Below are positions 1 through 60,088 of a stretch of 60,088 nucleotides of DNA, piece after piece. Location: contig JAAUYU010000020.1 in assembly GCA_014804965.1 (NCBI GenBank), forward strand, positions 60,704 through 120,791, given 5' to 3'. The stretch's first letter is position 1; each line of letters begins with the position of its first letter. Position numbers and translations under genes: made by a program. The notes beneath the pieces were generated by a model that saw only the letters and a list, made by a program, of their open reading frames with translations, was not told the origin of the DNA and searched no databases. The DNA is from Desulfovibrio sp. Its GTDB lineage: Bacteria > Desulfobacterota > Desulfovibrionia > Desulfovibrionales > Desulfovibrionaceae.

Positions 1-4
1 GCCC

Positions 5-544
5 CTACTTCTTGCCGCCGGACTTGCCCACCTTGCGGCGGATGGTCTCGGTCACATACTTGATGCCCTTGCCCTTGTAGGGTTCGGGCTTGCGGATGCG
101 GCGGATGCGGGCGGCAGTTTCGCCCACAAGCTCCTTGTCCACCCCGGAGAGGGTGAGCACCTGCCCCTCGACGGCGGCCTTGATGCCGTCGGGGAGATCC
201 ACGATGACAGGGTGCGAGTAGCCCACGGCGAGCTCCACCACATTGCCCTTGACGGCAACGCGGTAGCCCACGCCGATGACCTCCAGCGCCTTGGAAAAGC
301 CCTTGGTCACGCCCTCGATGCAGTTGGCGAGCAGCGTGCGGCGAAGGCCGTGCTGGGCTCGGCTTTCGCGCGTCTCCTCGCGGCGGGTCAGGGTGACGTG
401 GCCGTCGGAAAGCTCGTAATTGAGCAGCGGGGAAACGGGCGTCGAAAGCGTGCCCTTGGGCCCCTTCACTTCCACAACATCCGTCCCGATCTTGACCTCA
501 ACGCCGGCCGGGACGGGAACGGGCAATTTGCCTATGCGAGACAT
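5..544 (-). CDS. rplF: 50S ribosomal protein L6
   Basis: L6 of the large subunit, bound near the sarcin-ricin loop and the factor-binding site. The start was placed at the ATG opening MSRIGKLPVPVPAG, 10 nt after rpsH, giving 179 residues, the normal L6 length. An upstream in-frame extension would reach far into rpsH and is not credible. The C-terminal signature with RRIRKPEPYKGKGI, followed by a lysine-rich tail, is present. It is the last complete gene of the spc part of the operon; rplR and rpsE would be expected beyond the window edge. Confidence 0.98.
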   Translation of the reverse strand: MSRIGKLPVPVPAGVEVKIGTDVVEVKGPKGTLSTPVSPLLNYELSDGHVTLTRREETRESRAQHGLRRTLLANCIEGVTKGFSKALEVIGVGYRVAVKGNVVELAVGYSHPVIVDLPDGIKAAVEGQVLTLSGVDKELVGETAARIRRIRKPEPYKGKGIKYVTETIRRKVGKSGGKK

Positions 545-554
545 ATGACACCGC

Positions 555-935
555 CTACCAGATTTCGCACAGAAGTTCGCCGCCCACCTTCTTTTCCTGG
601 GCGGTCGCGCCGTCCATGACGCCGCTGGACGTGGAGAGAATGCAAATGCCAAGGCCGTTCTGCACCCTGGGAATCTGGCGCGAGTTCACATAGACACGCC
701 TGCCGGGCGTGCTCACGCGCTTCAGGCCCGTGATGACGGGACGCCCCTTCAAGTACTTGAGGGTGATGGTGATGACGTCGCCGTCCACGGCCACATCTTC
801 GACGTAACCTTCCTGCTTGAGGATGGCGGCGAGGGCCTCCTTCATCTTCGAGCGCGGCACATTCACTTCCTTGTGCAGGGCCAAATGTGCGTTGCGGATG
901 CGCGTGAGCATATCCGCAATGGGATCTGTCAGCAT
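555..935 (-). CDS. rpsH: 30S ribosomal protein S8
   Basis: S8 is a primary binder of the 16S central domain and, in E. coli, the translational repressor of the spc operon. The start is the ATG of [17 protein letters not shown], giving 126 residues; a preceding in-frame ATG adds 14 residues unlike S8. An AGGAG-type Shine-Dalgarno lies just upstream. The C-terminal STSSGVMDG segment is typical of S8. Unlike its neighbours, it is separated from the preceding gene (rpsN) by 99 nt, which hold a two-level stem-loop. Confidence 0.98.
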
Positions 936-956
936 CGAAAGCTCCTGAGTTTGTGG

Positions 957-994
957 TCGCGGGGTTTGCGGCCCCATGCCGCCACTTCCCGCAA
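957..994 (-). promoter_or_regulatory. Two-level stem-loop in the rpsN-rpsH gap
   Basis: In the only sizeable gap of the operon, the minus-strand RNA can fold as TTGCGGG (994-988) with CCCGCGA (963-957), with one G-U pair. Inside that, GCGGC pairs with GCCGC (982-978 with 972-968) around a five-base loop. It ends about 20 nt before the rpsH start. It could be a ribosomal protein binding site (S8 regulates its operon in enterobacteria) or an mRNA processing site. The fold is visible; the role is inference. Confidence 0.4.
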
Positions 995-1034
995 CGAAAA
1001 ACGCGAAAGCGCCCCTTTGCGCCCGTCCGCCGGC

Positions 1035-1220
1035 CTACCAGCTGGACTTGCGCACCCCGGGGAGCTCGCCCTTGTGGGCGAGATTGCGGAAGCAGATGCG
1101 GCACACGCCAAACGGGCGCATGAAGGCGCGCGGGCGGCCGCAGAGCGGGCAGCGGTTATAGGCGCGGACGCTGAACTTGGGCTTGCGCCGGGCCTTCACT
1201 TCCAGCGAGGTACGGGACAT
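1035..1220 (-). CDS. rpsN: 30S ribosomal protein S14, zinc-binding type Z
   Basis: Short 61-residue S14. Two CxxC pairs (CPLC at about 24-27 and CRIC at about 40-43) form the zinc ribbon that marks the short C+ type, in contrast to the ~100-residue zinc-free form of enterobacteria. It starts 9 nt after rplE, at [16 protein letters not shown]. It binds the head of the small subunit. Confidence 0.98.
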
Positions 1221-1229
1221 GGCATTCTC

Positions 1230-1769
1230 CTATTTGCGGAAGGGCATCCCCAGCTTGTCGAGGAGGAACTTGCCCTCCTTGTCGGTGTTGGCCGAGGTGA
1301 CGATGGTGATGTTCATGCCCTTGGGGTTTTCCACGCGGTCGATCTCAAGCTCAGGGAAGATGGTGTGCTCCTTGACGCCGAGCGTGAAGTTGCCGCGGCC
1401 GTCAAAGCCGCGGTCCGGGATGCCGCGAAAGTCGCGCACCCTGGGCAGCGCAAAGTTCATGAGCTTGTCGAGGAAGTCCCACATGCGGTCCTTGCGCAGG
1501 GTGACGCGGGCCCCGATGGGCATCCCCTCGCGGAGCTTGAAGGCGGCGATGGACTTCTTGGCGCGCGTGATCACGGCCTTCTGGCCCGCGATGGCGGAGA
1601 GCTCGTCCACGGCCTCTTCCATGAGCTTGTTGTTCTGCGTGGCGGCGCCAAGGCCGATGTTCAGGGAGATCTTCTCGATCCCGGGAAGCTGCATGGGGGA
1701 GGTGTAATTGAACTCCTTCTGCAGCTCCGGGACCACCTTCTCCTGATATATCTTTTCAAGGCGTGTCAT
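1230..1769 (-). CDS. rplE: 50S ribosomal protein L5
   Basis: L5 binds 5S rRNA and contacts P-site tRNA and S13. It has 179 residues, the family length, starting [20 protein letters not shown]. The conserved region with [20 protein letters not shown] and the C-terminal [16 protein letters not shown] block are clear. It is 9 nt from both rplX and rpsN, in the standard gene order of the spc operon. Confidence 0.98.
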
Positions 1770-1778
1770 CGTTTCACC

Positions 1779-2117
1779 TTATTCCATGACTTCGTTGCAC
1801 TTCTTGCAGAAGCGCACTTTCTTTTCCTTGCCCTCCACCTCGATGCGGCGGTAGCCGATGCGGGTGGGCTTGTGGCAGGCCGGGCACACCACCATGACAT
1901 TGGAGATGGCGATGGGCATTTCCTTTTCCACGATGCCGCCGGGCTGCTGGGCATAGGGATTGGCGCGCATGTGCCGCTTGACGAGGTTGACCTTTTCCAC
2001 AAGGACCTTGCCATGCTTGCGCAAAATCTTGAGCACCTTGCGCGGCACGTCCTTGTCGGCGTCCTTGCCGGTGATCACCATCACATTGTCGCCCTTGCGG
2101 ATGCGAAACATATTCAT
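1779..2117 (-). CDS. rplX: 50S ribosomal protein L24, with zinc-ribbon C-terminus
   Basis: L24, an assembly initiator that binds 23S rRNA early. It has 112 residues. The N-terminal KOW-type segment [15 protein letters not shown] and the central [16 protein letters not shown] block are typical. The C-terminal extension carries CPAC (about 82-85) and CKKC (about 104-107), a likely zinc ribbon found in some L24 lineages. The start could be the first ATG (MNMFRIRK) or the one two codons later. Confidence 0.97.
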
Positions 2118-2126
2118 GGCGGTCTC

Positions 2127-2495
2127 CTAGAGCACTTCCGGCGCAAGGGAAATGATTTTCATGAAATTCTGGGCGCGCAGCTCGCGGGCCACGGGGCCGA
2201 AAATGCGCGTGCCCACGGGCTCGCCCTGATTGGAGAGCAGGACGGCGGCATTGCCGTCGAACTTGATGTAGCTGCCATCCATGCGGCGCACTTCCTTGGC
2301 CGTGCGCACGATGACCGCCTTCATCACGTCGCCCTTCTTCACCTTGCTGTGGGGCATGGCCTCCTTGACGGAAACCATGATGATGTCGCCCACCGAGGCG
2401 TAGCGGCGGTGCGAGCCGCCCAGCACCTTGATGCAGGCGACCTTCTTGGCGCCCGAATTGTCGGCGACCTGGAGCGTGGATTCTACCTGGATCAT
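2127..2495 (-). CDS. rplN: 50S ribosomal protein L14
   Basis: L14 contacts L19 and 16S rRNA at bridge B5. It has 122 residues, exactly the usual length, starting [18 protein letters not shown]. The block [21 protein letters not shown] and the C-terminal [24 protein letters not shown] are family signatures. It lies 9 nt from each neighbour. Confidence 0.99.
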
Positions 2496-2504
2496 GGCGT
2501 TGTC

Positions 2505-2768
2505 CTACACGGCTTTTTCGAGGATGGAGACGAGGTGCCAGCGCTTGTTGCGCGACAGGGGCCGATATTCGACGATCTTGACCTTGTCGCCCACGCCACA
2601 TTCGTTCATGGGGTCATGCGCGGTGAACTTCTTGCGGCGGCGCACATACTTCTTGAGCAGGGGATGCTTGACCAGGGTCTCGACGCGCACGACGATGGTC
2701 TTGTCGTTCTTGTCGCTCACCACGACGCCGGTCATCGTCCTGCCCTTGCGGTGTTCCAGAGCTTGCAT
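2505..2768 (-). CDS. rpsQ: 30S ribosomal protein S17
   Basis: S17, a primary binder of 16S rRNA helix 11. It has 87 residues with the family motif [17 protein letters not shown] and the downstream segment [24 protein letters not shown]. The first dozen residues ([11 protein letters not shown]) are a plausible short extension. The next in-frame ATG (MTGVVVSD) is a possible alternative start. It lies 2 nt after rpmC. Confidence 0.97.
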
Positions 2769-2770
2769 GT

Positions 2771-2998
2771 TCAGGCCCTCTGTTCCTTTTCGTTCAAGAT
2801 GGTGGCGATGCGCGCCACCTGGCGGCGGCGGGCCTTGAGCTCGGAGGTCTTTTCAAGGGCGGCGGCCGCATGGCGGAAGCGCGTGCGCATGAGCTCCTCG
2901 CGCTCGTCGGCCAGCTTGTCGCGCAGCTCGGCCACGTCCATGGCGCGCAGGGCGGCCACGTCGCGAACTTCCTTGTCGCCTTTCTTCTTGGCAGCCAT
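2771..2998 (-). CDS. rpmC: 50S ribosomal protein L29
   Basis: L29 sits at the peptide exit tunnel next to L23 and takes part in the SRP and trigger factor docking site. It has 75 residues, slightly longer than the usual 60-70, with a lysine-rich N-terminus ([11 protein letters not shown]). The helical core [19 protein letters not shown] and [15 protein letters not shown] are typical. It abuts rplP with no gap. Confidence 0.97.
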
Positions 2999-3412
2999 TT
3001 ACATGCCCTCCCTTACCACGATGATGGTCTTGATGGGCAGCTTGTGCGCGGCGCGGGTGAGCGCCTCGCGGGCGAGGTCAAGGCTGACGCCCTTGATCTC
3101 GTAGAGCACGCGGCCGGGCTTCACCGGGGCGCACCAGCCCACCGGCGCGCCCTTGCCCGAGCCCTGGCGGGTCTCGAGGGGCTTGGCCGTCACCGGGCGG
3201 TCGGGGAACACGCGGATCCAGACTTTGCCGCCGCGCTTGATGTGGCGCATCATGGCGATACGGGCGGCCTCGATCTGCTGGCTGGAAAGATGCCCGTGCT
3301 GGATGGCCTTGAGGCCGATGTCGCCGAAGGCGATGGAAGCGCCGCGCGTCGCCAGCCCGCGCAAGCGGCCCTTCTGCCACTTGCGGAATTTAACTTTCTT
3401 GGGCGCAAGCAT
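2999..3412 (-). CDS. rplP: 50S ribosomal protein L16
   Basis: L16 organises the A-site region of 23S rRNA. It has 137 residues starting [16 protein letters not shown]. The conserved [18 protein letters not shown] and [21 protein letters not shown] segments are intact. Its ATG overlaps the rpsC stop by one base (TAATG), so translation is probably coupled. Confidence 0.99.
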
Positions 3413-4053
3413 TATTGTTCAACCTCTTTATCAAGGATTTCACCTTTATAGACCCAGACCTTGACGCCGATGATGCCATAGGTGGTGTGCGCCTCGGCAA
3501 AGCCGAAGTCGATGTCGGCGCGCAGGGTCTGCAAGGGCACGCGGCCGTCGCGGTACCATTCGGTGCGGGCGATCTCCGCCCCGGCGAGACGCCCGGAGCA
3601 GGTGACCTTGATGCCCTCGGCGCCGAACTTGCGGGCCATGGAGACCGTGCGTTTCATGGCGCGGCGGAAGGCCACGCGGCGCTCGAGCTGCTGGGCGATG
3701 TTCTCGGCCACGAGCTGCGCGTCGATCTCGGGGCGGCGGATCTCGTTGACTTCCAGGGAGAACTCGCGGCCGAACTTCTGGCGAAGGTCGGTGCGCAGCT
3801 TCTCGATCTCCACGCCCTTGCGGCCGATGACGATGCCGGGCCTCGCCGTGGAAAGGATGAGGCGCACCTTGCCGCCCGCGCGCTCGATCTCGATCTTGGA
3901 GAGCCCCGCATGGTAGAGGAGCTTCTTCACGAAGGCGCGGATCTTGTGGTCCTCCTGGACGAAGGCCGGGTATTCCTTCTTGCTGAACCAGCGGGACTGC
4001 CAGTTCTTGTTGTACCCAAGCCGGAAGCCGAACGGATGTACTTTCTGGCCCAT
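3412..4053 (-). CDS. rpsC: 30S ribosomal protein S3
   Basis: S3 lines the mRNA entry tunnel and contributes to mRNA helicase activity. It has 213 residues starting [16 protein letters not shown]. The KH domain [11 protein letters not shown] and the C-terminal S3 block with [22 protein letters not shown] are clear. It lies 3 nt after rplV and overlaps rplP by one base. Confidence 0.99.
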
Positions 4054-4056
4054 AGC

Positions 4057-4395
4057 CTATTCCTTGCCTTCTTGGAGTATGACGGTGATGTGGCTCGTGC
4101 GCTTGTGGATCTTGCTGGCGCGGCCCTGCGCGCGGGGCATGAAGCGCTTCCAGGTGGGCCCTTCGTTGACCAGCACTTCCTTCACCACCATGGCGTCCAC
4201 ATCCACGCCCCCGAGCTGGGAGGCGTTGGCAAGGGCGCTCTTGACCACGCCGTAGATGATGCCCGCGGGCTTGTTGGGGGTGAAGCGCAGGAGGTTCATG
4301 GCCTCCTCCACCCCCAGGCCCTGGACATTGCGGGCGACAAGGCGGGCCTTCCGCGGCGAGACGCGCTGGTATTTCGCAATGGCTCTCGATTCCAT
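4057..4395 (-). CDS. rplV: 50S ribosomal protein L22
   Basis: L22's beta-hairpin reaches the constriction of the exit tunnel and is a macrolide-resistance site. It has 112 residues starting MESRAIAKYQRVSPRKARLV. The hairpin region with KRFMPRAQGRASKIHKRTSHI is intact, with no obvious insertion or deletion. It lies 9 nt after rpsS. Confidence 0.99.
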   Translation of the reverse strand: MESRAIAKYQRVSPRKARLVARNVQGLGVEEAMNLLRFTPNKPAGIIYGVVKSALANASQLGGVDVDAMVVKEVLVNEGPTWKRFMPRAQGRASKIHKRTSHITVILQEGKE

Positions 4396-4404
4396 ATCCC
4401 TACC

Positions 4405-4689
4405 CTACTTCTTGCCGGCCTTGGCTTTCTTGTCGGCGGCATGGCCGTGGAAGGTGCGCGTGGGCGAAAATTCGCCCAGCTTGTGCCCGACCATGTTCTC
4501 GGTGACGAAGACAGGCACGAACTTCTTGCCATTGTGCACCGCAAAGGTCAGCCCCACCATTTCGGGCAGGATGGTCGAGCGGCGCGACCAGGTCTTGAGC
4601 ACCCGGCGGTCGTTGTTGGCCACCGCGGTATCGACCTTCTTGAGCAGGTGGCCGTCCACGAACGGCCCTTTTTTCAAAGATCTGGGCAT
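4405..4689 (-). CDS. rpsS: 30S ribosomal protein S19
   Basis: S19 forms a head complex with S13 and contacts tRNA. It has 94 residues starting [19 protein letters not shown]. The motif [21 protein letters not shown] is the C-terminal family signature. It lies 9 nt from both rplB and rplV. Confidence 0.99.
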
Positions 4690-4698
4690 GGTCTACTC

Positions 4699-5547
4699 CT
4701 ACTTCTGGCCGCGGCGCTTGACGATGAGCCGCGAAGAGGGCTTCTTCCTGTCGCGGGTCTTGTAACCCTTGGCGGGCATGCCCCAGGGGGACACGGGATG
4801 ACGGCCGCCGGAGCTTCTGCCCTCGCCGCCGCCGAGCGGATGGTCGATGGGGTTCATGGCCACGCCGCGCACCTGCGGACGCCGCCCGAGCCAGCGGTTG
4901 CGCCCGGCCTTGCCCAGCGAAATGTTCTCATGCGAGATATTGCCCACCTGGCCCACCGTGGCCGTGCAGGAAGCGAGCACCCGGCGCACTTCGCCCGAGG
5001 GCAGGCGCAAAAGGGCGTACTTGCCTTCTTTCGCCACGAGCTGGGCATAGGTCCCGGCGGAGCGGCAGAGCTGGCCGCCCTTGCCGGGCGAGAGCTCGAT
5101 GTTGTGGAGCACCGTGCCCACGGGGATGCGGGCCATCTCAAGGGCGTTGCCCGGCTTGATGTCCGCCACCTGGCCGGTGCGCGTGTCCACGCCGCTCATG
5201 ACCACATCGCCCTGCTTCAGGCCCACCGGAGCGAGGATGTAGCGCTTCTCGCCGTCGGCATAGTGGAGGAGCGCGATGCGCGCCGTGCGATTGGGGTCAT
5301 ACTCGATTTCCGCGACAGTGGCCGGGATGCCGATCTTGTTGCGCTTGAAGTCGATGATGCGGTAGAGGCGCTTGACGCCCCCGCCCCGGCGGCGGCTGGT
5401 GACGCGGCCGTTGTTGTTGCGGCCGGCCTTCTTGGGCAGACCCTGGGTGAGTGACTTCTCGGGCGTGGTCCGCGTGATTTCCTCAAAATCGGAAACCGTC
5501 TGGAAGCGGCGGCCCGCAGAAGTGGGTTTCAGCTTGCGGACAGCCAT
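4699..5547 (-). CDS. rplB: 50S ribosomal protein L2
   Basis: L2 is needed for subunit association and peptidyl transferase assembly. It has 282 residues, close to the usual ~275, starting [15 protein letters not shown]. The [20 protein letters not shown] block contains the conserved histidine (HPLGGG) linked to peptidyl transferase activity, and the basic C-terminus is intact. It lies 2 nt after rplW. Confidence 0.99.
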
Positions 5548-5549
5548 GA

Positions 5550-5840
5550 TTACACCCCCTCGAAGAACTCGATTTTATCGCCCTGGGCCAGCGTCACATA
5601 CGCTTTCTTCCAGCCGGGCTTGCGGCCGATGACGCGGCCCTGGCGCTTCCTGTTGCGGGGCGCGCGGCGCACGATGTTGACCGCCGTGACATGGACGTCG
5701 AAGGCCTTTTCCACGGCCTTCTCGATCTCGATCTTGCTCGCCTGCGGATGGACGTAGAAGGCGACCTGGTTGGCCTCGTCCTTCAGCATGGTCGTTTTTT
5801 CCGTGAGCAGGGGCTTGAGGAGAACAGTGGTCAGGTCCAT
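5550..5840 (-). CDS. rplW: 50S ribosomal protein L23
   Basis: L23 is the chaperone and SRP docking protein at the exit tunnel. The start is the ATG of [17 protein letters not shown], giving 96 residues, one base after rplD. An upstream in-frame ATG would sit inside rplD and adds 20 atypical residues. The [27 protein letters not shown] region is typical. The next gene, rplB, is 2 nt away. Confidence 0.98.
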
Positions 5841-5841
5841 C

Positions 5842-6471
5842 TTACTCTCCCTTGGCAAAACGCGCCTCAACCGGCTCCACGGCCCCTTCGAGCAGCACAA
5901 GCTGCTTGTGCCGCAGGATCTCCAGCACGCTCAGCTGGTCGGGCGTGGTGAAGTTGATGCCGGGAATGTTGCGCGAGGAGCGGATCAGGGTTTCGTTGAC
6001 TTCGGGGGCCACGATGAGCGCCTTCCCAAGCCCGAGGGTCTTGGCGACGCCCGCGAAGAGCTTGGTCTTGGGCTCGGCGATCTCGATGTTCTTGACCACC
6101 ATCAGCCCTTTGTCGGCGAGGCGGCTCGAAAGCGCCATGCGCAGCGCGAGCTCGCGGACCTTGCGGTTGACCTTGAAGCTGTAGTCGCGCGGCGTGGGCC
6201 CGAACACGATGGCGCCGCCGCGCCACACGGGCGAGCGGTTGGAACCGGCGCGGGCGCGGCCCGTGCCCTTCTGCTTCCAGGGCTTGACGCCGCCGCCGGA
6301 GACATAGGCGCGGGTCTTGGCCATATGCGTGCCCGCGCGCTTCGCGGCGAGCTGGCCGCGCACCACGAAGTGGAGGATCTCCGGCCTGGGCTCGATCTCG
6401 AACACTTCAGGGGCCAGCGTCACTTCGCCGCACTCCTGCTTGTTCTGGTCATATACTTTCACGGTAGCCAT
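5842..6471 (-). CDS. rplD: 50S ribosomal protein L4
   Basis: L4 extends a loop into the exit tunnel and, in E. coli, also controls the S10 operon through its leader. It has 209 residues starting MATVKVYDQNKQECGEV. The tunnel loop region KPWKQKGTGRARAGSNRSP is conserved. It lies 9 nt after rplC. Whether L4 acts on the long leader upstream of rpsJ cannot be judged from sequence alone. Confidence 0.98.
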   Translation of the reverse strand: MATVKVYDQNKQECGEVTLAPEVFEIEPRPEILHFVVRGQLAAKRAGTHMAKTRAYVSGGGVKPWKQKGTGRARAGSNRSPVWRGGAIVFGPTPRDYSFKVNRKVRELALRMALSSRLADKGLMVVKNIEIAEPKTKLFAGVAKTLGLGKALIVAPEVNETLIRSSRNIPGINFTTPDQLSVLEILRHKQLVLLEGAVEPVEARFAKGE

Positions 6472-6480
6472 GTCGCTCCC

Positions 6481-7110
6481 CTACTGCTTGCGGACCAGGA
6501 CGAGGCCGTTCTTGGGGCCGGGCACGGAGCCCTTGACGAGGATGACATTGTCCTCGGGGCGCACGCCGACGATGAGAAGGCCCATCTCCGTCACGGTTTC
6601 ATCGCCCCAGTGGCCCGCCATCTTGCGGCCCTTGAACACATGGCCGGGGAAGGTGTTGTTGCCGATGGAGCCGTTGTTGCGATGCACCTTTTCGCAGCCG
6701 TGCGTATCCTTGGAGCCCGCAAAGTTCCAGCGGCGCATCCGGCCCTGATAGCCCTTGCCGAGGCTCTTGCCCGTCACCTTGACGACCTCGCCCGGGGCGA
6801 ACATCTCCACCGTGAGCTCGTCGCCGAGCTTGTGCTCGGGCGCGCCCTCAAGGCGCAGCTCGCGGGTCTCGCGGAACAGGCCGGCGTCGGCCTTGGCGAA
6901 GTGGCCCTGCATGGGCTTGGTCACATGCTTGGCCTTGGACTTCTCAAAGGCGATCTGGAGGGCGTTGTAGCCGTCCTTCGCTTCAGACTTGACCTGGGTG
7001 ACGGGGCAGGGACCGGCCTGGATGACCGTGACGGGGACAGCCGCGCCGTCCCCGGCGAAGATGCGGGTCATGCCCAGCTTGCGACCCAGGATTCCCAATT
7101 TCTCAGCCAT
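6481..7110 (-). CDS. rplC: 50S ribosomal protein L3
   Basis: L3 reaches towards the peptidyl transferase centre. It has 209 residues starting [18 protein letters not shown]. The conserved segment [21 protein letters not shown] and the [21 protein letters not shown] loop (usually GSIGA-x-P) are present. It lies 12 nt after rpsJ. Confidence 0.98.
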
Positions 7111-7122
7111 GGCTGCCTCTCG

Positions 7123-7440
7123 CTAGAGCTTGATTTCCACATCCACGCCGGCGGGCAGGGAGAGCTTGCCGAGCGCGTCGACGGTCTGCTGCGTGGGTTC
7201 CAGAATATCCATGAGGCGCTTGTGGATGCGCATCTCGAACTGCTCACGGGACTTCTTGTCCACATGCACCGACCGCTGGATGGTGTACTTGTGGATATTG
7301 GTGGGCAGGGGGATGGGCCCGGCCACGCCCGCGCCGGTATTGCGCGCCGTGTCCACGATTTCCGCAACCGCCTTGTCGAGGATGCGGTAATCGTAGGCCT
7401 TGAGCTTGATCCGGATGCGATCGCTGCTGACAGTCGTCAT
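7123..7440 (-). CDS. rpsJ: 30S ribosomal protein S10
   Basis: S10 is the first gene of the operon; the protein also serves as NusE in antitermination. The start is the ATG of [19 protein letters not shown], preceded by GGAG, giving 105 residues. The longer open frame upstream is GC-rich leader with no S10 similarity. The [26 protein letters not shown] core is intact. No tuf or fusA precedes it; ftsY is the upstream neighbour, across a 553-bp non-coding stretch. Confidence 0.98.
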
Positions 7441-7458
7441 TATGCCTACTCCGTTTGC

Positions 7459-7514
7459 AAAAAAACCGGGCCGCGCACTGGCGCTCATCCCCGGCGCGGC
7501 CGCATGTGCGGCCG
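7459..7514 (-). promoter_or_regulatory. rpsJ: Attenuator-like alternative hairpins before rpsJ
   Basis: Read on the minus strand, GGCCGCGC (7501-7494) and GCGCGGCC (7476-7469) are a perfect 8-bp inverted repeat. They are followed after CGG by seven T (7465-7459), which resembles an intrinsic terminator 18 nt before the rpsJ start. Upstream, CGGCCGCA (7514-7507) pairs with TGCGGCCG (7504-7497), using five bases of the terminator's left arm. The two folds are therefore mutually exclusive, as in attenuators. Structure is seen; function is inferred. Confidence 0.5.
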
Positions 7515-7931
7515 AGAAGCCTCGACACCCCTGACGATACGGGGCGCTTCCTGCAAAAAAGGGCCTTGTGGCCGAGTGCGTGGGAGAAAACGGGCGCCGG
7601 GCGCGCGTCACAGCCACGCGAAATCTCGCGGGAAGCCCCTGACGCGGCCCGGTCATGCCGCCGAAAAGCGGCGGCTGGCGGGACCCGCAGGGTCGCCAAA
7701 CGGGGGTTTTCCCCCTTTCCTTACAGCCCCGGTCGCGCGGCGCGCCTTGCGGCGCGAAACTCGCACTGGCTCCGTCATCGGGCTGGAACGGCTCGACATT
7801 ATGCGGCATCTGGCAACGCCTGCGAATGTCAAAGCCCGGCGCGCGGCGTTTTACGCTCCGCCCGGGCGCAGCAGGACAGGCTCGACCTGCCCTTCCCTGC
7901 CGTCCAGGGATCGTCTCACAGATGTGGGACG
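7515..7931 (-). other. Long structured 5' leader of the S10 operon
   Basis: There is no credible gene here. Given the promoter at 7938-7966, this is transcribed leader. It contains GC-rich inverted repeats: 7657-7663 with 7669-7675 (7 bp, five-base loop), 7741-7746 with 7751-7756, and a GGGGG/CCCCC pair around 7702-7715. The open frames across it have no recognisable protein features. Confidence 0.5.
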
Positions 7932-7937
7932 GGAGAG

Positions 7938-7966
7938 GTTTTAGCGGATAGTCCCCCGGCCGTCAA
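7938..7966 (-). promoter_or_regulatory. Sigma70-type promoter of the S10 operon
   Basis: On the minus strand TTGACG (7966-7961) and TAAAAC (7943-7938) are separated by exactly 17 nt. The predicted start near 7931 gives a leader of about 490 nt. An AT-rich inverted repeat, GAAATTT/AAATTTC, lies just upstream, between the ftsY stop and the -35 box. Confidence 0.7.
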
Positions 7967-7993
7967 GAAATTTCAAAAAAATTTCCCCACACC

Positions 7994-9412
7994 TTACTTC
8001 GCGGCCGTCCCCTCCGCCTCGGGCTCCCCCAGAAGCGCGCGGGCAAAGGCGTCGCCGTCAAAGGGCCGCAGGTCCTCCATCTTCTCGCCGAGGCCCACAT
8101 AGGTGATGGGAAGATTCTCGCGCAGGGCCACGGCTATGGCCACGCCGCCCTTGGCCGTGCCGTCCAGCTTGGTCAGGATGAGCTCGTCCGCGCCCGCAGC
8201 CTCCTTGAATAAATGCGCCTGCGAGAGCGCGTTCTGCCCGGTGGTGGCGTCCACCACGAGCACGCAGCGGTGCGGCGCGCCGGGATGCTTCTTGCCGAGC
8301 ACCTGGCGGATCTTGCCGAGCTCCTCCATGAGGTTGACCTTGGTCTGGAGGCGGCCCGCCGTATCCACAAAGAGGATGTCGAAGCCCTCCTTCACGGCGC
8401 GGTCCATGGCCTGCCAGGCCACCGAGGCCGGGTCCGCGCCCTGCGCGCCGGAGTGGAATTCCGCGCCCGCGCGTTTCGCCCAGGTTTCGAGCTGTTCCAC
8501 GGCGGCCGCGCGGAAGGTGTCCGCCGCGGCGATGAGCACCTTCTTGCCCTGCATCCGCGCGCGGTGCGCCAGCTTGCCGATGGTGGTGGTCTTGCCCACG
8601 CCGTTGACGCCCACCATGAGCACCACTTCCGGCGCGTTGATGGCGGCGATACGGCGCGGCTGCCGGAAGAGCTCCTCCAGCTCGGCGAGGAGCAGCGGGC
8701 GCACTCCTGCCGTATTCGTCACCTTTTCGCGCCGGGCGCGCTCCCTGAGGCGCGAGGTCATCTCCAGCGAGGTCTCGAAACCGAGGTCCGCGGTGATGAA
8801 CAGCTCCTCCAGCTCTTCCCAGAAGGCGTCGTTGAGCTCGCCGTGGCTGGCGAAGAGCCCGTCCAGCCTGCGGACGAACTGCTCGCGCGTGCGCGCCAGC
8901 CCCTCGGTGAGCTTGACAAAGAGGCGGTTGCGCTCGTCCTCCTCGTCCTCCAGGTCGAGGGCGAGGGCGAGGCGGTACTGGAGCTCGGAGCGGAATTCCT
9001 CCACATGGCGGTATTCCATGCGCTCAAGCCAGGAGCGGAATTCGTCGATGAAGGCCGCCGCCTCGGCGGGCGGCGTTTCCAGCGCGCCCAGAAGCACGCC
9101 GAGCCTGCGCCAGAGTTCGGGCCCCGCCGTGTCCACCCCGTCGAGGATGACGGCGAGCCATGCGGAGAGCCGGGGCTCGGCCTCGCGCAGGCGCAGGATG
9201 AGGGCCGCGTCCCCCCCCGGTTCTCCCGCAGGTTCCCCGGCAGGTTCCCCGCCGCCCGCGGGGGGCATGGCGGCCGCTGGCGCAGCAGGCGTCGCCGCAG
9301 GAGCATCTGCGGTGCTTTCAGCTCCGGGCGCGGCATCCTGAACGGCCGCGGGGGCTGCCTCGTCCGCACCCCCGCCGGAAAACAGACGGCGAACCTTGGA
9401 AAAAAAGCCCAT
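7994..9412 (-). CDS. ftsY: Signal recognition particle receptor FtsY
   Basis: SRP receptor GTPase that docks ribosome-SRP complexes at the membrane for co-translational insertion. The start is the ATG of MGFFSKVRRLFSGGG (472 residues); an earlier in-frame start lies inside the preceding gene. It has an N-terminal acidic, Ala/Pro-rich A domain (about 1-150), a helical N domain, then the G domain with GVNGVGKTTT, DTFRAAA, DTAGR and TKLDG. These spacings fit FtsY rather than Ffh or FlhF. Its ATG overlaps the upstream stop (TGATG), so it is coupled to the sensor gene. Confidence 0.97.
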   Translation of the reverse strand: MGFFSKVRRLFSGGGADEAAPAAVQDAAPGAESTADAPAATPAAPAAAMPPAGGGEPAGEPAGEPGGDAALILRLREAEPRLSAWLAVILDGVDTAGPELWRRLGVLLGALETPPAEAAAFIDEFRSWLERMEYRHVEEFRSELQYRLALALDLEDEEDERNRLFVKLTEGLARTREQFVRRLDGLFASHGELNDAFWEELEELFITADLGFETSLEMTSRLRERARREKVTNTAGVRPLLLAELEELFRQPRRIAAINAPEVVLMVGVNGVGKTTTIGKLAHRARMQGKKVLIAAADTFRAAAVEQLETWAKRAGAEFHSGAQGADPASVAWQAMDRAVKEGFDILFVDTAGRLQTKVNLMEELGKIRQVLGKKHPGAPHRCVLVVDATTGQNALSQAHLFKEAAGADELILTKLDGTAKGGVAIAVALRENLPITYVGLGEKMEDLRPFDGDAFARALLGEPEAEGTAAK

Positions 9413-10500
9413 CAGCGGCCCCCTTCTTCCTTGCGGCCTTGCCCTGTGCCCCCCTCCAGCGCGGCGAGCACTTCTTCCAGCGCCCGCGCACATTCTTCCA
9501 CCGGCAGGGCGCGCGTTTCGCAGTCCGGGTCATTGAGCGCGGCCTGCATCTTGCCCGCGGCCTCGGTGAGGCGTTCCGCGCCCAGGCAGGGCGCGGCCTG
9601 CTCCAGCATCCGCCCGAGGTGGCAGAGGCCCGCGGTCTCGCCATCGGCATAGAGGCGCTGCATGAGCGCGGGCGCGCGCGCAAAGGTCTGCCGGAAGAGC
9701 GCGGCCGTCACGCGCCAGGCGTCGGGATGCTTGCGCTGGAAACGCCGCCCCAGTTCCCTGTCAACGGGCCGGGGCGGAGCGGTCACGGCGCCCCCGGCAG
9801 CCGCCTCACCGGAAGACTCCGGCGCGTGGGGAGCGAGGCCCAGCACCACGGGCTCGGGCTTGTCCCCGCCGTCGGCCCCCTTCGCGGCGGGCGCCGGGCT
9901 GCCGAAAGCGCGCACCCGGCGGCGCAGGGCCGCGAGGTCCCCCCACAGCCAGAGCAGGAGCAAAAGCGCCAGCGTCCAGAGCGCGGCCGCGAGCCCGAAG
10001 CGCCAGCGCTCGCGCGCCGCCAGCTGGGCCCCTTCCTCCTCCATAAGCCTCGGCGAAAGCCACACTTCCACGGAGCCCACGTTCTGCCCCTCCACCTTGA
10101 GGGGATTCATGCCCTGCACCGTGTCCTCGGCGATCTCGTCGTCCCAGGGCACCGGCTCCCAGAGATAATTGCGGCGCTGGCCCTCGAGCATCCCCTGGCG
10201 CGTCTCCACCTTGATAGCGTAGAGGCGCTCGTCCTCCATGGCGCTCATGACGATGGTGCGCGCCGTGATCTCGTCCAGTTCCCACGCGGGGATAGCTAAC
10301 AGCGTGGCGAGCTGCGCGGCCGTGCGGCCCGCCTCGGCGCTGAGGCGGTTTTCCGCGTCGCGCTGACTGCTCTCCAGATTCCACAGCCCGAGGAGGAAGA
10401 GCAGTGCGAGGCCTGCCCCCCAGATGAGGAGGGCCGCGACGCGCCGTCCCGCGCGGGATACGCGCGGCGCGTGGGGTGTGGGCTTGCTGGTGTCGGGCAT
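9412..10500 (-). CDS. Two-TM sensor protein with C-terminal Hpt-like domain
   Basis: 362 residues with a TM helix at about 20-42, a periplasmic region of ~120 residues, a second TM at about 168-190, then a Pro/Ala linker and a helical domain at about 245-350. In the latter, a segment around H294 (CHLGRMLEQAAPCLGAERL) lines up by eye with the histidine phosphotransfer pattern H-x3-K/R...G, so H294 may be the phospho-acceptor. There is no kinase, HAMP or cyclase domain. The gene is translationally coupled to ftsY. It could be a phosphorelay intermediate or simply a degenerate sensor; family membership was not verified. Confidence 0.7.
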   Translation of the reverse strand: MPDTSKPTPHAPRVSRAGRRVAALLIWGAGLALLFLLGLWNLESSQRDAENRLSAEAGRTAAQLATLLAIPAWELDEITARTIVMSAMEDERLYAIKVETRQGMLEGQRRNYLWEPVPWDDEIAEDTVQGMNPLKVEGQNVGSVEVWLSPRLMEEEGAQLAARERWRFGLAAALWTLALLLLLWLWGDLAALRRRVRAFGSPAPAAKGADGGDKPEPVVLGLAPHAPESSGEAAAGGAVTAPPRPVDRELGRRFQRKHPDAWRVTAALFRQTFARAPALMQRLYADGETAGLCHLGRMLEQAAPCLGAERLTEAAGKMQAALNDPDCETRALPVEECARALEEVLAALEGGTGQGRKEEGGR

Positions 10501-10621
10501 GGCGTGTCCGGGGGCTGCCTCATTCCCGCGGCTAGGGCGGGCCGTTTTCTATCGCCCGGCGTGCGGGCGCCCTGACTATGCCTTACGCGGCCGCGCGGCG
10601 CAAGGCTCAGGCTCGATGCCC

Positions 10622-11137
10622 TCAGGCGCGGTGCGGGTCAGGCTCCGTGCGCCAGGCCGCCACCAGCGCGCGCACGGCGGCGTCCTTCTCCGGTGGGAGC
10701 GCCTTGAATTCCTCGGCGAACACATGGATGCGCGTGCCCCCGCGCGGCACGAAAAGCCCTTTCACCCGGCACCAGGCCGGGGAGAGCACGGCCACGAGGT
10801 CCTCAAGGACGGTGTTGGTGATGCTTTCCATGAAGGCCTGATGGTTGCGGAAGGCGAACATATAGAGCTTGAAGCTCTTGGATTCCACGCACCGCTCGTC
10901 CGGGACGTATTCCACGCTTATGGTGCCGAAATCCGGCTGTCCCGTCACCGGGCAGAGCGAGGTGAACTCGGGAAAGGTGATGCTGACCACATAGGGCCTG
11001 TGCGGGTAGCGGTTGGGGAAGGCCTCCAGCAGCTCGGCGCCGGGGCCCGAGCTCACGCGGGGCAGCGGGCCGCCGCCGAGCAGGCTGAGGCCGCTCACGT
11101 CGTCGCGGGGGGAGTCCGGCCGGTTGGGATGGGACAT
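10622..11137 (-). CDS. queF: NADPH-dependent 7-cyano-7-deazaguanine reductase
   Basis: QueF reduces preQ0 to preQ1 in queuosine synthesis. It has 171 residues, the short unimodular form. The catalytic cysteine sits in FTSLCPVTGQPDFG; the QueF motif ESKSFKLYMFAFRNHQAF follows, and the substrate-binding glutamate lies in this region. The start MSHPNRPDS is preceded by an AAGGA-type site. It is divergent from the prenyltransferase gene. QueD of the same pathway is encoded at 56458-56859. Confidence 0.97.
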   Translation of the reverse strand: MSHPNRPDSPRDDVSGLSLLGGGPLPRVSSGPGAELLEAFPNRYPHRPYVVSITFPEFTSLCPVTGQPDFGTISVEYVPDERCVESKSFKLYMFAFRNHQAFMESITNTVLEDLVAVLSPAWCRVKGLFVPRGGTRIHVFAEEFKALPPEKDAAVRALVAAWRTEPDPHRA

Positions 11138-11180
11138 GAATGTTCCTTTTTCAGTTCTGGTGCATCGCGCACACGCCCGC

Positions 11181-11209
11181 TTGTAAGCCGGCGCCCGTCG
11201 CGTTATGCT
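11181..11209 (+). promoter_or_regulatory. Putative promoter of the prenyltransferase-darP operon
   Basis: TTGTAA (11181-11186) and TATGCT (11204-11209) with a 17-nt spacer, about 65 bp before the start at 11275. Each box matches consensus at four of six positions. Confidence 0.4.
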
Positions 11210-11274
11210 CGGCGTTCTACGCCATTCCGGCCCGCGCGTCCAATACCGGGGCCGGACTTTCCGCGGAGCGAGCC

Positions 11275-12138
11275 ATGCGCATGAGTTTCGGCCATTTCGG
11301 CGACATCTGCCGGATGATCAAGATCGAGCATTCCATCTTCGCCCTGCCCTATGCCTGGGCCGGGGCCGTGCTGGCCGCGCGCGGGCTGCCGCCGTGGCGC
11401 GCCCTTATCCTGCTCACCGTGGCCATGGTGGCCGTGCGCTCCTTCGCCATGACCTTCAACCGCATCGCCGACGTTGCCATCGACGCCCAAAATCCGCGCA
11501 CCATGAACCGCCCGCTTGTCACCGGGGCCATCAGCATGGGGCAGGCCTGGGCCTTCTGCGCCGTCATGGCCGCCATCTTCATCGCGGCCTGCGCGGGCAT
11601 CAACAGCCTCTGCCTCTGGCTTTCCGTGCCCGCCCTGCTCTTCGCCGGGGCCTACAGCCTCCTCAAGCGGGTGTCGCCCATCTGCCACTACTGGCTCGGT
11701 GCCACGCTCGGGCTCGCGCCGCTGGCGGGATGGATTTCCGTAAATCCCGCGAGTATGAGCCTCGCCCCGGTGCTGCTGTTCTTCGCCGTAACCTTCTGGG
11801 TGGGCGCCTTTGACATCTATTATGCCTTTCAGGACCTCGACTGCGACCTCGCGCAGGGGCTCCACTCCATCCCGGCCTGCTTCGGCCCCAAGACGGCGCT
11901 AGCGCTGGCGGGCTTTTCCCATGTGCTGACGGTCATCTTTCTCGCGCTCACCGGGCTCGCCGCCGGGCTCGGCTGGCCGTGGTACGCCATCTGCGCAGGC
12001 ATCGCCTGCCTGCTTGTGTGGGAGCACAGGCTCGTGAAGCCGGACGACCTCAGCCACATCAACATGGCCTTTTTCACGCTCAACGGCATCATCTCGCCCG
12101 TGGTGCTCGCGGGCATCATCCTCGGCCTGTACTTCTGA
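11275..12138 (+). CDS. UbiA-family prenyltransferase (menaquinone synthesis, MqnP-like)
   Basis: Integral membrane prenyltransferase that attaches the polyprenyl tail to an aromatic ring precursor of menaquinone. The start is the ATG of MRMSFGHFGD, with GGAG 6 nt upstream (287 residues); the longer frame has no Shine-Dalgarno. The first Asp-rich motif NRIADVAID and the second motif around YYAFQDLDCD carry the prenyl diphosphate-binding aspartates. Some eight hydrophobic segments are visible. In Desulfovibrio-like organisms this protein is usually the MqnP step of the futalosine pathway; that choice over UbiA is inference. Confidence 0.88.
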   Translation: MRMSFGHFGDICRMIKIEHSIFALPYAWAGAVLAARGLPPWRALILLTVAMVAVRSFAMTFNRIADVAIDAQNPRTMNRPLVTGAISMGQAWAFCAVMAAIFIAACAGINSLCLWLSVPALLFAGAYSLLKRVSPICHYWLGATLGLAPLAGWISVNPASMSLAPVLLFFAVTFWVGAFDIYYAFQDLDCDLAQGLHSIPACFGPKTALALAGFSHVLTVIFLALTGLAAGLGWPWYAICAGIACLLVWEHRLVKPDDLSHINMAFFTLNGIISPVVLAGIILGLYF

Positions 12139-12155
12139 ACCGCAAAGGAGGCCCC

Positions 12156-12716
12156 ATGCCCCGCAAGCGCGCCCAAGCCCCCACGGATGGGGAGAGCCCG
12201 CAAAAGCCCAGCCGCTCCGCCAATAAGCGGGGCAGCCACGCCCGCCAGGCCCTGGGCCTCGAGATCGCGCGCCTGCCCGCGGCCGAGCGCGCGGCCCTGC
12301 CGCTGACGCCCGACCTCGCCGAGGCCATGGACCTCCTCGACCGCCTCACCGACCGCGAGGGCCGGAGGCGGCAGGAGCAGTATATCGGCCGCCTCATGCG
12401 CGACGCCGACGAGGAGGCGCTCAGGCGCGCCCTTGCCGGGCGCCAGGCGCGGGACGCGGCGGAGGTGGCCCGCTTCCACGCCGCCGAAGCGTGGCGCGCG
12501 CGCCTGCTCAAGGCCACGGCCGCCGAAGTGCCGCAGCTGCTGGACGAATTTTGGCAGGCCGCGCCGCAAAAGGCAGCGGCCACGGCGGAGGAGCTCACCC
12601 GCGCCGTGGAGGCCGCCCGTGCGGCCCATGCCCGTGGCGACGCCTCGCCGCGCGCCTCGCGCGTGCTCTTCCGTTGCCTCGCGGCCGCCCTTGCCCCCGG
12701 CGGAGAGGACGCCTAG
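12156..12716 (+). CDS. darP: DarP/YjgA-type ribosome assembly factor
   Basis: 186 residues; resembles the YjgA family (DUF615), which associates with late 50S precursors. Family marks are KPSRSANKR, HARQALGLEIARLP and the strongly conserved RRRQEQYIGRLMRDAD. It begins with ATG after AAAGGAG, 17 nt behind the prenyltransferase, so it is probably co-transcribed. Its 3' end overlaps the convergent DUF805 gene by 4 nt. Confidence 0.85.
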   Translation: MPRKRAQAPTDGESPQKPSRSANKRGSHARQALGLEIARLPAAERAALPLTPDLAEAMDLLDRLTDREGRRRQEQYIGRLMRDADEEALRRALAGRQARDAAEVARFHAAEAWRARLLKATAAEVPQLLDEFWQAAPQKAAATAEELTRAVEAARAAHARGDASPRASRVLFRCLAAALAPGGEDA

Positions 12717-13105
12717 CTCCAGACGAGGCGCACATGCTCGGGCACGGGCCCGAAGCGGTTGGGCCCCGGCGTGCCCGGCACGCAGAGGAGAGCGATGCCG
12801 AAGAGGTTGAGGAGCGGCACGAAGAGCAGGAGCACGAGCCATCCTGTCCTCCCGGAATCATGGAAGCGGCGCGCGCTCACGGCGAGCAGCGGCGGCAGGA
12901 AGATGAAGGGCACATAGCTCAGCACGAAATCCAGCAGATTGATGTCGCCGAAGTAGCGGACAAGAGCGACGATGCCCAGGCTCCAGAGCGTGAAAAAGAG
13001 GACATAGAAGGCGAAATAGACGAAAAATTCCCCGCGCGAGGCGCGGCCCGCGCCATTGGCGTACTTGCGGAAGATGCAGGTGGAAAGGACATCGCGCACT
13101 GTCAT
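12713..13105 (-). CDS. DUF805 membrane protein
   Basis: 130 residues. It has the DUF805 pattern: N-terminal ASRGEFFVYFAFY, several hydrophobic segments, ARRFHDSGRTGW, and a C-terminal PGTPGPNRFGPVP. The function of the family is unknown. It has its own sigma70-type promoter about 80 bp upstream and converges on darP. Confidence 0.88.
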   Translation of the reverse strand: MTVRDVLSTCIFRKYANGAGRASRGEFFVYFAFYVLFFTLWSLGIVALVRYFGDINLLDFVLSYVPFIFLPPLLAVSARRFHDSGRTGWLVLLLFVPLLNLFGIALLCVPGTPGPNRFGPVPEHVRLVWS

Positions 13106-13185
13106 GGTGTGCCTCCTGAAAAGACCTTATTTCCGGCCCCGCGCGGCCTGCCCGGAATGGGCGGGCTGCGGGCGTACTCCTCATT

Positions 13186-13214
13186 ACATTAATATGCGTC
13201 TCCCCGCCTGACAA
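13186..13214 (-). promoter_or_regulatory. Promoter of the DUF805 gene
   Basis: Minus strand TTGTCA (13214-13209) and TAATGT (13191-13186) separated by 17 nt, 81 bp before the gene. Lies in an otherwise featureless 148-bp gap. Confidence 0.55.
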
Positions 13215-13253
13215 GGACGGCGGACTTTTCCGCATCAGGGCTCAAGCGCCGCC

Positions 13254-16200
13254 TCAGCCGCGCGGCGAAAAATCCACGGGCACGCGCGCCTTCTGCCCAG
13301 CCTTGTTGCTGAAGAGCACATAGCCGTTTTTGAGCCCGAACAGGTAGAGCCGCCGCGTCAATTCCACATCCTTGCGGCAATAGGCCGCGATTTCCTCAAG
13401 GCGCCCTTCCTTCCACCACTTGAGGGCCTGAAGGCCGTCCGCGCTCTTGGGCTCGCCCAGGGTGGCCTCCCCCAGATTGCCCAGCGAAACGCGGTAGCCG
13501 AGGCGCTCATGGATGCGCTGGAGCAGGTCGAGGCTCGGCAGGGCGCGCAGGTCCGCGCCATGCGGGAACGAGGGCGGCGCAAAGGGCGCGATCACCGCAT
13601 AGTCGAAGCCCACGCTGTTGAAGCCCACCACCAGCTCCGCCCCCTCAAGCCGCGCGAAGAGGCCCGCCAGCTCCTCCTGCCGGAAGGCGTGGTAGGCGTC
13701 GTCCCGGCTGTCGTAGAGCACGGCCACGCTCACGCCCATCTTGCGCGCAAGGCCCCAGCCCCCCACCTCGGCGGCGGAACGCCGCGTCTCCACGTCAAAG
13801 ACCACATAGGCCGCGGGCGGCGCAAGCCCGGTGGGCGCGGCTGCTGCCGGGGCATTCGCGGGGACAGATTCGGGTATTTCCACCCGCAGGCGCGCCCTTG
13901 CCTCCTCTCGGTCCGTCCCGCCGGGTTCGGGCGCTCGCGGGGTGATGCACTCCGGCGCAAGCCTGTCGGGCGCAGGCGTCATGCGCAAGGAGGCGGCGAG
14001 CTTTTCCCCCTCGTCGCCCTCCGCAAGCATCTCCTGGAGAAGCGCCAGGGCCCCCTCCTTGCTGATGGGGCGGTTCCCGGAGCCGCACTTGGGCGAATGG
14101 ACGCAGGAGGGGCAGCCGTCAAGGCAGGGGCAGGCGGCGACGGCGCGGCGCACGGCCTCGAGCAGGGCGCCCGCATCGGCAAAGGCCTCACGCGTGAGGC
14201 CGGCCCCGCCGGGAAGGCCGTCATAGATAAACACCGCCGCATGGCCGAGCTGGGGATGCAGCGGAATGGAAATGCCGCCGAAATCATTGCGGTCCGCCAT
14301 GACGAGCAGCGGCAAAAGCCCGATGGCCGCGTGCTCCAGCGCGTGGATGGAGCCCATGAAGTGGAGGAAGCGCGCCTCCAGAGAATTGCGCAGGGGCTCC
14401 GGGACGACGTACCAGAAGCCCTCTGTCTCAAAAACCTGCGGCGGCACGTCCAGCGGCACGACGGTGAGGAGGCGGTTGCCGTTGGTCGCGCGTTTCTCAT
14501 AGCCGGTGATGCGCTCGGTGATCCTGAGCCGCCCCCGGCAGACGAGGCAGCGGCCCAGGGCGCGCCGCTCGGTCTCCTCCAGAATGTCCGTGTTCTTCTG
14601 GCCGCGCGAGCGCGTGAACCACGCAGGCCGCGCGGGTTCCACAAGGATGCGGCCCCGGCCCTCGTCCAGATCCTTCACCACATAGCTGCGGCCCCGGTGG
14701 AGGTAGACGGCCCCCGGATGCGTCTCGCGCCAGGCGCGGAAGCCGTCCACCGTGCCGATGACCGCGCCCCCGGTATCCTCGATGATCATGCCCTGCCCGG
14801 CCCCGCGCAGGTCCACATGGCGCTGCGGCCTCTTGCGCGCGGCGAGCCAGTGGGCCCCGTCCTCGGACTGGAGCAGGAGGCCCTGGTCGCGCAGGGCTGC
14901 CAGCGCGCGCAGGGAGCCGGGCTGGTGGAGCCACGGGTCCGCGGCGTTGAGGGGCAGCTCCGCGGCGGCGCATTCGAGATGCCGCGCCACGATGACCTCG
15001 TTGTCCGGGTTGACCACGGCGCGCTCGGGCGGGCGGCTGAAAAAATCGTCGGGATTGCGCACGAAATACTGGTCCAGCGCGTCCTCCCCGGCCACGAGGA
15101 TCACCGCGGACTCCTGCTGCGCGCGCCCCACGCGGCCGCCGCGCTGCAAGGTCTGCATGACCGTGCCGGGATAGCCCACGAGGATGCAGACATCGAGGCC
15201 GCCGATGTCGATGCCCAGCTCCAGCGCGCTCGTACTCACCACGGCCAGCAGCTCGCCCGAGGCCATGCGCGCCTCGATGGCCCGGCGCTCCTCGGGGAGG
15301 AAGCCCGCGCGGTAGGAGGAAATGCGGTCCTTGTACGCCCCGGCCTGCGAGCCCGCCCACAGGCTCACGAGCTCGGTCATGCGCCGGGAGCGGCAATAGA
15401 CGATGGTGCGCAGATTGCGGGCCAGCGCCGCCTTGAGGAGGTCGATGGCCGCGGTGGACGGGCTTTGCTCCGGGTCGAGAAAGACGAAGTGCCGGGGCCC
15501 GCGCGGCGCGCCGGAACGGGTAATGACCACGGGCGCGCCGGAAGCTGCGTCGCCGTTTTCCGGGCCTTCTGTTCCGGCCGCACCCGCGGGCGCCCCCATG
15601 AGCCCGGCGGCCAGCTCGCCGGGATTGCCCACCGTGGCCGTGCAGAACACATAGGTGGGACGCGCCCCGTAGCGCGCGGCCACGCGGTTGAGCCGCCGGA
15701 ACACTTGGGCCATGTGGCTGCCGAACACGCCACGGTAGGTGTGGGCCTCGTCCACCACCACATGGGTGAGCCCGGCGAAAAAGAGCGCCCATTGCTCGTG
15801 GTGCGGCAGGATGGCGAGGTGCAGCATCTCCGGGTTGCTGATGAGCACCGTGGGCGGCTCCCGGCGGATCTTGCGCCGGAAGTGGTCGCTGGTGTCGCCG
15901 TCATAGAGGGCCACGCCGGGCCGCGCCTCCTCGGGCCACGCGGCGGCGAGCCCGTTGAGCGCGGCGAGCTGGTCCTGCGCCAGGGCCTTGAGCGGAAAGA
16001 GGTAGAGCGCCCGCGCGTCCGGGTCGAGCAGATGGCGCTCCAGTACGGGGAGGTTATAGATGAGGCTCTTGCCGCTGGCCGTGGGCGTGGCCACCACCAC
16101 GGAATGGCCCGCGCGGATGTGGTCCGTGGCGAGGGCCTGATGGGCGTAAAGGCGGATGCCGCGCCCCTCGAGCAGGCGGGCGACGGCCGCGGGCCAGGGG

Positions 16201-16343
16201 CGGCGGTTCTCCGCAAATTCCGCCTCGCGGGCCTCCTCCACGCGGTGGCAGGTCACCTGCCGCCCCAGCCGGGGCGAGGCAAGCAGGGCCGCGATATATT
16301 CGCCCACCCGGCCCTGTGACGGCGCGCCCCCCTCCTCAGGCAT
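13254..16343 (-). CDS. MrfA-like DEAH helicase fused to MrfB-like DEDD exonuclease
   Basis: 1029 residues from the ATG of MPEEGGAPS, which has GGGGAAGG upstream; an earlier TTG would add 7 residues. The helicase part has TPTASGKS (about 86-93), DEAH (about 198-201), SNPEMLH and QRGGRVGR. A four-cysteine cluster follows (CPCLDGCPSC...SPKC), typical of DUF1998 helicases. After a Pro/Ala linker comes an RNase H-like exonuclease: FDVET (about 849-853), GFDYAVI (Asp about 914) and YCRKDVELT (Asp about 992) supply the DEDD aspartates and glutamate. In Bacillus subtilis MrfA and MrfB are separate partners in mitomycin-adduct repair. The repair role here is inferred. Confidence 0.88.
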   Translation of the reverse strand: MPEEGGAPSQGRVGEYIAALLASPRLGRQVTCHRVEEAREAEFAENRRPWPAAVARLLEGRGIRLYAHQALATDHIRAGHSVVVATPTASGKSLIYNLPVLERHLLDPDARALYLFPLKALAQDQLAALNGLAAAWPEEARPGVALYDGDTSDHFRRKIRREPPTVLISNPEMLHLAILPHHEQWALFFAGLTHVVVDEAHTYRGVFGSHMAQVFRRLNRVAARYGARPTYVFCTATVGNPGELAAGLMGAPAGAAGTEGPENGDAASGAPVVITRSGAPRGPRHFVFLDPEQSPSTAAIDLLKAALARNLRTIVYCRSRRMTELVSLWAGSQAGAYKDRISSYRAGFLPEERRAIEARMASGELLAVVSTSALELGIDIGGLDVCILVGYPGTVMQTLQRGGRVGRAQQESAVILVAGEDALDQYFVRNPDDFFSRPPERAVVNPDNEVIVARHLECAAAELPLNAADPWLHQPGSLRALAALRDQGLLLQSEDGAHWLAARKRPQRHVDLRGAGQGMIIEDTGGAVIGTVDGFRAWRETHPGAVYLHRGRSYVVKDLDEGRGRILVEPARPAWFTRSRGQKNTDILEETERRALGRCLVCRGRLRITERITGYEKRATNGNRLLTVVPLDVPPQVFETEGFWYVVPEPLRNSLEARFLHFMGSIHALEHAAIGLLPLLVMADRNDFGGISIPLHPQLGHAAVFIYDGLPGGAGLTREAFADAGALLEAVRRAVAACPCLDGCPSCVHSPKCGSGNRPISKEGALALLQEMLAEGDEGEKLAASLRMTPAPDRLAPECITPRAPEPGGTDREEARARLRVEIPESVPANAPAAAAPTGLAPPAAYVVFDVETRRSAAEVGGWGLARKMGVSVAVLYDSRDDAYHAFRQEELAGLFARLEGAELVVGFNSVGFDYAVIAPFAPPSFPHGADLRALPSLDLLQRIHERLGYRVSLGNLGEATLGEPKSADGLQALKWWKEGRLEEIAAYCRKDVELTRRLYLFGLKNGYVLFSNKAGQKARVPVDFSPRG

Positions 16344-17013
16344 GGACGCCTTCCCCGGGATCAAGCTGGCGGATGACGTGCGCGGGCGCGCCCGCGGCCA
16401 GGGTGCGCGGGGGGATGTCTCGCGTGACCACGCTGCCCGCGCCCACGATGGCCCCCTCGCCGATGCTCACGCCCTTGAGCACGATGCACTGCATCCCGAG
16501 CCAGGCATGGTCGCCGATGGTGACGGGCGCGTCGCGCTCAAGACCCGGCTCCGTGGCGCGGGCCTCGGGCGGCCAGGGCGCGTGAAAATCCGAATCCACG
16601 ATGACGCAGTTGGGCGCGATGAGCGCCCCGCGGCCCACGCGCACGGCCGTGGACCGGGCCGTGATGGACGTGCCGCTCAATTCCGCGCCCTCGCCGATGT
16701 CGATAAGGGCTCCGGGCCCAAAAACGCGCAGCCGCACGGGCCACGCGAGCGCACATGCCGTGGCCCGCCGCCAGGAGGAGATGAGGCGCGCGTGCGCCCC
16801 GATGCGGATACGGCCGCCCGGCCAGCGCAAAAGGCCCACCGGCCCGTGGGCCGTGACGCCGGGGCCGAGCTCCACGCCGAGAAGCCCCGCCTTGAGCCGG
16901 AGGCGCAGCGTGCCGAAAGCGAGGCCGAAACAGCGCATGGCCTCGAGGCTCGCCCAGGAGGCCACGTTGGCGGGCGTGAGACCGCGCGCGAGAGCCTTGC
17001 GGAAAAATTCCAT
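16336..17013 (-). CDS. Left-handed beta-helix (hexapeptide) acyltransferase
   Basis: 225 residues from MEFFRKALARG. The C-terminal half has hexapeptide repeats (IGDHAWLGMQCIVLKGVSIGEGAIV) and ends in the classic GAGSVVTRDIPPRTLAAGAPA with a H at VDSDFH as likely catalytic base. It probably acetylates a sugar or lipid-linked glycan. Its 3' end overlaps the helicase start by 8 nt. It is similar in type to, but distinct from, the acetyltransferase at 34727-35380. The substrate is unknown. Confidence 0.85.
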   Translation of the reverse strand: MEFFRKALARGLTPANVASWASLEAMRCFGLAFGTLRLRLKAGLLGVELGPGVTAHGPVGLLRWPGGRIRIGAHARLISSWRRATACALAWPVRLRVFGPGALIDIGEGAELSGTSITARSTAVRVGRGALIAPNCVIVDSDFHAPWPPEARATEPGLERDAPVTIGDHAWLGMQCIVLKGVSIGEGAIVGAGSVVTRDIPPRTLAAGAPAHVIRQLDPGEGVHA

Positions 17014-17136
17014 GCCGCAATCTACCGTGAAGGCGCCCCGGGGTAAAGGGAGCGCCGGAAAAAAAGGAGGACGCCGCTCACGCGGCGCCCTTCCAAACTT
17101 CTTCGCAGGCGGAAATCCTGCCCGGCCCAAAAGCCG

Positions 17137-18120
17137 TCAGGCGTGCTGCGCCACCACATGCGCGTGGGCGGTGCCCGAAGGCGCGGGCCGCGCCTGAATG
17201 AGCTCGTACATCTTGTCGCTGATGGCCTGCAGGTCCGGCTTGGCGAACTGTGCGTCCGCGCCCACGCTCTCGCACTTGCGCGCGAGCGACGTGGAAATGA
17301 GCGAGGAGAACATGGCCACGGGCAGTTCCTTAAGAATGGCGTCCTCTTTAATGTAGCGGCAGAGGGTGAGGCCGTCGAGGTTGGGCATCTCGATGTCGGT
17401 GATGACGCCCTGCACGATGTCGGTGATGGGCACGCCCTTTTCCTCGGCTTCCTGCTTGAACTGCTGAAGCACCTTCCAGGCCTCCTCGCCGTCATTGGCC
17501 TGAGTGACCTCGAAGCGGCCCTCCTTTTTCAGGAGGTCGTTGACGAGATGGCGGATGCTCACCGAGTCGTCGGCGTGGATGATGTGGTACTTGCGCTCGA
17601 GCACGGAGTCCTCGCGCTCGTCCATGCGCACGGAAAGCGCGGGATTCATGGCCGCCACGATGGCCTCGGCGTCGAGCACAAAGACCACGCGGCCCTCGAG
17701 GCGCACCACGGCGGTGATGGAACCGCCGCTGATTTCCAGCAGAAGCGGCGTGGGCGCCTCCACCTGTTTCCAGCTGATGCGGTGGATGCGCGTCACCCCG
17801 GAAACGAGGAAGGCCGTGTGCGTCTTGTTGAACTCGGTGATGATGATGCGCGGGTCGTCGCTGACCACGCCGCCCTTGTTGAGGAACTTGCTGATGTCGA
17901 TGAGCGGCACGATGCGGCCGTCACGGAAGGGGAAGGCACCCAGCACCGAGGGATGGGGCATCTGCGGCATGGCCGTCACCGGCTGCGAGCGCGAAATCTC
18001 CACCACCTTGGAGACATTGATGCCGTAGTAGCCGCGATAACCGTCAGCCTCGTCGATATAGAACTCGACCAGCTCCAGCTCGTTGGTGCCGACTTCCAGC
18101 AGGATCTGCGTCTGCGACAT
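17137..18120 (-). CDS. cheV: Chemotaxis protein CheV (CheW plus receiver)
   Basis: 327 residues from MSQTQILLEVGTNELEL, preceded by GAGGAC. The N-terminal CheW-like domain (about 10-165, with YGINVSKVVEI and FPFRDGRIVPLIDI) links receptors to CheA. The C-terminal receiver (about 185-310) has HADDSVSIRHLV with the acidic pair, TDIEMPNLDG with the phospho-accepting Asp, and a C-terminal KPDL lysine. No other chemotaxis gene is in the window. A promoter is visible upstream. Confidence 0.95.
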   Translation of the reverse strand: MSQTQILLEVGTNELELVEFYIDEADGYRGYYGINVSKVVEISRSQPVTAMPQMPHPSVLGAFPFRDGRIVPLIDISKFLNKGGVVSDDPRIIITEFNKTHTAFLVSGVTRIHRISWKQVEAPTPLLLEISGGSITAVVRLEGRVVFVLDAEAIVAAMNPALSVRMDEREDSVLERKYHIIHADDSVSIRHLVNDLLKKEGRFEVTQANDGEEAWKVLQQFKQEAEEKGVPITDIVQGVITDIEMPNLDGLTLCRYIKEDAILKELPVAMFSSLISTSLARKCESVGADAQFAKPDLQAISDKMYELIQARPAPSGTAHAHVVAQHA

Positions 18121-18143
18121 GGGCCTGTCCTCGTTTTTTCTGG

Positions 18144-18172
18144 ACCATACCTGTTCAGCGGGCGTCCTGCAA
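18144..18172 (-). promoter_or_regulatory. Putative cheV promoter
   Basis: Minus strand TTGCAG (18172-18167) and TATGGT (18149-18144) with 17-nt spacing, ending 24 bp before the cheV ATG. No flagellar sigma28-type box was seen. Confidence 0.45.
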
Positions 18173-18351
18173 TGCCCGGAACGGCCCCGCTTACGCGGCC
18201 GCCCCGGGGGAAGGCAGAACCAGCCCCGCACGATTCATAGGCATCTATCGGAGGATGCGCCAAAAGGATTAGGCCCAAAGCGCGCCGCGCGCAAGAGGCT
18301 GTCCGGGGCGTCGGCGCCAGCGCTGGTATCCGCATTGGCTTTGTTACACTT
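18173..18351. other. Intergenic stretch between cheV promoter and repeat copy 1
   Basis: No gene, RNA or clear signal seen here beyond the flanking promoter and repeat. Confidence 0.5.
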
Positions 18352-18588
18352 TTGAGTTGGTGGTGCGCCTGTGCTGCATCTGTAATGCCGAAATTATCCG
18401 TCAAAAACAGCCTTTTTGCTGCTTGCTGCGTCAGAGAAAAATTTCCTTGGTCGAGTACCTGAGTACACTCCCTGCGGAAATTTTTATCTTCCTTGCAAGC
18501 AGCAAAAAATCTTATTTTTTAGGATTCTTCCGGCACGAGCACCCGTCTTCCGCTTCGCTCCAGACGGTTCTAAGGAAGATTCATCAAC
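18352..18588 (-). repeat. Nested-hairpin intergenic element, copy 1
   Basis: Full copy in minus orientation, ending 3 bp from the radical SAM stop codon. Outer arms of 14 bp, perfect (18413-18426 and 18495-18508, core GCTGCTTGC/GCAAGCAGC). Inner arms pair AAAAATTTCC with GGAAATTTTT around a near-palindrome GTACTCAGGTAC. A CCGTCT/AGACGG-type hairpin lies at the end facing the gene. Short peptides predicted in it are by-products of the repeat. See copies at 51990, 57848 and 58843. Confidence 0.85.
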
Positions 18589-18591
18589 TGC

Positions 18592-19974
18592 TCAGGATAA
18601 CCTATCCTCGGATTTCTCCTCCGGCATCTTCCACTCTCCCGGGAGCGGCGCAGTGATTTCCGCCCGGTCGCCCAGCCAGGGGTTGAAATAACCGTAACGG
18701 AGCCAGGGGCAGAGTGCGCGCAACCGCTTCATGAAGGCCGCAAGGCCCATGCCGGCCCCGCCCGCCGCGGCCGCGGCGTTCTCTGCCGCCTCGCCGCCCG
18801 TCATCAGCTCCCAGTACCATTCGGGGGCGATATTGAGGTTGCGCCACTCGATCATGCTCACGCCGTTTTCGCCCACAAGGCGCGCCAGAGCCGTGAGCTC
18901 GGCCTCGGTGTCGGTGATGCCGGGAAAAAAGAGCAGGTTGAGCGACACAAAGACGCCGTGCCGCCGCGCCGTGCGGATGGATTCCGCCACGTCGGAAAAA
19001 TCGTAGTCCGTGGGGCGGTAATAGCGGCGATAGAGTTCGGGCCGCGCGCTGTTGAGGCTCACGCGCATACTGGTGAGCCCGGCTTCGGCGAGCCGGGCCA
19101 CGGCCTCGGGCCGTGAAGCGTTGGTGTTGCAGTTGACCGTGCCGTGCCCGGTCCAGTCCGCGGGATCGGCCGCGCCGCGGAAAAGGCGCACGCTCTCCAC
19201 GAGCAGGTCCGGGTTCAGCAGCGGGTCGCCCTCGCAGCCCTGACCGAAGGAATAGATGGGCGTGGCCTGCTCGCGGCGCGCGTGCACGGCCATGACCTCG
19301 GCGATCTCCTCCGGCGTGGGCGTGAAGGCGAGGCGACATTGCGGCGTCACCTGAAGCGGTGAATCCGCGCCCTTGGCGGAGATGCAGCCCACGCAGCGGG
19401 CATTGCAGGCGCGCGAGCTCGGCAGCGGCGCCTCATAGCGGCCCAGGGCGAAATTGCGCGCCGCCGGGCAGGAATAGCGGCGCACACAATTTTCGATGAT
19501 ATGGCGGATGAGGCGATTTTTCGGATGCGCGCGCAGGAGCGCTGCCGCCTCGCGCTCGATGCGGCCGGGCCTGATATGGCGGAACTGCTGGCGCGGGTCG
19601 TCGTCCACCCTGCGGGCGCAGACCCAGAAGCGGCCTTTCGCAAAGCCCACGGCCCCGTAGGCGAAAAGCGGCAGCATGGGCGCGCCCTCCTCCGTCACAT
19701 AGGCCGGGTGCGCGGAAAGGGTGTGCGCGGGGGCGGCGAAGGCCGCCACGGCGAGGCCGTCCACGGCCTCCATGCGGCCGCTTTGCGGGTCAAGGCCCAC
19801 GGCGCGCCTGCCCGGCAGGAGGAAGAGCTCGCTCTCCTCCGGGAGCGGCATGAGCTCGTCCGTGCGCGGCAGGCCCCACTCCGCCCCGCGGCGGGAGACC
19901 ATGAGGAGGTCAGGGGCGTCCACGATGTTGCCCCGTTCATCGGCCATGACAAGACGCGGCGCAAGCCGGCCCAT
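18592..19974 (-). CDS. Radical SAM protein of unknown substrate
   Basis: 460 residues from MGRLAPRLVMADERG, chosen for the AAGGAGG just upstream. The N-terminal ~180 residues are a beta-rich domain I do not recognise. The 4Fe-4S motif CNARCVGC (C190, C194, C197) has the CxxxCxxC spacing, followed by GQGCEGDPLLNPDLL and NTNASRPEAVARLAEAGL, a typical SAM-binding barrel. There is no C-terminal twitch or SPASM cysteine cluster. It stands alone with its own promoter. Substrate and pathway are unknown. Confidence 0.85.
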   Translation of the reverse strand: MGRLAPRLVMADERGNIVDAPDLLMVSRRGAEWGLPRTDELMPLPEESELFLLPGRRAVGLDPQSGRMEAVDGLAVAAFAAPAHTLSAHPAYVTEEGAPMLPLFAYGAVGFAKGRFWVCARRVDDDPRQQFRHIRPGRIEREAAALLRAHPKNRLIRHIIENCVRRYSCPAARNFALGRYEAPLPSSRACNARCVGCISAKGADSPLQVTPQCRLAFTPTPEEIAEVMAVHARREQATPIYSFGQGCEGDPLLNPDLLVESVRLFRGAADPADWTGHGTVNCNTNASRPEAVARLAEAGLTSMRVSLNSARPELYRRYYRPTDYDFSDVAESIRTARRHGVFVSLNLLFFPGITDTEAELTALARLVGENGVSMIEWRNLNIAPEWYWELMTGGEAAENAAAAAGGAGMGLAAFMKRLRALCPWLRYGYFNPWLGDRAEITAPLPGEWKMPEEKSEDRLS

Positions 19975-19982
19975 AGTTCCTC

Positions 19983-20002
19983 CTTGCCCCTGCCGGGGCA
20001 AG
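19983..20002 (-). promoter_or_regulatory. Hairpin overlapping the radical SAM gene's ribosome site
   Basis: CTTGCCCC and GGGGCAAG form a perfect 8-bp stem with a four-base loop. On the mRNA the right arm ends in the AAG that begins the AAGGAGG Shine-Dalgarno, so folding would mask part of it. It follows immediately after the -10 box, near the predicted transcript start. Confidence 0.45.
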
Positions 20003-20004
20003 CG

Positions 20005-20033
20005 TATATAAGCGGAGCCACGTCCCGGCCCAA
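20005..20033 (-). promoter_or_regulatory. Promoter of the radical SAM gene
   Basis: Minus strand TTGGGC (20033-20028) and TATATA (20010-20005), spacer 17 nt. The predicted start falls in the hairpin at 19983-20002. Confidence 0.5.
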
Positions 20034-20057
20034 GGCCCTTGCAAGCGAGGTTCGTGT

Positions 20058-20474
20058 ATGTTCTCCGCCCTGCTTTTCATTTTCTTCTGTTTTTTCGGTA
20101 TTCTGGCGGCGCTTTTCTACCTGCTGAAGCGGCAGGAGCAGGCCTGGCAGCTTTTGCGCGACGAACACGCCCAGCTCCGCGTACTGGTGCGCGCCCTGGA
20201 ATCGCGTCTCGAATACCTGGCCGCCGTCTGCCTGGACCCGGAGCAGGCGCGCCGCGCCGAAGCCCGCGCCGCCAAGGACGGCGGGGACGAGAAGGCCGGA
20301 GCTTCCTCCGCGCCGCTTGCCGATGGCCCGGCCGGGGCCTCCGGCACGGACCCGCTTTTGCGCCTGAGCTTTGAGGAGCCGGAAACGCCCCGCGCCCCGG
20401 GCACCGGAGAGGCCGGGCATGACCCGGCGCTGGAGCTGCGCTTCGCCCCCGGCGAGGAGGAACCGCGCCGCTAA
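20058..20474 (+). CDS. Small membrane-anchored coiled-coil protein, unknown
   Basis: 138 residues. A single N-terminal TM helix (about 4-22, very Phe-rich) is followed by a charged helical stretch (about 23-65, RQEQAWQLLRDEHAQLRVLV) likely to form a coiled coil. The Ala/Gly/Pro-rich tail has two similar LxLxF motifs (LLRLSFEEPE and LELRFAPGEE). No family is recognised. It is divergent from the radical SAM gene and converges with the glycosyltransferase. Confidence 0.6.
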   Translation: MFSALLFIFFCFFGILAALFYLLKRQEQAWQLLRDEHAQLRVLVRALESRLEYLAAVCLDPEQARRAEARAAKDGGDEKAGASSAPLADGPAGASGTDPLLRLSFEEPETPRAPGTGEAGHDPALELRFAPGEEEPRR

Positions 20475-20501
20475 AGCAGCTTCAGGGCGTGTTCTCTTGC
20501 C

Positions 20502-21536
20502 TTACGCCCCTCCGGGCGCGCCGCCCTCCCTGCCGAACTGCCCGCGCGCGGCCGCCAGATACGCCTCCTTGAGCTCCACCTGCGGCACTTCCTGCGCCCA
20601 GAGCAGATAGGGCACGCTCAAAAAATCGCGGCGCACCGCCGCCGCCCGCTCCCGCCGGGCCTTGACCAGATCCTCCGCGCCCTGCATCCAGAGGTCGCAG
20701 AGCTTGTCCGTAAAGGCCTGAGCCCGGTGATGCACACGATGCTTCGCGTTCACCTCGGCGAGGGCCGTCTCGCCGATATAGCGCACAAGGTCGGGCCGCT
20801 CCAGCAAAAAGCGGATGCGGTAGAGCGCGTCCCCGGCGTCGTCCGGCGCATAGCCCACGAGGTGCTCTCCATCCACGAAGAGCTTCTCGAGGCCGTGCCC
20901 CACGCGCGGCGTCACGAGGCAGCCGCCGCAGCCCATGGCCTCGAATACCCGGAAATTCAAATCCCCGTGCTCGCACTGGTTGAGGAGCACGCGCCCACGC
21001 GGAAAAAGCTCGCGGTAATTCCCGCGCGTGATGTGCAGCCCGGGGAGGTGCTTCCCCACCTCGGCAAGAAAGGCCGCGCGCCGCGGCATGATCTCGGGAT
21101 TCACATTGCCCACGAAGAGGCAGTCCCATTCCTTGGCGAGCTCCGGCCGGGGGCGGTCCTGATCCCACGCGTAGGGGGGCGACCACCAGATGCGCTCCGG
21201 CGGGAGGTAAGGGCCGGCGAAGCGCTGCAGATGGTCCTCCAGCGAGACCAGGCAGGCGTCGAAAGCCTGCGCGTAGAGCGGCTCCCACGAGTGGATGTGC
21301 GAATCCACGGCGTAGAACACCGTGAGGCAGGGAAAATCCTCCACGCCGAGCACAAAGGGCGGCCGGCTCTTGTCCGCCACCACCACCACGTCGGGCACAA
21401 AGCCCGCCACGCGCACGAGGTCGTCCCAGCCGTAGACCCGGGGCTCCTCAAAATCGTGGAAGGCCACCTCCTGCCAGCCGCAATCCTTGAGCGAAGCGGA
21501 GAAAAACGGGTTGCCGATCCAGAGAAGTCGCTGCAT
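20502..21536 (-). CDS. CgeB-like glycosyltransferase
   Basis: 344 residues from MQRLLWIGNPFFSASL. The C-terminal half has the GT-B type block FEAMGCGGCLVTPRVGHGLEKLF with a preceding HGDLNFRVFE, as in the CgeB / glycosyl transferase 1_3 group. The N-terminal half has alternating beta strands and an acidic/aromatic acceptor region (AVDSHIHSW). It was started here rather than further upstream because a sigma70 promoter overlaps the earlier in-frame codons. It is probably involved in a surface or flagellar glycan. Confidence 0.75.
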   Translation of the reverse strand: MQRLLWIGNPFFSASLKDCGWQEVAFHDFEEPRVYGWDDLVRVAGFVPDVVVVADKSRPPFVLGVEDFPCLTVFYAVDSHIHSWEPLYAQAFDACLVSLEDHLQRFAGPYLPPERIWWSPPYAWDQDRPRPELAKEWDCLFVGNVNPEIMPRRAAFLAEVGKHLPGLHITRGNYRELFPRGRVLLNQCEHGDLNFRVFEAMGCGGCLVTPRVGHGLEKLFVDGEHLVGYAPDDAGDALYRIRFLLERPDLVRYIGETALAEVNAKHRVHHRAQAFTDKLCDLWMQGAEDLVKARRERAAAVRRDFLSVPYLLWAQEVPQVELKEAYLAAARGQFGREGGAPGGA

Positions 21537-21567
21537 GAGTCTGCGCCCCCGGCCCGCGCCGACGCGG

Positions 21568-21596
21568 TTGCCAATATGGACAAGATTGCATACTAT
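21568..21596 (+). promoter_or_regulatory. Promoter of the AsmA-like gene
   Basis: TTGCCA (21568-21573) and TACTAT (21591-21596) with 17-nt spacing, -35 matching five of six. It faces and overlaps the minus-strand promoter at 21601-21629. Confidence 0.55.
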
Positions 21597-21600
21597 TTTG

Positions 21601-21629
21601 AAGATACTGTTCATGATTGGCGGCGTCAA
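21601..21629 (-). promoter_or_regulatory. Promoter of the CgeB-like gene
   Basis: Minus strand TTGACG (21629-21624) and TATCTT (21606-21601) with 17-nt spacing. Its predicted start lies in the -10 box of the opposite promoter, so RNA polymerase cannot occupy both at once. Confidence 0.5.
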
Positions 21630-21678
21630 GGCATCATGTACGCAGCACAGGCCCCCCGCCGCATATCGCAGGAACGCC

Positions 21679-24600
21679 ATGCGTCGCCCCTTGCGCCTCT
21701 TTTTCCGCGTCCTGGTTGTGGCGCTCCTCGTGCTGGCCGCCCTCATGGGCGCGGCCTGGTGGTTCCTCCAGCGTGACCCCGGTGGCCTCGTCAACCGCTA
21801 CCTGGGCGAGGCGGCCCGCAAGCATGGCCTCGTCTTCAGCATGGGCGCGGTGGATGTGGGCCTTTTGCCCTCGCCCGCGCTTTCCGTGAGCAATGTGCGC
21901 GTGGAAGGCGACGGGCTAGCCCTTTCCGCGGCCTTCCTCAGCGTGCGCCCCGACCTCATTGCCCTTTTGCGCGGGCGTTTTTCCCCCTGGACCGTCACCC
22001 TCGTGCGCCCGCGCCTTGAGGCGCGTCTTGACGAGCCCCTGAGTCCCCCCGCCGAAGTGGCGAAGCGGCTGCGCGCGCTCCTGGACACGCCGCGCAAAGG
22101 CGCTGACGGGGCGCCGCTGGGTTTTCTGGAGGGGAGTTGCCGCCTTGAAATCACGCAGGGCGAGTGCCGCCTCACGGGTGCGGACGGAGCGAGCCTTGCC
22201 CTGCGCGGGCTCCAGTGCCGTCTCAGGGCCGCCCCGCCCGGCGACATGGAAGGCTCGCTCCAGTTTTCCAGCCTGCGCTATGCCACTGGGGACGCCACGC
22301 TCGCGAGCCTTGAGCGCTTCAGCCTCAGGGGCCGGAGCGACCTCGCCCGGCCGCTCGGGGCCACGCCGGACCTCAAGCTCGCGGCGACGCTCCATGCGCG
22401 GGACTGGCCGGGGGCCTTACGCCTCTCCCTGGGCTTCCAGGGGCAGCCCGGCGGCTGGAACGGCAGCTTCGCGCTTGCTTCCGACCTCGGGCTCGGCGGC
22501 CACACGGGCGAGATCGTGCCGTTCACTATGGACGGCACGGCGGCTATGCCCCACGGCGCCCGCGACATCCAGCTGCGCGCGGTCAACTTCGCCCTCGGGC
22601 CGGACAGCGGCCGCCTTGACGGCAATCTGCGCCTGCCGGAAGCCTCGCGCGGCCCGGAGCTCACCGGGCGCCTGCTGCTTCACCGCGCAAGCCTCACCCA
22701 GTGGCTCGGCTTTGCGCGCAATCTCGCCCCCGGCCTGCAACTGGCCCTCGACAACATCACCGAGGCGAGCGTCGATTTCCGCCTCGACGACAAGGGACTC
22801 GACGCGCAGCATATTTCGGCGGTATGCGCGGGCTCGCGCTTCACGGGGAGCGGCGGCGTGCCCTCCTGGGCCGCCCCGGAAGTGGTGCTCGACCTCAGGA
22901 GCCCGAGCGTGAATCTCGGCCTGGCCCTGCCCGAAGCCGTGGCGCGGCCGCCGGAGAACGCCTATTATCCGCATCCCACCCTGACGCCCATGCCGGGGGA
23001 GCCGCTCCAGCCGGGCGAGACGGGCATCAACTATGACATCCGCCTCGCCGCGGACACGGTGCGCTACGGCCCCGTGACCCTCACGGCGGCGAAAACGCGC
23101 ATCTATCCGGGAAAGCTGGACAAGAACGGCCTTGAGGATGTGCTCATCGACGCCGAGGCGGCCTTCTACGGCGGCACCTTCCGCGGCCAGTGCATCCTCG
23201 GCGGAAGCAAGGCCACGCCCTATGCCATCACGGCGCAGGCGCGGGGCATCAACGGCTCGCCGCTGGCGAAGGCCATGCCCGTGCTCCCCTTTGCGAGCGG
23301 CCGCTTCCGCGCCGATATTTCCGTACAGAGCCAGGGCCGGGCGCTGGATATGTTCCTTTCGCACCTGCGCGGCAAGCTCAGTGTGCGCGGCGAGCAGGGG
23401 GCGCTCGCCGGCGGCTTTGGCGGGGGCAGACTCGCCTTCAGCCGCATGGACGCGGACATGGCCCTGCGCTCCGGCGTGTGGCGCGGCTCGCGCCTCGGGC
23501 TTGACGGGGCGTGGAAGCTCAGGCTGGAAAACGCGGACATGGACGCCGGCGCGGATTTGGACGGCAGGCTCTGGTTCGGGGCCACCGACGCGGGCGCGGG
23601 CATGGAATTTCAAAAAGTCCCGGCCAGCGGCACCCTTCGCCTGGGGCCCGGCCTTTCGGGCCTGAGCCAGGGGCTGCGGGCAACGTGGCGCGCGGTGCTC
23701 GGCTGCCAGAGCGCGCGCAAGCGCGTGACGCTCGCGGGCCTCCATCTGGAGGCGCTGGCGGCGACCCTTGCCGGGGAGCTGACCATCGAGGGCGCGACGC
23801 CCTCGGTACAGGGCCGCATCGAGGCCAGGAGCCCGGACCTTGCCAAAAGCCTCCAGCGCCTCGGTGTGGCAAAGCCCCGCCTGCCGCAGGGGGTGCGCTC
23901 CCTTTCACTCACGGCCGAGCTTAGCGCCAGGCCCGAGACCGTCGCCCTGCGCAAGCTCAACGCGAAGGCCGGGCCGCTCGCCGCCACGGGCTCGCTCAGC
24001 CTGTCCCGGCGCGAGGGGCGCCCCTTCGTGGACTTCGCCCTCGCCTCGGAGGCCCTGGACTTGGAAAAGCTCACGGACACGGGGCCAGCCGCCAAAACGA
24101 AACCCAGGGGCGGCGTGTGGGAAGTGCCCTTCATGCGCGAGTTCGACGCCAAGGGGGAACTCAAGGTGCGCGACCTCTCGGGCTGGCGCTTCCACCTGAG
24201 GGACCTGTCCCTGCCGCTCTCGCTCGCCGCAGGGCGTCTCACCGTGGGGCCGGGCAAGGGGCGCCTCTACGGCGCGACCCTCCACACGCGGGGCACGGTG
24301 GATTTTCGTAAGGCCCTGGGCTTTGACACCAGCCTTTCCGTCACTGCCTTTGACCTTGCGGTGGCCGCGCGGGACCGCAAGCTCGAATCGGCGCTCGACG
24401 GGCAGGCCACGCTGTCGGCCACCTTGCGCGCCCGCGACCTCGGGCCGGGGCGGCTCCCGGCGGCGCTCAACGGCGAGTGGAGCTTCAGCGTGCGCAACGG
24501 CTCCTGGCAGGGGCGGACCAAGTCCGGCGAGCTCAAGGGGGAGCCCACGCGCTTCAGCGTGGCCTCGGCCTCGGGCACGCTGGTGAACGGCGTGGCGCAG

Positions 24601-24867
24601 AGCAAGGACCTGCGCATCCAGGGGCCCACGCTCACCACCACGGGCAGCGGCAGCCTCAACCTTGTGAACCGGACCATCGACTGCAACTTCACGGTCAACA
24701 TGAAGGGCATGCCGGAATTTCCCCTGCGCGTCTACGGCAACGTGGAAAAGCCCAAGACCTCCATCGGCGCGGGCAAGCTCATCCTCAACACTATCACCGG
24801 CATCACCTCGGGCTTTGTGGACATCCTCGGCGGCATCGTGGAGGGGGCGTGGAAGATATTCCGCTGA
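21679..24867 (+). CDS. AsmA-like inner-membrane-anchored protein
   Basis: 1062 residues from MRRPLRLFFRVLVV, with GCAGGA upstream. One N-terminal TM helix (about 6-27), then a long repetitive beta-rich periplasmic region. The C-terminus (LKGEPTRFSVASASGTLVNGV...GSGSLNLVNRTIDCNFTV...GNVEKPKTSIGAGKLI) is the AsmA C-terminal pattern. AsmA-like proteins are thought to bridge phospholipids between inner and outer membrane; tamB at 28826-32794 belongs to the same superfamily. The exact role is inferred. Confidence 0.88.
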   Translation: MRRPLRLFFRVLVVALLVLAALMGAAWWFLQRDPGGLVNRYLGEAARKHGLVFSMGAVDVGLLPSPALSVSNVRVEGDGLALSAAFLSVRPDLIALLRGRFSPWTVTLVRPRLEARLDEPLSPPAEVAKRLRALLDTPRKGADGAPLGFLEGSCRLEITQGECRLTGADGASLALRGLQCRLRAAPPGDMEGSLQFSSLRYATGDATLASLERFSLRGRSDLARPLGATPDLKLAATLHARDWPGALRLSLGFQGQPGGWNGSFALASDLGLGGHTGEIVPFTMDGTAAMPHGARDIQLRAVNFALGPDSGRLDGNLRLPEASRGPELTGRLLLHRASLTQWLGFARNLAPGLQLALDNITEASVDFRLDDKGLDAQHISAVCAGSRFTGSGGVPSWAAPEVVLDLRSPSVNLGLALPEAVARPPENAYYPHPTLTPMPGEPLQPGETGINYDIRLAADTVRYGPVTLTAAKTRIYPGKLDKNGLEDVLIDAEAAFYGGTFRGQCILGGSKATPYAITAQARGINGSPLAKAMPVLPFASGRFRADISVQSQGRALDMFLSHLRGKLSVRGEQGALAGGFGGGRLAFSRMDADMALRSGVWRGSRLGLDGAWKLRLENADMDAGADLDGRLWFGATDAGAGMEFQKVPASGTLRLGPGLSGLSQGLRATWRAVLGCQSARKRVTLAGLHLEALAATLAGELTIEGATPSVQGRIEARSPDLAKSLQRLGVAKPRLPQGVRSLSLTAELSARPETVALRKLNAKAGPLAATGSLSLSRREGRPFVDFALASEALDLEKLTDTGPAAKTKPRGGVWEVPFMREFDAKGELKVRDLSGWRFHLRDLSLPLSLAAGRLTVGPGKGRLYGATLHTRGTVDFRKALGFDTSLSVTAFDLAVAARDRKLESALDGQATLSATLRARDLGPGRLPAALNGEWSFSVRNGSWQGRTKSGELKGEPTRFSVASASGTLVNGVAQSKDLRIQGPTLTTTGSGSLNLVNRTIDCNFTVNMKGMPEFPLRVYGNVEKPKTSIGAGKLILNTITGITSGFVDILGGIVEGAWKIFR

Positions 24868-24886
24868 GATTGTGGCACCCGATGCG

Positions 24887-24948
24887 GTTGATACCTGTTC
24901 CTTGCCGGTGCCGGGAGAATCCGAAAAATACGTTTTTTGCTGACGCAG
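24887..24948 (+). repeat. Nested-hairpin element, internally deleted copy
   Basis: Lies 20 bp after the AsmA-like stop in the same orientation. Matches the left flank of copy 3 (GTTGATACCTGTTCCTTG), then jumps to the GTGCCGG.AGAATCC.AAAAATA.G.TTTTTTGC block, then to TGACGCAG. The CCGTCT hairpin and both nested stems are missing, as expected from deletion across inverted repeats. Confidence 0.7.
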
Positions 24949-25043
24949 ATAGCCTGCCACGCCACGCTCCTTGCCGGTGAAAAGAGCGGGGCTTCCCGCA
25001 GGGCGCGTCTGCTGTTCCAGCCAGCGAAATCCGCATTACAAAC

Positions 25044-25072
25044 TTTTATTTTTATAAAAAAACGCATAAAAT
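25044..25072 (+). promoter_or_regulatory. Weak candidate promoter of the channel gene
   Basis: An A/T-rich stretch with TAAAAT (25067-25072) as a good -10 and a poor -35 (TTTTAT) 17 nt upstream, about 50 bp before the gene. Confidence 0.3.
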
Positions 25073-25121
25073 CCTCATAACCGAGGAGCGGGGTTCGTCC
25101 ACCCGCCCATGGAGGAGGACA

Positions 25122-26045
25122 ATGGCTTTCCTAAGCAAGCGCGCCATAGTGCGGATTTTCAGGACACTGCGCCGGGAGCGGCGGCTGAACTCCAGGATAA
25201 TCGACAATTTCATAATGGCGGTCATCGTCGTCAACGCCATTTCCCTGGGCATGGAGACGAGCCACTATTTTAGCGCCGAATATGGCACCGTGCTCAGGCT
25301 CATTGATAACGTAGCGCTGGCCATTTTCACTTTTGAGATCGGCACGAAAATGCTCCTCACGCGCAGCCGTTTTTTCCGCAACGCCTGGAACATTTTTGAT
25401 TTCCTCATCGTGGGGGTTTCGCTGCTCACCTTCATTCCGCAGCTGAGCGTGCTGCGCAGCCTCCGCATCCTGCGGATTTTCCTTCTCATCTCTTTCATGC
25501 CCAGGCTGCGGTTCATCGTGCAATCCCTGCTGCTCTCGCTGCCTGGCATCTTCGGCATCAGCGTCCTGCTTGCGGTCATGTTCTATGTTTTCGGCGTCAT
25601 CGCCACCCAGATCTTCGGAGCGGACAATCCGTATACTTTCGGCAGCCTCGGCAGATCCTTTTACAGCCTGTTCCGGATCATGACTCTTGATGGCTGCTGG
25701 ACCATCATCAACAAGGTCTTGAAGAACCATCAGTACGCCTACTTTTTTTTCATCCCCTTTATTCTTTTGAGTTCCTACATCATCCTGAACATCTTCATCG
25801 CCATCATCGTCAACAGTATGCGCGAGGCGCGGCTGCGAAACGAGGAAAAGGCGCGGGAGGAGCGTCAGCGAAATAAGGAAAAGGCGAGACAGGCGGAGAT
25901 GGAGGCGGATGACAGGCGCAGCGAACAACTCCAGGAGACGCTGATGAAAAAACTCAATGAAATCGATGCCCGCCTCGCCCGCATGGAGGCGGCAACCCGA
26001 AGCGGCAAGGAAGAGGCACCGGAGGCTAAAAGGGTTCCTGAGTGA
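25122..26045 (+). CDS. Voltage-gated ion channel of the NaChBac type
   Basis: 307 residues forming a single six-TM channel subunit that should tetramerise. S4 carries arginines at R112, R115 and R118 (SLRILRIF); S5 is PGIFGISVLLAVMFYVFG; S6 is YFFFIPFILLSSYIILNIFIAI. The C-terminal ~60 residues are a charged coiled coil. The pore filter reads TLDGC (188-192) where NaChBac and NavAb have TLESW; Asp replaces the field-strength Glu and Cys the anchor Trp. The start is the ATG after GGAGGAGG. Ion selectivity cannot be predicted with confidence. Confidence 0.9.
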   Translation: MAFLSKRAIVRIFRTLRRERRLNSRIIDNFIMAVIVVNAISLGMETSHYFSAEYGTVLRLIDNVALAIFTFEIGTKMLLTRSRFFRNAWNIFDFLIVGVSLLTFIPQLSVLRSLRILRIFLLISFMPRLRFIVQSLLLSLPGIFGISVLLAVMFYVFGVIATQIFGADNPYTFGSLGRSFYSLFRIMTLDGCWTIINKVLKNHQYAYFFFIPFILLSSYIILNIFIAIIVNSMREARLRNEEKAREERQRNKEKARQAEMEADDRRSEQLQETLMKKLNEIDARLARMEAATRSGKEEAPEAKRVPE

Positions 26046-26135
26046 AAAGCTCATGTGGAGGGCGCGGCAGATTTTGCGACCAGCGCACCCACCCTTTCTT
26101 CCAGGTCTCGTGCCCACGTCCGGCATTCTTGTGGC

Positions 26136-26209
26136 TGTTCACCCTTCTTCCTTTCCTGTTTACTGTTGTTAACCACTTCCAGCTTTACAGGATTGATGAA
26201 GGGTGAACA
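26136..26209. repeat. 12-bp perfect inverted repeat with 50-bp spacer
   Basis: TGTTCACCCTTC (26136-26147) and GAAGGGTGAACA (26198-26209), the reverse complement, enclose an AT-rich pyrimidine-rich stretch between the convergent channel and DsrE genes. No T tract follows either arm. It may be a miniature element, a protein site, or part of a bidirectional 3' structure. Confidence 0.5.
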
Positions 26210-26228
26210 ACCTATTGAAACATTACAC

Positions 26229-26585
26229 CTAGGGCTTGATATAGGCGAAACCCTCGCGCTGGAGGCGCACCACTTCCACCAGCCCTGCCGGGACCACCTG
26301 GCAGCCGGGCCAGAGGCGCGCATGGTCGATACCGTGCTCGGCAAGGGCATTGGCGCAGACCTTGAAGCGCACCCCGCGCCGCATGAGGCCGGCGACCTTG
26401 GCCCTCGCCTCGTTAAATTCCGGGCCCTCGGCGGCGAAGAGCGTGGCGCCGCCGCCATTGGCCACCACATCCAGCTGGAAAGACTCGCCGGGCAGGCCGT
26501 TGAGGTAGTTTTCGGCATTGCGGAGCACCAAAGCGAGAATGGCCGGGTCCTTGGCGTCCAGGTGCAGGCAGAGATCGTAGTTCAT
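26229..26585 (-). CDS. DsrE/DsrF-like sulfur-relay family protein
   Basis: 118 residues from MNYDLCLHLDAKDPAIL, preceded by AAAGGAGG. The fold pattern matches the DsrE/F family (small alpha/beta, KVCANALAEHGI, then LWPGCQVVPAGLVEVVRLQREGFAYIKP at the end). C-terminal Cys in LWPGC and Cys in KVCANA are candidate functional cysteines. DsrE/F proteins carry sulfur in persulfide relays, but many stand-alone members have no known role. Confidence 0.8.
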   Translation of the reverse strand: MNYDLCLHLDAKDPAILALVLRNAENYLNGLPGESFQLDVVANGGGATLFAAEGPEFNEARAKVAGLMRRGVRFKVCANALAEHGIDHARLWPGCQVVPAGLVEVVRLQREGFAYIKP

Positions 26586-26628
26586 GGAGCCTCCTTTTCT
26601 TGCGCCCACGGGGGCGGCGTTGGCGCCG

Positions 26629-26657
26629 AGATTAACAGAGGCACGGTACCTTGCCAA
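26629..26657 (-). promoter_or_regulatory. Promoter of the DsrE-like gene
   Basis: Minus strand TTGGCA (26657-26652) and TAATCT (26634-26629) with 17-nt spacing, 44 bp before the ATG. The -35 lies in the first unit of the adjoining 14-bp tandem repeat. Confidence 0.55.
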
Positions 26658-26694
26658 GATTGCCGAGCCAAGATTGCCGGGCCAAGATTGCGGG
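26653..26694. repeat. 14-bp tandem repeat, three units
   Basis: Three contiguous units of GCCAAGATTGC plus three bases (26653-26666, 26667-26680, 26681-26694), differing only in the last four positions. They sit between the divergent DsrE-like and tamA promoters. Could be regulator binding sites or a recent slippage product. Confidence 0.75.
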
Positions 26695-26721
26695 CAACGG
26701 TCCGGCTTTCATCACAAATGC

Positions 26722-26750
26722 TTGCGCGGCGCGGCCGCAGAAGCTAGAAT
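26722..26750 (+). promoter_or_regulatory. Putative tamA promoter
   Basis: TTGCGC (26722-26727) and TAGAAT (26745-26750) with 17-nt spacing. The tamA ATG is only 10 nt after the -10 box, so this promoter would give an almost leaderless transcript. Confidence 0.45.
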
Positions 26751-26759
26751 GCGGCAACC

Positions 26760-28826
26760 ATGTGGCGTGCTTCCGGGCATTTTCCCCCCTGCGGAGCCCT
26801 GTTCCGGCGTGCGCCGGGGCGGCTCGCTCTCCTTTTGCTGCTGCTGGCCCTTTTGGGCCAGCTCGGCGGTTGCGGGCTGCTCGCGAAAAATACGGACCCC
26901 GGCGCGCAGGGCGCGGACACGGCCCAGGGCGCGCAGGCCGGGGAGAACGGCGAAGGCTCCGGCGACGGTCCCGCCTGGGACAGCGATCCCGTGCCCTATA
27001 AGGTCGACATCGAGGTGGTGGACGGCCCCGGCTCGCTCAAGGGCCAGATGCGCGACGTAAGCCAGCTCGTCAAGCTCGTCAAGGAGCCGCCCGACAGTAT
27101 GCTCGCGCTGGAGCGGCGCGCACGCGCCGACGAGGAGACAGCGGTCAAGCTCCTCCATTCCCAATGCTATTACGACGGCAACGCGGCCTTCACCATCGAC
27201 GAGGCCGCAAGCCCGGTGAAAGTGACCCTCACCCTCACGCCGGGGCCGCGCTTCACCGTGGGCCGGGCGGATGTGCACTATGAGCCGCCCCCGGTCATCC
27301 CCGACGCCTTTCTCCACCGCACGCGCGTCACCGGCTTCTGGGGCCTTGAGCGCGAGACGCTCCCGGCGCCTGCCTTTCCCGACTCTGTTCCCGGCGTCAC
27401 CGTGGGCGAGCCCATCGTGGCCGACGCCATGCTGGCCGCGGTGTCGGCCATGCCCGAGGCCCTCAGGCGCACGGGCTATCCGCTCGCCAAGGTCACGGAA
27501 AGCCGCTACACCGTTGACCCGGCAACGCGCACCCTCAATGCGGACATCACCATCAATTCTGGGCCGCCCGCGCTCATGGGCAAGGTCGAGATCCACGGCA
27601 ACAAGGAAGTGAACACCTGCTTCCTCGAGCGGCTGGTGCCGTGGACGCCCGGCGAGGAGCCGTGGGACGACGAGATGCTCACCGACTATGCCAACAGCCT
27701 GCGGGCCCTCGGGCTCTTCCGCTCCGTGGAGGCCGCGCCCGTCACCGACGACATGCGGCTCGAGCACCGCGTGCTCGGGCCGGACGGCAAAGAGGGCGAC
27801 GTGGGCGTGGTTCCCGCGGGCATCACCGTGGCCGAGGGGCCGCCGCGCTCGGTGAGCGCCAGCGCCCGCTACGACACGGACACGGGCTTCGGCGTGGAAG
27901 GCACCTGGGAGCACCGCAACCTCTTCCACAACGGCGAGCGCCTCACCCTTGACGCGCCCATCTCGCAGCAGGAAATCGGCCTCAAGGCGGCCTTCGAGAA
28001 GCCTGCCTTTCTTCAGCGCGGCCAGCGCCTGCTCGCCAACGGCGCGGCCCTGTGGGAAAATACCGACGCCTACCAGCAGGAATCGCTCAAGGGCGAGGTG
28101 GGCATCGACCGCCGCCTCGCGCGGCAGTGGTGGGGCGGCATCCACCTCGGCGCGGAAGGCGGCTGGCTCAAGGACAACGAGCACGAAAAGCGCCCCTATG
28201 GCGTCATCGAGCCCAAGGCGGGGATCAGGCACGACAGCCGCAACAACAAGCTCAACCCCTCAAGCGGCATGGAGGCGGAGCTCAAGCTCCTGCCCTTCAG
28301 CGGCTTTTATGAGGAATTTTTCGGCGCATTCGCCACCACCCTCTCCGTGGCGGGCTATTACGCGCCCTACGGCAAAAAGCCGGACGGCAAGATCGACGAC
28401 CGCCTCGTGCTCGCCGGGCGCGTGGAGGGCGGCGCCATGCCAGGGGCCTCCTCGCTGAAAAGCATCCCCGCGAGCCTGCGCTATTTCACGGGCGGCGCGG
28501 GCTCGGTGCGCGGCTACGCCTATCAGGCCATCGGCCCGCGCGACAAGGAGGGCGACCCCCTGGGCGGCCGCTCCTATCAGGTGGTAAACCTCGAGGCGCG
28601 CTTCATGGTGGCCGAAAATGTGGGCATCGTACCCTTCCTTGACGGCGGCATGGTCTACAAGGACGAATTTCCGCAGATCATCGGCGACATGGACTGGGGC
28701 ACGGGCCTCGGCTTCCGCTATTATACGCCCATCGGGCCGGTGCGCCTGGACGTGGCGACCCCTCTGCACCGCATCGACGGCGACCCGCCGGTGCAGGTCT
28801 ATATCAGCATAGGGCAGTCCTTCTGA
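26760..28826 (+). CDS. tamA: TamA-type outer membrane assembly factor (Omp85 family)
   Basis: 688 residues. An N-terminal hydrophobic segment (about 20-36) ends in LGGC (35-38), a near-consensus lipobox, so the protein may be lipidated. The POTRA-like region (about 65-370) includes GKVEIHGNKEVNTCFLERLV. The C-terminal 16-strand barrel region has RYFTGGAGSVRGY (the Omp85 VRGY-type motif), FLDGGMVY and a final aromatic SIGQSF. TamA works with inner-membrane TamB in outer membrane protein or lipid transport. The next gene is tamB, overlapping by one base. Confidence 0.9.
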   Translation: MWRASGHFPPCGALFRRAPGRLALLLLLLALLGQLGGCGLLAKNTDPGAQGADTAQGAQAGENGEGSGDGPAWDSDPVPYKVDIEVVDGPGSLKGQMRDVSQLVKLVKEPPDSMLALERRARADEETAVKLLHSQCYYDGNAAFTIDEAASPVKVTLTLTPGPRFTVGRADVHYEPPPVIPDAFLHRTRVTGFWGLERETLPAPAFPDSVPGVTVGEPIVADAMLAAVSAMPEALRRTGYPLAKVTESRYTVDPATRTLNADITINSGPPALMGKVEIHGNKEVNTCFLERLVPWTPGEEPWDDEMLTDYANSLRALGLFRSVEAAPVTDDMRLEHRVLGPDGKEGDVGVVPAGITVAEGPPRSVSASARYDTDTGFGVEGTWEHRNLFHNGERLTLDAPISQQEIGLKAAFEKPAFLQRGQRLLANGAALWENTDAYQQESLKGEVGIDRRLARQWWGGIHLGAEGGWLKDNEHEKRPYGVIEPKAGIRHDSRNNKLNPSSGMEAELKLLPFSGFYEEFFGAFATTLSVAGYYAPYGKKPDGKIDDRLVLAGRVEGGAMPGASSLKSIPASLRYFTGGAGSVRGYAYQAIGPRDKEGDPLGGRSYQVVNLEARFMVAENVGIVPFLDGGMVYKDEFPQIIGDMDWGTGLGFRYYTPIGPVRLDVATPLHRIDGDPPVQVYISIGQSF

Positions 28827-31800
28827 TGGCCTGGTTCGCACGAAAAAAGAACGCCGCGGCGCCCGACGCCCCTGCCTCCGCAACGGAAGCCGCGAAGCCA
28901 CGGCCGCGCCGGCGCTGGCTGCGGCGCTGCCTTCTGGGACTGCTCGCGCTGGTGTTCATCGCCTTTGCGGCGGCATTCGGCGGCCTCTGGTGGATATGCC
29001 AGACGGAGGGCGGCCAGGCCTGGCTCCTGAAAACCGCCAACGCCACGCTGGAAAGCAAGGACGGCGGGCTCAGCTTGCGGCTGACAAGGCTCACGGGCTC
29101 GCTGCCCTTTGATTTCGCCTTCGGCCTCGAAGCGGCGGACAGCCACGGCATCTGGCTCACAGCGCCGGAAAACCGCGTGGTGTGGAACTGGCGCGCGCTC
29201 CCCGGCGCGGTACGCATCGAAAAGGTCGCGCTGGTCAGGCCCGTACTCCTCCGCCTGCCGGACCTGCCGCCCGCGCCCGAGCCGGAAACGCCCGCACCGC
29301 CCATGACGCTCAAGGATGTGCAGGCCCTGCTCGGCAAGGCGGCGAATATCCTCGGCGAGCCGCCCTTCTGGCTGCCGGAAGTCTTTCTTGCCGCCACGCT
29401 GGAGGACGCGCGTTTTCCGGCCGCCCTGCTCGGCGGGGAGGAAAAGGCCCCGGTGGGTGCGGAGAGGACTGAGACCGGAACGGCCGAACCCGCCCCAGCC
29501 GCCGAGCTGCGCGCCGATGCGGACGTGGGCCTCACCTTGCAGAAAAAGAGCGGCTTGGAGCTCACCGCGCAGGCCCGGCTTACCGGGGCCGACGGTGAGG
29601 AGGTGCGTGTCGCCGTCCTCGGCCTTGAGGACGCCACGCTCAAGGCCGCAGTCACCGCCAGGGCTGACCCTGCCACACCGGGCCTTGCGGCCACGGCGAA
29701 GGTGGAGGGGCATATCGCGGCCCCCCTGCTGTCGGTGGCGGACCTTCCGCCGGACCTTTTGGGCTCCGCGGCCACGCTCAATCTTGCGCTCGACGCCAAG
29801 GGCCTTGGCGATGCGGAAAGCAGCCCCGCCATCAGCCTGCTCGGGCCCAATCTCGCGGCCGGGCGCGTGAGCCTGCGCGGGCAGGGCTCGTGGCGGGCTG
29901 CGGGCGGCTGGAGCCGGGGGCAGATCGACGGGCCGCTGGACCTTGACTTCGGCGTCGCGCTGGCCCCCGGTGACGGCGGGGCGGGAACTGCGGCAGACGA
30001 GGGCGGGGCGCCCGACCCGCTCGCCATGTTCCGCGCGCCGCTCCGGCTCACGCTCAAGGCTGGGGGCGCAGTGCCCGCGCCGGACCTCGACCTCCGGCTC
30101 AGTTGCGCCGAGCTGGCCACGGGCGGCCATACGCTGAAAGACCTCGCCCTCGCCGTCAGCGGCAAGGACTTGGCCCTGCCGCTGGACGGCTCCTTCCCCC
30201 CGGCGCGGGAAACGGCCGTCGACCTTGACGTGGCGGCGAGCCTTGACGGTCATGCCCTCACCACCCGCGGGCAATTCTTCTACGCCGCCGCGGAAGACTC
30301 CCCGGCCGGGGAACCGCGCGACCTGCGCGCGGGCGTGCGCGACCTCGTCCTCCACGCCGCGGGCATCGGCGGCGAGGGCGCTCTCACGGCCCTTTTGCCG
30401 CACGGGGGCACTCCTGCGCTGGACGGCGGCTTGCGCCTCAATGTGGAGGACTGGGCAGCGCTCTCGGCACTCGTGCCCGGCATGGCGCTCACGGGCGACG
30501 CCCATGTGGAGCTGGCGCTCAACGCCGTAGCCCCGGCGCAGGAGACAGGCGGCGAAGCCCGCGCCGTCTCGCAGGATGCGCGCCTTGCCTGGCGCATCCC
30601 GCGCCTCAACGTAAGGGAGACGGGCGGCAAGGAAGTGGCGCGGGTGCAGACCCTCACGGGCGCGGTCAGCCTCACGGACCTTTTCCGCAAGGGCACCGTT
30701 GCCGCGCGGCTGGACCTTGCGGAAGCGCGGGCGGCCGGCCTGCGCCTCGGAGCCAGGCTCTCGGCGGACGGTCCCCTTGCCGGGCCGCTCAACGCCAGGT
30801 TGACGAGCACCGGGGATGTGGCAACGCAACTTGACGTGACGTGGCAACCCGGCGAGGTGCTCTTGCGTGTGCTCAATGCCCGGGCCAATCTCCCCGCTTC
30901 CCTCACCGGGGGCAACGCGGCCACCCTGGGCGCGCGCCTGCAGGGGCCCGCGAGGCTGCGCTACGGCGCGGGGGGCATCGGCGTGGACCATCTCGACCTC
31001 TCGCTCACGCCCTCGGGGCGGCTGCGCGCCAAGGGGGGTCTCGCGCCCGACAGGCTCGACCTTGACCTCGCCCTCTCCGCGCTCACCCTCAAGCCCTGGA
31101 GCGTCCTCGTGCCCGCGCTCCCCGAGGGCGCCGTGGACATCACGGCGCGCCTCAACGGCAGCCCGGCCCGCCCGGCAGGGCGTTTCCGTGTGGGCGTTGC
31201 CGGGCTCAAGATCCCCGGCAGCCCGCTCGCGCCACTCTCCCTCGCGCTTGCCGGGGGCATCGAGCCCACAGCGGGGGGCGGCATCCTCAACGCGCGCCTG
31301 GAAGTGCCCCCGGCCACACTCAAGGCCCTGGGCGGTGACGCCGCGCAGGTGGCGGCGCGCGTGCCCCTGCTGTTCGGGCCCGACGGCATCCCGAAACCCG
31401 ACATGGCCGGAAAGCTCTCCGCCAGGGTGCGCTGGGACGGCGCCCTCGGCCCGCTCTGGAGCCTCGTGCCCATGGCGGACCGCCGCCTCAACGGCCGCAT
31501 CGCGCTCAACGCCGACGCCTCAGGCACGCTCAAGGCGCCGCGCGTCCGCGGCGGAGTGCAGATCAATCAGGGCCGCTTCGAGGACCTGATGCTCGGCGTG
31601 CTGCTCACGGACATCACCCTGCGCCTTGACCTTGAGGACAAGGGGGGCGGCGGGCACGGGGGCCTTCCCGGCTCCATGCGGCTCGACCTTTCCGCCTCCG
31701 ACGGCCGCGGCGGCAAGGCGACCATCGCGGGCTCGGGCGCGCTCAACGGCGACGACCTCAACATCAAGGCGAGCATCGAGCGCCTCCGGCCGCTGCGCCG

Positions 31801-32794
31801 CCGCGACGTGCACATCATGCTCTCAGGCAAGGCCACGGTCACGGGCAGCGCCACCGCGCCGGACGTGGCCGGGGAAATCATCGTCAACCAAGGCGAGGTG
31901 CTGCTCAACAATATCGAGGTGGGAGGCAGCATCACCACGCTCCCCATCAGCACCGCGCCGCCGGAAACGGGGAAGAACGCCGGGAAGAGCTCCGGCGCCA
32001 CGCCGCAGGCGGGGCAGGCGACCGCGAGAAAGGCGAAGCCTGCCGCCGCGCCGCAGGGCAACCTCCATATCCGCATCATCATGCTGCCGCGCTTCGTGGT
32101 GGAGGGGCGCGGCCTCACCAGCCTCTGGAAGGCCAACCTGCTCATCACCGGGCCCCCGTCGGACCCGGACATCACGGGCAGCGTGGACGCGGTGCGCGGC
32201 AATTTCGACTTTCTCGGCAAGAATTTCGCGCTCACGCGCGGCGTGGTCACCTTTGCGGGCGGAGCGCTCTCCGACCCACTGCTGGACATCGAGCTCACCA
32301 ACGAAACGCCGGACCTGACGGCGCACATCATGGTCACGGGCACGGTGCGCAAGATGAAGCTCTCGCTCACGAGCGACCCCTCCCTGCCGCGGGACGACAT
32401 CCTCTCGCGCGTGCTCTTCGGCAAGAGCGTCAACGAGCTCGGCCGCATGGAGGCGCTCCAGCTGGCCGGGGCAGTGGCCCAGCTCGCGGGCTTCGGCTCC
32501 GGGGGCGGCGGCATCTTCGGCGCCGCCAAGAAGGCGCTCGGGGTGGATGTGCTGCGTCTTGGCAGCTCCTCCTCCAGCGCCGCCGGGGATTCGGGCGACG
32601 ATGCCGCCGGGGGCACGACGCTGGAGATGGGCAAGTACCTCACGGACAGCATCTACATGGGCGTGCAGCAGGGAATGAAGCCGGACAGCACGGCCTTCAT
32701 CATCGAGCTCGAACTCACGCCGCGCACGAGCCTGGAGCTCAGGACCGAGCAAAGCAACACCTGGGGCGGCCTGAAGTGGAACTACAAGTACTGA
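28826..32794 (+). CDS. tamB: Translocation and assembly module protein TamB
   Basis: 1322 residues. The basic N-terminus is followed by one TM helix (about 35-58), then a long beta-rich region expected to form a periplasm-spanning groove. The C-terminal DUF490 block contains RGNFDFLGKNFALTRGVVTFAGG, SLPRDDILSRVLFGKSVNEL and RTEQSNTWGGLKWNYKY. TamB is a partner of TamA and a member of the AsmA-like lipid-transfer group. Its ATG overlaps the tamA stop (TGATG), so the pair is coupled. Confidence 0.95.
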   Translation: MAWFARKKNAAAPDAPASATEAAKPRPRRRWLRRCLLGLLALVFIAFAAAFGGLWWICQTEGGQAWLLKTANATLESKDGGLSLRLTRLTGSLPFDFAFGLEAADSHGIWLTAPENRVVWNWRALPGAVRIEKVALVRPVLLRLPDLPPAPEPETPAPPMTLKDVQALLGKAANILGEPPFWLPEVFLAATLEDARFPAALLGGEEKAPVGAERTETGTAEPAPAAELRADADVGLTLQKKSGLELTAQARLTGADGEEVRVAVLGLEDATLKAAVTARADPATPGLAATAKVEGHIAAPLLSVADLPPDLLGSAATLNLALDAKGLGDAESSPAISLLGPNLAAGRVSLRGQGSWRAAGGWSRGQIDGPLDLDFGVALAPGDGGAGTAADEGGAPDPLAMFRAPLRLTLKAGGAVPAPDLDLRLSCAELATGGHTLKDLALAVSGKDLALPLDGSFPPARETAVDLDVAASLDGHALTTRGQFFYAAAEDSPAGEPRDLRAGVRDLVLHAAGIGGEGALTALLPHGGTPALDGGLRLNVEDWAALSALVPGMALTGDAHVELALNAVAPAQETGGEARAVSQDARLAWRIPRLNVRETGGKEVARVQTLTGAVSLTDLFRKGTVAARLDLAEARAAGLRLGARLSADGPLAGPLNARLTSTGDVATQLDVTWQPGEVLLRVLNARANLPASLTGGNAATLGARLQGPARLRYGAGGIGVDHLDLSLTPSGRLRAKGGLAPDRLDLDLALSALTLKPWSVLVPALPEGAVDITARLNGSPARPAGRFRVGVAGLKIPGSPLAPLSLALAGGIEPTAGGGILNARLEVPPATLKALGGDAAQVAARVPLLFGPDGIPKPDMAGKLSARVRWDGALGPLWSLVPMADRRLNGRIALNADASGTLKAPRVRGGVQINQGRFEDLMLGVLLTDITLRLDLEDKGGGGHGGLPGSMRLDLSASDGRGGKATIAGSGALNGDDLNIKASIERLRPLRRRDVHIMLSGKATVTGSATAPDVAGEIIVNQGEVLLNNIEVGGSITTLPISTAPPETGKNAGKSSGATPQAGQATARKAKPAAAPQGNLHIRIIMLPRFVVEGRGLTSLWKANLLITGPPSDPDITGSVDAVRGNFDFLGKNFALTRGVVTFAGGALSDPLLDIELTNETPDLTAHIMVTGTVRKMKLSLTSDPSLPRDDILSRVLFGKSVNELGRMEALQLAGAVAQLAGFGSGGGGIFGAAKKALGVDVLRLGSSSSSAAGDSGDDAAGGTTLEMGKYLTDSIYMGVQQGMKPDSTAFIIELELTPRTSLELRTEQSNTWGGLKWNYKY

Positions 32795-33255
32795 CGCCCG
32801 CTCCGGCCGCTGAAGCCCCTGTCCTGCGCCCGGCGCTGGCGGCGGACCATGCCGCGCTGGTGAATGTGTGGCGGCGCAGCGTGGAGGCGAGCCATGACTT
32901 CCTCGCCCCGGGCGCTGTGGAGGAGATCGAGGCCGAGGTGCGGAGGGCGTTGGGCGCCGTTGCGGAACTGTGGCTCGTGGAGGCCGGGGGTGGGCCCGCG
33001 GCCTTCCTCGGCTGCACCGGGAACCATGTGGACATGCTCTTCGTGGCTCCCGAATTTTTCCGGCACGGTTTGGGTACGCGGCTGCTGGACCACGCGCGGG
33101 GGCGGCACGGGCCGCTCACCGTGGAGGTCAATGAGGCCAATACGGCGGCGCACGCCTTTTACCGCGCCCGTGGCTTTGTGCTGACCGGCCGCAACCCGGT
33201 TGACAGCGAAGGCCGCCCCTATCCGCTCCTTTTGCTGCGTCAGGCAGGCGCCTGA
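32776..33255 (+). CDS. GNAT-family N-acetyltransferase
   Basis: 159 residues, GTG start overlapping the tamB end by 19 nt. Core GNAT features: N-terminal LRPALAADHAALVNVWRRSV, then HVDMLFVAPEFFRHGLGTRLLDHA as the acetyl-CoA pyrophosphate loop (variant R-x-x-G-x-G/T as FFRHGLGT), and VNEANTAAHAFYRARGF. It resembles YjaB/putative acetyltransferases. Substrate unknown; the position suggests co-transcription with tamAB rather than a shared function. Confidence 0.85.
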   Translation: MELQVLTPAPAAEAPVLRPALAADHAALVNVWRRSVEASHDFLAPGAVEEIEAEVRRALGAVAELWLVEAGGGPAAFLGCTGNHVDMLFVAPEFFRHGLGTRLLDHARGRHGPLTVEVNEANTAAHAFYRARGFVLTGRNPVDSEGRPYPLLLLRQAGA

Positions 33256-33305
33256 TGCACCGCCACACAGGGAGACCCTCACATGGCCATGCAGGGGAAG
33301 CGCAG

Positions 33306-33932
33306 ATGAGCAAGGACCAGCCGGAACACCGGGGCAAGGGACGCCCGCGCGCCTTCGACCGGGGGGAGGCGCTCCACGCCGCGCTCGAGCTCTTCTGGAA
33401 GGAGGGCTACGAGCCCGCCTCCGTGGCGCGGCTCTGCGAGGTCATGGACATCAAGCCCCCGAGCCTCTACGCCTCCTTCGGCAACAAGGCGGCGCTCTTT
33501 CTCGAGGCGGTGCGCCATTACGAGCAGGTCTACTGGCAGGAGCCCTCGGCCCGCTTCATGGCGGAGCCGGACCTTTACCGCGGCGTGGAGGAGTTTTTCG
33601 CCACGGCCGCCAAAATCCTGCTCTCGCCGCAAACGCCCTGCGGCTGTATGCTGGTGCTGGCGGCGGTGAACATCTCCCCGGCCGAGACGGAGATCATCGA
33701 GGCCATCCGGGAAATGCGCATGGCGACCAAGGCCATGTTCGCCGAGCGGCTGCGCCGGGCCGTCGCCGACGGGCAAATCCCGGCGGATACGGACATCGCC
33801 GCGCTTTCGGGCGCACTCAACGCCCTTCTGGAAGGACTCTCGCTTCAGGCGCGCGACGGCCTTTCGCGGGAGGAGCTCGCCGCCATGGCCGCCCGGGCCG
33901 TGCATCTGCTCCCCGGCCGTGGGCGGCGCTAG
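33306..33932 (+). CDS. TetR-family transcriptional regulator
   Basis: 208 residues from MSKDQPEHRGKGRPRAF. N-terminal helix-turn-helix (about 12-58: GEALHAALELFWKEGYEPASVARLCEVMDIKPPSLYASFGNKAALF) is classic TetR, followed by a variable ligand-binding helical domain with cysteines at PCGCM that could sense thiols or metals. It lies in front of a flavoprotein gene whose promoter has a palindrome, suggesting it represses that gene. Confidence 0.93.
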   Translation: MSKDQPEHRGKGRPRAFDRGEALHAALELFWKEGYEPASVARLCEVMDIKPPSLYASFGNKAALFLEAVRHYEQVYWQEPSARFMAEPDLYRGVEEFFATAAKILLSPQTPCGCMLVLAAVNISPAETEIIEAIREMRMATKAMFAERLRRAVADGQIPADTDIAALSGALNALLEGLSLQARDGLSREELAAMAARAVHLLPGRGRR

Positions 33933-33987
33933 AGTCCCCGCGCAGCAGTCCCCCAGCCAGCCGGCGCGTTGCGGCCGAAAATCCTGC

Positions 33988-34015
33988 TTGACATTTATTT
34001 AGCGTTTAATAAATT
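33988..34015 (+). promoter_or_regulatory. Promoter with overlapping palindromic operator
   Basis: TTGACA (33988-33993, full consensus) and TAAATT (34010-34015) with 16-nt spacing. Inverted repeat ATTTATT (33993-33999) and AATAAAT (34008-34014) fills the spacer and touches both boxes, which is where a TetR dimer would block RNA polymerase. Ownership by the adjacent regulator is inference. Confidence 0.55.
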
Positions 34016-34092
34016 ATTCGCACGCCACTTGCGGCAGGGGTGCGCATCCCGCGCGGGTACTCCCACACTCTACGCCAGTCATGGAGAAAAAC

Positions 34093-34647
34093 ATGGGCAA
34101 GAAGATTCTCATTCTCAACGGCAGTCCGCGGCTCAAGGGCAATACCGCCATGCTTTGCGACGCCTTCACGCAAGGGGCGGAAAGCGCGGGCCACAGCGTC
34201 ACGCGCATCGACCTGCAGAAGCTGGACATCCACGGCTGTCTCGGCTGCATGAAGGGCGGCAAGGACCCGGCCAGCCCCTGCGTGCAGAAGGACGGCATGG
34301 AAAAGGTGTATCCGGCCTATGTGGCCGCGGACATCGTGGTGCTGGCCACGCCCATGTATTACTGGGCCTTTTCCGGCCAGCTCAAGACCGCCTTTGACCG
34401 CCTTTTCGCCGTGGCCGAGTGCAATCCCAACTACGCCAATCCCCGCAAGGACTGCGCCCTGCTCATGGCCGCGGAGGGCGACACCCCGGAAAACTGGAAG
34501 CCCGTGCTCGACTATTATGCGGCGCTGACGGGTTTCCTGGAATGGAAGGACCTGGGGCATGTGCTCGCGGGCGGCATCCTCGACGCCGGGGCCGTTGCCG
34601 GCACGCCGGCCCTTGAGGAGGCCCGGGCCTTCGGCGCGGCGCTGTAG
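34093..34647 (+). CDS. Flavodoxin-fold NAD(P)H-dependent FMN reductase family protein
   Basis: 184 residues from MGKKILILNGSPRLKGNT, chosen because GGAG lies 8 nt upstream; an ATG four codons earlier is possible. FMN-binding GSPRLKGNT loop, then HGCLGCMKGGKDPASPC with three cysteines, and ATPMYYWAFSGQLKTAFDRLF for flavin contact. Probably a stress-inducible flavin or iron-sulfur flavoprotein under the TetR regulator. Two related proteins are at 58119-58742 and 59113-59781. Confidence 0.85.
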   Translation: MGKKILILNGSPRLKGNTAMLCDAFTQGAESAGHSVTRIDLQKLDIHGCLGCMKGGKDPASPCVQKDGMEKVYPAYVAADIVVLATPMYYWAFSGQLKTAFDRLFAVAECNPNYANPRKDCALLMAAEGDTPENWKPVLDYYAALTGFLEWKDLGHVLAGGILDAGAVAGTPALEEARAFGAAL

Positions 34648-34673
34648 CGCGAAGCGCGTCCCCAAAAATCATC

Positions 34674-34714
34674 AAGCCCCTGCCCGCGGCAGACCGCTGC
34701 GGACAGGGGCTTTT
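34674..34714. terminator. Bidirectional intrinsic terminator
   Basis: AGCCCCTG (34675-34682) pairs with CAGGGGCT (34704-34711); inside, CCGC/GCGG adds a second stem. TTTT follows on the plus strand, after the flavoprotein. On the minus strand the hairpin follows the acetyltransferase. Confidence 0.8.
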
Positions 34715-34726
34715 GTGCACCCCCGG

Positions 34727-35380
34727 TCAGGCGTCGCCCCCATCCGTGCGGGCGCGCTCCCACCACGGCGTCCGGTAATCGTCCACGTCAAAGCGCCGGT
34801 CCTTGAAGTAGAAGTCCCGGTCCGCCTCGGTGATGGCTCGCAAGGGACGGCAGGGATTGCCCGCCGCCACCATGTTGTCGGCAATGTCCCGCGTGACCAC
34901 GCTGCCTGCGCCGATGACCACGTTGCTACCCACCGTGACACCGGGATTGATGACCACATTGCCGCCGAGCCACACATTGTCGCCGATGCTCACGGGCATC
35001 CCGCACTCATAGCCGGAATTGCGGCTCTCGGGATGCAGGGGATGCGAGGCCGTGTAGATGGACACATGGGGCGCGCAGAGCACATTGTCGCCGATGCTGA
35101 CCTTTGCCACGTCCAGCACCGTAAAGTTGTAGTTGGCGTAAAAGCGCTCGCCCACCTCGATATTGAAGCCGTAATCGCAATAAAAAGGCCCCATGATGGT
35201 GACGATGTTCCCGCACTTGCCGAGGATGGAGCGCAACAGGGCGTCGCGCTCCTCCTCCGCATCCCAGGGCAAGGCATTATAGCGGAACAGCTTTTGGTGA
35301 CAGGCCGTATACAGTTCCAGAAGGCCGTCCCGCATGGGGATATAGGGCAGGCCGGAAAGCATCCGCTCGCGCTGGTCCAT
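34727..35380 (-). CDS. Maltose/galactoside O-acetyltransferase family protein
   Basis: 217 residues from MDQRERMLSGLPYIP. The N-terminal Mac domain (MLSGLPYIPMRDGLLELYTACHQKLFRYN) is followed by hexapeptide repeats and YTASHPLHPESR with the catalytic histidine; it ends VVTRDIADNMVAAGNPCRPLRAI. Transfers acetyl from acetyl-CoA to a sugar. An intrinsic terminator of the upstream antiporter gene lies in its leader, and GGGGAGG precedes the ATG. Confidence 0.93.
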   Translation of the reverse strand: MDQRERMLSGLPYIPMRDGLLELYTACHQKLFRYNALPWDAEEERDALLRSILGKCGNIVTIMGPFYCDYGFNIEVGERFYANYNFTVLDVAKVSIGDNVLCAPHVSIYTASHPLHPESRNSGYECGMPVSIGDNVWLGGNVVINPGVTVGSNVVIGAGSVVTRDIADNMVAAGNPCRPLRAITEADRDFYFKDRRFDVDDYRTPWWERARTDGGDA

Positions 35381-35394
35381 GAAAAACCTCCCCG

Positions 35395-35433
35395 AAAAAA
35401 CGGGACGGGCCCGACCGCAGCCGGACCCGCCCG
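35395..35433 (-). terminator. Intrinsic terminator after the antiporter gene
   Basis: Minus strand CGGGCGGG (35433-35426) pairs with CCCGTCCCG (35409-35401), one bulged base, followed by TTTTTT (35400-35395). Lies just before the Shine-Dalgarno of the next gene. Confidence 0.7.
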
Positions 35434-35458
35434 AAGACCATGATATTTCGCGTCCCGC

Positions 35459-36907
35459 CTAGATGAAGAAGGCCCAGGTGAGCAGAAGGAACAGCGGAAC
35501 GAGGATGCCGCAGGACCACATCATGTAGCCGAAGAAGCTCGGCATCTTCACGCCCTGGTTCTCGGCGATGGAGCGCACCATGAAGTTCGGCGCGTTGCCG
35601 ATATAGGTGTTGGCGCCCATGAACACCGCGCCCGCCGAGATGGCGATGAGGGTTGTCGCCATGTCGGTCATCAGGTGTTGCGCGTCGCCGCCCGCTGTGT
35701 TGAAGAACACGAGGTAGGTGGGCGCATTGTCAAGGAAGCTCGAAAGCGCGCCCGTGAGCCAGAAATACATGGCGTTGACGGGCTGGCCGTCCGGCGTGGA
35801 GACCATGTTGATGAGCGAGGCAAGCGCGCCTTCCGTGCCCGCGCGCAGGATGGCGATGGCCGGAATCATGGAGAGGAAGATGCCGAAGAAGAGCTTGGCC
35901 ACTTCCTCGATGGGCGCCCAGGAGAAGCCGTTCATCTCGCGGCAGTGGCGGCTGGTGAATTTCCAGGAAAGGCCCGCGAGGCAGAGCAGCGCAAGGTCGC
36001 GCAGGAGGTTCTGGCCTTCCACGGGCACGCCGTAGACCTCGATCCAGGTGCCGAGATTGACCATGCCGGAGCACAGCACCGCCAGCACCACGCCCAGCAG
36101 GAAGAGCAGATTGATGGTACCCTCGAGGCCGAGCTTTTCCTCCGCGGCCGCCGGGTCATGCGGGGGCTGCGGACGCCCTTCCTTGTTGAAGAGCACGGTG
36201 TCGATGATGAAGAAGAGGAGCAGCAGGGCCACGGCCATGCACAAGGTCTTGAAGAAGAGGTGCGTGGTCGTCCAGAAGAAGCTCACCCCCTTGAGGAAGC
36301 CGAGGAAGAGCGGCGGGTCGCCCAGCGGCGTGAGCGAGCCGCCGATATTGGCCACGAGGAAGATGAAAAAGACGATGGAATGGACGCGGTAGCGCCGGTG
36401 CGCGTTGGCCCGGAGCAAGGGCCGGATGAGCAGCATGGCCGCGCCCGTGGTGCCCATCCAGCTCGCGAGCACGGTGCCGATGGCGAGCAGGCCCGTGTTC
36501 ACCACAGGGGTGCCCACCAGGGTGCCTTTGAGGCGTACGCCGCCCGCCACCGTGAAGAGCGCGAAGAGCAGCACGATGAAGGGGATATAGTCCAGCAGGA
36601 TGATGTGCAAAAACTCATAGAGCGCCGTGCCCAGGCCGTACACGATGAAGCAGGGCACGAGGAAGGCGAGGCCCCAGAACACGGCGATCTTGCCGAAATG
36701 GTGCTCCCAGAAGTGGGGCAGCGCCAGCGGCATGATGGCGATGGACAGCAGCATGCAGGCGAAGGGGATGACCCAGATGGCCGAAAGCGAGGCCCCCGGA
36801 ATGGTGGGATGCCCCTCGGAGGCGAGCACCGCCTCGGGCGCGAACAGGGCGAGCGCCCCCAGGAGAATGGCCGGCACAAGCAGAGGCAATGAGCGGAGGT
36901 GTGACAT
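35459..36907 (-). CDS. Sodium:proton antiporter, NhaD type
   Basis: 482 residues with 11-13 hydrophobic helices and a cleavable-looking N-terminal segment. Family motif FFIFLVANIGGSLTPLGDPPLFLGFLKGVSFFW and the C-terminal SSFLDNAPTYLVFF, GAVFMGANTYIGNAPNFMVRSIAE are typical of the NhaD / ion transporter superfamily. It should exchange Na+ for H+ at the inner membrane. The start ATG is preceded by AGGAG. Transcribed alone and ended by a terminator before the acetyltransferase. Confidence 0.9.
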   Translation of the reverse strand: MSHLRSLPLLVPAILLGALALFAPEAVLASEGHPTIPGASLSAIWVIPFACMLLSIAIMPLALPHFWEHHFGKIAVFWGLAFLVPCFIVYGLGTALYEFLHIILLDYIPFIVLLFALFTVAGGVRLKGTLVGTPVVNTGLLAIGTVLASWMGTTGAAMLLIRPLLRANAHRRYRVHSIVFFIFLVANIGGSLTPLGDPPLFLGFLKGVSFFWTTTHLFFKTLCMAVALLLLFFIIDTVLFNKEGRPQPPHDPAAAEEKLGLEGTINLLFLLGVVLAVLCSGMVNLGTWIEVYGVPVEGQNLLRDLALLCLAGLSWKFTSRHCREMNGFSWAPIEEVAKLFFGIFLSMIPAIAILRAGTEGALASLINMVSTPDGQPVNAMYFWLTGALSSFLDNAPTYLVFFNTAGGDAQHLMTDMATTLIAISAGAVFMGANTYIGNAPNFMVRSIAENQGVKMPSFFGYMMWSCGILVPLFLLLTWAFFI

Positions 36908-37099
36908 CGTGCGCTCCTGTCTGGAGTGTGGCGCTCCCGCGCCGCAAGGTGGTTCCCTTTTGTGTAGGGCAATTTTCCGTGCTTTGCAATGCGCTTGCCC
37001 GCAAAGATTTTTTCTGCCACATAGGGGGCGGCCGCGCGGAGTTTCCGGGGAGCCCGGCTGCGCGAGTGCGCCCCTTACGGATGCGGAGAGGAGAAGGTC

Positions 37100-37786
37100 A
37101 TGACCCCCAGAGACGAGCCCGAAGCGCGATTCCCGGAACAGGATGCCCAGGATACCGGCGACGCCAAGTCAACGGCTGCCGGGGCGCCGGAAGCGGCAGG
37201 CAGGCCCGTCACGCCGCGCCGCCGTGCGCGCCTCCGCGAGGTGCTTAGCCAGCGCCAGCCCGACCTCACCCTGGTGCTCGCCAATATCCACGACCCGCAC
37301 AATGTTTCGGCCATTTACCGCTCGTGCGACGCTTTCGGCGTGGCGCGGGTGCACCTCTACTACACCAATACACCCTTTCCGGCGCTGGGGCGGAAAAGCT
37401 CGGCATCGGCCCGCAAATGGGTGGAAAGCGAGCGCCACCGCGACAAAGAGGCCCTTTTCGCAACCCTGCGCGGCCAGGGGATGCAGGTGCTCGCCACCTC
37501 CTGCTCGCCCGAGGCGCGGCCGCTGCGCGACTGGAATTTTCTCCGGCCCACGGCCGTCATCCTCGGCAACGAGCACGAAGGCGTGGACGAGTCCCTGCTG
37601 GCAGAGGCCGACGGCCGCCTCTATATCCCCATGCACGGCATGATCCAGAGCTTCAACGTCTCCGTGGCGGCGGCCATCATCCTCGCCGAGGCCGCGCGCC
37701 AGCGCGAGGCCGCGGGTTGGTATGACACCCCGCGCATGGACGCCGAAACGCTGGAAGCGACGCTCGCCGACTGGCTTGAGCGCTGA
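37100..37786 (+). CDS. trmH: tRNA (Gm18) 2'-O-methyltransferase TrmH
   Basis: 228 residues of the SpoU/TrmH SPOUT family. RQPDLTLVLANIHDPHNVSAIYRSCDAFGV is the first family motif, ILGNEHEGV the second, and MHGMIQSFNVSVAAAIIL the knot-forming third. The first ~40 residues are an unconserved Pro/Ala-rich extension. ATG preceded by GGAGAAGG. Methylates the ribose of G18 of tRNAs, with S-adenosylmethionine as donor. Convergent with the methyltransferase gene. Confidence 0.93.
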   Translation: MTPRDEPEARFPEQDAQDTGDAKSTAAGAPEAAGRPVTPRRRARLREVLSQRQPDLTLVLANIHDPHNVSAIYRSCDAFGVARVHLYYTNTPFPALGRKSSASARKWVESERHRDKEALFATLRGQGMQVLATSCSPEARPLRDWNFLRPTAVILGNEHEGVDESLLAEADGRLYIPMHGMIQSFNVSVAAAIILAEAARQREAAGWYDTPRMDAETLEATLADWLER

Positions 37787-37841
37787 GGGGCAATGTGCGG
37801 GGCTCCTGTGATGCTGCGGGGTTTTCGCCGCGGCGCCGGGG

Positions 37842-38678
37842 TCAATCCGTGATCCAGTTCACCGGAATGTCCCGGAAGCGCTCCTGCATGGTCTCTATGG
37901 CGTCCCTGTTGTTGTCCACGAGGATGCAGTCGCGGCCTAAGTTATAGGCTGCCACGCCCAGGGTGCCGCTGCCCGCGAAGAAGTCACAGAGCATGTCTCC
38001 GGGGCGGGAATGCACGCGCACGATGCGGTTGATGATGCCCAGCGGCTTTTGCGTGGCATAGCCCGTTTTTTCGCGGCCATTGGGGCTCACGATGGTGTGC
38101 CACCAGACATCGGTGGGCGTTTTGCCGCGCGCCGCCTTTTCCGCCCCCACGAGGCCCGGCGCCATGTAGGGGATGCGGTCCATTTCCTCATAATTGAAGA
38201 TGTAGTTTTCCGGGTCCCTGGCGTACCAGAGGATGGTGTCGTGCTTGGCGGGCCACTTCCTTTTGGAACGGCCGCCATAGTCATAGGCCCAGATGATTTC
38301 GTTCATGAAGGAATCGCGGCCGAAGATGGAATCCAGAAGCACCTTGCAATAATGGATCTCCCGGTAATCCAGGTGGAAGAACAGAGAGCCGTGCGGTTTC
38401 AATATCCTGTGCGCGTGGACGAGGCGCTGTTCGATAAAATCCAGAAAGTCGTCAAACTTGTCCGAGTAGCCCTTTGTTCCCAGTTTGACAGTCCTGTAAG
38501 TCTTGCCCTTGAAGCCCACGCGGTCGCCGTCCTCGGCGGCCATGGTCCTGAGCCGGGTGCGCTTCTGGGTCTTTCCCGTATTGAAGGGCGGGTCGATATA
38601 GATGAGGTCCGCTGAGTGCGGGGGCAGGCTTTCCAGCACGCGGAGATTGTCGGCAAAGTAGACGGTGAGGGAGGACAC
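37842..38678 (-). CDS. Orphan DNA methyltransferase (N4/N6, beta-class)
   Basis: 278 residues, GTG start. DPPFN (29-33) is the catalytic motif IV; FFAGSGTLGVAAYNLGRDCILVD (from 233) is motif I with the AdoMet site. Motif IV before motif I is the beta arrangement. The target-recognition part (about 110-200) has GGRSKRKWPAKHDTILWY and YATQKPLGIINRIV. No restriction endonuclease or specificity gene is near; it follows uvrC by 14 nt on the same strand. Probably an epigenetic solitary methylase; recognition site unknown. Confidence 0.9.
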   Translation of the reverse strand: MSSLTVYFADNLRVLESLPPHSADLIYIDPPFNTGKTQKRTRLRTMAAEDGDRVGFKGKTYRTVKLGTKGYSDKFDDFLDFIEQRLVHAHRILKPHGSLFFHLDYREIHYCKVLLDSIFGRDSFMNEIIWAYDYGGRSKRKWPAKHDTILWYARDPENYIFNYEEMDRIPYMAPGLVGAEKAARGKTPTDVWWHTIVSPNGREKTGYATQKPLGIINRIVRVHSRPGDMLCDFFAGSGTLGVAAYNLGRDCILVDNNRDAIETMQERFRDIPVNWITD

Positions 38679-38692
38679 GCCGCGCCCGGATC

Positions 38693-40576
38693 CTAGCCGC
38701 CCGCCAGGCGGCGCAGTTTTTCGCGCAGGCTCGCGGCCCTGGCCGGGCCCACGCCGGGGAGCTCGCGCAGTTCCGCCTCGCTGGCGGCGCTCATGGCCTC
38801 CACGCTGCCGAAGCGGTCCCAGAGCAGACGCGCCGTGGCCGGCCCCACGCCCGGAAGCCGCATGAGCTCGCCGGAAAGCGCGGCCCCGCGGCGCGCGCGC
38901 CGATGGCGGCCGATGGCGAAACGGTGCGTGGCGTCGCGCACCTGCTGCAAAAAGAGCAGTTCCGGGCTGCCCTCGCGCAGGGGCAGCGGATTGACCCGGC
39001 CGGGCACGAAGATGCGGTCGGCCACATTGCCCGCGCGCCGGTCCGCATGGCCGTCCTCGTCACGGGCCTTGGCGATGGCCGCCAGCGGAAAGAGGCCCTC
39101 TTCCCCGGCTTCGGCGAGCGCCCGCCCCACGGCCGTGAGCTGGCCGCGCCCGCCGTCGATGAGCAAAAGGTCCGGCCACGGGGGCCCGCTCTCGAGGCGG
39201 CGCGCCACCCAGGCATGGAGCGTGGCATAGTCGTCCGCGCTGTCCGGCATGGAATAGATTCGGTAATCCTCCTTGCTGGGGCGGCCGTCCACATAGACCA
39301 CCATGCCCACGCGCGTCTGCTTGCCGCCCGTGTGCGACACGTCCACGCACTCGATGCGGCCGGGCGGCTCAGAGAGCCCGAGCGCCTTGCCCACGCGGGC
39401 CAGCAGGGCCTCGCCGTCCTGTCCGCGCCTGCGGCGCGCCTCCTCCCGGGCATTGGAGGCCGCCATGTCCACCAGCTGGTTGTCCGCCGTGTTCTGCGGC
39501 GCGACCACGCGCACCGGGCCGCCGCGCCGCTCGGAGAGCGCCTGTTCCAAAACCGCCCGGCCGTCAGGGGCATCGGCCCCGGCGTCCGCTCCCGGCGCAT
39601 CCTCATCCTCCTCCCCGGCGAGCATGTCCGGCGGCAGCCACGGCACGAGGATGCGCGGCGGCGGCGTCACCGTGCCGTAAAACTGGGAGAGGAAGGACGA
39701 CAAAAGTTCGGGCGCGTCCTCAAAGCCCAGGCCGGGCCAGAAGAAGGTGCGTCCGTCCATGACCGCGCCGTTGCGCACAAAGACGACGCCGAGGCCGAGG
39801 CCCTTTTCCACCTCGCAGAGGCCGATGGCGTCCATGTCGCCGCCTGCGGGCAGGATGGCGGCCTGCCGCTCCACGGTGCGCTCCACGGCGGAGATCTGGT
39901 CGCGCAGGCGCGCGGCGCGCTCGAACTCCAGATCCTCCGCAGCGGCCTCCATCTCGGCGCGCAACGTGCGTAGGAGCGGCCCGGCGCGGCCCTCGAGGAT
40001 GGCGCACACGCGCTCCACGGCCACATGGTACTGCTCCGGCGAGACAGAGCCCATGCAGGGCGCCGGGCACTGGCCCATATGGTGGTAGAGGCACGGCCGC
40101 ACGCGGTTGCGCATGGCCCTATCCGAGCAGCGGCGCAGGCCGAAGGCGCGGTGGATGAGCTTCCACGTTTCGCGCGCCGCCTGCGCCGAGGTGAAGGGCC
40201 CGAAATAGCGCGCGCCGTCGCGGCGGGCGTTGCGCACGATTTCGAGGCGCGGGAAAGGCTGCTTCACGTCCAGCCGGAAGAGCACATACTGCTTGTCGTC
40301 GCGCAGCACGATATTGTAGCGCGGACGATATTTCTTGATGAGGCTCGCTTCGAGGAGCAGGGCCTCCTTTTCGGTGGTGGTGGTGAGAAAGTCGAGGCTT
40401 TGCGCGTGGGCGAGCATGGCCCGCGTCTTGACCGGGAGCCCCTCGGGCCGGAAATAGGACAGCACGCGCCGCCTGAGCACGCGCGCCTTGCCCACATAGA
40501 TGACCCGGCCACGGGCATCCTTGTAGAGATACACGCCGGGCGTGAGCGGGATGGTTGCGGGATCCGGCCTCTCCAT
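38693..40576 (-). CDS. uvrC: Excinuclease ABC subunit C
   Basis: 627 residues from MERPDPATIPLTPGVY. GIY-YIG nuclease (GVYLYKDARGRVIYVGKARVLRRR, about 14-37) makes the 3' incision; the UVR-type DLEFERAARLRDQI helical motif follows, then the RNase H-like 5' nuclease core with VDVSHTGGKQTRVGMVVYVDGRPSKEDYR. Two HhH motifs (LPGVGPATARLL and LPGVGPARAASL) close the protein. Nucleotide excision repair. ATG preceded by a run of G; another ATG lies three codons earlier. Confidence 0.98.
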   Translation of the reverse strand: MERPDPATIPLTPGVYLYKDARGRVIYVGKARVLRRRVLSYFRPEGLPVKTRAMLAHAQSLDFLTTTTEKEALLLEASLIKKYRPRYNIVLRDDKQYVLFRLDVKQPFPRLEIVRNARRDGARYFGPFTSAQAARETWKLIHRAFGLRRCSDRAMRNRVRPCLYHHMGQCPAPCMGSVSPEQYHVAVERVCAILEGRAGPLLRTLRAEMEAAAEDLEFERAARLRDQISAVERTVERQAAILPAGGDMDAIGLCEVEKGLGLGVVFVRNGAVMDGRTFFWPGLGFEDAPELLSSFLSQFYGTVTPPPRILVPWLPPDMLAGEEDEDAPGADAGADAPDGRAVLEQALSERRGGPVRVVAPQNTADNQLVDMAASNAREEARRRRGQDGEALLARVGKALGLSEPPGRIECVDVSHTGGKQTRVGMVVYVDGRPSKEDYRIYSMPDSADDYATLHAWVARRLESGPPWPDLLLIDGGRGQLTAVGRALAEAGEEGLFPLAAIAKARDEDGHADRRAGNVADRIFVPGRVNPLPLREGSPELLFLQQVRDATHRFAIGRHRRARRGAALSGELMRLPGVGPATARLLWDRFGSVEAMSAASEAELRELPGVGPARAASLREKLRRLAGG

Positions 40577-40619
40577 GCCCCCCATCCTACGCGCCCAAGG
40601 CCCGGCTGCCAAGCGCGGC

Positions 40620-40648
40620 TTGCGTTGCCAAGTGCGGGAGCCTATCCT
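40620..40648 (+). promoter_or_regulatory. Putative promoter of the MFS transporter
   Basis: TTGCGT (40620-40625) and TATCCT (40643-40648) with 17-nt spacing, 43 bp before the ATG. Confidence 0.45.
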
Positions 40649-40691
40649 CACTTCGCGGGCGCGTCAGCGCGCCACAACCTACGGAGCGGCT

Positions 40692-41921
40692 ATGTTTTAC
40701 GGCTGGAAGATCAGCGCCCTCTGCCTTGCGGGCAACTTCATGATGCAGGGGAGCGCCCTCTACGGCATGAACGCCTTCATGGAGCCCCTTTGCGAGGCGC
40801 ACGGCTGGACGCGCGTGGGCCTGAACATGAGCCTCGGCGTGGCCGCCTTCATGGGGCAGGCCGCCATGCCGCTGGCCGCCGCCGTTTCCGCGCGGCACTC
40901 CCTGCGGGGGCTGATGACCGCGGGCGCGCTCGCCGGGGGGCTTGCCACCTGCGGTATGGGCCTCACCGGGGACATCCGGATCTTCACCTGCTTTCTCGTG
41001 CTGCTCTGGGTGGCCTCGCAGGTGTGCGGCGGCGTGGTGGCCAACGCGCTCATGAGCAACTGGTTCAGCCACTACCGCGGCATCGCCTTCGGCATCGCCA
41101 ATGCGGGCAGCAACCTCTCGGCCATGGTGCTCCCCTTCCTCACCCTTGTGCTCATCCGGCATTATGACCTGCAAACGGCCTATTTCGTCCTTGCCGGGGC
41201 GACCCTGCTGCTCGCGCCTGTCTGCTGGGTGCTCGTGCGGCGCACGCCGCAGATGCTGCACCTCCACCCCGACGGCCGCCGCCATGACCCGCCCCCGCCG
41301 AAAGGGGTGCCGCAATCCGTTTCGCTGGCGGCGCTCGTGCGCAACCCGGCACCCTGGTACATCGGCATCGCCTACGGCCTTGCGCTCATGGTGGGCGCGG
41401 GTGTGCTGAGCCAGCTCAAGCCTCGCTTCACGGACATGGGGGCCGAGGCCTACACCGCCATGCTCCTCGCCGGGGCCGCGGCCTTTTTCGGGATGCTCGC
41501 CAAGTTCTTCTGGGGCTGGCTGTGCGACCGTACCACGCCCATCCTGGCCTCGCGGGCGCTCATGCTCGGGAGCGCCGCCAGCATGGCACTCCTGCTGCTG
41601 CCCGCGAGCCTCGCCAGCATGGCGGCTTTCGGCTTCTTTTTCGGCGTGTGCCTGGGGGGCCTGTGGGTGGTGTTGCCGGCGGTTGTGGCCTATTATTTCG
41701 GGAGCGCCAACTTTCTTTCGGTCTACAAATTCGTCGCCATCTTCATCCTGGTGCGCAGCCTCGGCTTCCCGGCCATGGGCCTTTCCTACGACCTTTGCGG
41801 CAGCTACGCCCTTTCCGACATCTTTTTCAGCGCCTGCCTCGTCATCGCGGCCGTCCTCACCTTCTGCCTGCGCGAGGACAAAGCCGCGGAGCGCCAGGCG
41901 CACCGACACGCGCGCCAGTAG
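40692..41921 (+). CDS. MFS transporter
   Basis: 409 residues, about 12 hydrophobic helices in two halves, with an intracellular loop near 190-230 (RRTPQMLHLHPDGRRHDPPP). Motif NWFSHYRGIAFGIANAGSNLSAM and WGWLCDRTTP are typical of the monocarboxylate/oxalate-formate antiporter type MFS. ATG preceded by GGAG. The substrate is unknown; organic acids are a reasonable guess by family. Confidence 0.85.
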   Translation: MFYGWKISALCLAGNFMMQGSALYGMNAFMEPLCEAHGWTRVGLNMSLGVAAFMGQAAMPLAAAVSARHSLRGLMTAGALAGGLATCGMGLTGDIRIFTCFLVLLWVASQVCGGVVANALMSNWFSHYRGIAFGIANAGSNLSAMVLPFLTLVLIRHYDLQTAYFVLAGATLLLAPVCWVLVRRTPQMLHLHPDGRRHDPPPPKGVPQSVSLAALVRNPAPWYIGIAYGLALMVGAGVLSQLKPRFTDMGAEAYTAMLLAGAAAFFGMLAKFFWGWLCDRTTPILASRALMLGSAASMALLLLPASLASMAAFGFFFGVCLGGLWVVLPAVVAYYFGSANFLSVYKFVAIFILVRSLGFPAMGLSYDLCGSYALSDIFFSACLVIAAVLTFCLREDKAAERQAHRHARQ

Positions 41922-41952
41922 CAACGGGACCGCGGAGACGGGCGGGGGCTCC

Positions 41953-43338
41953 TCAGTTCTTCAGGCTGTGGATGGGCGCGGGGATACGGCCGCCGAGCGC
42001 GATGAAGCGGGAGGCGTTCCCTCCGGGCACGGCCATGATGACCGTCTTGCCGAGCAGTCCCCCGAAGGAGACCTCCTCGCCCACGCCCTTGCCGGGCACG
42101 GGGATGACGCGCACGGCCGTGGTCTTGTGGTTGATGACGCCGATGGCCATTTCGTCGGCGATGATGGCCGAGAGCGTGGAGGCCGGCGTGTCGCCGGGGA
42201 TGGCGATCATGTCGAGCCCCACCGAGCACACGCTGGTCATGGCTTCCAGCTTTTCGATGGTAAGCTGTCCGGAGCGCGCCGCGGCCTCGATGCTCGAATC
42301 CTCCGAGACCGGGATGAAGGCGCCCGAGAGGCCGCCCACGGAGGAGGACGCGAAACCGCCGCCCTTCTTCACCGCATCGTTGAGCATGGCGAGCACGGCG
42401 GTGCTGCCCGGCGCGCCGATGCTGGAAAGGCCGAGGCTCTGGAATATCTCGCCCACGGAGTCGCCCACGGCAGGCGTAGGCGCGAGCGAGAGGTCGGCCA
42501 CGCCGAAGGGGATGCCGAGCCGGCTCGCCACCTCGGAGCCGATGATCTCGCCCACGCGCGTCACCTTGTAGGCCGTGGCCTTGATGACTTCGGCCATGTC
42601 CAGCAGGGTGAGGGGGCGGCCCTGGGCGTTGCAGCCACGCTCAAGCGCGCGGTCGATGGCCTTCTTCACCACGCCGGGCCCGGACACGCCCACATTGATG
42701 ACCACGTCCGGCTCGCCCACGCCGAGATAGGCCCCGGCCATGAAGGGCACGTCCTGCGGGATATTGGCGAACACGACGAGCTTGGCGCAGCCGATGCCGC
42801 CGCGCCCGGCCGTGGCCTCGGCCACGCGCAAAATCTGCTCGCCCATGAGGGCCACGGCGTCCATGTTGATGCCGCTGCGCGAGGAAGCCACGTTGATGGA
42901 GGCGCAGACGCGCTCCGTGCGGGAGAGCGCCTCAGGCAGCGCCTCGATGAGGGCGCGGTCGCCCTTGGCGAAGCCCTTTTCCACCAGCGCGGAAAAACCG
43001 CCGAGAAAATCCACGCCCGCGTCCTTGGCGGCCTCGTCCAGGGCCTCACAGACCGCGACCATCCCGTCCGGGCCGAAGGGCGCGCCCACCACGGCGATGG
43101 GGCTCACGCTGATGCGCTTGTTGACCACCGGGATGCCGTACCTGTCGCCCACCTCGTCGCACACGGCCACGAGCTGCGCGGCATGGCGGCGGATCTTGGC
43201 GCGCACGTTGGCCACGAAGAGCTCAAGGTCGTGGCTCACGCAGTCGAAGAGGCTCACGCCGAGGGTGACGGTACGCACGTCCAGGTGCTCGTTGCGGAGC
43301 ATGTTCAGGGTGCTGGTGACTTCGCGTTCGGAAAGCAT
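41953..43338 (-). CDS. UPF0210 / DUF711 family protein
   Basis: 461 residues from MLSEREVTSTLNMLRNEHLD, with AGGGA upstream. Very conserved throughout: KRISVSPIAVVGAPF, CASINVASSRSGINMDAVALMG, PGVVKKAIDRAL, GGLSGAFIPVSEDSSI. The fold is known to be related to formate-acetyltransferase-like barrels but no activity is established. It is regularly encoded next to an ACT-domain protein, as here (30 nt apart), which suggests an allosterically regulated partner. Confidence 0.9.
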   Translation of the reverse strand: MLSEREVTSTLNMLRNEHLDVRTVTLGVSLFDCVSHDLELFVANVRAKIRRHAAQLVAVCDEVGDRYGIPVVNKRISVSPIAVVGAPFGPDGMVAVCEALDEAAKDAGVDFLGGFSALVEKGFAKGDRALIEALPEALSRTERVCASINVASSRSGINMDAVALMGEQILRVAEATAGRGGIGCAKLVVFANIPQDVPFMAGAYLGVGEPDVVINVGVSGPGVVKKAIDRALERGCNAQGRPLTLLDMAEVIKATAYKVTRVGEIIGSEVASRLGIPFGVADLSLAPTPAVGDSVGEIFQSLGLSSIGAPGSTAVLAMLNDAVKKGGGFASSSVGGLSGAFIPVSEDSSIEAAARSGQLTIEKLEAMTSVCSVGLDMIAIPGDTPASTLSAIIADEMAIGVINHKTTAVRVIPVPGKGVGEEVSFGGLLGKTVIMAVPGGNASRFIALGGRIPAPIHSLKN

Positions 43339-43367
43339 GATATATCCCTAAGCCTTGGATTTTGTGG

Positions 43368-43958
43368 CTAAAATGAGCTCACGCGGTGGACGGCCTCGAA
43401 AATGTCCCGGTGCTGCACGCTGACGCGCAAATTGAGGTTGTTCGCCTCCAGCGCAAGCTCGCGGCGCAGGCGCCCGAGGTCCACCGTGTCCGGCACCATG
43501 ACCTCGAAAACGAAGAGCGCCTTGCCCTCGCCGCCCTCGCCGAGGAGCGCCTTGAGGTTCTCGATGTTCACGCCGTGACGGCCGAAAACCCGGCTCATCT
43601 CGCCGATGAGGCCGGGGCGGTCCGGGCCGTCCACCGTGACCACAAAGGGCTCGCAGTTGAGGCCGGCCCCCCATTGCTCGGCAATGGCCGGGCGCACCAG
43701 GACGGAGAGGTCCACGCCCGCGCGCTCAAGGCCTTCCTCAAGGCGCAGGCGCAGGCAATCCGCCCCGCAGGCGCCTTCGCCCCGGCCGGCCGTCATCTCC
43801 TCGGGGGCGCTCACCACAAAGATGGCCGCGAACGCCCCGGAAAGCATGGTCTGGGCCATGGCCTCGATATTGCAACCCATGTCGCCGAAAAGGCGGCTCA
43901 CCGCAGCCACCACGCCGGGGCAATCCCGGCCGAGAAAGGACGCTGTATATTTCTCCAT
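43368..43958 (-). CDS. ACT-domain regulatory protein
   Basis: 196 residues from MEKYTASFLGRDCPGVVAAV; AAAGGTGA lies upstream of this ATG and a GTG three codons earlier is less likely. Two ACT domains: residues about 1-85 (GRDCPGVVAAVSRLFGDMGCNIEAM) and about 105-195 (GPDRPGLIGEMSRVFGRHGVNIENL). Similar double-ACT proteins include GcvR-type regulators. Precedes the UPF0210 gene in the same direction, and probably binds an amino acid to control it. Confidence 0.88.
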   Translation of the reverse strand: MEKYTASFLGRDCPGVVAAVSRLFGDMGCNIEAMAQTMLSGAFAAIFVVSAPEEMTAGRGEGACGADCLRLRLEEGLERAGVDLSVLVRPAIAEQWGAGLNCEPFVVTVDGPDRPGLIGEMSRVFGRHGVNIENLKALLGEGGEGKALFVFEVMVPDTVDLGRLRRELALEANNLNLRVSVQHRDIFEAVHRVSSF

Positions 43959-43973
43959 GCTGCTCACCTTTGC

Positions 43974-44585
43974 TCATTCTTGCGGCTGCGGGTCTGGAGC
44001 CGACGGCGCGCCTGTTTCGCCTTTTGGAAAAATCGGCTCCGGGCGGCAGCGGCAGCGGGCCCGTGCCCCGGCATGGCCGCCGATGGGCTCCTGCTCCCAC
44101 TGGAAAATGTGGCCGTCATTGTTGGCGCAGCGCTCGCAGGTCGCGTCGTCGCGCACGGAGCGCCAGACATAGGAGGTGCTCCCATGGGCTTGCGCGGCCT
44201 CGCGCGCTGCGGCGAAAGTCGCCTCTGCGGCAGGGGCATCATCGTCCCCGGCAGAGCAGGTAGTGCCTGAGGGCAGCTTCCGGCGGCACGCCGGGCATTT
44301 CTCTTCCTTCAGGCCGAGCCTGCGGCCACAGAAAGGACAGTTGCGCGTATAGTAGGGCAGCGGCTGGGGGGCTGTGGCCGCAGGGCGCTCCCGGCGGGGA
44401 CGCTCGGCAAGCCCGCGCCGCAACATCAGCACACCCAGCGCAAGAATGACGAGCCCGAGAAAGCCCACGGCTGCTGCGTGCGCAAGGTCAAGCGTGAGTG
44501 CGTCGGCAAAGAATCCGGCAACGGCCAACACGCCCCCTGCGAGGAGAAAAAGCCCTGCGGCCACGATACGGGAACGGTAGTGCAT
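43974..44585 (-). CDS. Two-TM protein with zinc ribbon and Mu-gpF-like cysteine module
   Basis: 203 residues from MHYRSRIVAAGLFLL, with AAAGGAGG upstream. Two TM helices (about 6-27 and 33-53), a CPFC...CPAC zinc ribbon (about 81-96), an acidic linker, then SVRDDATCERCANNDGHIF with a later HAGARARCRCRPEP. The last part resembles the C-terminal Cys/His module of Mu gpF-type minor head proteins, also seen in secreted toxin and processing contexts. Function unknown. It lies 15 nt before the ACT gene. Family assignment is by eye. Confidence 0.65.
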   Translation of the reverse strand: MHYRSRIVAAGLFLLAGGVLAVAGFFADALTLDLAHAAAVGFLGLVILALGVLMLRRGLAERPRRERPAATAPQPLPYYTRNCPFCGRRLGLKEEKCPACRRKLPSGTTCSAGDDDAPAAEATFAAAREAAQAHGSTSYVWRSVRDDATCERCANNDGHIFQWEQEPIGGHAGARARCRCRPEPIFPKGETGAPSAPDPQPQE

Positions 44586-45487
44586 ACGCCTCCTTTTCGT
44601 GGGCGCACTTTCCGCTATGCGCCTGCAAAAGTCAATGCGCTCGTCTCTCGCCGCGAACTGGCGGGAATGACGAGGCCCCAGCGCGGTAGTTCCCATCCAG
44701 AACACACCACAGTTCACCCAAGTCGCGGTATTACAATAAACAAATGGTGTGCCGACCATCTTGAGCAAGGAAGTGAAAGGAGACTTCAGCGCGGCGCTTG
44801 CCATTTCACCCAATACCTCAATTAGCGGAGTGATCACCATCGGTTTCAAAGAGTGGAGACCAGAGGGATAACAAATTCACTTGTATTTGGGGTTATAAAT
44901 GTGAAGATACTTTTTCTTTGGTGGGAAGAGAATATTTAAAATAAAAAAATTTATAAATCCAATAATTGATTTTAGAAGAACAATTTTTAATTACTATATA
45001 GGATATTGACAAATTTAAAAGCAATTATCATAATTACCCTTCCATACCATAAAATTAAATTAGCAACTAATGTGTTGCTGTCAATTAATAAGAGATAAAT
45101 AGTAAAATTTGTTGGGTAACGTAATTTGATTCGGTGTCGATTTTTATATTATGCCATTATAAATGAATCTTAGAATACTATGAACACTAAAAGTATACCG
45201 ATAAATAAGTGTACCTATAAATCAAGTAGAAATATGGGTAATCATGCCATAATTTACCAGAGGGGCAACTTCCCCGAAAAATAAGTTTCCAAAGTGTGCA
45301 TCTTTAGCGGCGTGGTATAAAGGCACCTAATCTTATGAACCTCTCGGAATAAAATCAGGCCGGGTATGCGAAAAAATTTATATGTCCTATAATGTATAAA
45401 AGGGGGAATAAAGCATATCTGCGATTTTTAATAAATGATAAAATTATAATAATGTAGGTTAATGGTATTGGTTATCACTGGAAAGAA
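44586..45487. other. AT-rich non-coding stretch
   Basis: 902 bp without a credible gene. Up to about 44700 the base use is like the neighbours; after that it becomes strongly AT-rich, with many short runs of A and T. It lies beyond the 3' end of the glycosyltransferase cluster. No tRNA, terminator or transposon end was recognised. It marks the left edge of a region of foreign composition. Confidence 0.6.
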
Positions 45488-46372
45488 TTATTCATCGTAC
45501 CTCCACGGGAAAAATTTCTTACTTAATTTCAAATCTAAATCTTCTATATTTTGCAAATACTCCCCATTTGAATGCTGCTTTGCAAAATAAACACTAGCAT
45601 CATAAAATTTAACGAACTCATCCATGAGTTCATCCCGCAGGTTGTGAAGTTTTAAAAATTCATAAACATTATCAGTAATGGCAAGATGATTTATACTATC
45701 ATTAGACTTGGAAAAAGTTTTATTCATAATTGAATTCTCATGCCTCAGATAATTATATAGTTTTTTCTTAATAAAAAATACCGAATTGGCAACTGATAGA
45801 TACTTCCAGCAGAAACACGCGTCTTCATAATGCATTGCACCTGGAAATGTAAGTGAATATTTTCTAATTATAGAAGCACGAAAAATTTTATTACATAAGG
45901 AATAATCAATATTGTTGATGATTGCTTTAATATTATTCTGTATTCCGTCAAATTTCAAAGTGTAATATTTATTGTCAGATTCCTTCAGGCTTAAATCTGT
46001 CTTATATTTTACACAAATCTCGCAACAGGCTAAATCAGCAGCAGTTCTTTCTATTCCTTCAACCATTGTTTCGACCATATTCCTTTCATAAGTGTCATCT
46101 GCGTCGCAAAACATGACATAGGGAGAAAATTTTAAAGCCCAAAAAAGCCCTACATTTCTTGCATAACTGACGTCCTGATGCGGGGCTCTGAGCGCAACAA
46201 GGCGCTTATCCTTTTTTTGGCTAAGAATTTCTTCCCATGAATTGTCAGACGATCCATTTTCTATACAAATTATTTTTATATCAGAAAAAGATTGGTCCTG
46301 AAGGCTTTTTAAGCACTTTAGAATATATGCTTCAGCATTACAAACAGGAATAATGATTGAAACCTTGGCCAT
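45488..46372 (-). CDS. Family 2 glycosyltransferase (A)
   Basis: 294 residues from MAKVSIIIPVCNAEAYILK. GT-A domain: IENGSSDNSWEEIL for the nucleotide-sugar site, MFCDADDTYERNMVE with the DxD motif (DAD). The C-terminal half (FCWKYLSVANSVFFIKKKLYNYLRHENS) is similar to that of the gene at 47064-48011, so the two are paralogues. The coding sequence is AT-rich and unlike the neighbouring GC-rich genes. Probably makes an O-antigen or capsule linkage. Confidence 0.88.
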   Translation of the reverse strand: MAKVSIIIPVCNAEAYILKCLKSLQDQSFSDIKIICIENGSSDNSWEEILSQKKDKRLVALRAPHQDVSYARNVGLFWALKFSPYVMFCDADDTYERNMVETMVEGIERTAADLACCEICVKYKTDLSLKESDNKYYTLKFDGIQNNIKAIINNIDYSLCNKIFRASIIRKYSLTFPGAMHYEDACFCWKYLSVANSVFFIKKKLYNYLRHENSIMNKTFSKSNDSINHLAITDNVYEFLKLHNLRDELMDEFVKFYDASVYFAKQHSNGEYLQNIEDLDLKLSKKFFPWRYDE

Positions 46373-47063
46373 TATTTTGCTCCGATAGTGTAGGTTTAAT
46401 TTTATGGAAGTTAATCCAAGGGCCACCAGCATATAGAAAGATGCTGGGTGAAATAGTTTCTCTGGTCTCTGCCGGGCAGCGGAAGTCCTCAGTCCATTCA
46501 CATGCGCTGGCGAATTTGGGGCCATATGAAATATACCTCACGGAAGTGTGCGTCGTGGCCGTACTCGTATGTCAACGTGTGCGCGGTGTGCGGTTATCCA
46601 CAAAGCACCTGCGAACTGCGGATATCAGCGACATACGCAGGCTCTGAATTACTTCCAGATCAATGGCCTGCGTGTCGCCCAGCAGGCAGGCCGTCATTGG
46701 TCAACGTCACGCAAGCGCCGGATGGCAATCATACTGCTACCGACACCCGAGGTCGGCCCTGCTCCCCATTCGCCACCATAAAAAAGGAGGCGCGCTGAGG
46801 CAGTTCCCCGCCAGACGTGATCTTATCATGCAACCTTCCGGCAAGGGCCGCACGTTCCAGCGGGGCAGGCGTAGGTCATGAGCTCAATATCCATCGCAAC
46901 AGCTGCGCTTCCTGCCACTTACTTTTGTGCTTCCTCCGCGCTGCCTTACCCAAACGCGCGGCTTCACCACATAACTCAACGTGCAAAAACGTAGCCCCCA
47001 CCGTACTGACAGAAGGCTCTTGCAATCGTTCCAGGATAAACCTGAGAAAATCCGGTGCCATCG
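46373..47063. other. Mosaic intergenic region, possible gene remnants
   Basis: 691 bp between two AT-rich glycosyltransferases, but itself of more GC-rich, mixed composition. Short open frames exist on both strands (for example minus 46876-47067, 63 codons, which runs into the 3' end of the next gene, and plus 46502-46798) but none has a good start site or recognisable family. It may be the scar of an inserted and decayed gene. Confidence 0.4.
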
Positions 47064-48011
47064 TCAAGTTCTGACCTTGCTTCTTAAAGCGGCAAATGTT
47101 TTTTTGCGTTGCTCAATTTTTTTCTTCTCTTCCAGGTGCTTGAACCATCGGGCATATTTTTTCTGAAGCTCCGCATCCAGGTTTTCAATATCCACCTGGT
47201 GTTCGGCATCGCAATAATTTTTTGCGAAATAATAGGAAGACTTATAAAACGAAAAAAACTCTTCAATGAAGTTTTCAAATATCTTCTGTTGCATCAGAAA
47301 ATCATATACATTGTCCGCAACATATATATGATCAATACTTTTATTATTTTTAGCAAAAGTTTTACTCATTATGGAATTATGGTGTCTATAATATTTATAT
47401 AATGCGTCTTTAATACAATAAAACTTTTTGGCCAGCGCAAAATATTTCCAAGTAAATGTTCCATCTTCATATAATCTTCCTTGAATAAATTGGATATTAT
47501 ATTGATCTACGATTGACTTCTTAAAAATTTTATTCCAAACCGAGACATCAACCTGATTAATTATATCATGGGAATTTTGTACAACTCCACTAAATTTAAG
47601 ATTATAGTAATCGTCATCTGAAGATTTCATATGAAAATCAGAATTATAGATAACTTGTGCCGAGCACATAGCAACGTCACAATCATTCTCGACCAATGCG
47701 TTGTATAATTTTTCACAAGTTTTAGGCATAAATTCATCGTCAGAATCGCAGAACATCAAGTATTGGCCTGTTGCCTGCCGCATGCCACAGTTCCTCGCCC
47801 ACCCCAGTCCACCATGACTGACATCAACTATCTTGATTCTCTCATCACGGCCTGCATATTCGTTGAGCACACTCAAAGTGGAATCAGTTGAGGCATCATT
47901 AACACAAACTATCTCTATATTCCTATAGGTCTGTCCCAAGAGAGAGTCGAGGCATCTGGGCAAAAAATCTACCTGATTATAGCAAGGAACAATAATCGAA
48001 ATCGTGTCCAT
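47064..48011 (-). CDS. Family 2 glycosyltransferase (B)
   Basis: 315 residues from MDTISIIVPCYNQVDFLPR. GT-A fold: VNDASTDSTLSVL, MFCDSDDEFMPK with DSD metal motif. C-terminal WKYFALAKKFYCIKDALYKYYRHHNS is clearly related to glycosyltransferase A, and the lysine-rich tail differs. AT-rich codon use. Likely surface polysaccharide assembly; donor and acceptor unknown. Confidence 0.88.
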   Translation of the reverse strand: MDTISIIVPCYNQVDFLPRCLDSLLGQTYRNIEIVCVNDASTDSTLSVLNEYAGRDERIKIVDVSHGGLGWARNCGMRQATGQYLMFCDSDDEFMPKTCEKLYNALVENDCDVAMCSAQVIYNSDFHMKSSDDDYYNLKFSGVVQNSHDIINQVDVSVWNKIFKKSIVDQYNIQFIQGRLYEDGTFTWKYFALAKKFYCIKDALYKYYRHHNSIMSKTFAKNNKSIDHIYVADNVYDFLMQQKIFENFIEEFFSFYKSSYYFAKNYCDAEHQVDIENLDAELQKKYARWFKHLEEKKKIEQRKKTFAALRSKVRT

Positions 48012-48535
48012 TGGCTGTACCTCATTTTGCTCTTAACATTCGAGCGGATTTCTCTGACCGGGAAGAGACCCAGAGCGCGTAGGCGCGCAAAACGCGAGAA
48101 CGACAAACCGTCCTGGTGAGGAAAGCGCGTCCGGCAACCCCACGCTCCCCGCTCTTTCAAGAGTGCTTTGCGTGAGCCCCGTCACAATATGGACGTGATG
48201 TTTTTATTTAAAGTGGCTGTGTCGGCCACCCCAACGCTGTTGCACTTGTCCCGGGTAAACACAAAAACAGCGGCATCACGATGAAGCCTCAGGCCAGCGG
48301 GAGTGCCCTGTGAGTAATCTTGCCAAATGCGCCGCCGTGGAAAAGGGCTCAATGTCTGCTGGGACCATACAAGCTGGCCGGAAAACTTTGTCACCCTCGG
48401 CCATGCCACCTTTCAGGCGTGGCCTGAGCATGAAGATGTATTTTTTCTTTCCTCCAAAGTCAGCTGGTCGAGTTCATGCTTTCTGAGAAAACCAACGTCC
48501 CAGGGGAGAGCCTTCCGCAACGGGCGACTATCAAT
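48012..48535. other. Mosaic intergenic region, possible gene remnants
   Basis: 524 bp between two glycosyltransferases, with higher GC than either. Short frames (minus 48182-48409, plus 48327-48713) lack recognisable domains. Could be remains of an insertion. No inverted repeat or direct repeat typical of an intact element was seen. Confidence 0.4.
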
Positions 48536-49537
48536 CTACCACAAACGGATGGGTTCCCCGAAAACCTCACCGCACTCAATCCGTTGCTGTGAGTATTTGC
48601 CGAGCCCATTGATGATAGACAATATCTTCACAATCGCTGATTGGGGATACAAGTCTCTGGTTAAAAAACCTTCTTTCTTTATACGTGCAAAATCACCCCG
48701 CATCCTGGGGTAGAACATACGACGCCCCTCTTCATCAAGCCTATTGTAGTTCCACAGATACCCCCCTACACGGGCGCGTTCTAGCAACGAAGTAAAGGGC
48801 AGTCCCTTCTCTTGTAAGAAAGAACGACATTCGTCATATTCATCACAGACACAGAATATTTTCCTTTTATCATAAACTGAAGAAGTTGGATTATCTTGTC
48901 GATAATAAATAAAACTTTCATTTATAACAAATAATGACTCAACACAAAAAAGAACTTTATGCTGAAAAGAGGCATCCTGATAGCTGGCACCTGGCGTCTC
49001 AGTAAGGAAAATTCCATTTTTTACCAGAAAATCACGCTTATATATTGAACTCCAAATACTTGGCTGCATAAATATGAGTTCAATATTTTTTCTTAAGTTT
49101 GTTTTGGTATTATATACCTCGTGAGGAGCGACCGACTGATTGACACTAATGTCTGTTTCACTCCACCATTTATAAAAATCACTCTTGATAACTTCGACAT
49201 CCTTTTCTTTGGCCTGCGTATACAGCCTTTCAAACATAAAAGGGGAGCACCAGTCATCTGACTCAAGTATCCCGATATATTCGCCCTTGGCGAGGGAAAT
49301 GCCTAGATTCAGGGTCTTGCCATACCCTTCATTGGGCTTATGGACCACCACCATGTTTGCATTCTTTTCTGCGTACCTGTCGGCAATTGCGCCCGAAGCA
49401 TCGGTCGAACCATCATCTATGACGATGATTTCAAGGTCATCAAGGGTTTGCCGGACAAGGCTGTCAAGGCACTTGGAGAGATAGCGCTCCACATTATAGA
49501 CCGGGACAAGAACTGACACTTTAGGCTGGCCACCCAT
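48536..49537 (-). CDS. Family 2 glycosyltransferase (C)
   Basis: 333 residues from MGGQPKVSVLVPVYNVERYL, chosen over a GTG three codons earlier because AAAGG is 7 nt upstream. GT2 marks: IDDGSTDASGAIADRY, GILESDDWCSPFMFE with the ESDD metal motif. The rest (KSDFYKWWSE) is typical of O-antigen GT2 enzymes. It starts 2 nt after the glf stop, so the two are co-transcribed. Less AT-rich than genes A and B. Confidence 0.9.
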   Translation of the reverse strand: MGGQPKVSVLVPVYNVERYLSKCLDSLVRQTLDDLEIIVIDDGSTDASGAIADRYAEKNANMVVVHKPNEGYGKTLNLGISLAKGEYIGILESDDWCSPFMFERLYTQAKEKDVEVIKSDFYKWWSETDISVNQSVAPHEVYNTKTNLRKNIELIFMQPSIWSSIYKRDFLVKNGIFLTETPGASYQDASFQHKVLFCVESLFVINESFIYYRQDNPTSSVYDKRKIFCVCDEYDECRSFLQEKGLPFTSLLERARVGGYLWNYNRLDEEGRRMFYPRMRGDFARIKKEGFLTRDLYPQSAIVKILSIINGLGKYSQQRIECGEVFGEPIRLW

Positions 49538-49539
49538 CC

Positions 49540-50661
49540 TCAGCACCTTTTCATATTTTTTTCGATTCTATCCACAAGATTGAGGGCTTCTTCCACCGCA
49601 TCGTCCATGTCAAGATAGGCGTAGGTGCCGAGCCGGCCGCCGAAATATACGGCATTTTCCTGTGCCGCGAGATCTTGGTACTGCACGTACAGCTGCTTGT
49701 TGCGGGCGGTCGGGACCGGATAGAAACGCTCATCATGCTGCCCTGTTGTCCGGGAATATTCCTTATAGATAATGGTGCTGTCCCCGTATTGCCGCTCAGG
49801 GTGAAGATGCCGGAATTCGTGGATGCGCGTGTAGGGCACTTCCTCATCGGCATAATTCATCACGCTTGTCCCCTGAAAGTCAGGAACGTGATGCCGTTCT
49901 GTCTCGAACCCCACGGAGCGCCAGTCGAGCCGACCCAGCTTGTAGTCGAAATATTCATCGATAGGCCCGGTATAAATGACCAGGGAGCCCGGCTCCCTGT
50001 CCTTTTTGGCATCTTTCCAGTCAAGGCCCGTGACGACATCCATATTTTTCGTCATTCTCGCGAACAGTTTGCCATATCCGTCCAGGGGCAGGCCTTCCCA
50101 TTTGTCCGAGAAGTATCTGGAGTTATAGTTAAATCGGAGCGGGATACGGTTGAGGAGACTGGCAGGCAGTTCCCTGGGGTCACGTTGCCACTGTTTCATG
50201 GTATAGCCGCGGATAAAGGCGCCGTACAATTCGGGGCCGATGAGGGAAATGGCCTTGTCCTCAAAATTGTCCGGTTCCCGATCTTTTTGCGCCCGCGCCT
50301 CCAAAAACTCTTTTGCCGCGGCCGGGGCCAGGTCCTCATTGTAAAAGCGGTTGATGGTGTCCAGATTTATGGGCAACTGATAGGTTCTGCCGCCATGTTT
50401 TGTCAGAACATGGTGCTGGTAGCTGTTCCAGTCGGTGAAGCGGGAGATGAAGTTCCACACCCTTTCATTGGAGGTGTGAAAAATATGGGTGCCGTATTTG
50501 TGGCATTCAATGCCCGTTTCGTCGTCAAATTCCGACCAGCAGTTGCCGCCGATGTGGTTTCGCTTTTCAATGACCGTCACCCGGAAGCCCAGCCTTTCGG
50601 CAAGCTCGCGCGCGCATGTCAGCCCGAACAGGCCAGCTCCCACGATATAGGCGTGCGGCAT
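49540..50661 (-). CDS. glf: UDP-galactopyranose mutase
   Basis: 373 residues from MPHAYIVGAGLFGLTCAREL, preceded by GGGGAGG. FAD-binding GAGLFG and EKRNHIGGNCWSE; the UGM block HKYGTHIFHTSNERVW and the catalytic region with NYADEEVPYTRIHEFRH, NLVDR at the end. Converts UDP-Galp to UDP-Galf, so the surface glycan built by the neighbours should contain galactofuranose. Longer in-frame extensions upstream lack any UGM sequence. Confidence 0.97.
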   Translation of the reverse strand: MPHAYIVGAGLFGLTCARELAERLGFRVTVIEKRNHIGGNCWSEFDDETGIECHKYGTHIFHTSNERVWNFISRFTDWNSYQHHVLTKHGGRTYQLPINLDTINRFYNEDLAPAAAKEFLEARAQKDREPDNFEDKAISLIGPELYGAFIRGYTMKQWQRDPRELPASLLNRIPLRFNYNSRYFSDKWEGLPLDGYGKLFARMTKNMDVVTGLDWKDAKKDREPGSLVIYTGPIDEYFDYKLGRLDWRSVGFETERHHVPDFQGTSVMNYADEEVPYTRIHEFRHLHPERQYGDSTIIYKEYSRTTGQHDERFYPVPTARNKQLYVQYQDLAAQENAVYFGGRLGTYAYLDMDDAVEEALNLVDRIEKNMKRC

Positions 50662-50864
50662 TCTGCCTCCCCGCTCCTGAACGCGCCCCGGGAAAAGATG
50701 CCGAAAGGGTTTCGGCTTGACCGGGGCAAAGGTTGACTCCATGCCGGCGATTTGCCGTGGGCCTGTCCGGCCAGCACTGCCGCTGCCCGCCGCGCGGGAG
50801 CGCCCCGCGAAAAAAATACAGCGCCGCGGCCACAACTGCCGGCGGCTGCTCCATGTGCGCGCGG

Positions 50865-50893
50865 AGTATCGCAGGAATCCGCCGTCAAGGCAA
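50865..50893 (-). promoter_or_regulatory. Candidate glf operon promoter
   Basis: Minus strand TTGCCT (50893-50888) and GATACT (50870-50865) with 17-nt spacing; leader of about 195 nt to glf. Four of six matches in each box. Confidence 0.35.
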
Positions 50894-51008
50894 GTTTGCC
50901 GGAAGGCGGGATATTTCCCGCGGGAGATTTTCCCAGGGGAGCCTGCCGCACGGTTAGGCGGCCTTGTGAGTCGCACATGGACACGACTCCCCGCACGCGG
51001 CCCGCGTC

Positions 51009-51037
51009 TTTACATTTCCGCGGCTTCCGGCTAGCGT
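51009..51037 (+). promoter_or_regulatory. Candidate dapF promoter
   Basis: TTTACA (51009-51014) and TAGCGT (51032-51037), spacer 17 nt, 44 bp before dapF. Confidence 0.4.
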
Positions 51038-51081
51038 TTCCTTTTACGCCGTGGCGAAAATGCCCGGCGCAAGGAGGCGTC

Positions 51082-51951
51082 ATGGCCCGTGAAGTGCGGT
51101 TCACCAAGATGCAGGGCATCGGCAACGACTATGTCTATATCAACGGTTTTGAGCAGGAGGTCGCCAATCCCGGCGAGCTCGCGAAGCAGATTAGCGACCG
51201 CCACTTCGGCGTGGGCTCGGACGGGCTCGTGCTCATCCTGCCTTCGGCCACGGCCGACCTCAGGATGCGCATGTTCAACGCCGACGGCACCGAGGCCGAA
51301 ATGTGCGGCAACGCCACGCGCTGCGTGGGCAAGTTCGCCTATGACCGCGGCCTTGTCAAAAAGGAAATCATCCGCCTCGAGACGGCGGCGGGCGAGAAGG
51401 TCATCCGCCTCAAGTTCGAGGGCGGCACGGTCTGCGGGGCCAAGGTGGACATGGGCGAGCCCATCCTCGTGCCGAGCCGCATCCCGGTGGAGCTCGCGCC
51501 CGTGCTCAGCGTGGCCGAGGAGGACCGACGCTGTATCGCCCACCCCATCCAGGTGGACGGCCGCACCTATGCGGTGACGGCGGTCTCCATGGGCAACCCG
51601 CACGCCGTGGTCTTCATGCGCGGCATCGACGACCTCGACCTGCCCGCGCTCGGCCCGCTTTTTGAGCATCATCATCTCTTCCCCAGGCGCACCAATACCG
51701 AATTTGTGGAGGTCATTTCCACCACAAAAATCCGGATGCGCGTGTGGGAGCGCGGAGCCGGCGAGACGCTGGCCTGCGGCACAGGCGCCTGCGCGGCGGC
51801 CGTGGCATGCATCCTCAACGGCTATACGGGCCGCTCCGTGGATGTGGAGCTCAAGGGCGGCGTGCTCCATGTGGACTGGGACGAGGCGAGCAACCATGTC
51901 TATATGTCCGGCCCCGCGGTGACAGTCTTTGACGGCGTGTATTATCTGTAA
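51082..51951 (+). CDS. dapF: Diaminopimelate epimerase
   Basis: 289 residues from MAREVRFTKMQGIGNDYVY, with AAGGAGG upstream. Catalytic cysteines in FNADGTEAEMCGNATRC and in ETLACGTGACAAAV; SMGNPHAVVF is the third family motif. Interconverts LL- and meso-diaminopimelate for lysine and peptidoglycan. The next gene, 335 bp on, is dapL, which makes the LL-DAP substrate, so the pair completes the diaminopimelate route without DapC/DapE. Confidence 0.97.
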   Translation: MAREVRFTKMQGIGNDYVYINGFEQEVANPGELAKQISDRHFGVGSDGLVLILPSATADLRMRMFNADGTEAEMCGNATRCVGKFAYDRGLVKKEIIRLETAAGEKVIRLKFEGGTVCGAKVDMGEPILVPSRIPVELAPVLSVAEEDRRCIAHPIQVDGRTYAVTAVSMGNPHAVVFMRGIDDLDLPALGPLFEHHHLFPRRTNTEFVEVISTTKIRMRVWERGAGETLACGTGACAAAVACILNGYTGRSVDVELKGGVLHVDWDEASNHVYMSGPAVTVFDGVYYL

Positions 51952-51989
51952 GCGACAGGCTGAGCTTCCTTATCAGTCCCGGAGAAAGA

Positions 51990-52208
51990 GGTATTCCATA
52001 TCCCGTCTGGAGCGTAGCGGAAGACGGGTGCAGGTGCCGGAAGAATCCTAAAAAATAAGATTTTTTGGTTCCGGCAAGGAAGAAAAATAATTTCCGAAGG
52101 GAGTGTACTCAAGTACTCGACCGAGGAAATTTTTTTCTGACGCAGCCGGAACCAAAAAGGCTGTTTTTGACGGATAATTTCGGCATTGCATGGACAGCAA
52201 GCACAAGC
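51990..52208 (+). repeat. Nested-hairpin intergenic element, copy 2
   Basis: Full copy, plus orientation, between dapF and dapL. Outer arms 52062-52075 and 52145-52158 pair perfectly over 14 bp (core GGTTCCGGC/GCCGGAACC, different from copies 1 and 3 but still complementary). Inner arms AATTTCC/GGAAATT, loop GTACTCAAGTAC. Overlapping alternative hairpin CAGCC...GGCTG-TTTTT at 52143-52167. Confidence 0.85.
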
Positions 52209-52286
52209 TGCCCTCCCACCTGTACAACAGCACAAGCGGCATTAACTCTCCCCCAACGCGGCAGCGCCGCAGCAAGCGAGGCTTCC

Positions 52287-53513
52287 ATGACCAGGGTGAA
52301 CCCCAATTTCCTCAAGATTCAGCGCAACTACCTCTTTGCCGACATCGCGCGCAAGGTGGCCGACTTCAAGGACAGCCACCCCGACGCCCGCGTCATCAGC
52401 CTCGGCATCGGCGACGTGACCAGGCCCCTCGTGCCCGCTGTCATCAACGCCCTGCACGAGGCCGTGGACGACATGGGCGACGCCGCGCACTTTCACGGCT
52501 ACGGGCCCGAGCAGGGCTACGCCTTTTTGCGCGATCTCATCATGGAATACGACTACAAGGCCCACGGCGTGGACATCAGGCCGGACGAGATCTTTGTCAG
52601 CGACGGCGCCAAGTCCGATGTGGGCAATTTCCAGGAGCTCTTCGCGCCGGACAGCGTGGTCGCCGTGACCGACCCGGTGTATCCGGTCTATGTGGATTCC
52701 AACGTCATGGCCGGCCGCGCGGGCGACTGGAAGGACCACCACTGGAGCCGCATCGTCTACCTGCCCTGCACGCGCGAGAACGATTTTGTGCCCGCCTATC
52801 CCGAGACGCGGCCGGACATCATCTATCTCTGCTATCCCAACAATCCCACGGGCACGGTGCTCAAGCGCGCCCAGCTCCAGGGCTGGGTGGACTACGCGCG
52901 CGAGCACGGCTGCGTCATCCTCTTCGATTCGGCCTACGAGGCCTATATCCAGGACGCGGACGTGCCGCACAGCATCTTCGAGCTTGAGGGCGCGCGCGAT
53001 GTGGCCGTGGAGTTCCGCAGCTTCTCCAAGACGGCCGGTTTCACGGGCCTGCGCTGCGCCTATACCGTCATCCCCGAGAGCCTCATGGTGGACGACGGCA
53101 AGGGCGGGCGCGTGGCGCTCAACGGCTTCTGGAACCGCCGCCAGTGCACCAAGTACAATGGCTGCCCCTACATCGTGCAGAAGGCAGCCGCCGCCGTCTA
53201 CAGCGAGAACGGCCGCCGCGAGGTGCGCGACGTCATCGCGGGCTACCAGCGCAACGCCGCCATGCTGCGCGAGGCCGTGGCCGGCATGGGACTCCCCGTG
53301 TTCGGCGGCGTGAACGCGCCCTACATCTGGGTGGGCGTGCCCAAGGGCATGGATTCCTGGGGCTTTTTCGAGCGGCTGCTCAACGAGGCTGCGCTCGTCT
53401 GCACGCCGGGCGTGGGCTTCGGCGCGAGCGGCGAGGGCTATGTGCGCCTCACGGCCTTCGGCTCCCCCTCCGACACCGAAGAAGCCATCGCGCGCCTGCG
53501 CAAGCTCGCCTGA
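52287..53513 (+). CDS. dapL: LL-diaminopimelate aminotransferase
   Basis: 408 residues from [23 protein letters not shown] class I aminotransferase: [47 protein letters not shown], and the PLP lysine in [15 protein letters not shown]. These match DapL rather than a general aspartate aminotransferase. Converts tetrahydrodipicolinate and glutamate to LL-DAP in one step. adhE follows after 26 nt. Confidence 0.96.
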
Positions 53514-53539
53514 ACGGGCGGCATACCAACGAGGAGACC

Positions 53540-56209
53540 ATGAGCAAGAAAACCGAAACGGCAAAGACCAAGGCCACGGCAGAGCTCTCGCCCCGCGAAA
53601 AGCTCGACGCCATGGTGGAGCGCGTGCGCGCCGCCCAGGCCAAGTTCGCGGAATATGACCAGAAGCAGGTGGACGAGATCTTCCAGCACGCGGCGGCGGT
53701 GGCCACCTCCAAGCGCATCGAGCTCGCCAAGATGGCCGCGGCCGAGACCGGCATGGGCATCGTGGAAGACAAGGTCATCAAGAACCACTTCGCCTCGGAA
53801 TACATCTATAATAAATACAAGGACAGCAAGACCTGCGGCGTCATCGAGGACGACCCGGTCTCCGGCTACCGCGAGATAGCGGCGCCGCTCGGGCTCGTGG
53901 CGGGCATCGTGCCCACCACCAACCCCACGTCCACGGCCATCTTCAAGGCCCTCCTGGCGCTCAAGACGCGCAACGGCATCATCTTTTCGCCGCACCCGCG
54001 CGCCAAAAAGAGCACCCGCGAGGCGGCCATGACCATCCTGCGCGCCGCCGTGGAGGCCGGGGCCCCGGAGGGCATCATCGACTGCATCGAGGAGCCCACG
54101 CCCGAGCTCACCCAGGCGCTCATGAGCCACCCGCACATCAACCTCATCCTCGCCACGGGCGGCCCGGGCATGGTGCACGCGGCCTACAGCTCCGGCACGC
54201 CTGCCATCGGCGTGGGCGCGGGCAACACCCCGGTCATCATCGACGCCACGGCCGACATCAAGATGGCGGTGAACTCCATCCTCCTGAGCAAGACCTTTGA
54301 CAACGGCATGATCTGCGCCTCCGAGCAGACGGTGGTGGCCGAGGCCCCGGTGGCCGACGCCGTGCGCGAGGAATTCATCCGCCGCGGCGCCTATTTCGCC
54401 GACAAGGAGGAGGCGGAGAAGCTCGCGAAAACCATCTTCGTCAACGGCGCCCTCAACAGCGCCATCGTGGGCCAGTCGGCCGGGCGCATCGCCGAGATGG
54501 CGGGCATCACCGTGCCCGAGGGCACCAAGGTGCTCATGGCCGAGCGGGAAGAGGTGCGCGCCGATGACCCCTTCGCGCATGAAAAGCTCTCGCCCGTGCT
54601 CGGCTTCTACCGCCGCCCGGATTTCGCGGCCTGCGTGGGCACCGCCGAGGAACTGGTGGAGCTGGGCGGTGCCGGGCATACCTCCGTGCTCTACACCCGC
54701 GAGACCAATGACGCCCACATCCGCGCCTTTGAGGACACCATGACCACGGGCCGCACGCTGGTGAACATGCCCGCGGCGCAGGGCGCCATCGGCGACGTTT
54801 ACAATTTCCGCGTGGCCCCGTCCCTCACGCTCGGCTGCGGGAGCTGGGGCGGCAATTCCGTGAGCGAAAACATCGGGGTGAAGCACCTCATGAATGTCAA
54901 GACCGTGGCCGCGCGCCGCGAAAACATGCTCTGGTTCCGCGTGCCCTCCAAGATCTATTTCAAGCTCGGCGCGCTGAAGCCCGCCCTTGAGGAGCTCTCC
55001 GACCGCCGCCGCGCCTGCATCATCACCGACGATACCATGGTCAAGCTCGGCCATGTCCACAAGGTGCAGGAAGTGCTGGAAAACATGGGCATGGATGTGC
55101 GCGTGTTCTCGGGCGTGCTCCCCGACCCGGACATCGACACGGCGCGCAAGGCGCTCGACATGGTGAACGCCTTCCAGCCCGACCTCTTCATCGCGCTCGG
55201 CGGCGGCTCGCCCATGGACGCGGCCAAGATCATCTGGCTGCTCTACGAAAAGCCGGACATCCGCTTTGAGGACATCGCGCTCCGCTTCATGGACATCAGG
55301 AAGCGCGTGGTCTCCTTCCCCGAGCTCGGCAAGAAGGCGCTCATGGTGGCCATCCCCACCACTTCGGGTACCGGCTCCGAGGTCACGCCCTTCGCGGTCA
55401 TCACGGACAACAAGACGGGCGTCAAGTACCCGGTGGCCGACTACGCGCTCACGCCGGACATGGCCATCGTGGACCCGGAATTCGTCATGGACCTCCCGCC
55501 CTCGCTCATCGCCAACGCGGGGCTGGACGTGCTGACCCACGCCATCGAGGCCTATACCTCGACGCTTGCGACCAACTTCGCGGACGGGCAGGCCATGGAG
55601 GCCATCCGCCTCGTCTTCAAGTACCTGCGCAAGTCCTACGAGGGCGGCGAGGACAGGCTGGTACCGCGCGAGAAGATCCACTACGCGGCCACCATGGCGG
55701 GCATGGCCTTCGCCAACGCCTTCCTCGGCATCTGCCATTCGCTGGCGCACACCCTGGGCTCGTACTTCCACCTGCCCCACGGCCTCGCCAACGCCATCAT
55801 GCTGTCCTATGTCATCGAGTACAACGCCACGGACACGCCCACCAAGCAGGGGATGCTGCCGCAGTACAAGTATCCCTGGGTGAAGGGGCGCTACGCGCGC
55901 ATCGCGGATATGCTGCACCTCGCCGACGACGTGGAGGGCGACGGCCCCGAGGCCCGGGCGGAAAAGACCGCGCGCCTCGTGCGCGCCATCGAGCAGCTCA
56001 AGCGCGACCTCAACATCCCGAAGTCGCTGCGCGACGCGGGCATCGCCGAGGCCGACTTCCTCGCCAAGCTCGACGAAATGTCCGAACACGCCTTCGACGA
56101 CCAGTGCACGGTGTCCAACCCGCGCTATCCGCTCATTTCCGAGCTCAAGGAACTCTATCGCAAGGCCTATTACGGCGAGCCGCTCAAGGCCGAGCTGATC
56201 AAAAACTAG
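53540..56209 (+). CDS. adhE: Bifunctional acetaldehyde-CoA / alcohol dehydrogenase
   Basis: 889 residues from MSKKTETAKTKATAEL, with GAGGAG upstream. The N-terminal aldehyde dehydrogenase part (about 15-450) has IVPTTNPTST and catalytic Cys in DNGMICASEQ. The C-terminal iron-dependent alcohol dehydrogenase part has GGGSPMDAAK, DVLTHAIEAY and CHSLAHTLGSYFHLPHG supplying metal ligands. Reduces acetyl-CoA to ethanol or the reverse. Short distance to dapL (26 nt) implies co-transcription, which is not an obvious metabolic pairing. Confidence 0.96.
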   Translation: MSKKTETAKTKATAELSPREKLDAMVERVRAAQAKFAEYDQKQVDEIFQHAAAVATSKRIELAKMAAAETGMGIVEDKVIKNHFASEYIYNKYKDSKTCGVIEDDPVSGYREIAAPLGLVAGIVPTTNPTSTAIFKALLALKTRNGIIFSPHPRAKKSTREAAMTILRAAVEAGAPEGIIDCIEEPTPELTQALMSHPHINLILATGGPGMVHAAYSSGTPAIGVGAGNTPVIIDATADIKMAVNSILLSKTFDNGMICASEQTVVAEAPVADAVREEFIRRGAYFADKEEAEKLAKTIFVNGALNSAIVGQSAGRIAEMAGITVPEGTKVLMAEREEVRADDPFAHEKLSPVLGFYRRPDFAACVGTAEELVELGGAGHTSVLYTRETNDAHIRAFEDTMTTGRTLVNMPAAQGAIGDVYNFRVAPSLTLGCGSWGGNSVSENIGVKHLMNVKTVAARRENMLWFRVPSKIYFKLGALKPALEELSDRRRACIITDDTMVKLGHVHKVQEVLENMGMDVRVFSGVLPDPDIDTARKALDMVNAFQPDLFIALGGGSPMDAAKIIWLLYEKPDIRFEDIALRFMDIRKRVVSFPELGKKALMVAIPTTSGTGSEVTPFAVITDNKTGVKYPVADYALTPDMAIVDPEFVMDLPPSLIANAGLDVLTHAIEAYTSTLATNFADGQAMEAIRLVFKYLRKSYEGGEDRLVPREKIHYAATMAGMAFANAFLGICHSLAHTLGSYFHLPHGLANAIMLSYVIEYNATDTPTKQGMLPQYKYPWVKGRYARIADMLHLADDVEGDGPEARAEKTARLVRAIEQLKRDLNIPKSLRDAGIAEADFLAKLDEMSEHAFDDQCTVSNPRYPLISELKELYRKAYYGEPLKAELIKN

Positions 56210-56217
56210 CGCGCTTC

Positions 56218-56254
56218 CGGGCGGCGCGTCCCGTGGTGCGGGGCGTGCCGCCCG
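56218..56254 (+). terminator. 16-bp hairpin after adhE without T tract
   Basis: Fully paired stem of 16 bp (56218-56233 with 56239-56254), with two G-T pairs and a five-base loop. No T run follows. It may protect the adhE 3' end, pause polymerase or act as a Rho-assisted terminator before the next small gene. Confidence 0.5.
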
Positions 56255-56275
56255 CCATGAGCGCGCGGAGGCAGC

Positions 56276-56461
56276 ATGTCCTTTCTCTCGTGGCTGGAAC
56301 GCCTCTTCGTGCCCTCCCGGCCTTCGGAAAACGAGCCCGAGGGCGCGGTGGAGCTGGAGCCGCAGCACTCGCCCTTCGAGTGGAACCAGCACATGCGCAT
56401 CGTCACGGCCATCGTCGTGACCTTTGTTTCCGCCTGCGTCATGTGGTGGATCGTGGGATGA
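56276..56461 (+). CDS. Small single-TM protein, unknown
   Basis: 61 residues, start after GGAGG. The acidic N-terminal half (PSENEPEGAVELEPQ) is followed by one TM helix near the end (about 41-60, VTAIVVTFVSACVMWWIVG). Its stop overlaps the queD ATG (ATGA), arguing that it is real and translated. No family recognised. Confidence 0.6.
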   Translation: MSFLSWLERLFVPSRPSENEPEGAVELEPQHSPFEWNQHMRIVTAIVVTFVSACVMWWIVG

Positions 56462-56859
56462 GCGGGCTCTGGCGGCTCACCGTGCGCGAGGAATTCGCCG
56501 CCGCGCACGCGCTCCGGCACTATCAGGGCAAGTGCGAGAACACGCACGGCCACAATTTCGGCGTGGAACTTTGCGTGGAAGGGACGGAACTTGCCCCGGA
56601 CACGGAGATTTTGCTGGATTTCGGCACCCTCAAGGGGGCGCTGCGCGCAACGCTCGCCGGGCTGGACCACCGGATGCTCAACGAAACGCCACCTTTTGAC
56701 GTCATCAACCCCTCCTCGGAGAACCTGGCGCGGCATATCTTCCGGGACGTGGCCGCCCGCCTTGCGCAAAGCCCGGACCCCCAGGCCGCCAGCGTCCGCC
56801 TCGTGAGCGTGAGCGTGAGCGAGCGCGCCAGCCAGACCGCCACTTATATGGAGGGCTAA
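56458..56859 (+). CDS. queD: 6-carboxy-tetrahydropterin synthase
   Basis: 133 residues from MSGLWRLTVREEFAAAHAL. Zinc histidines: AAHAL and the HGH of CENTHGHNF, whose Cys is the catalytic residue. DFGTLKGALRATLAGLDHRMLN and SSENLARHIF complete the family pattern. First committed step of preQ0 formation from dihydroneopterin triphosphate. queF is at 10622-11137; queC and queE are not in the window. It overlaps the 61-codon gene. Confidence 0.95.
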   Translation: MSGLWRLTVREEFAAAHALRHYQGKCENTHGHNFGVELCVEGTELAPDTEILLDFGTLKGALRATLAGLDHRMLNETPPFDVINPSSENLARHIFRDVAARLAQSPDPQAASVRLVSVSVSERASQTATYMEG

Positions 56860-56889
56860 GCCCTTATCCCTCGCCCCAAAGGCCCGCTC

Positions 56890-57768
56890 ATGGCCAAGTC
56901 CCTCTGCATCCTCCACGCCAACTGCCAGGGCGACGCCCTGCGGCCGCTTTTGGAGAACACGCCCGCCTTTGCGCGGCATTTCGAGATCCGCCAGCTCTGC
57001 AACTACACGCGCGAGGAAGTGGCGGACAAGGACCTCGCCACCTGCGGGCTCTTCCTGCACCAACGGCTCGCCCCGCGCTGGGGGGAAATCGCAACCGAGC
57101 GCCTGCTGCCGCGCCTCGGGCCGGACGCACAGGCCATCATCCTGCCCAACCTTTTTTTCAAGGGTTACTGGCCCTTCTGGACCAATGCCTTTCAGGGCAT
57201 CGACTTCGCCGACAGCCTGCTGGAAAAGCTCCTCGGCGCGGGCCTTTCCCCGGAGGATGCGCTGCGCCTCTACCTCAAGGGCGACACGGCGCTTTTGGGC
57301 GACGTGGAGGCCGTGGCCGAGGATTCGCTGGCCCATGAGGAGGCCAAGGAAGCGGACGACCCTATCCGCACGGCCCACATCCTGCGCGAGCGCTGGCGCG
57401 AGGAACAGCTTTTTCTCACCGTCAACCATCCGGGGCGCGTCCTCCTCTTCCATGTGGCGGAGGAACTTCTGCGCCTGCTCGGCCTCGGGCCGCTGCCGGA
57501 GAGCGTACGCGCCGCCTATGTGCATCCGCAGGAGGAGTTCTGGCTGCCCCTGCACCCGGCCCTGGGGCGCCGCCTGGGACTGCCGTTCGCGAGCCGGGAG
57601 CGCCGCTATCCGGTGTTTGGCGCCAGCCTCACGCACCAGGAATACACGTCCGCCTATCTTTCCTGCCGAGCCCACGGCGTTGCGGACCTCGTGGGCTTTT
57701 TGCGCGCCATGGGCGAGGATGCGGCTGCAGCGCATCCTTCGCCGGGATTGCCTGCAAAGGACGCCTGA
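56890..57768 (+). CDS. WcbI-family protein (polysaccharide-associated)
   Basis: 292 residues from MAKSLCILHANCQGDALRPLL. The N-terminal HANCQG and a later VNHPGRVLLFHVAEELLR resemble the WcbI domain, named from capsule clusters and proposed as an acyltransferase or CoA-binding enzyme. Downstream of queD by 30 nt. There is no capsule cluster here; glycan genes are 6 kb away. Family call is by eye; activity unknown. Confidence 0.7.
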   Translation: MAKSLCILHANCQGDALRPLLENTPAFARHFEIRQLCNYTREEVADKDLATCGLFLHQRLAPRWGEIATERLLPRLGPDAQAIILPNLFFKGYWPFWTNAFQGIDFADSLLEKLLGAGLSPEDALRLYLKGDTALLGDVEAVAEDSLAHEEAKEADDPIRTAHILRERWREEQLFLTVNHPGRVLLFHVAEELLRLLGLGPLPESVRAAYVHPQEEFWLPLHPALGRRLGLPFASRERRYPVFGASLTHQEYTSAYLSCRAHGVADLVGFLRAMGEDAAAAHPSPGLPAKDA

Positions 57769-57847
57769 CGTAGACTTGTTGCGGCGCGGGGCTCCGGTCC
57801 CAAGTCCCTCACAACACCACACCGGGTAGGTCATGCGCCCCAATACA

Positions 57848-58078
57848 GTTAACATTTGTTCCTTGATCCCGTCTGGAGCGAAGCGAAAGACGGGTGCTCG
57901 TGCCGGAAGAATCCTAAAAAATAAGATTTTTTGCTGCTTGCAAGGAAGATAAAAATTTTCGCAGGGAGTGTACTTAAGTACTCGACCAAGAAAATTTTTC
58001 TCTGACGCAGCAAGCAGCAAAAAGGCTGTTTTTGACGGATAATTTCGGCGTTACAGAGGCAGCACAGGCACAACATCA
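57848..58078 (+). repeat. Nested-hairpin intergenic element, copy 3
   Basis: Full copy, plus orientation, between the WcbI-like gene and the flavoprotein. Outer arms 57928-57941 and 58010-58023 (14 bp perfect, core GCTGCTTGC/GCAAGCAGC). Inner arms AAAAATTTTC/GAAAATTTTT (10 bp), loop GTACTTAAGTAC, a perfect palindrome. CCCGTCT...AGACGGG hairpin at the left end (57868-57893). Confidence 0.85.
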
Positions 58079-58118
58079 ACACAAAAGCATACCCAACCCA
58101 ACGGCAAAGGAGACCGCC

Positions 58119-58742
58119 ATGAATGTCCTGCTTGTCAACGGAAGCCCGCACTCCAAGGGCAGCACCTGGACCGCCCTTAATGAAGTGGCGAAGCAGCTGG
58201 AAAAGAACGGCATCGATACCACGCTCATGCAGGTGGGCAGCAAGGCCGTGCGCGGCTGTATCGCCTGCGGCAAGTGCCGCGACACCGGCTATTGCATCTT
58301 CAAGGACGACCCGGTGAACGAGGGCATAGACCTTCTGCGCGCGGCCGACGGCCTGGTGGTGGGTTCACCCGTATATTATGCCGGACCCAATGCCACGGTG
58401 TGCGCCTTCCTCGACCGCGTGTTCTTCCTCAAGTCCGCGCCTTATGCCTTCAAGCCCGCGGCCTGTGTCGTGAGCTGCCGCCGCGGCGGGGCCAGCGCCT
58501 CCTTTGACCGCCTGAACAAGTATTTCACCATCGCGCGGATGCCCGTGGTGGCCTCGCAATACTGGAATTCCGTGCACGGCAACATGCCCGAGGAGACTGT
58601 GCAGGACCTCGAAGGCCTCCAGACCATGCGCACGCTCGGCAACAACATGGCGTGGCTCCTCAAGTGCATCGAAGCGGGCAAGAAGGCGGGCATCGAGCCG
58701 CCCACGCCCGAGCCCTGGGTGGCGACCAACTTTATCCGCTGA
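58119..58742 (+). CDS. Iron-sulfur flavoprotein / flavodoxin-fold reductase
   Basis: 207 residues from MNVLLVNGSPHSKGST, with AAAGGAGA upstream. FMN loop GSPHSKGSTW, then CIACGKCRDTGYC (C-x2-C-x2-C-x5-C), the compact motif of Isf-type iron-sulfur flavoproteins, and SPVYYAGPNATVCAFLDRVF for the flavin. Likely an electron-transfer or peroxide/oxygen-defence enzyme. Flanked on both sides by direct copies of the nested-hairpin element and closed by its own terminator. Confidence 0.85.
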   Translation: MNVLLVNGSPHSKGSTWTALNEVAKQLEKNGIDTTLMQVGSKAVRGCIACGKCRDTGYCIFKDDPVNEGIDLLRAADGLVVGSPVYYAGPNATVCAFLDRVFFLKSAPYAFKPAACVVSCRRGGASASFDRLNKYFTIARMPVVASQYWNSVHGNMPEETVQDLEGLQTMRTLGNNMAWLLKCIEAGKKAGIEPPTPEPWVATNFIR

Positions 58743-58777
58743 GGGCCGGACGCAAGCCGTCCCTCTCGCAACAGAAA

Positions 58778-58811
58778 AGCCCGGCCATCTCGAAGATGGC
58801 CGGGCTTTTTT
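58778..58811 (+). terminator. Intrinsic terminator of the iron-sulfur flavoprotein gene
   Basis: Perfect 13-bp stem (58778-58790 with 58794-58806), three-base loop, then a T run. Located 35 bp after the stop. Confidence 0.9.
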
Positions 58812-58842
58812 ATAGTCACGTTGCGGAAGGCCGTTGACAGAT

Positions 58843-59061
58843 ATTCCTTCAATCCGTCTGGAGCGAAGCGAAAGACGGGTGCTGGTGCCGAAAGAATCCT
58901 AAAAAATAAGATTTTTAGGTTCCGGCAAGGAAGAAAAATAATTTCCGAAGGGAGTGTACTTAAGTACTCGACCTAGGAAATTTTTTTCTGACGCAGCCAG
59001 AACCTAAAAGGCTGTTTTTGACGGATAATTTCGGCATTACCCGCGCAGCACAGACGCGCAA
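58843..59061 (+). repeat. Nested-hairpin intergenic element, copy 4
   Basis: Full copy, plus orientation, behind the terminator. Outer arms 58913-58926 and 58996-59009 pair at 13 of 14 positions; a T/A pair here (TTTTAGG/CCTAAAA) replaces the T-run pairing of copy 2. Inner arms AATTTCC/GGAAATT, loop GTACTTAAGTAC. The right end lies 52 bp from the convergent flavoprotein stop. Confidence 0.85.
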
Positions 59062-59112
59062 CAGCCCGCCACGGCTTTCTTCGATCTCCCCTGCTTCAGC
59101 GTACCCTGCGGC

Positions 59113-59781
59113 CTACGGCTCGCCCGCCACGTCAGCGGCGAGGGCCGCGCCGAGCTCGCGGGCGCGACGGCAGTCGATGGGGAATTCCATCTCCCGCTGG
59201 CGCGCCTTTTCCGCCTCGGAAAAGACCTCCATCTTGTACTTGGAATAGTCCTTGAACTGGTAAGTATCGCACACATAGAGCTTGCGCGGCTCATGCCCGA
59301 AGCAGCGGCCCACGAAGGACTCCATGGGCGCCAGCCGCTCGGGGTACTGCATGCGCTCCATGCGGTCGTGCGGCACGTTCATGGTGTAGACAAAGGCCGT
59401 GCGCAGCTTCTTGGGCGCAAGCGAGCTGTAATCCTTGTCATAGACGAAGAGCGGGAAGAGCAGGCGCTCGAGGAAGCAGCGCATCATGCCCGTCACGTCG
59501 CTGAAATAGATGGGCGAGGCGATGACGAGCGCGTCCGCCTGCAGGATATTGGGGAGCAGCGGCCCGAGCTGGTCCTTGACGGCGCAGCGGCCATAGGAAG
59601 GCCCGCCCAGGCGCTTGCACTCGAAACAGCTCACACAGCCCTTGTAATTCAAGCTGTAGAGGTCGATCTTTTCCGTGAGCGCGTCGTCCCGGCTTTCGGC
59701 AAAGCCGTCGAGCACATTCTGGAGGATGGTGCCCGTGTTCCATTTGGTGCGCGGGCTGCCGTTGATGCCATAAATCTGCAT
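59113..59781 (-). CDS. Flavodoxin-fold protein with cysteine motif
   Basis: 222 residues from MQIYGINGSPRTKWNTGTIL, with AAGGAGG upstream. FMN loop GSPRTKWNTG, then CVSCFECKRLGGPSYGRC (C-x2-C-x2-C then C), similar to Isf-type motifs but with a longer last gap. ASPIYFSDVTGMMRCFLERL contacts flavin. It is convergent with the similar gene at 58119-58742 and has its own promoter. Confidence 0.83.
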   Translation of the reverse strand: MQIYGINGSPRTKWNTGTILQNVLDGFAESRDDALTEKIDLYSLNYKGCVSCFECKRLGGPSYGRCAVKDQLGPLLPNILQADALVIASPIYFSDVTGMMRCFLERLLFPLFVYDKDYSSLAPKKLRTAFVYTMNVPHDRMERMQYPERLAPMESFVGRCFGHEPRKLYVCDTYQFKDYSKYKMEVFSEAEKARQREMEFPIDCRRARELGAALAADVAGEP

Positions 59782-60088
59782 GTCTGCCTCCTTGGGATGA
59801 TGGCGGCCTCCAGTATCCCCGGAAATCCGCCCGCTGTAAAGGGCGCGAGGCGGCTTTCACCGGCGGCTTCCCGCAGCCGCACTTGCGGCTTGACCGCAGG
59901 GCCTCTCCAACGTAAAAAAGGCTGTTTGCCCACCTGCGCAGGCCGCTCAAGGCCCGCGCATTCGAGGGGCGGTTGGCCATCGGGCGGATGGCAAATCGCC
60001 AGGCGTCCAGGCCTGGGCGCCCGCGCGGGAGTGAGCGGAAACATCGCGCTGTTTCCGCGAAACGCCGGCGCGTATGGTTGGAAATTTG
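59782..60088. other. Upstream region at the window end
   Basis: 307 bp; apart from the promoter below, nothing is recognised. The open frames here have no family features. Confidence 0.4.
59812..59840 (-). promoter_or_regulatory. Promoter of the flavodoxin-fold gene at 59113
   Basis: Minus strand TTTACA (59840-59835) and GATACT (59817-59812) with 17-nt spacing, 30 bp before the ATG. Confidence 0.5.

Follow-up and report, generated by a model that had tools for sequence, protein, structure and literature searches.

The intergenic repeats described here are read, with about even confidence, as being for the most part old insertions of a non-autonomous miniature transposon, the central hairpin of which would be a shared structural module, likely to be active as folded single-stranded DNA and a candidate for binding by a factor. 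The copies differ between species in their presence at given sites, conserve a fold, share their core with elements of different frames, and turn over the sequences of their stems.

Copies in the window and in its genome

The window is the whole stretch of 60,088 nucleotides of Desulfovibrio sp. DNA that was analysed, and the assembly of its genome (G000) is 93% complete. The first-pass annotation had reported four copies of an element in the window, at 18352-18588 (inverted), 51990-52208, 57848-58078 and 58843-59061. All four are present and align with one another, but these coordinates span only the inner part of a unit of ~271 bp, which also has a hairpin of its own on the 5' side and inverted ends that are degenerate (Table 1), and the number of copies is far from complete, the genome containing 76 matches (55 of them exact) to the 3' end pattern AAAAGGCTGTTTTTGACGGATAATTTCGGC at ≤3 mismatches, with 0 for the reversed-pattern control. 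The 5' block was found 80 times in G000, 68 times exactly. Copy 2 is flanked by two genes that we tentatively name dapF and dapL. G061, a near relative (the genome of NZ_JAAVBE010000027.1, Desulfovibrio sp. Mgla_MAG_3-bin_11) that was reached via DapL, holds 53 copies of the pattern.

In total, 120 complete copies were gathered from three genomes (63 from G000, 44 from G061 and 13 from G004). Alignment A2 comprises 88 of them, of which 87 are distinct in sequence; two 149-nt copies as well as the B-bearing and shortened ones were omitted. The placement of the copies is mostly intergenic. Several G000 contigs (e.g. L029, L078, L090, L098 and L106) end inside an element, which makes the copy numbers minimum values; these palindromes have probably fragmented the assembly. 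No match to the element was found in the phage, plasmid and viral collections searched, and an origin from a phage or plasmid was dropped on this ground. The first-pass annotation knew of no named family that fits, and Rfam gave no match to the whole window at curated cut-offs, nor to five representative loci at E ≤ 1.

Table 1. Positions of the element copies and of their parts in the window
Feature	Position	Strand	Remarks
Copy 1, whole 271-bp element	18337..18607	-	hairpin core 18387-18536, which served as core reference; ends GGATAGGTTATCC / GTGTAACAAAGCC, 4 mismatches vs consensus ends
Copy 2, predicted whole element	51963..52234	+	core 52034-52184; ends placed via fixed offsets, not directly seen
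H1 (5' hairpin) of copy 2	52003..52027	+	loop GCGTAGC
Copy 3, predicted whole element	57829..58099	+	core 57900-58049; ends placed by offset
Covarying outer stem arms of copy 3	57932..58019	+	enclosing the inner stem, the internal loop CAAGGA/GACGCA and the apex GGGAGTGTACTTAAGTACTCGACC
Copy 4, whole element	58814..59075	+	core 58885-59035; right end placed by reading, the offset rule giving 59085

Anatomy of the 271-bp unit

From the outside inward, the unit consists of inverted ends, the hairpin H1, a 32-nt and a 30-nt block, the outer stem, an internal loop, the inner stem and an apex. The terminal inverted repeats expected of a MITE are present as the degenerate inverted ends GGTTNTGTTATAC and GTATAACAAAGCC, which lie 271 bp apart in the best copies and are strongly degenerate in most. 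The loop of H1 reads GCGNAGC in 111 of 118 copies, N being A in 90, C in 10, T in 8 and G in 3 of them, and in 6 of the 118 copies H1 is replaced by another module, C. The 32-nt and 30-nt blocks pair imperfectly with each other and are nearly invariant. The hairpin core measures 150 nt and is nearly free of indels, with one extra base at one place in 15 of the 88 short copies and a core one base shorter in two copies. By reading of the alignments, the apex GGGAGTGTACTYARGTACTCGACC carries tandem G.A mismatches. The terminal blocks, the internal loop CAAGGA/GACGCA and the apex are near-invariant, whereas the stems are variable; conservation is highest in the core and lowest at the element ends.

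A further module, B, of 120 bp, is inserted in either arm, mostly before AAGG, giving core lengths of 150, 270 or 390. B has 29 matches in G000, each of them no more than 232 nt from an element end and on the same strand. Because B was found only at element copies and no Y1 gene was found, its insertion as an IS200/IS605-type element was rejected. Whole or partial B modules occupy other places in L080 and L091. In G028, L116-L119 are longer elements, some copies of which have an additional outer inverted repeat (AGACGCATCTAA/TTAGATGCGTCT); there, a longer B lies within the 5' block and C lies at the apex, so that the module positions differ from those in G000.

Covariation of the stems in near copies

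The sequences of the outer arms given by the first-pass annotation are exact, namely GCTGCTTGC/GCAAGCAGC in copies 1 and 3 and GGTTCCGGC/GCCGGAACC in copy 2, as are those of the inner stem (TTTTC/GAAAA in copy 3 and TTTCC/GGAAA in copies 1, 2 and 4) and the extra A/T pair and single mismatch of copy 4, the latter being C.A. The statement that the arms stay complementary applies in full to 61 of the 88 copies, in which all ten arm pairs match; of the 27 with imperfect arms, 24 show a single mismatch and/or an N, and the remaining 3 carry at least two mismatches.

Among the 88 copies, 99.2% of 4421 cells are paired, compared with 94.2% after shuffling and at most 54% after sliding, and none of the 500 shuffles and six slides of the copies that served as controls attains the observed pairing. 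Cells changed on both sides number 206, against 50.5 +/- 8.1 in shuffles. These both-side changes affect 12 of 51 pairs, mainly in the outer stem (8 of its 10 arm pairs), together with one inner-stem pair. Columns 62 and 88, a pair within the internal loop, covary though their pairing is non-standard, being mostly A.G or C.A and rarely T-A. The stem letters thus vary mostly in matched pairs, showing that shape is conserved rather than sequence. Relative to dinucleotide shuffles, the fold of copy 3 has z-scores of -6.5 (+ strand) and -3.6 (- strand).

The fully paired arms are of 23 types, which can be joined by a tree of 22 edges, 19 of them representing a single paired step, and all four combinations were seen in 56 of 78 site pairs. 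Distinct hairpins account for 84 of the 88 copies and none is repeated within any genome, which indicates that recent conversion of whole hairpins is not dominant; as the sole source of stem turnover, such gene conversion was rejected for the same reason.

Insertion, target duplication and turnover of sites

The copies are insertions, and their insertion sites vary between species. When the element ends were set at constant offsets and the flanking 8-mers of the same copy were compared with those of different copies, the mean best 8-mer match was 5.0, against 4.51 +/- 0.08 when permuted (117 copies; 0 of 2000), pointing to a target duplication of 8 bp. At least 7 of 8 positions are duplicated in 10 copies, whereas 1.9 were expected, and three duplications (L066, L213 and L239) are exact at the predicted offset; most ends are heavily decayed, and only these ten copies, about two of them by chance, retain 7 or 8 of the 8 positions. 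At L097, comparison with the empty G061 site revealed a 6-bp repeat. Decay of the ends and duplications around an undecayed core is the opposite of what an idle MITE should show.

In a synteny sample of 398 kb from G061, 17 G000 sites have both flanks syntenic, of which 4 carry an intact copy, 3 a remnant and 10 no visible trace; the remnant at the L099 site is without the hairpin. As for the copies in the window, the syntenic G061 site of copy 1 is empty, and that of copy 4 is likewise unoccupied, window positions 58812-59093 being absent from L126 (G061). The site of copy 2 is filled in L126 with a copy differing in its arms, the core being absent in L125, and the site of copy 3 is also filled in G061, again with differing arms. 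At the copy-3 site of a relative (L125, 7080-7302), a decayed H1 is followed by the C module and then by the contig end.

No longer element sharing these ends came to light, the end pattern having 9 matches, each of which adjoins a copy. No match in G000 was obtained for the Y1 transposase (PF01797; RAYT), the search for which was positive in 5 of 14 named control genomes, or for the ISL3 transposase (PF01610). An ISL3 parentage, an idea drawn from the 8-bp duplication and the GG ends, was rejected, because no such transposase was found in G000 and the readable ends in relatives do not match. For palindromic repeats that lack a transposase, the core offers something specific to look for in the search for their missing mover.

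Stems at orthologous sites

Thirteen orthologous sites were compared, ten on the basis of both flanks and three (L002/L245, L021/L213 and L086/L240) on the right flank alone. In 12 of the 13 comparisons the 5' arms are not identical; the mean difference is 2.8 of 10 positions, compared with 3.4 for random pairs, and 19 of the 26 arms at these sites are fully paired. Over the 13 sites, 28% of the positions of the 5' arms have diverged, compared with 8.9% in the flanks of nine of the pairs, which include coding DNA. Near flanks, like the variants of H1, resemble each other more than in random pairs, save where C replaces H1. In L215/L264 the outer stem is identical and the inner stem is altered on both sides.

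Among the near copies, G.T (15) is not significantly preferred over A.C (9; p = 0.31), and the double changes comprise 10 transitions and 16 transversions, resembling the flanks (760:1048), whereas compensation via G.U would favour transitions. Part of the stem turnover looks like an exchange of arm types, with positions 36 and 38 linked, and part looks like independent paired change.

The core in other frames and genera

Of 61 genomes examined by a DNA similarity search, 11 gave matches to the family, and all 11 belong to one genus. Covariance models, as suggested in the first-pass annotation for its four copies, were built and run on the genomes of relatives, where they recovered the core in 33 of 101 relatives and in 77 of 297 genomes of the order. 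The model of the 88 copies gave the former at E ≤ 1e-3 (19 genomes in the genus, the window's own included), and a core-only model gave the latter at E ≤ 1e-5, the genomes representing 18 of 55 genera; since the searches scored at most 30 (101 relatives) and at most 13 (order) candidates per genome, the copy numbers are minimum values. The core-only model reached E values of 1e-16 to 1e-19 in several of the family's other genera. Weaker matches outside the family (E ~1e-6 to 1e-12), those read keeping the loop and outer stem, are likely, though not certain, to be members. Structure models trace the family beyond the one genus in which the DNA similarity search found it.

In most matches from related species, CAAGGA...GACGCA and the apex are retained, whereas the stems are different. 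In 53 of them, aligned by fitting to the model, which favours pairing (51 are distinct, and five are antisense reads of other matches), pairing was 92.0%, compared with 67.6% after shuffling and at most 49% after sliding, and both sides vary in 41 of the 51 pairs. In a cross-genus alignment of 98 core matches, which were chosen by us (as were the 79 sources), include the training rows and were fitted to the model, pairing was 94.5%, compared with 76.7% after shuffling, and 24 of 28 pairs change on both sides. With covariation in the 88 near copies, in these 53 matches and in these 98, selection on the fold or repair between arms, the two readings first offered for the element, proved an apt pair. 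In genomes of another genus (g24), the outer stem varies by locus and yet stays paired: in 13 of 20 copies, retained after the removal of same-locus duplicates, a copy's own arms scored 11.7, whereas arms taken from other copies scored 6.5 (0 of 2000). L396, L398, L406 and L409, from several species, apparently share with L395 the same gene end bearing the core, and the outer arms differ on both sides in G177 (L395).

The frames surrounding the core are diverse. In G080, 62 instances of the ends AGGGTCTGTTAACA / AGGGCCTGTTAACG were counted, made up of 28 inward pairs (26 at 133 bp, one at 122 and one at 134) and six single ends, none of which forms a pair of IS length; the element is ~147 bp, and at least 13 model matches in G080 sit on its ends, the core having been read in four copies. 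G080 also has copies in a GTGCCGG frame. In L419 and L444 the ends read ACAGTGTCGTCACGAG and CTAG flanks the element on either side. In G066, the core lies within 356-bp tandem arrays. Two such arrays on L355 (2169-3245 and 11129-12510) contain 3.0 and 3.9 copies of the 356-bp unit and 3 and 4 model matches, respectively, are 94% alike and lie ~8 kb apart, and two hairpins in G025 (C13) are likewise 356 bp apart. In L393 (1299-1407) and L444 (1289-1396), a second, weaker match lies near the main one on the opposite strand, with the apex GCAGGAGTGGACTCTTCCGTCCTCGACTGTT in L393; these are perhaps another frame of the same core.

Among 51 other-frame copies, which come from 16 genomes of the window's genus and of others, 40 have an opposite-strand ORF (at least 120 codons) that terminates no more than 16 nt from the right edge, whereas on the left an ORF end lies within 22 nt in 2 of 51. 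Because stems of free sequence lie next to stop codons, an integron attC site was also considered. The ORF calls are crude, some copies are orthologues, and without a distance limit (up to 89 nt) the counts become 48 right and 12 left of 51. These 51 were taken from 77 matches, after the removal of antisense matches, second matches per locus, GTGTTGG-frame copies, loci of other families, and L382, L386, L392 and L432, the last four without a reading of their frames.

Evaluation of alternative explanations

The dozens of paralogous and orthologous copies form a natural experiment in which selection on an RNA, selection on a DNA hairpin and arm-to-arm repair can be set against one another. An RNA element, i.e. 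a hairpin transcribed with the neighbouring gene that acts in its 3' UTR on stability, processing or attenuation and is selected as an RNA fold, is a possible but rather doubtful explanation. Where the flanking genes are co-directional, copies of the G000 type lie along them in 57 cases and against them in 21 (p = 5.6e-5), as a 3' UTR element might, no more than 8 of 82 cases yielded an intrinsic terminator separating the element from the gene upstream, and the abutment of other-frame copies on ORF ends in one orientation has the same bearing, as do the tandem G.A mismatches. The hairpin itself was rejected as an intrinsic terminator, in view of these 8 separate terminators and of the lack, by our reading, of a T-run on its 3' side; the latter point, like the lack of an Rfam match, also tells against an RNA role in general. 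Across genera, G.T exceeds A.C in a strand-specific manner, as an RNA fold would also produce, by 234 to 30, and by 74 to 18 (p = 3e-9) when the pairs in which G.T is commonest are left out, in an alignment fitted by an RNA model; alignment A3, without its five antisense rows, gives 102 to 79 (p = 0.10). Against this stand the near copies, which show no clear preference for G.T and have transversions among their double changes as often as the flanks do, and the orientation of the structured strand, which in the G000 type is usually the sense strand and in other frames usually the antisense one. For these reasons we lean towards a folded DNA strand, which we consider about twice as probable as RNA, and we infer that the strand acts as DNA. 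The H1 loop GCGNAGC, a sequence that forms an extra-stable DNA mini-hairpin, and the GNA loops, likewise a feature of DNA mini-hairpins, were also counted for DNA.

Mutational coupling without selection on the fold, in which the arms are corrected by template switching or by conversion from copy to copy, appears unlikely as the whole explanation. Double changes at or above the flank rate, the site pairs with all four combinations, hybrid arms such as those of L019, and the hairpin-less remnant at the L099 site are all in accord with it, but the mismatched loops (the tandem G.A and CAAGGA/GACGCA) survive across species, whereas arm correction should erase such mismatches, and the blocks outside the stems are nearly invariant. 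An ordinary MITE burst, i.e. a single recent family with an inherited palindrome of no further meaning, would account for the inverted ends, the target duplication and the short, mostly intergenic units; it is very improbable, as conservation is lowest at the ends and highest in the core, which is moreover found again between different ends in other genera, where the compensated changes of the 98-match alignment were found.

Under the preferred reading, that of a miniature transposon with a folded-strand hairpin, each copy would mostly be an old insertion of ~271 bp with degenerate inverted ends and an 8-bp target duplication, carrying a central hairpin module common to several miniature elements with differing ends in Desulfovibrionaceae. 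The feature kept would be the folded shape of one strand, namely the one with the tandem G.A mismatches and the GNA loop; the internal loop, apex and terminal blocks would be fixed in sequence, and the stems would be free in sequence and fixed in length and pairing. By analogy with the proposal for REPINs, the active form is most likely a single-stranded DNA hairpin, to which a transposition or host factor would bind via the invariant loops. Exchange or copying, between arms as well as between copies, may account for part of the coupled changes of the arms. Several observations speak against this reading: neither of the two transposases looked for nor a longer element with these ends was found in G000, G.T exceeds A.C across genera, copies of the G000 type tend to lie along co-directional genes, and the ends are heavily decayed. 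A broader formulation can be offered tentatively, in which the core is a family-wide, portable hairpin domain with near-free stems that miniature transposons unrelated to one another carry in as many as 18 of the 55 genera sampled from the order; it would be recognised by a protein as folded single-stranded DNA, have its arms rewritten jointly and, in several frames, strongly prefer the stop-codon end of genes.

Relation to known repeats

ERIC and Correia elements have ends and hosts other than those found here, and we know of no report of one core in several frames among them. The placement of one core inside different frames is without a precedent known to us. ERIC and Correia elements, which are named in PMC3049150, resemble the present element as intergenic MITE-like repeats. 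No description of the present element was found in the open-access literature searched (PMC2267715 and PMC10969869 among it). The GTAG/CGTC-tagged REPs are small palindromic repeats of 20-40 bp in which the tag is an unpaired end, and the CGTC type is said to be without a dedicated transposase (PMC3733652); in contrast, CGTC lies within the H1 stem here, and 'Desulf' does not occur in the text of that paper.

The nearest known kinds are REPINs and BOX elements. The BOX elements of the pneumococcus are modular small interspersed repeats, in which the optional boxB is predicted to fold mostly alone (PMC3049150). Module B, as an optional repeated internal module at fixed places, corresponds to this arrangement, but B is 120 bp here, has mostly two fixed arm positions and was found in G000 only inside the element, the stems of which vary with compensation. 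REPINs are REP doublets that form hairpins, and the conserved outer blocks, fixed length and compensated hairpin stems that PMC3116915 ascribes to them are all found in the present element. However, REPINs are doublets of short REPs associated with RAYTs, whereas the present element is ~271 bp and no RAYT/Y1 gene was found in G000, and unlike REPINs it possesses inverted ends with an 8-bp duplication, the modules B and C, and an internal loop that is common to elements with differing ends.
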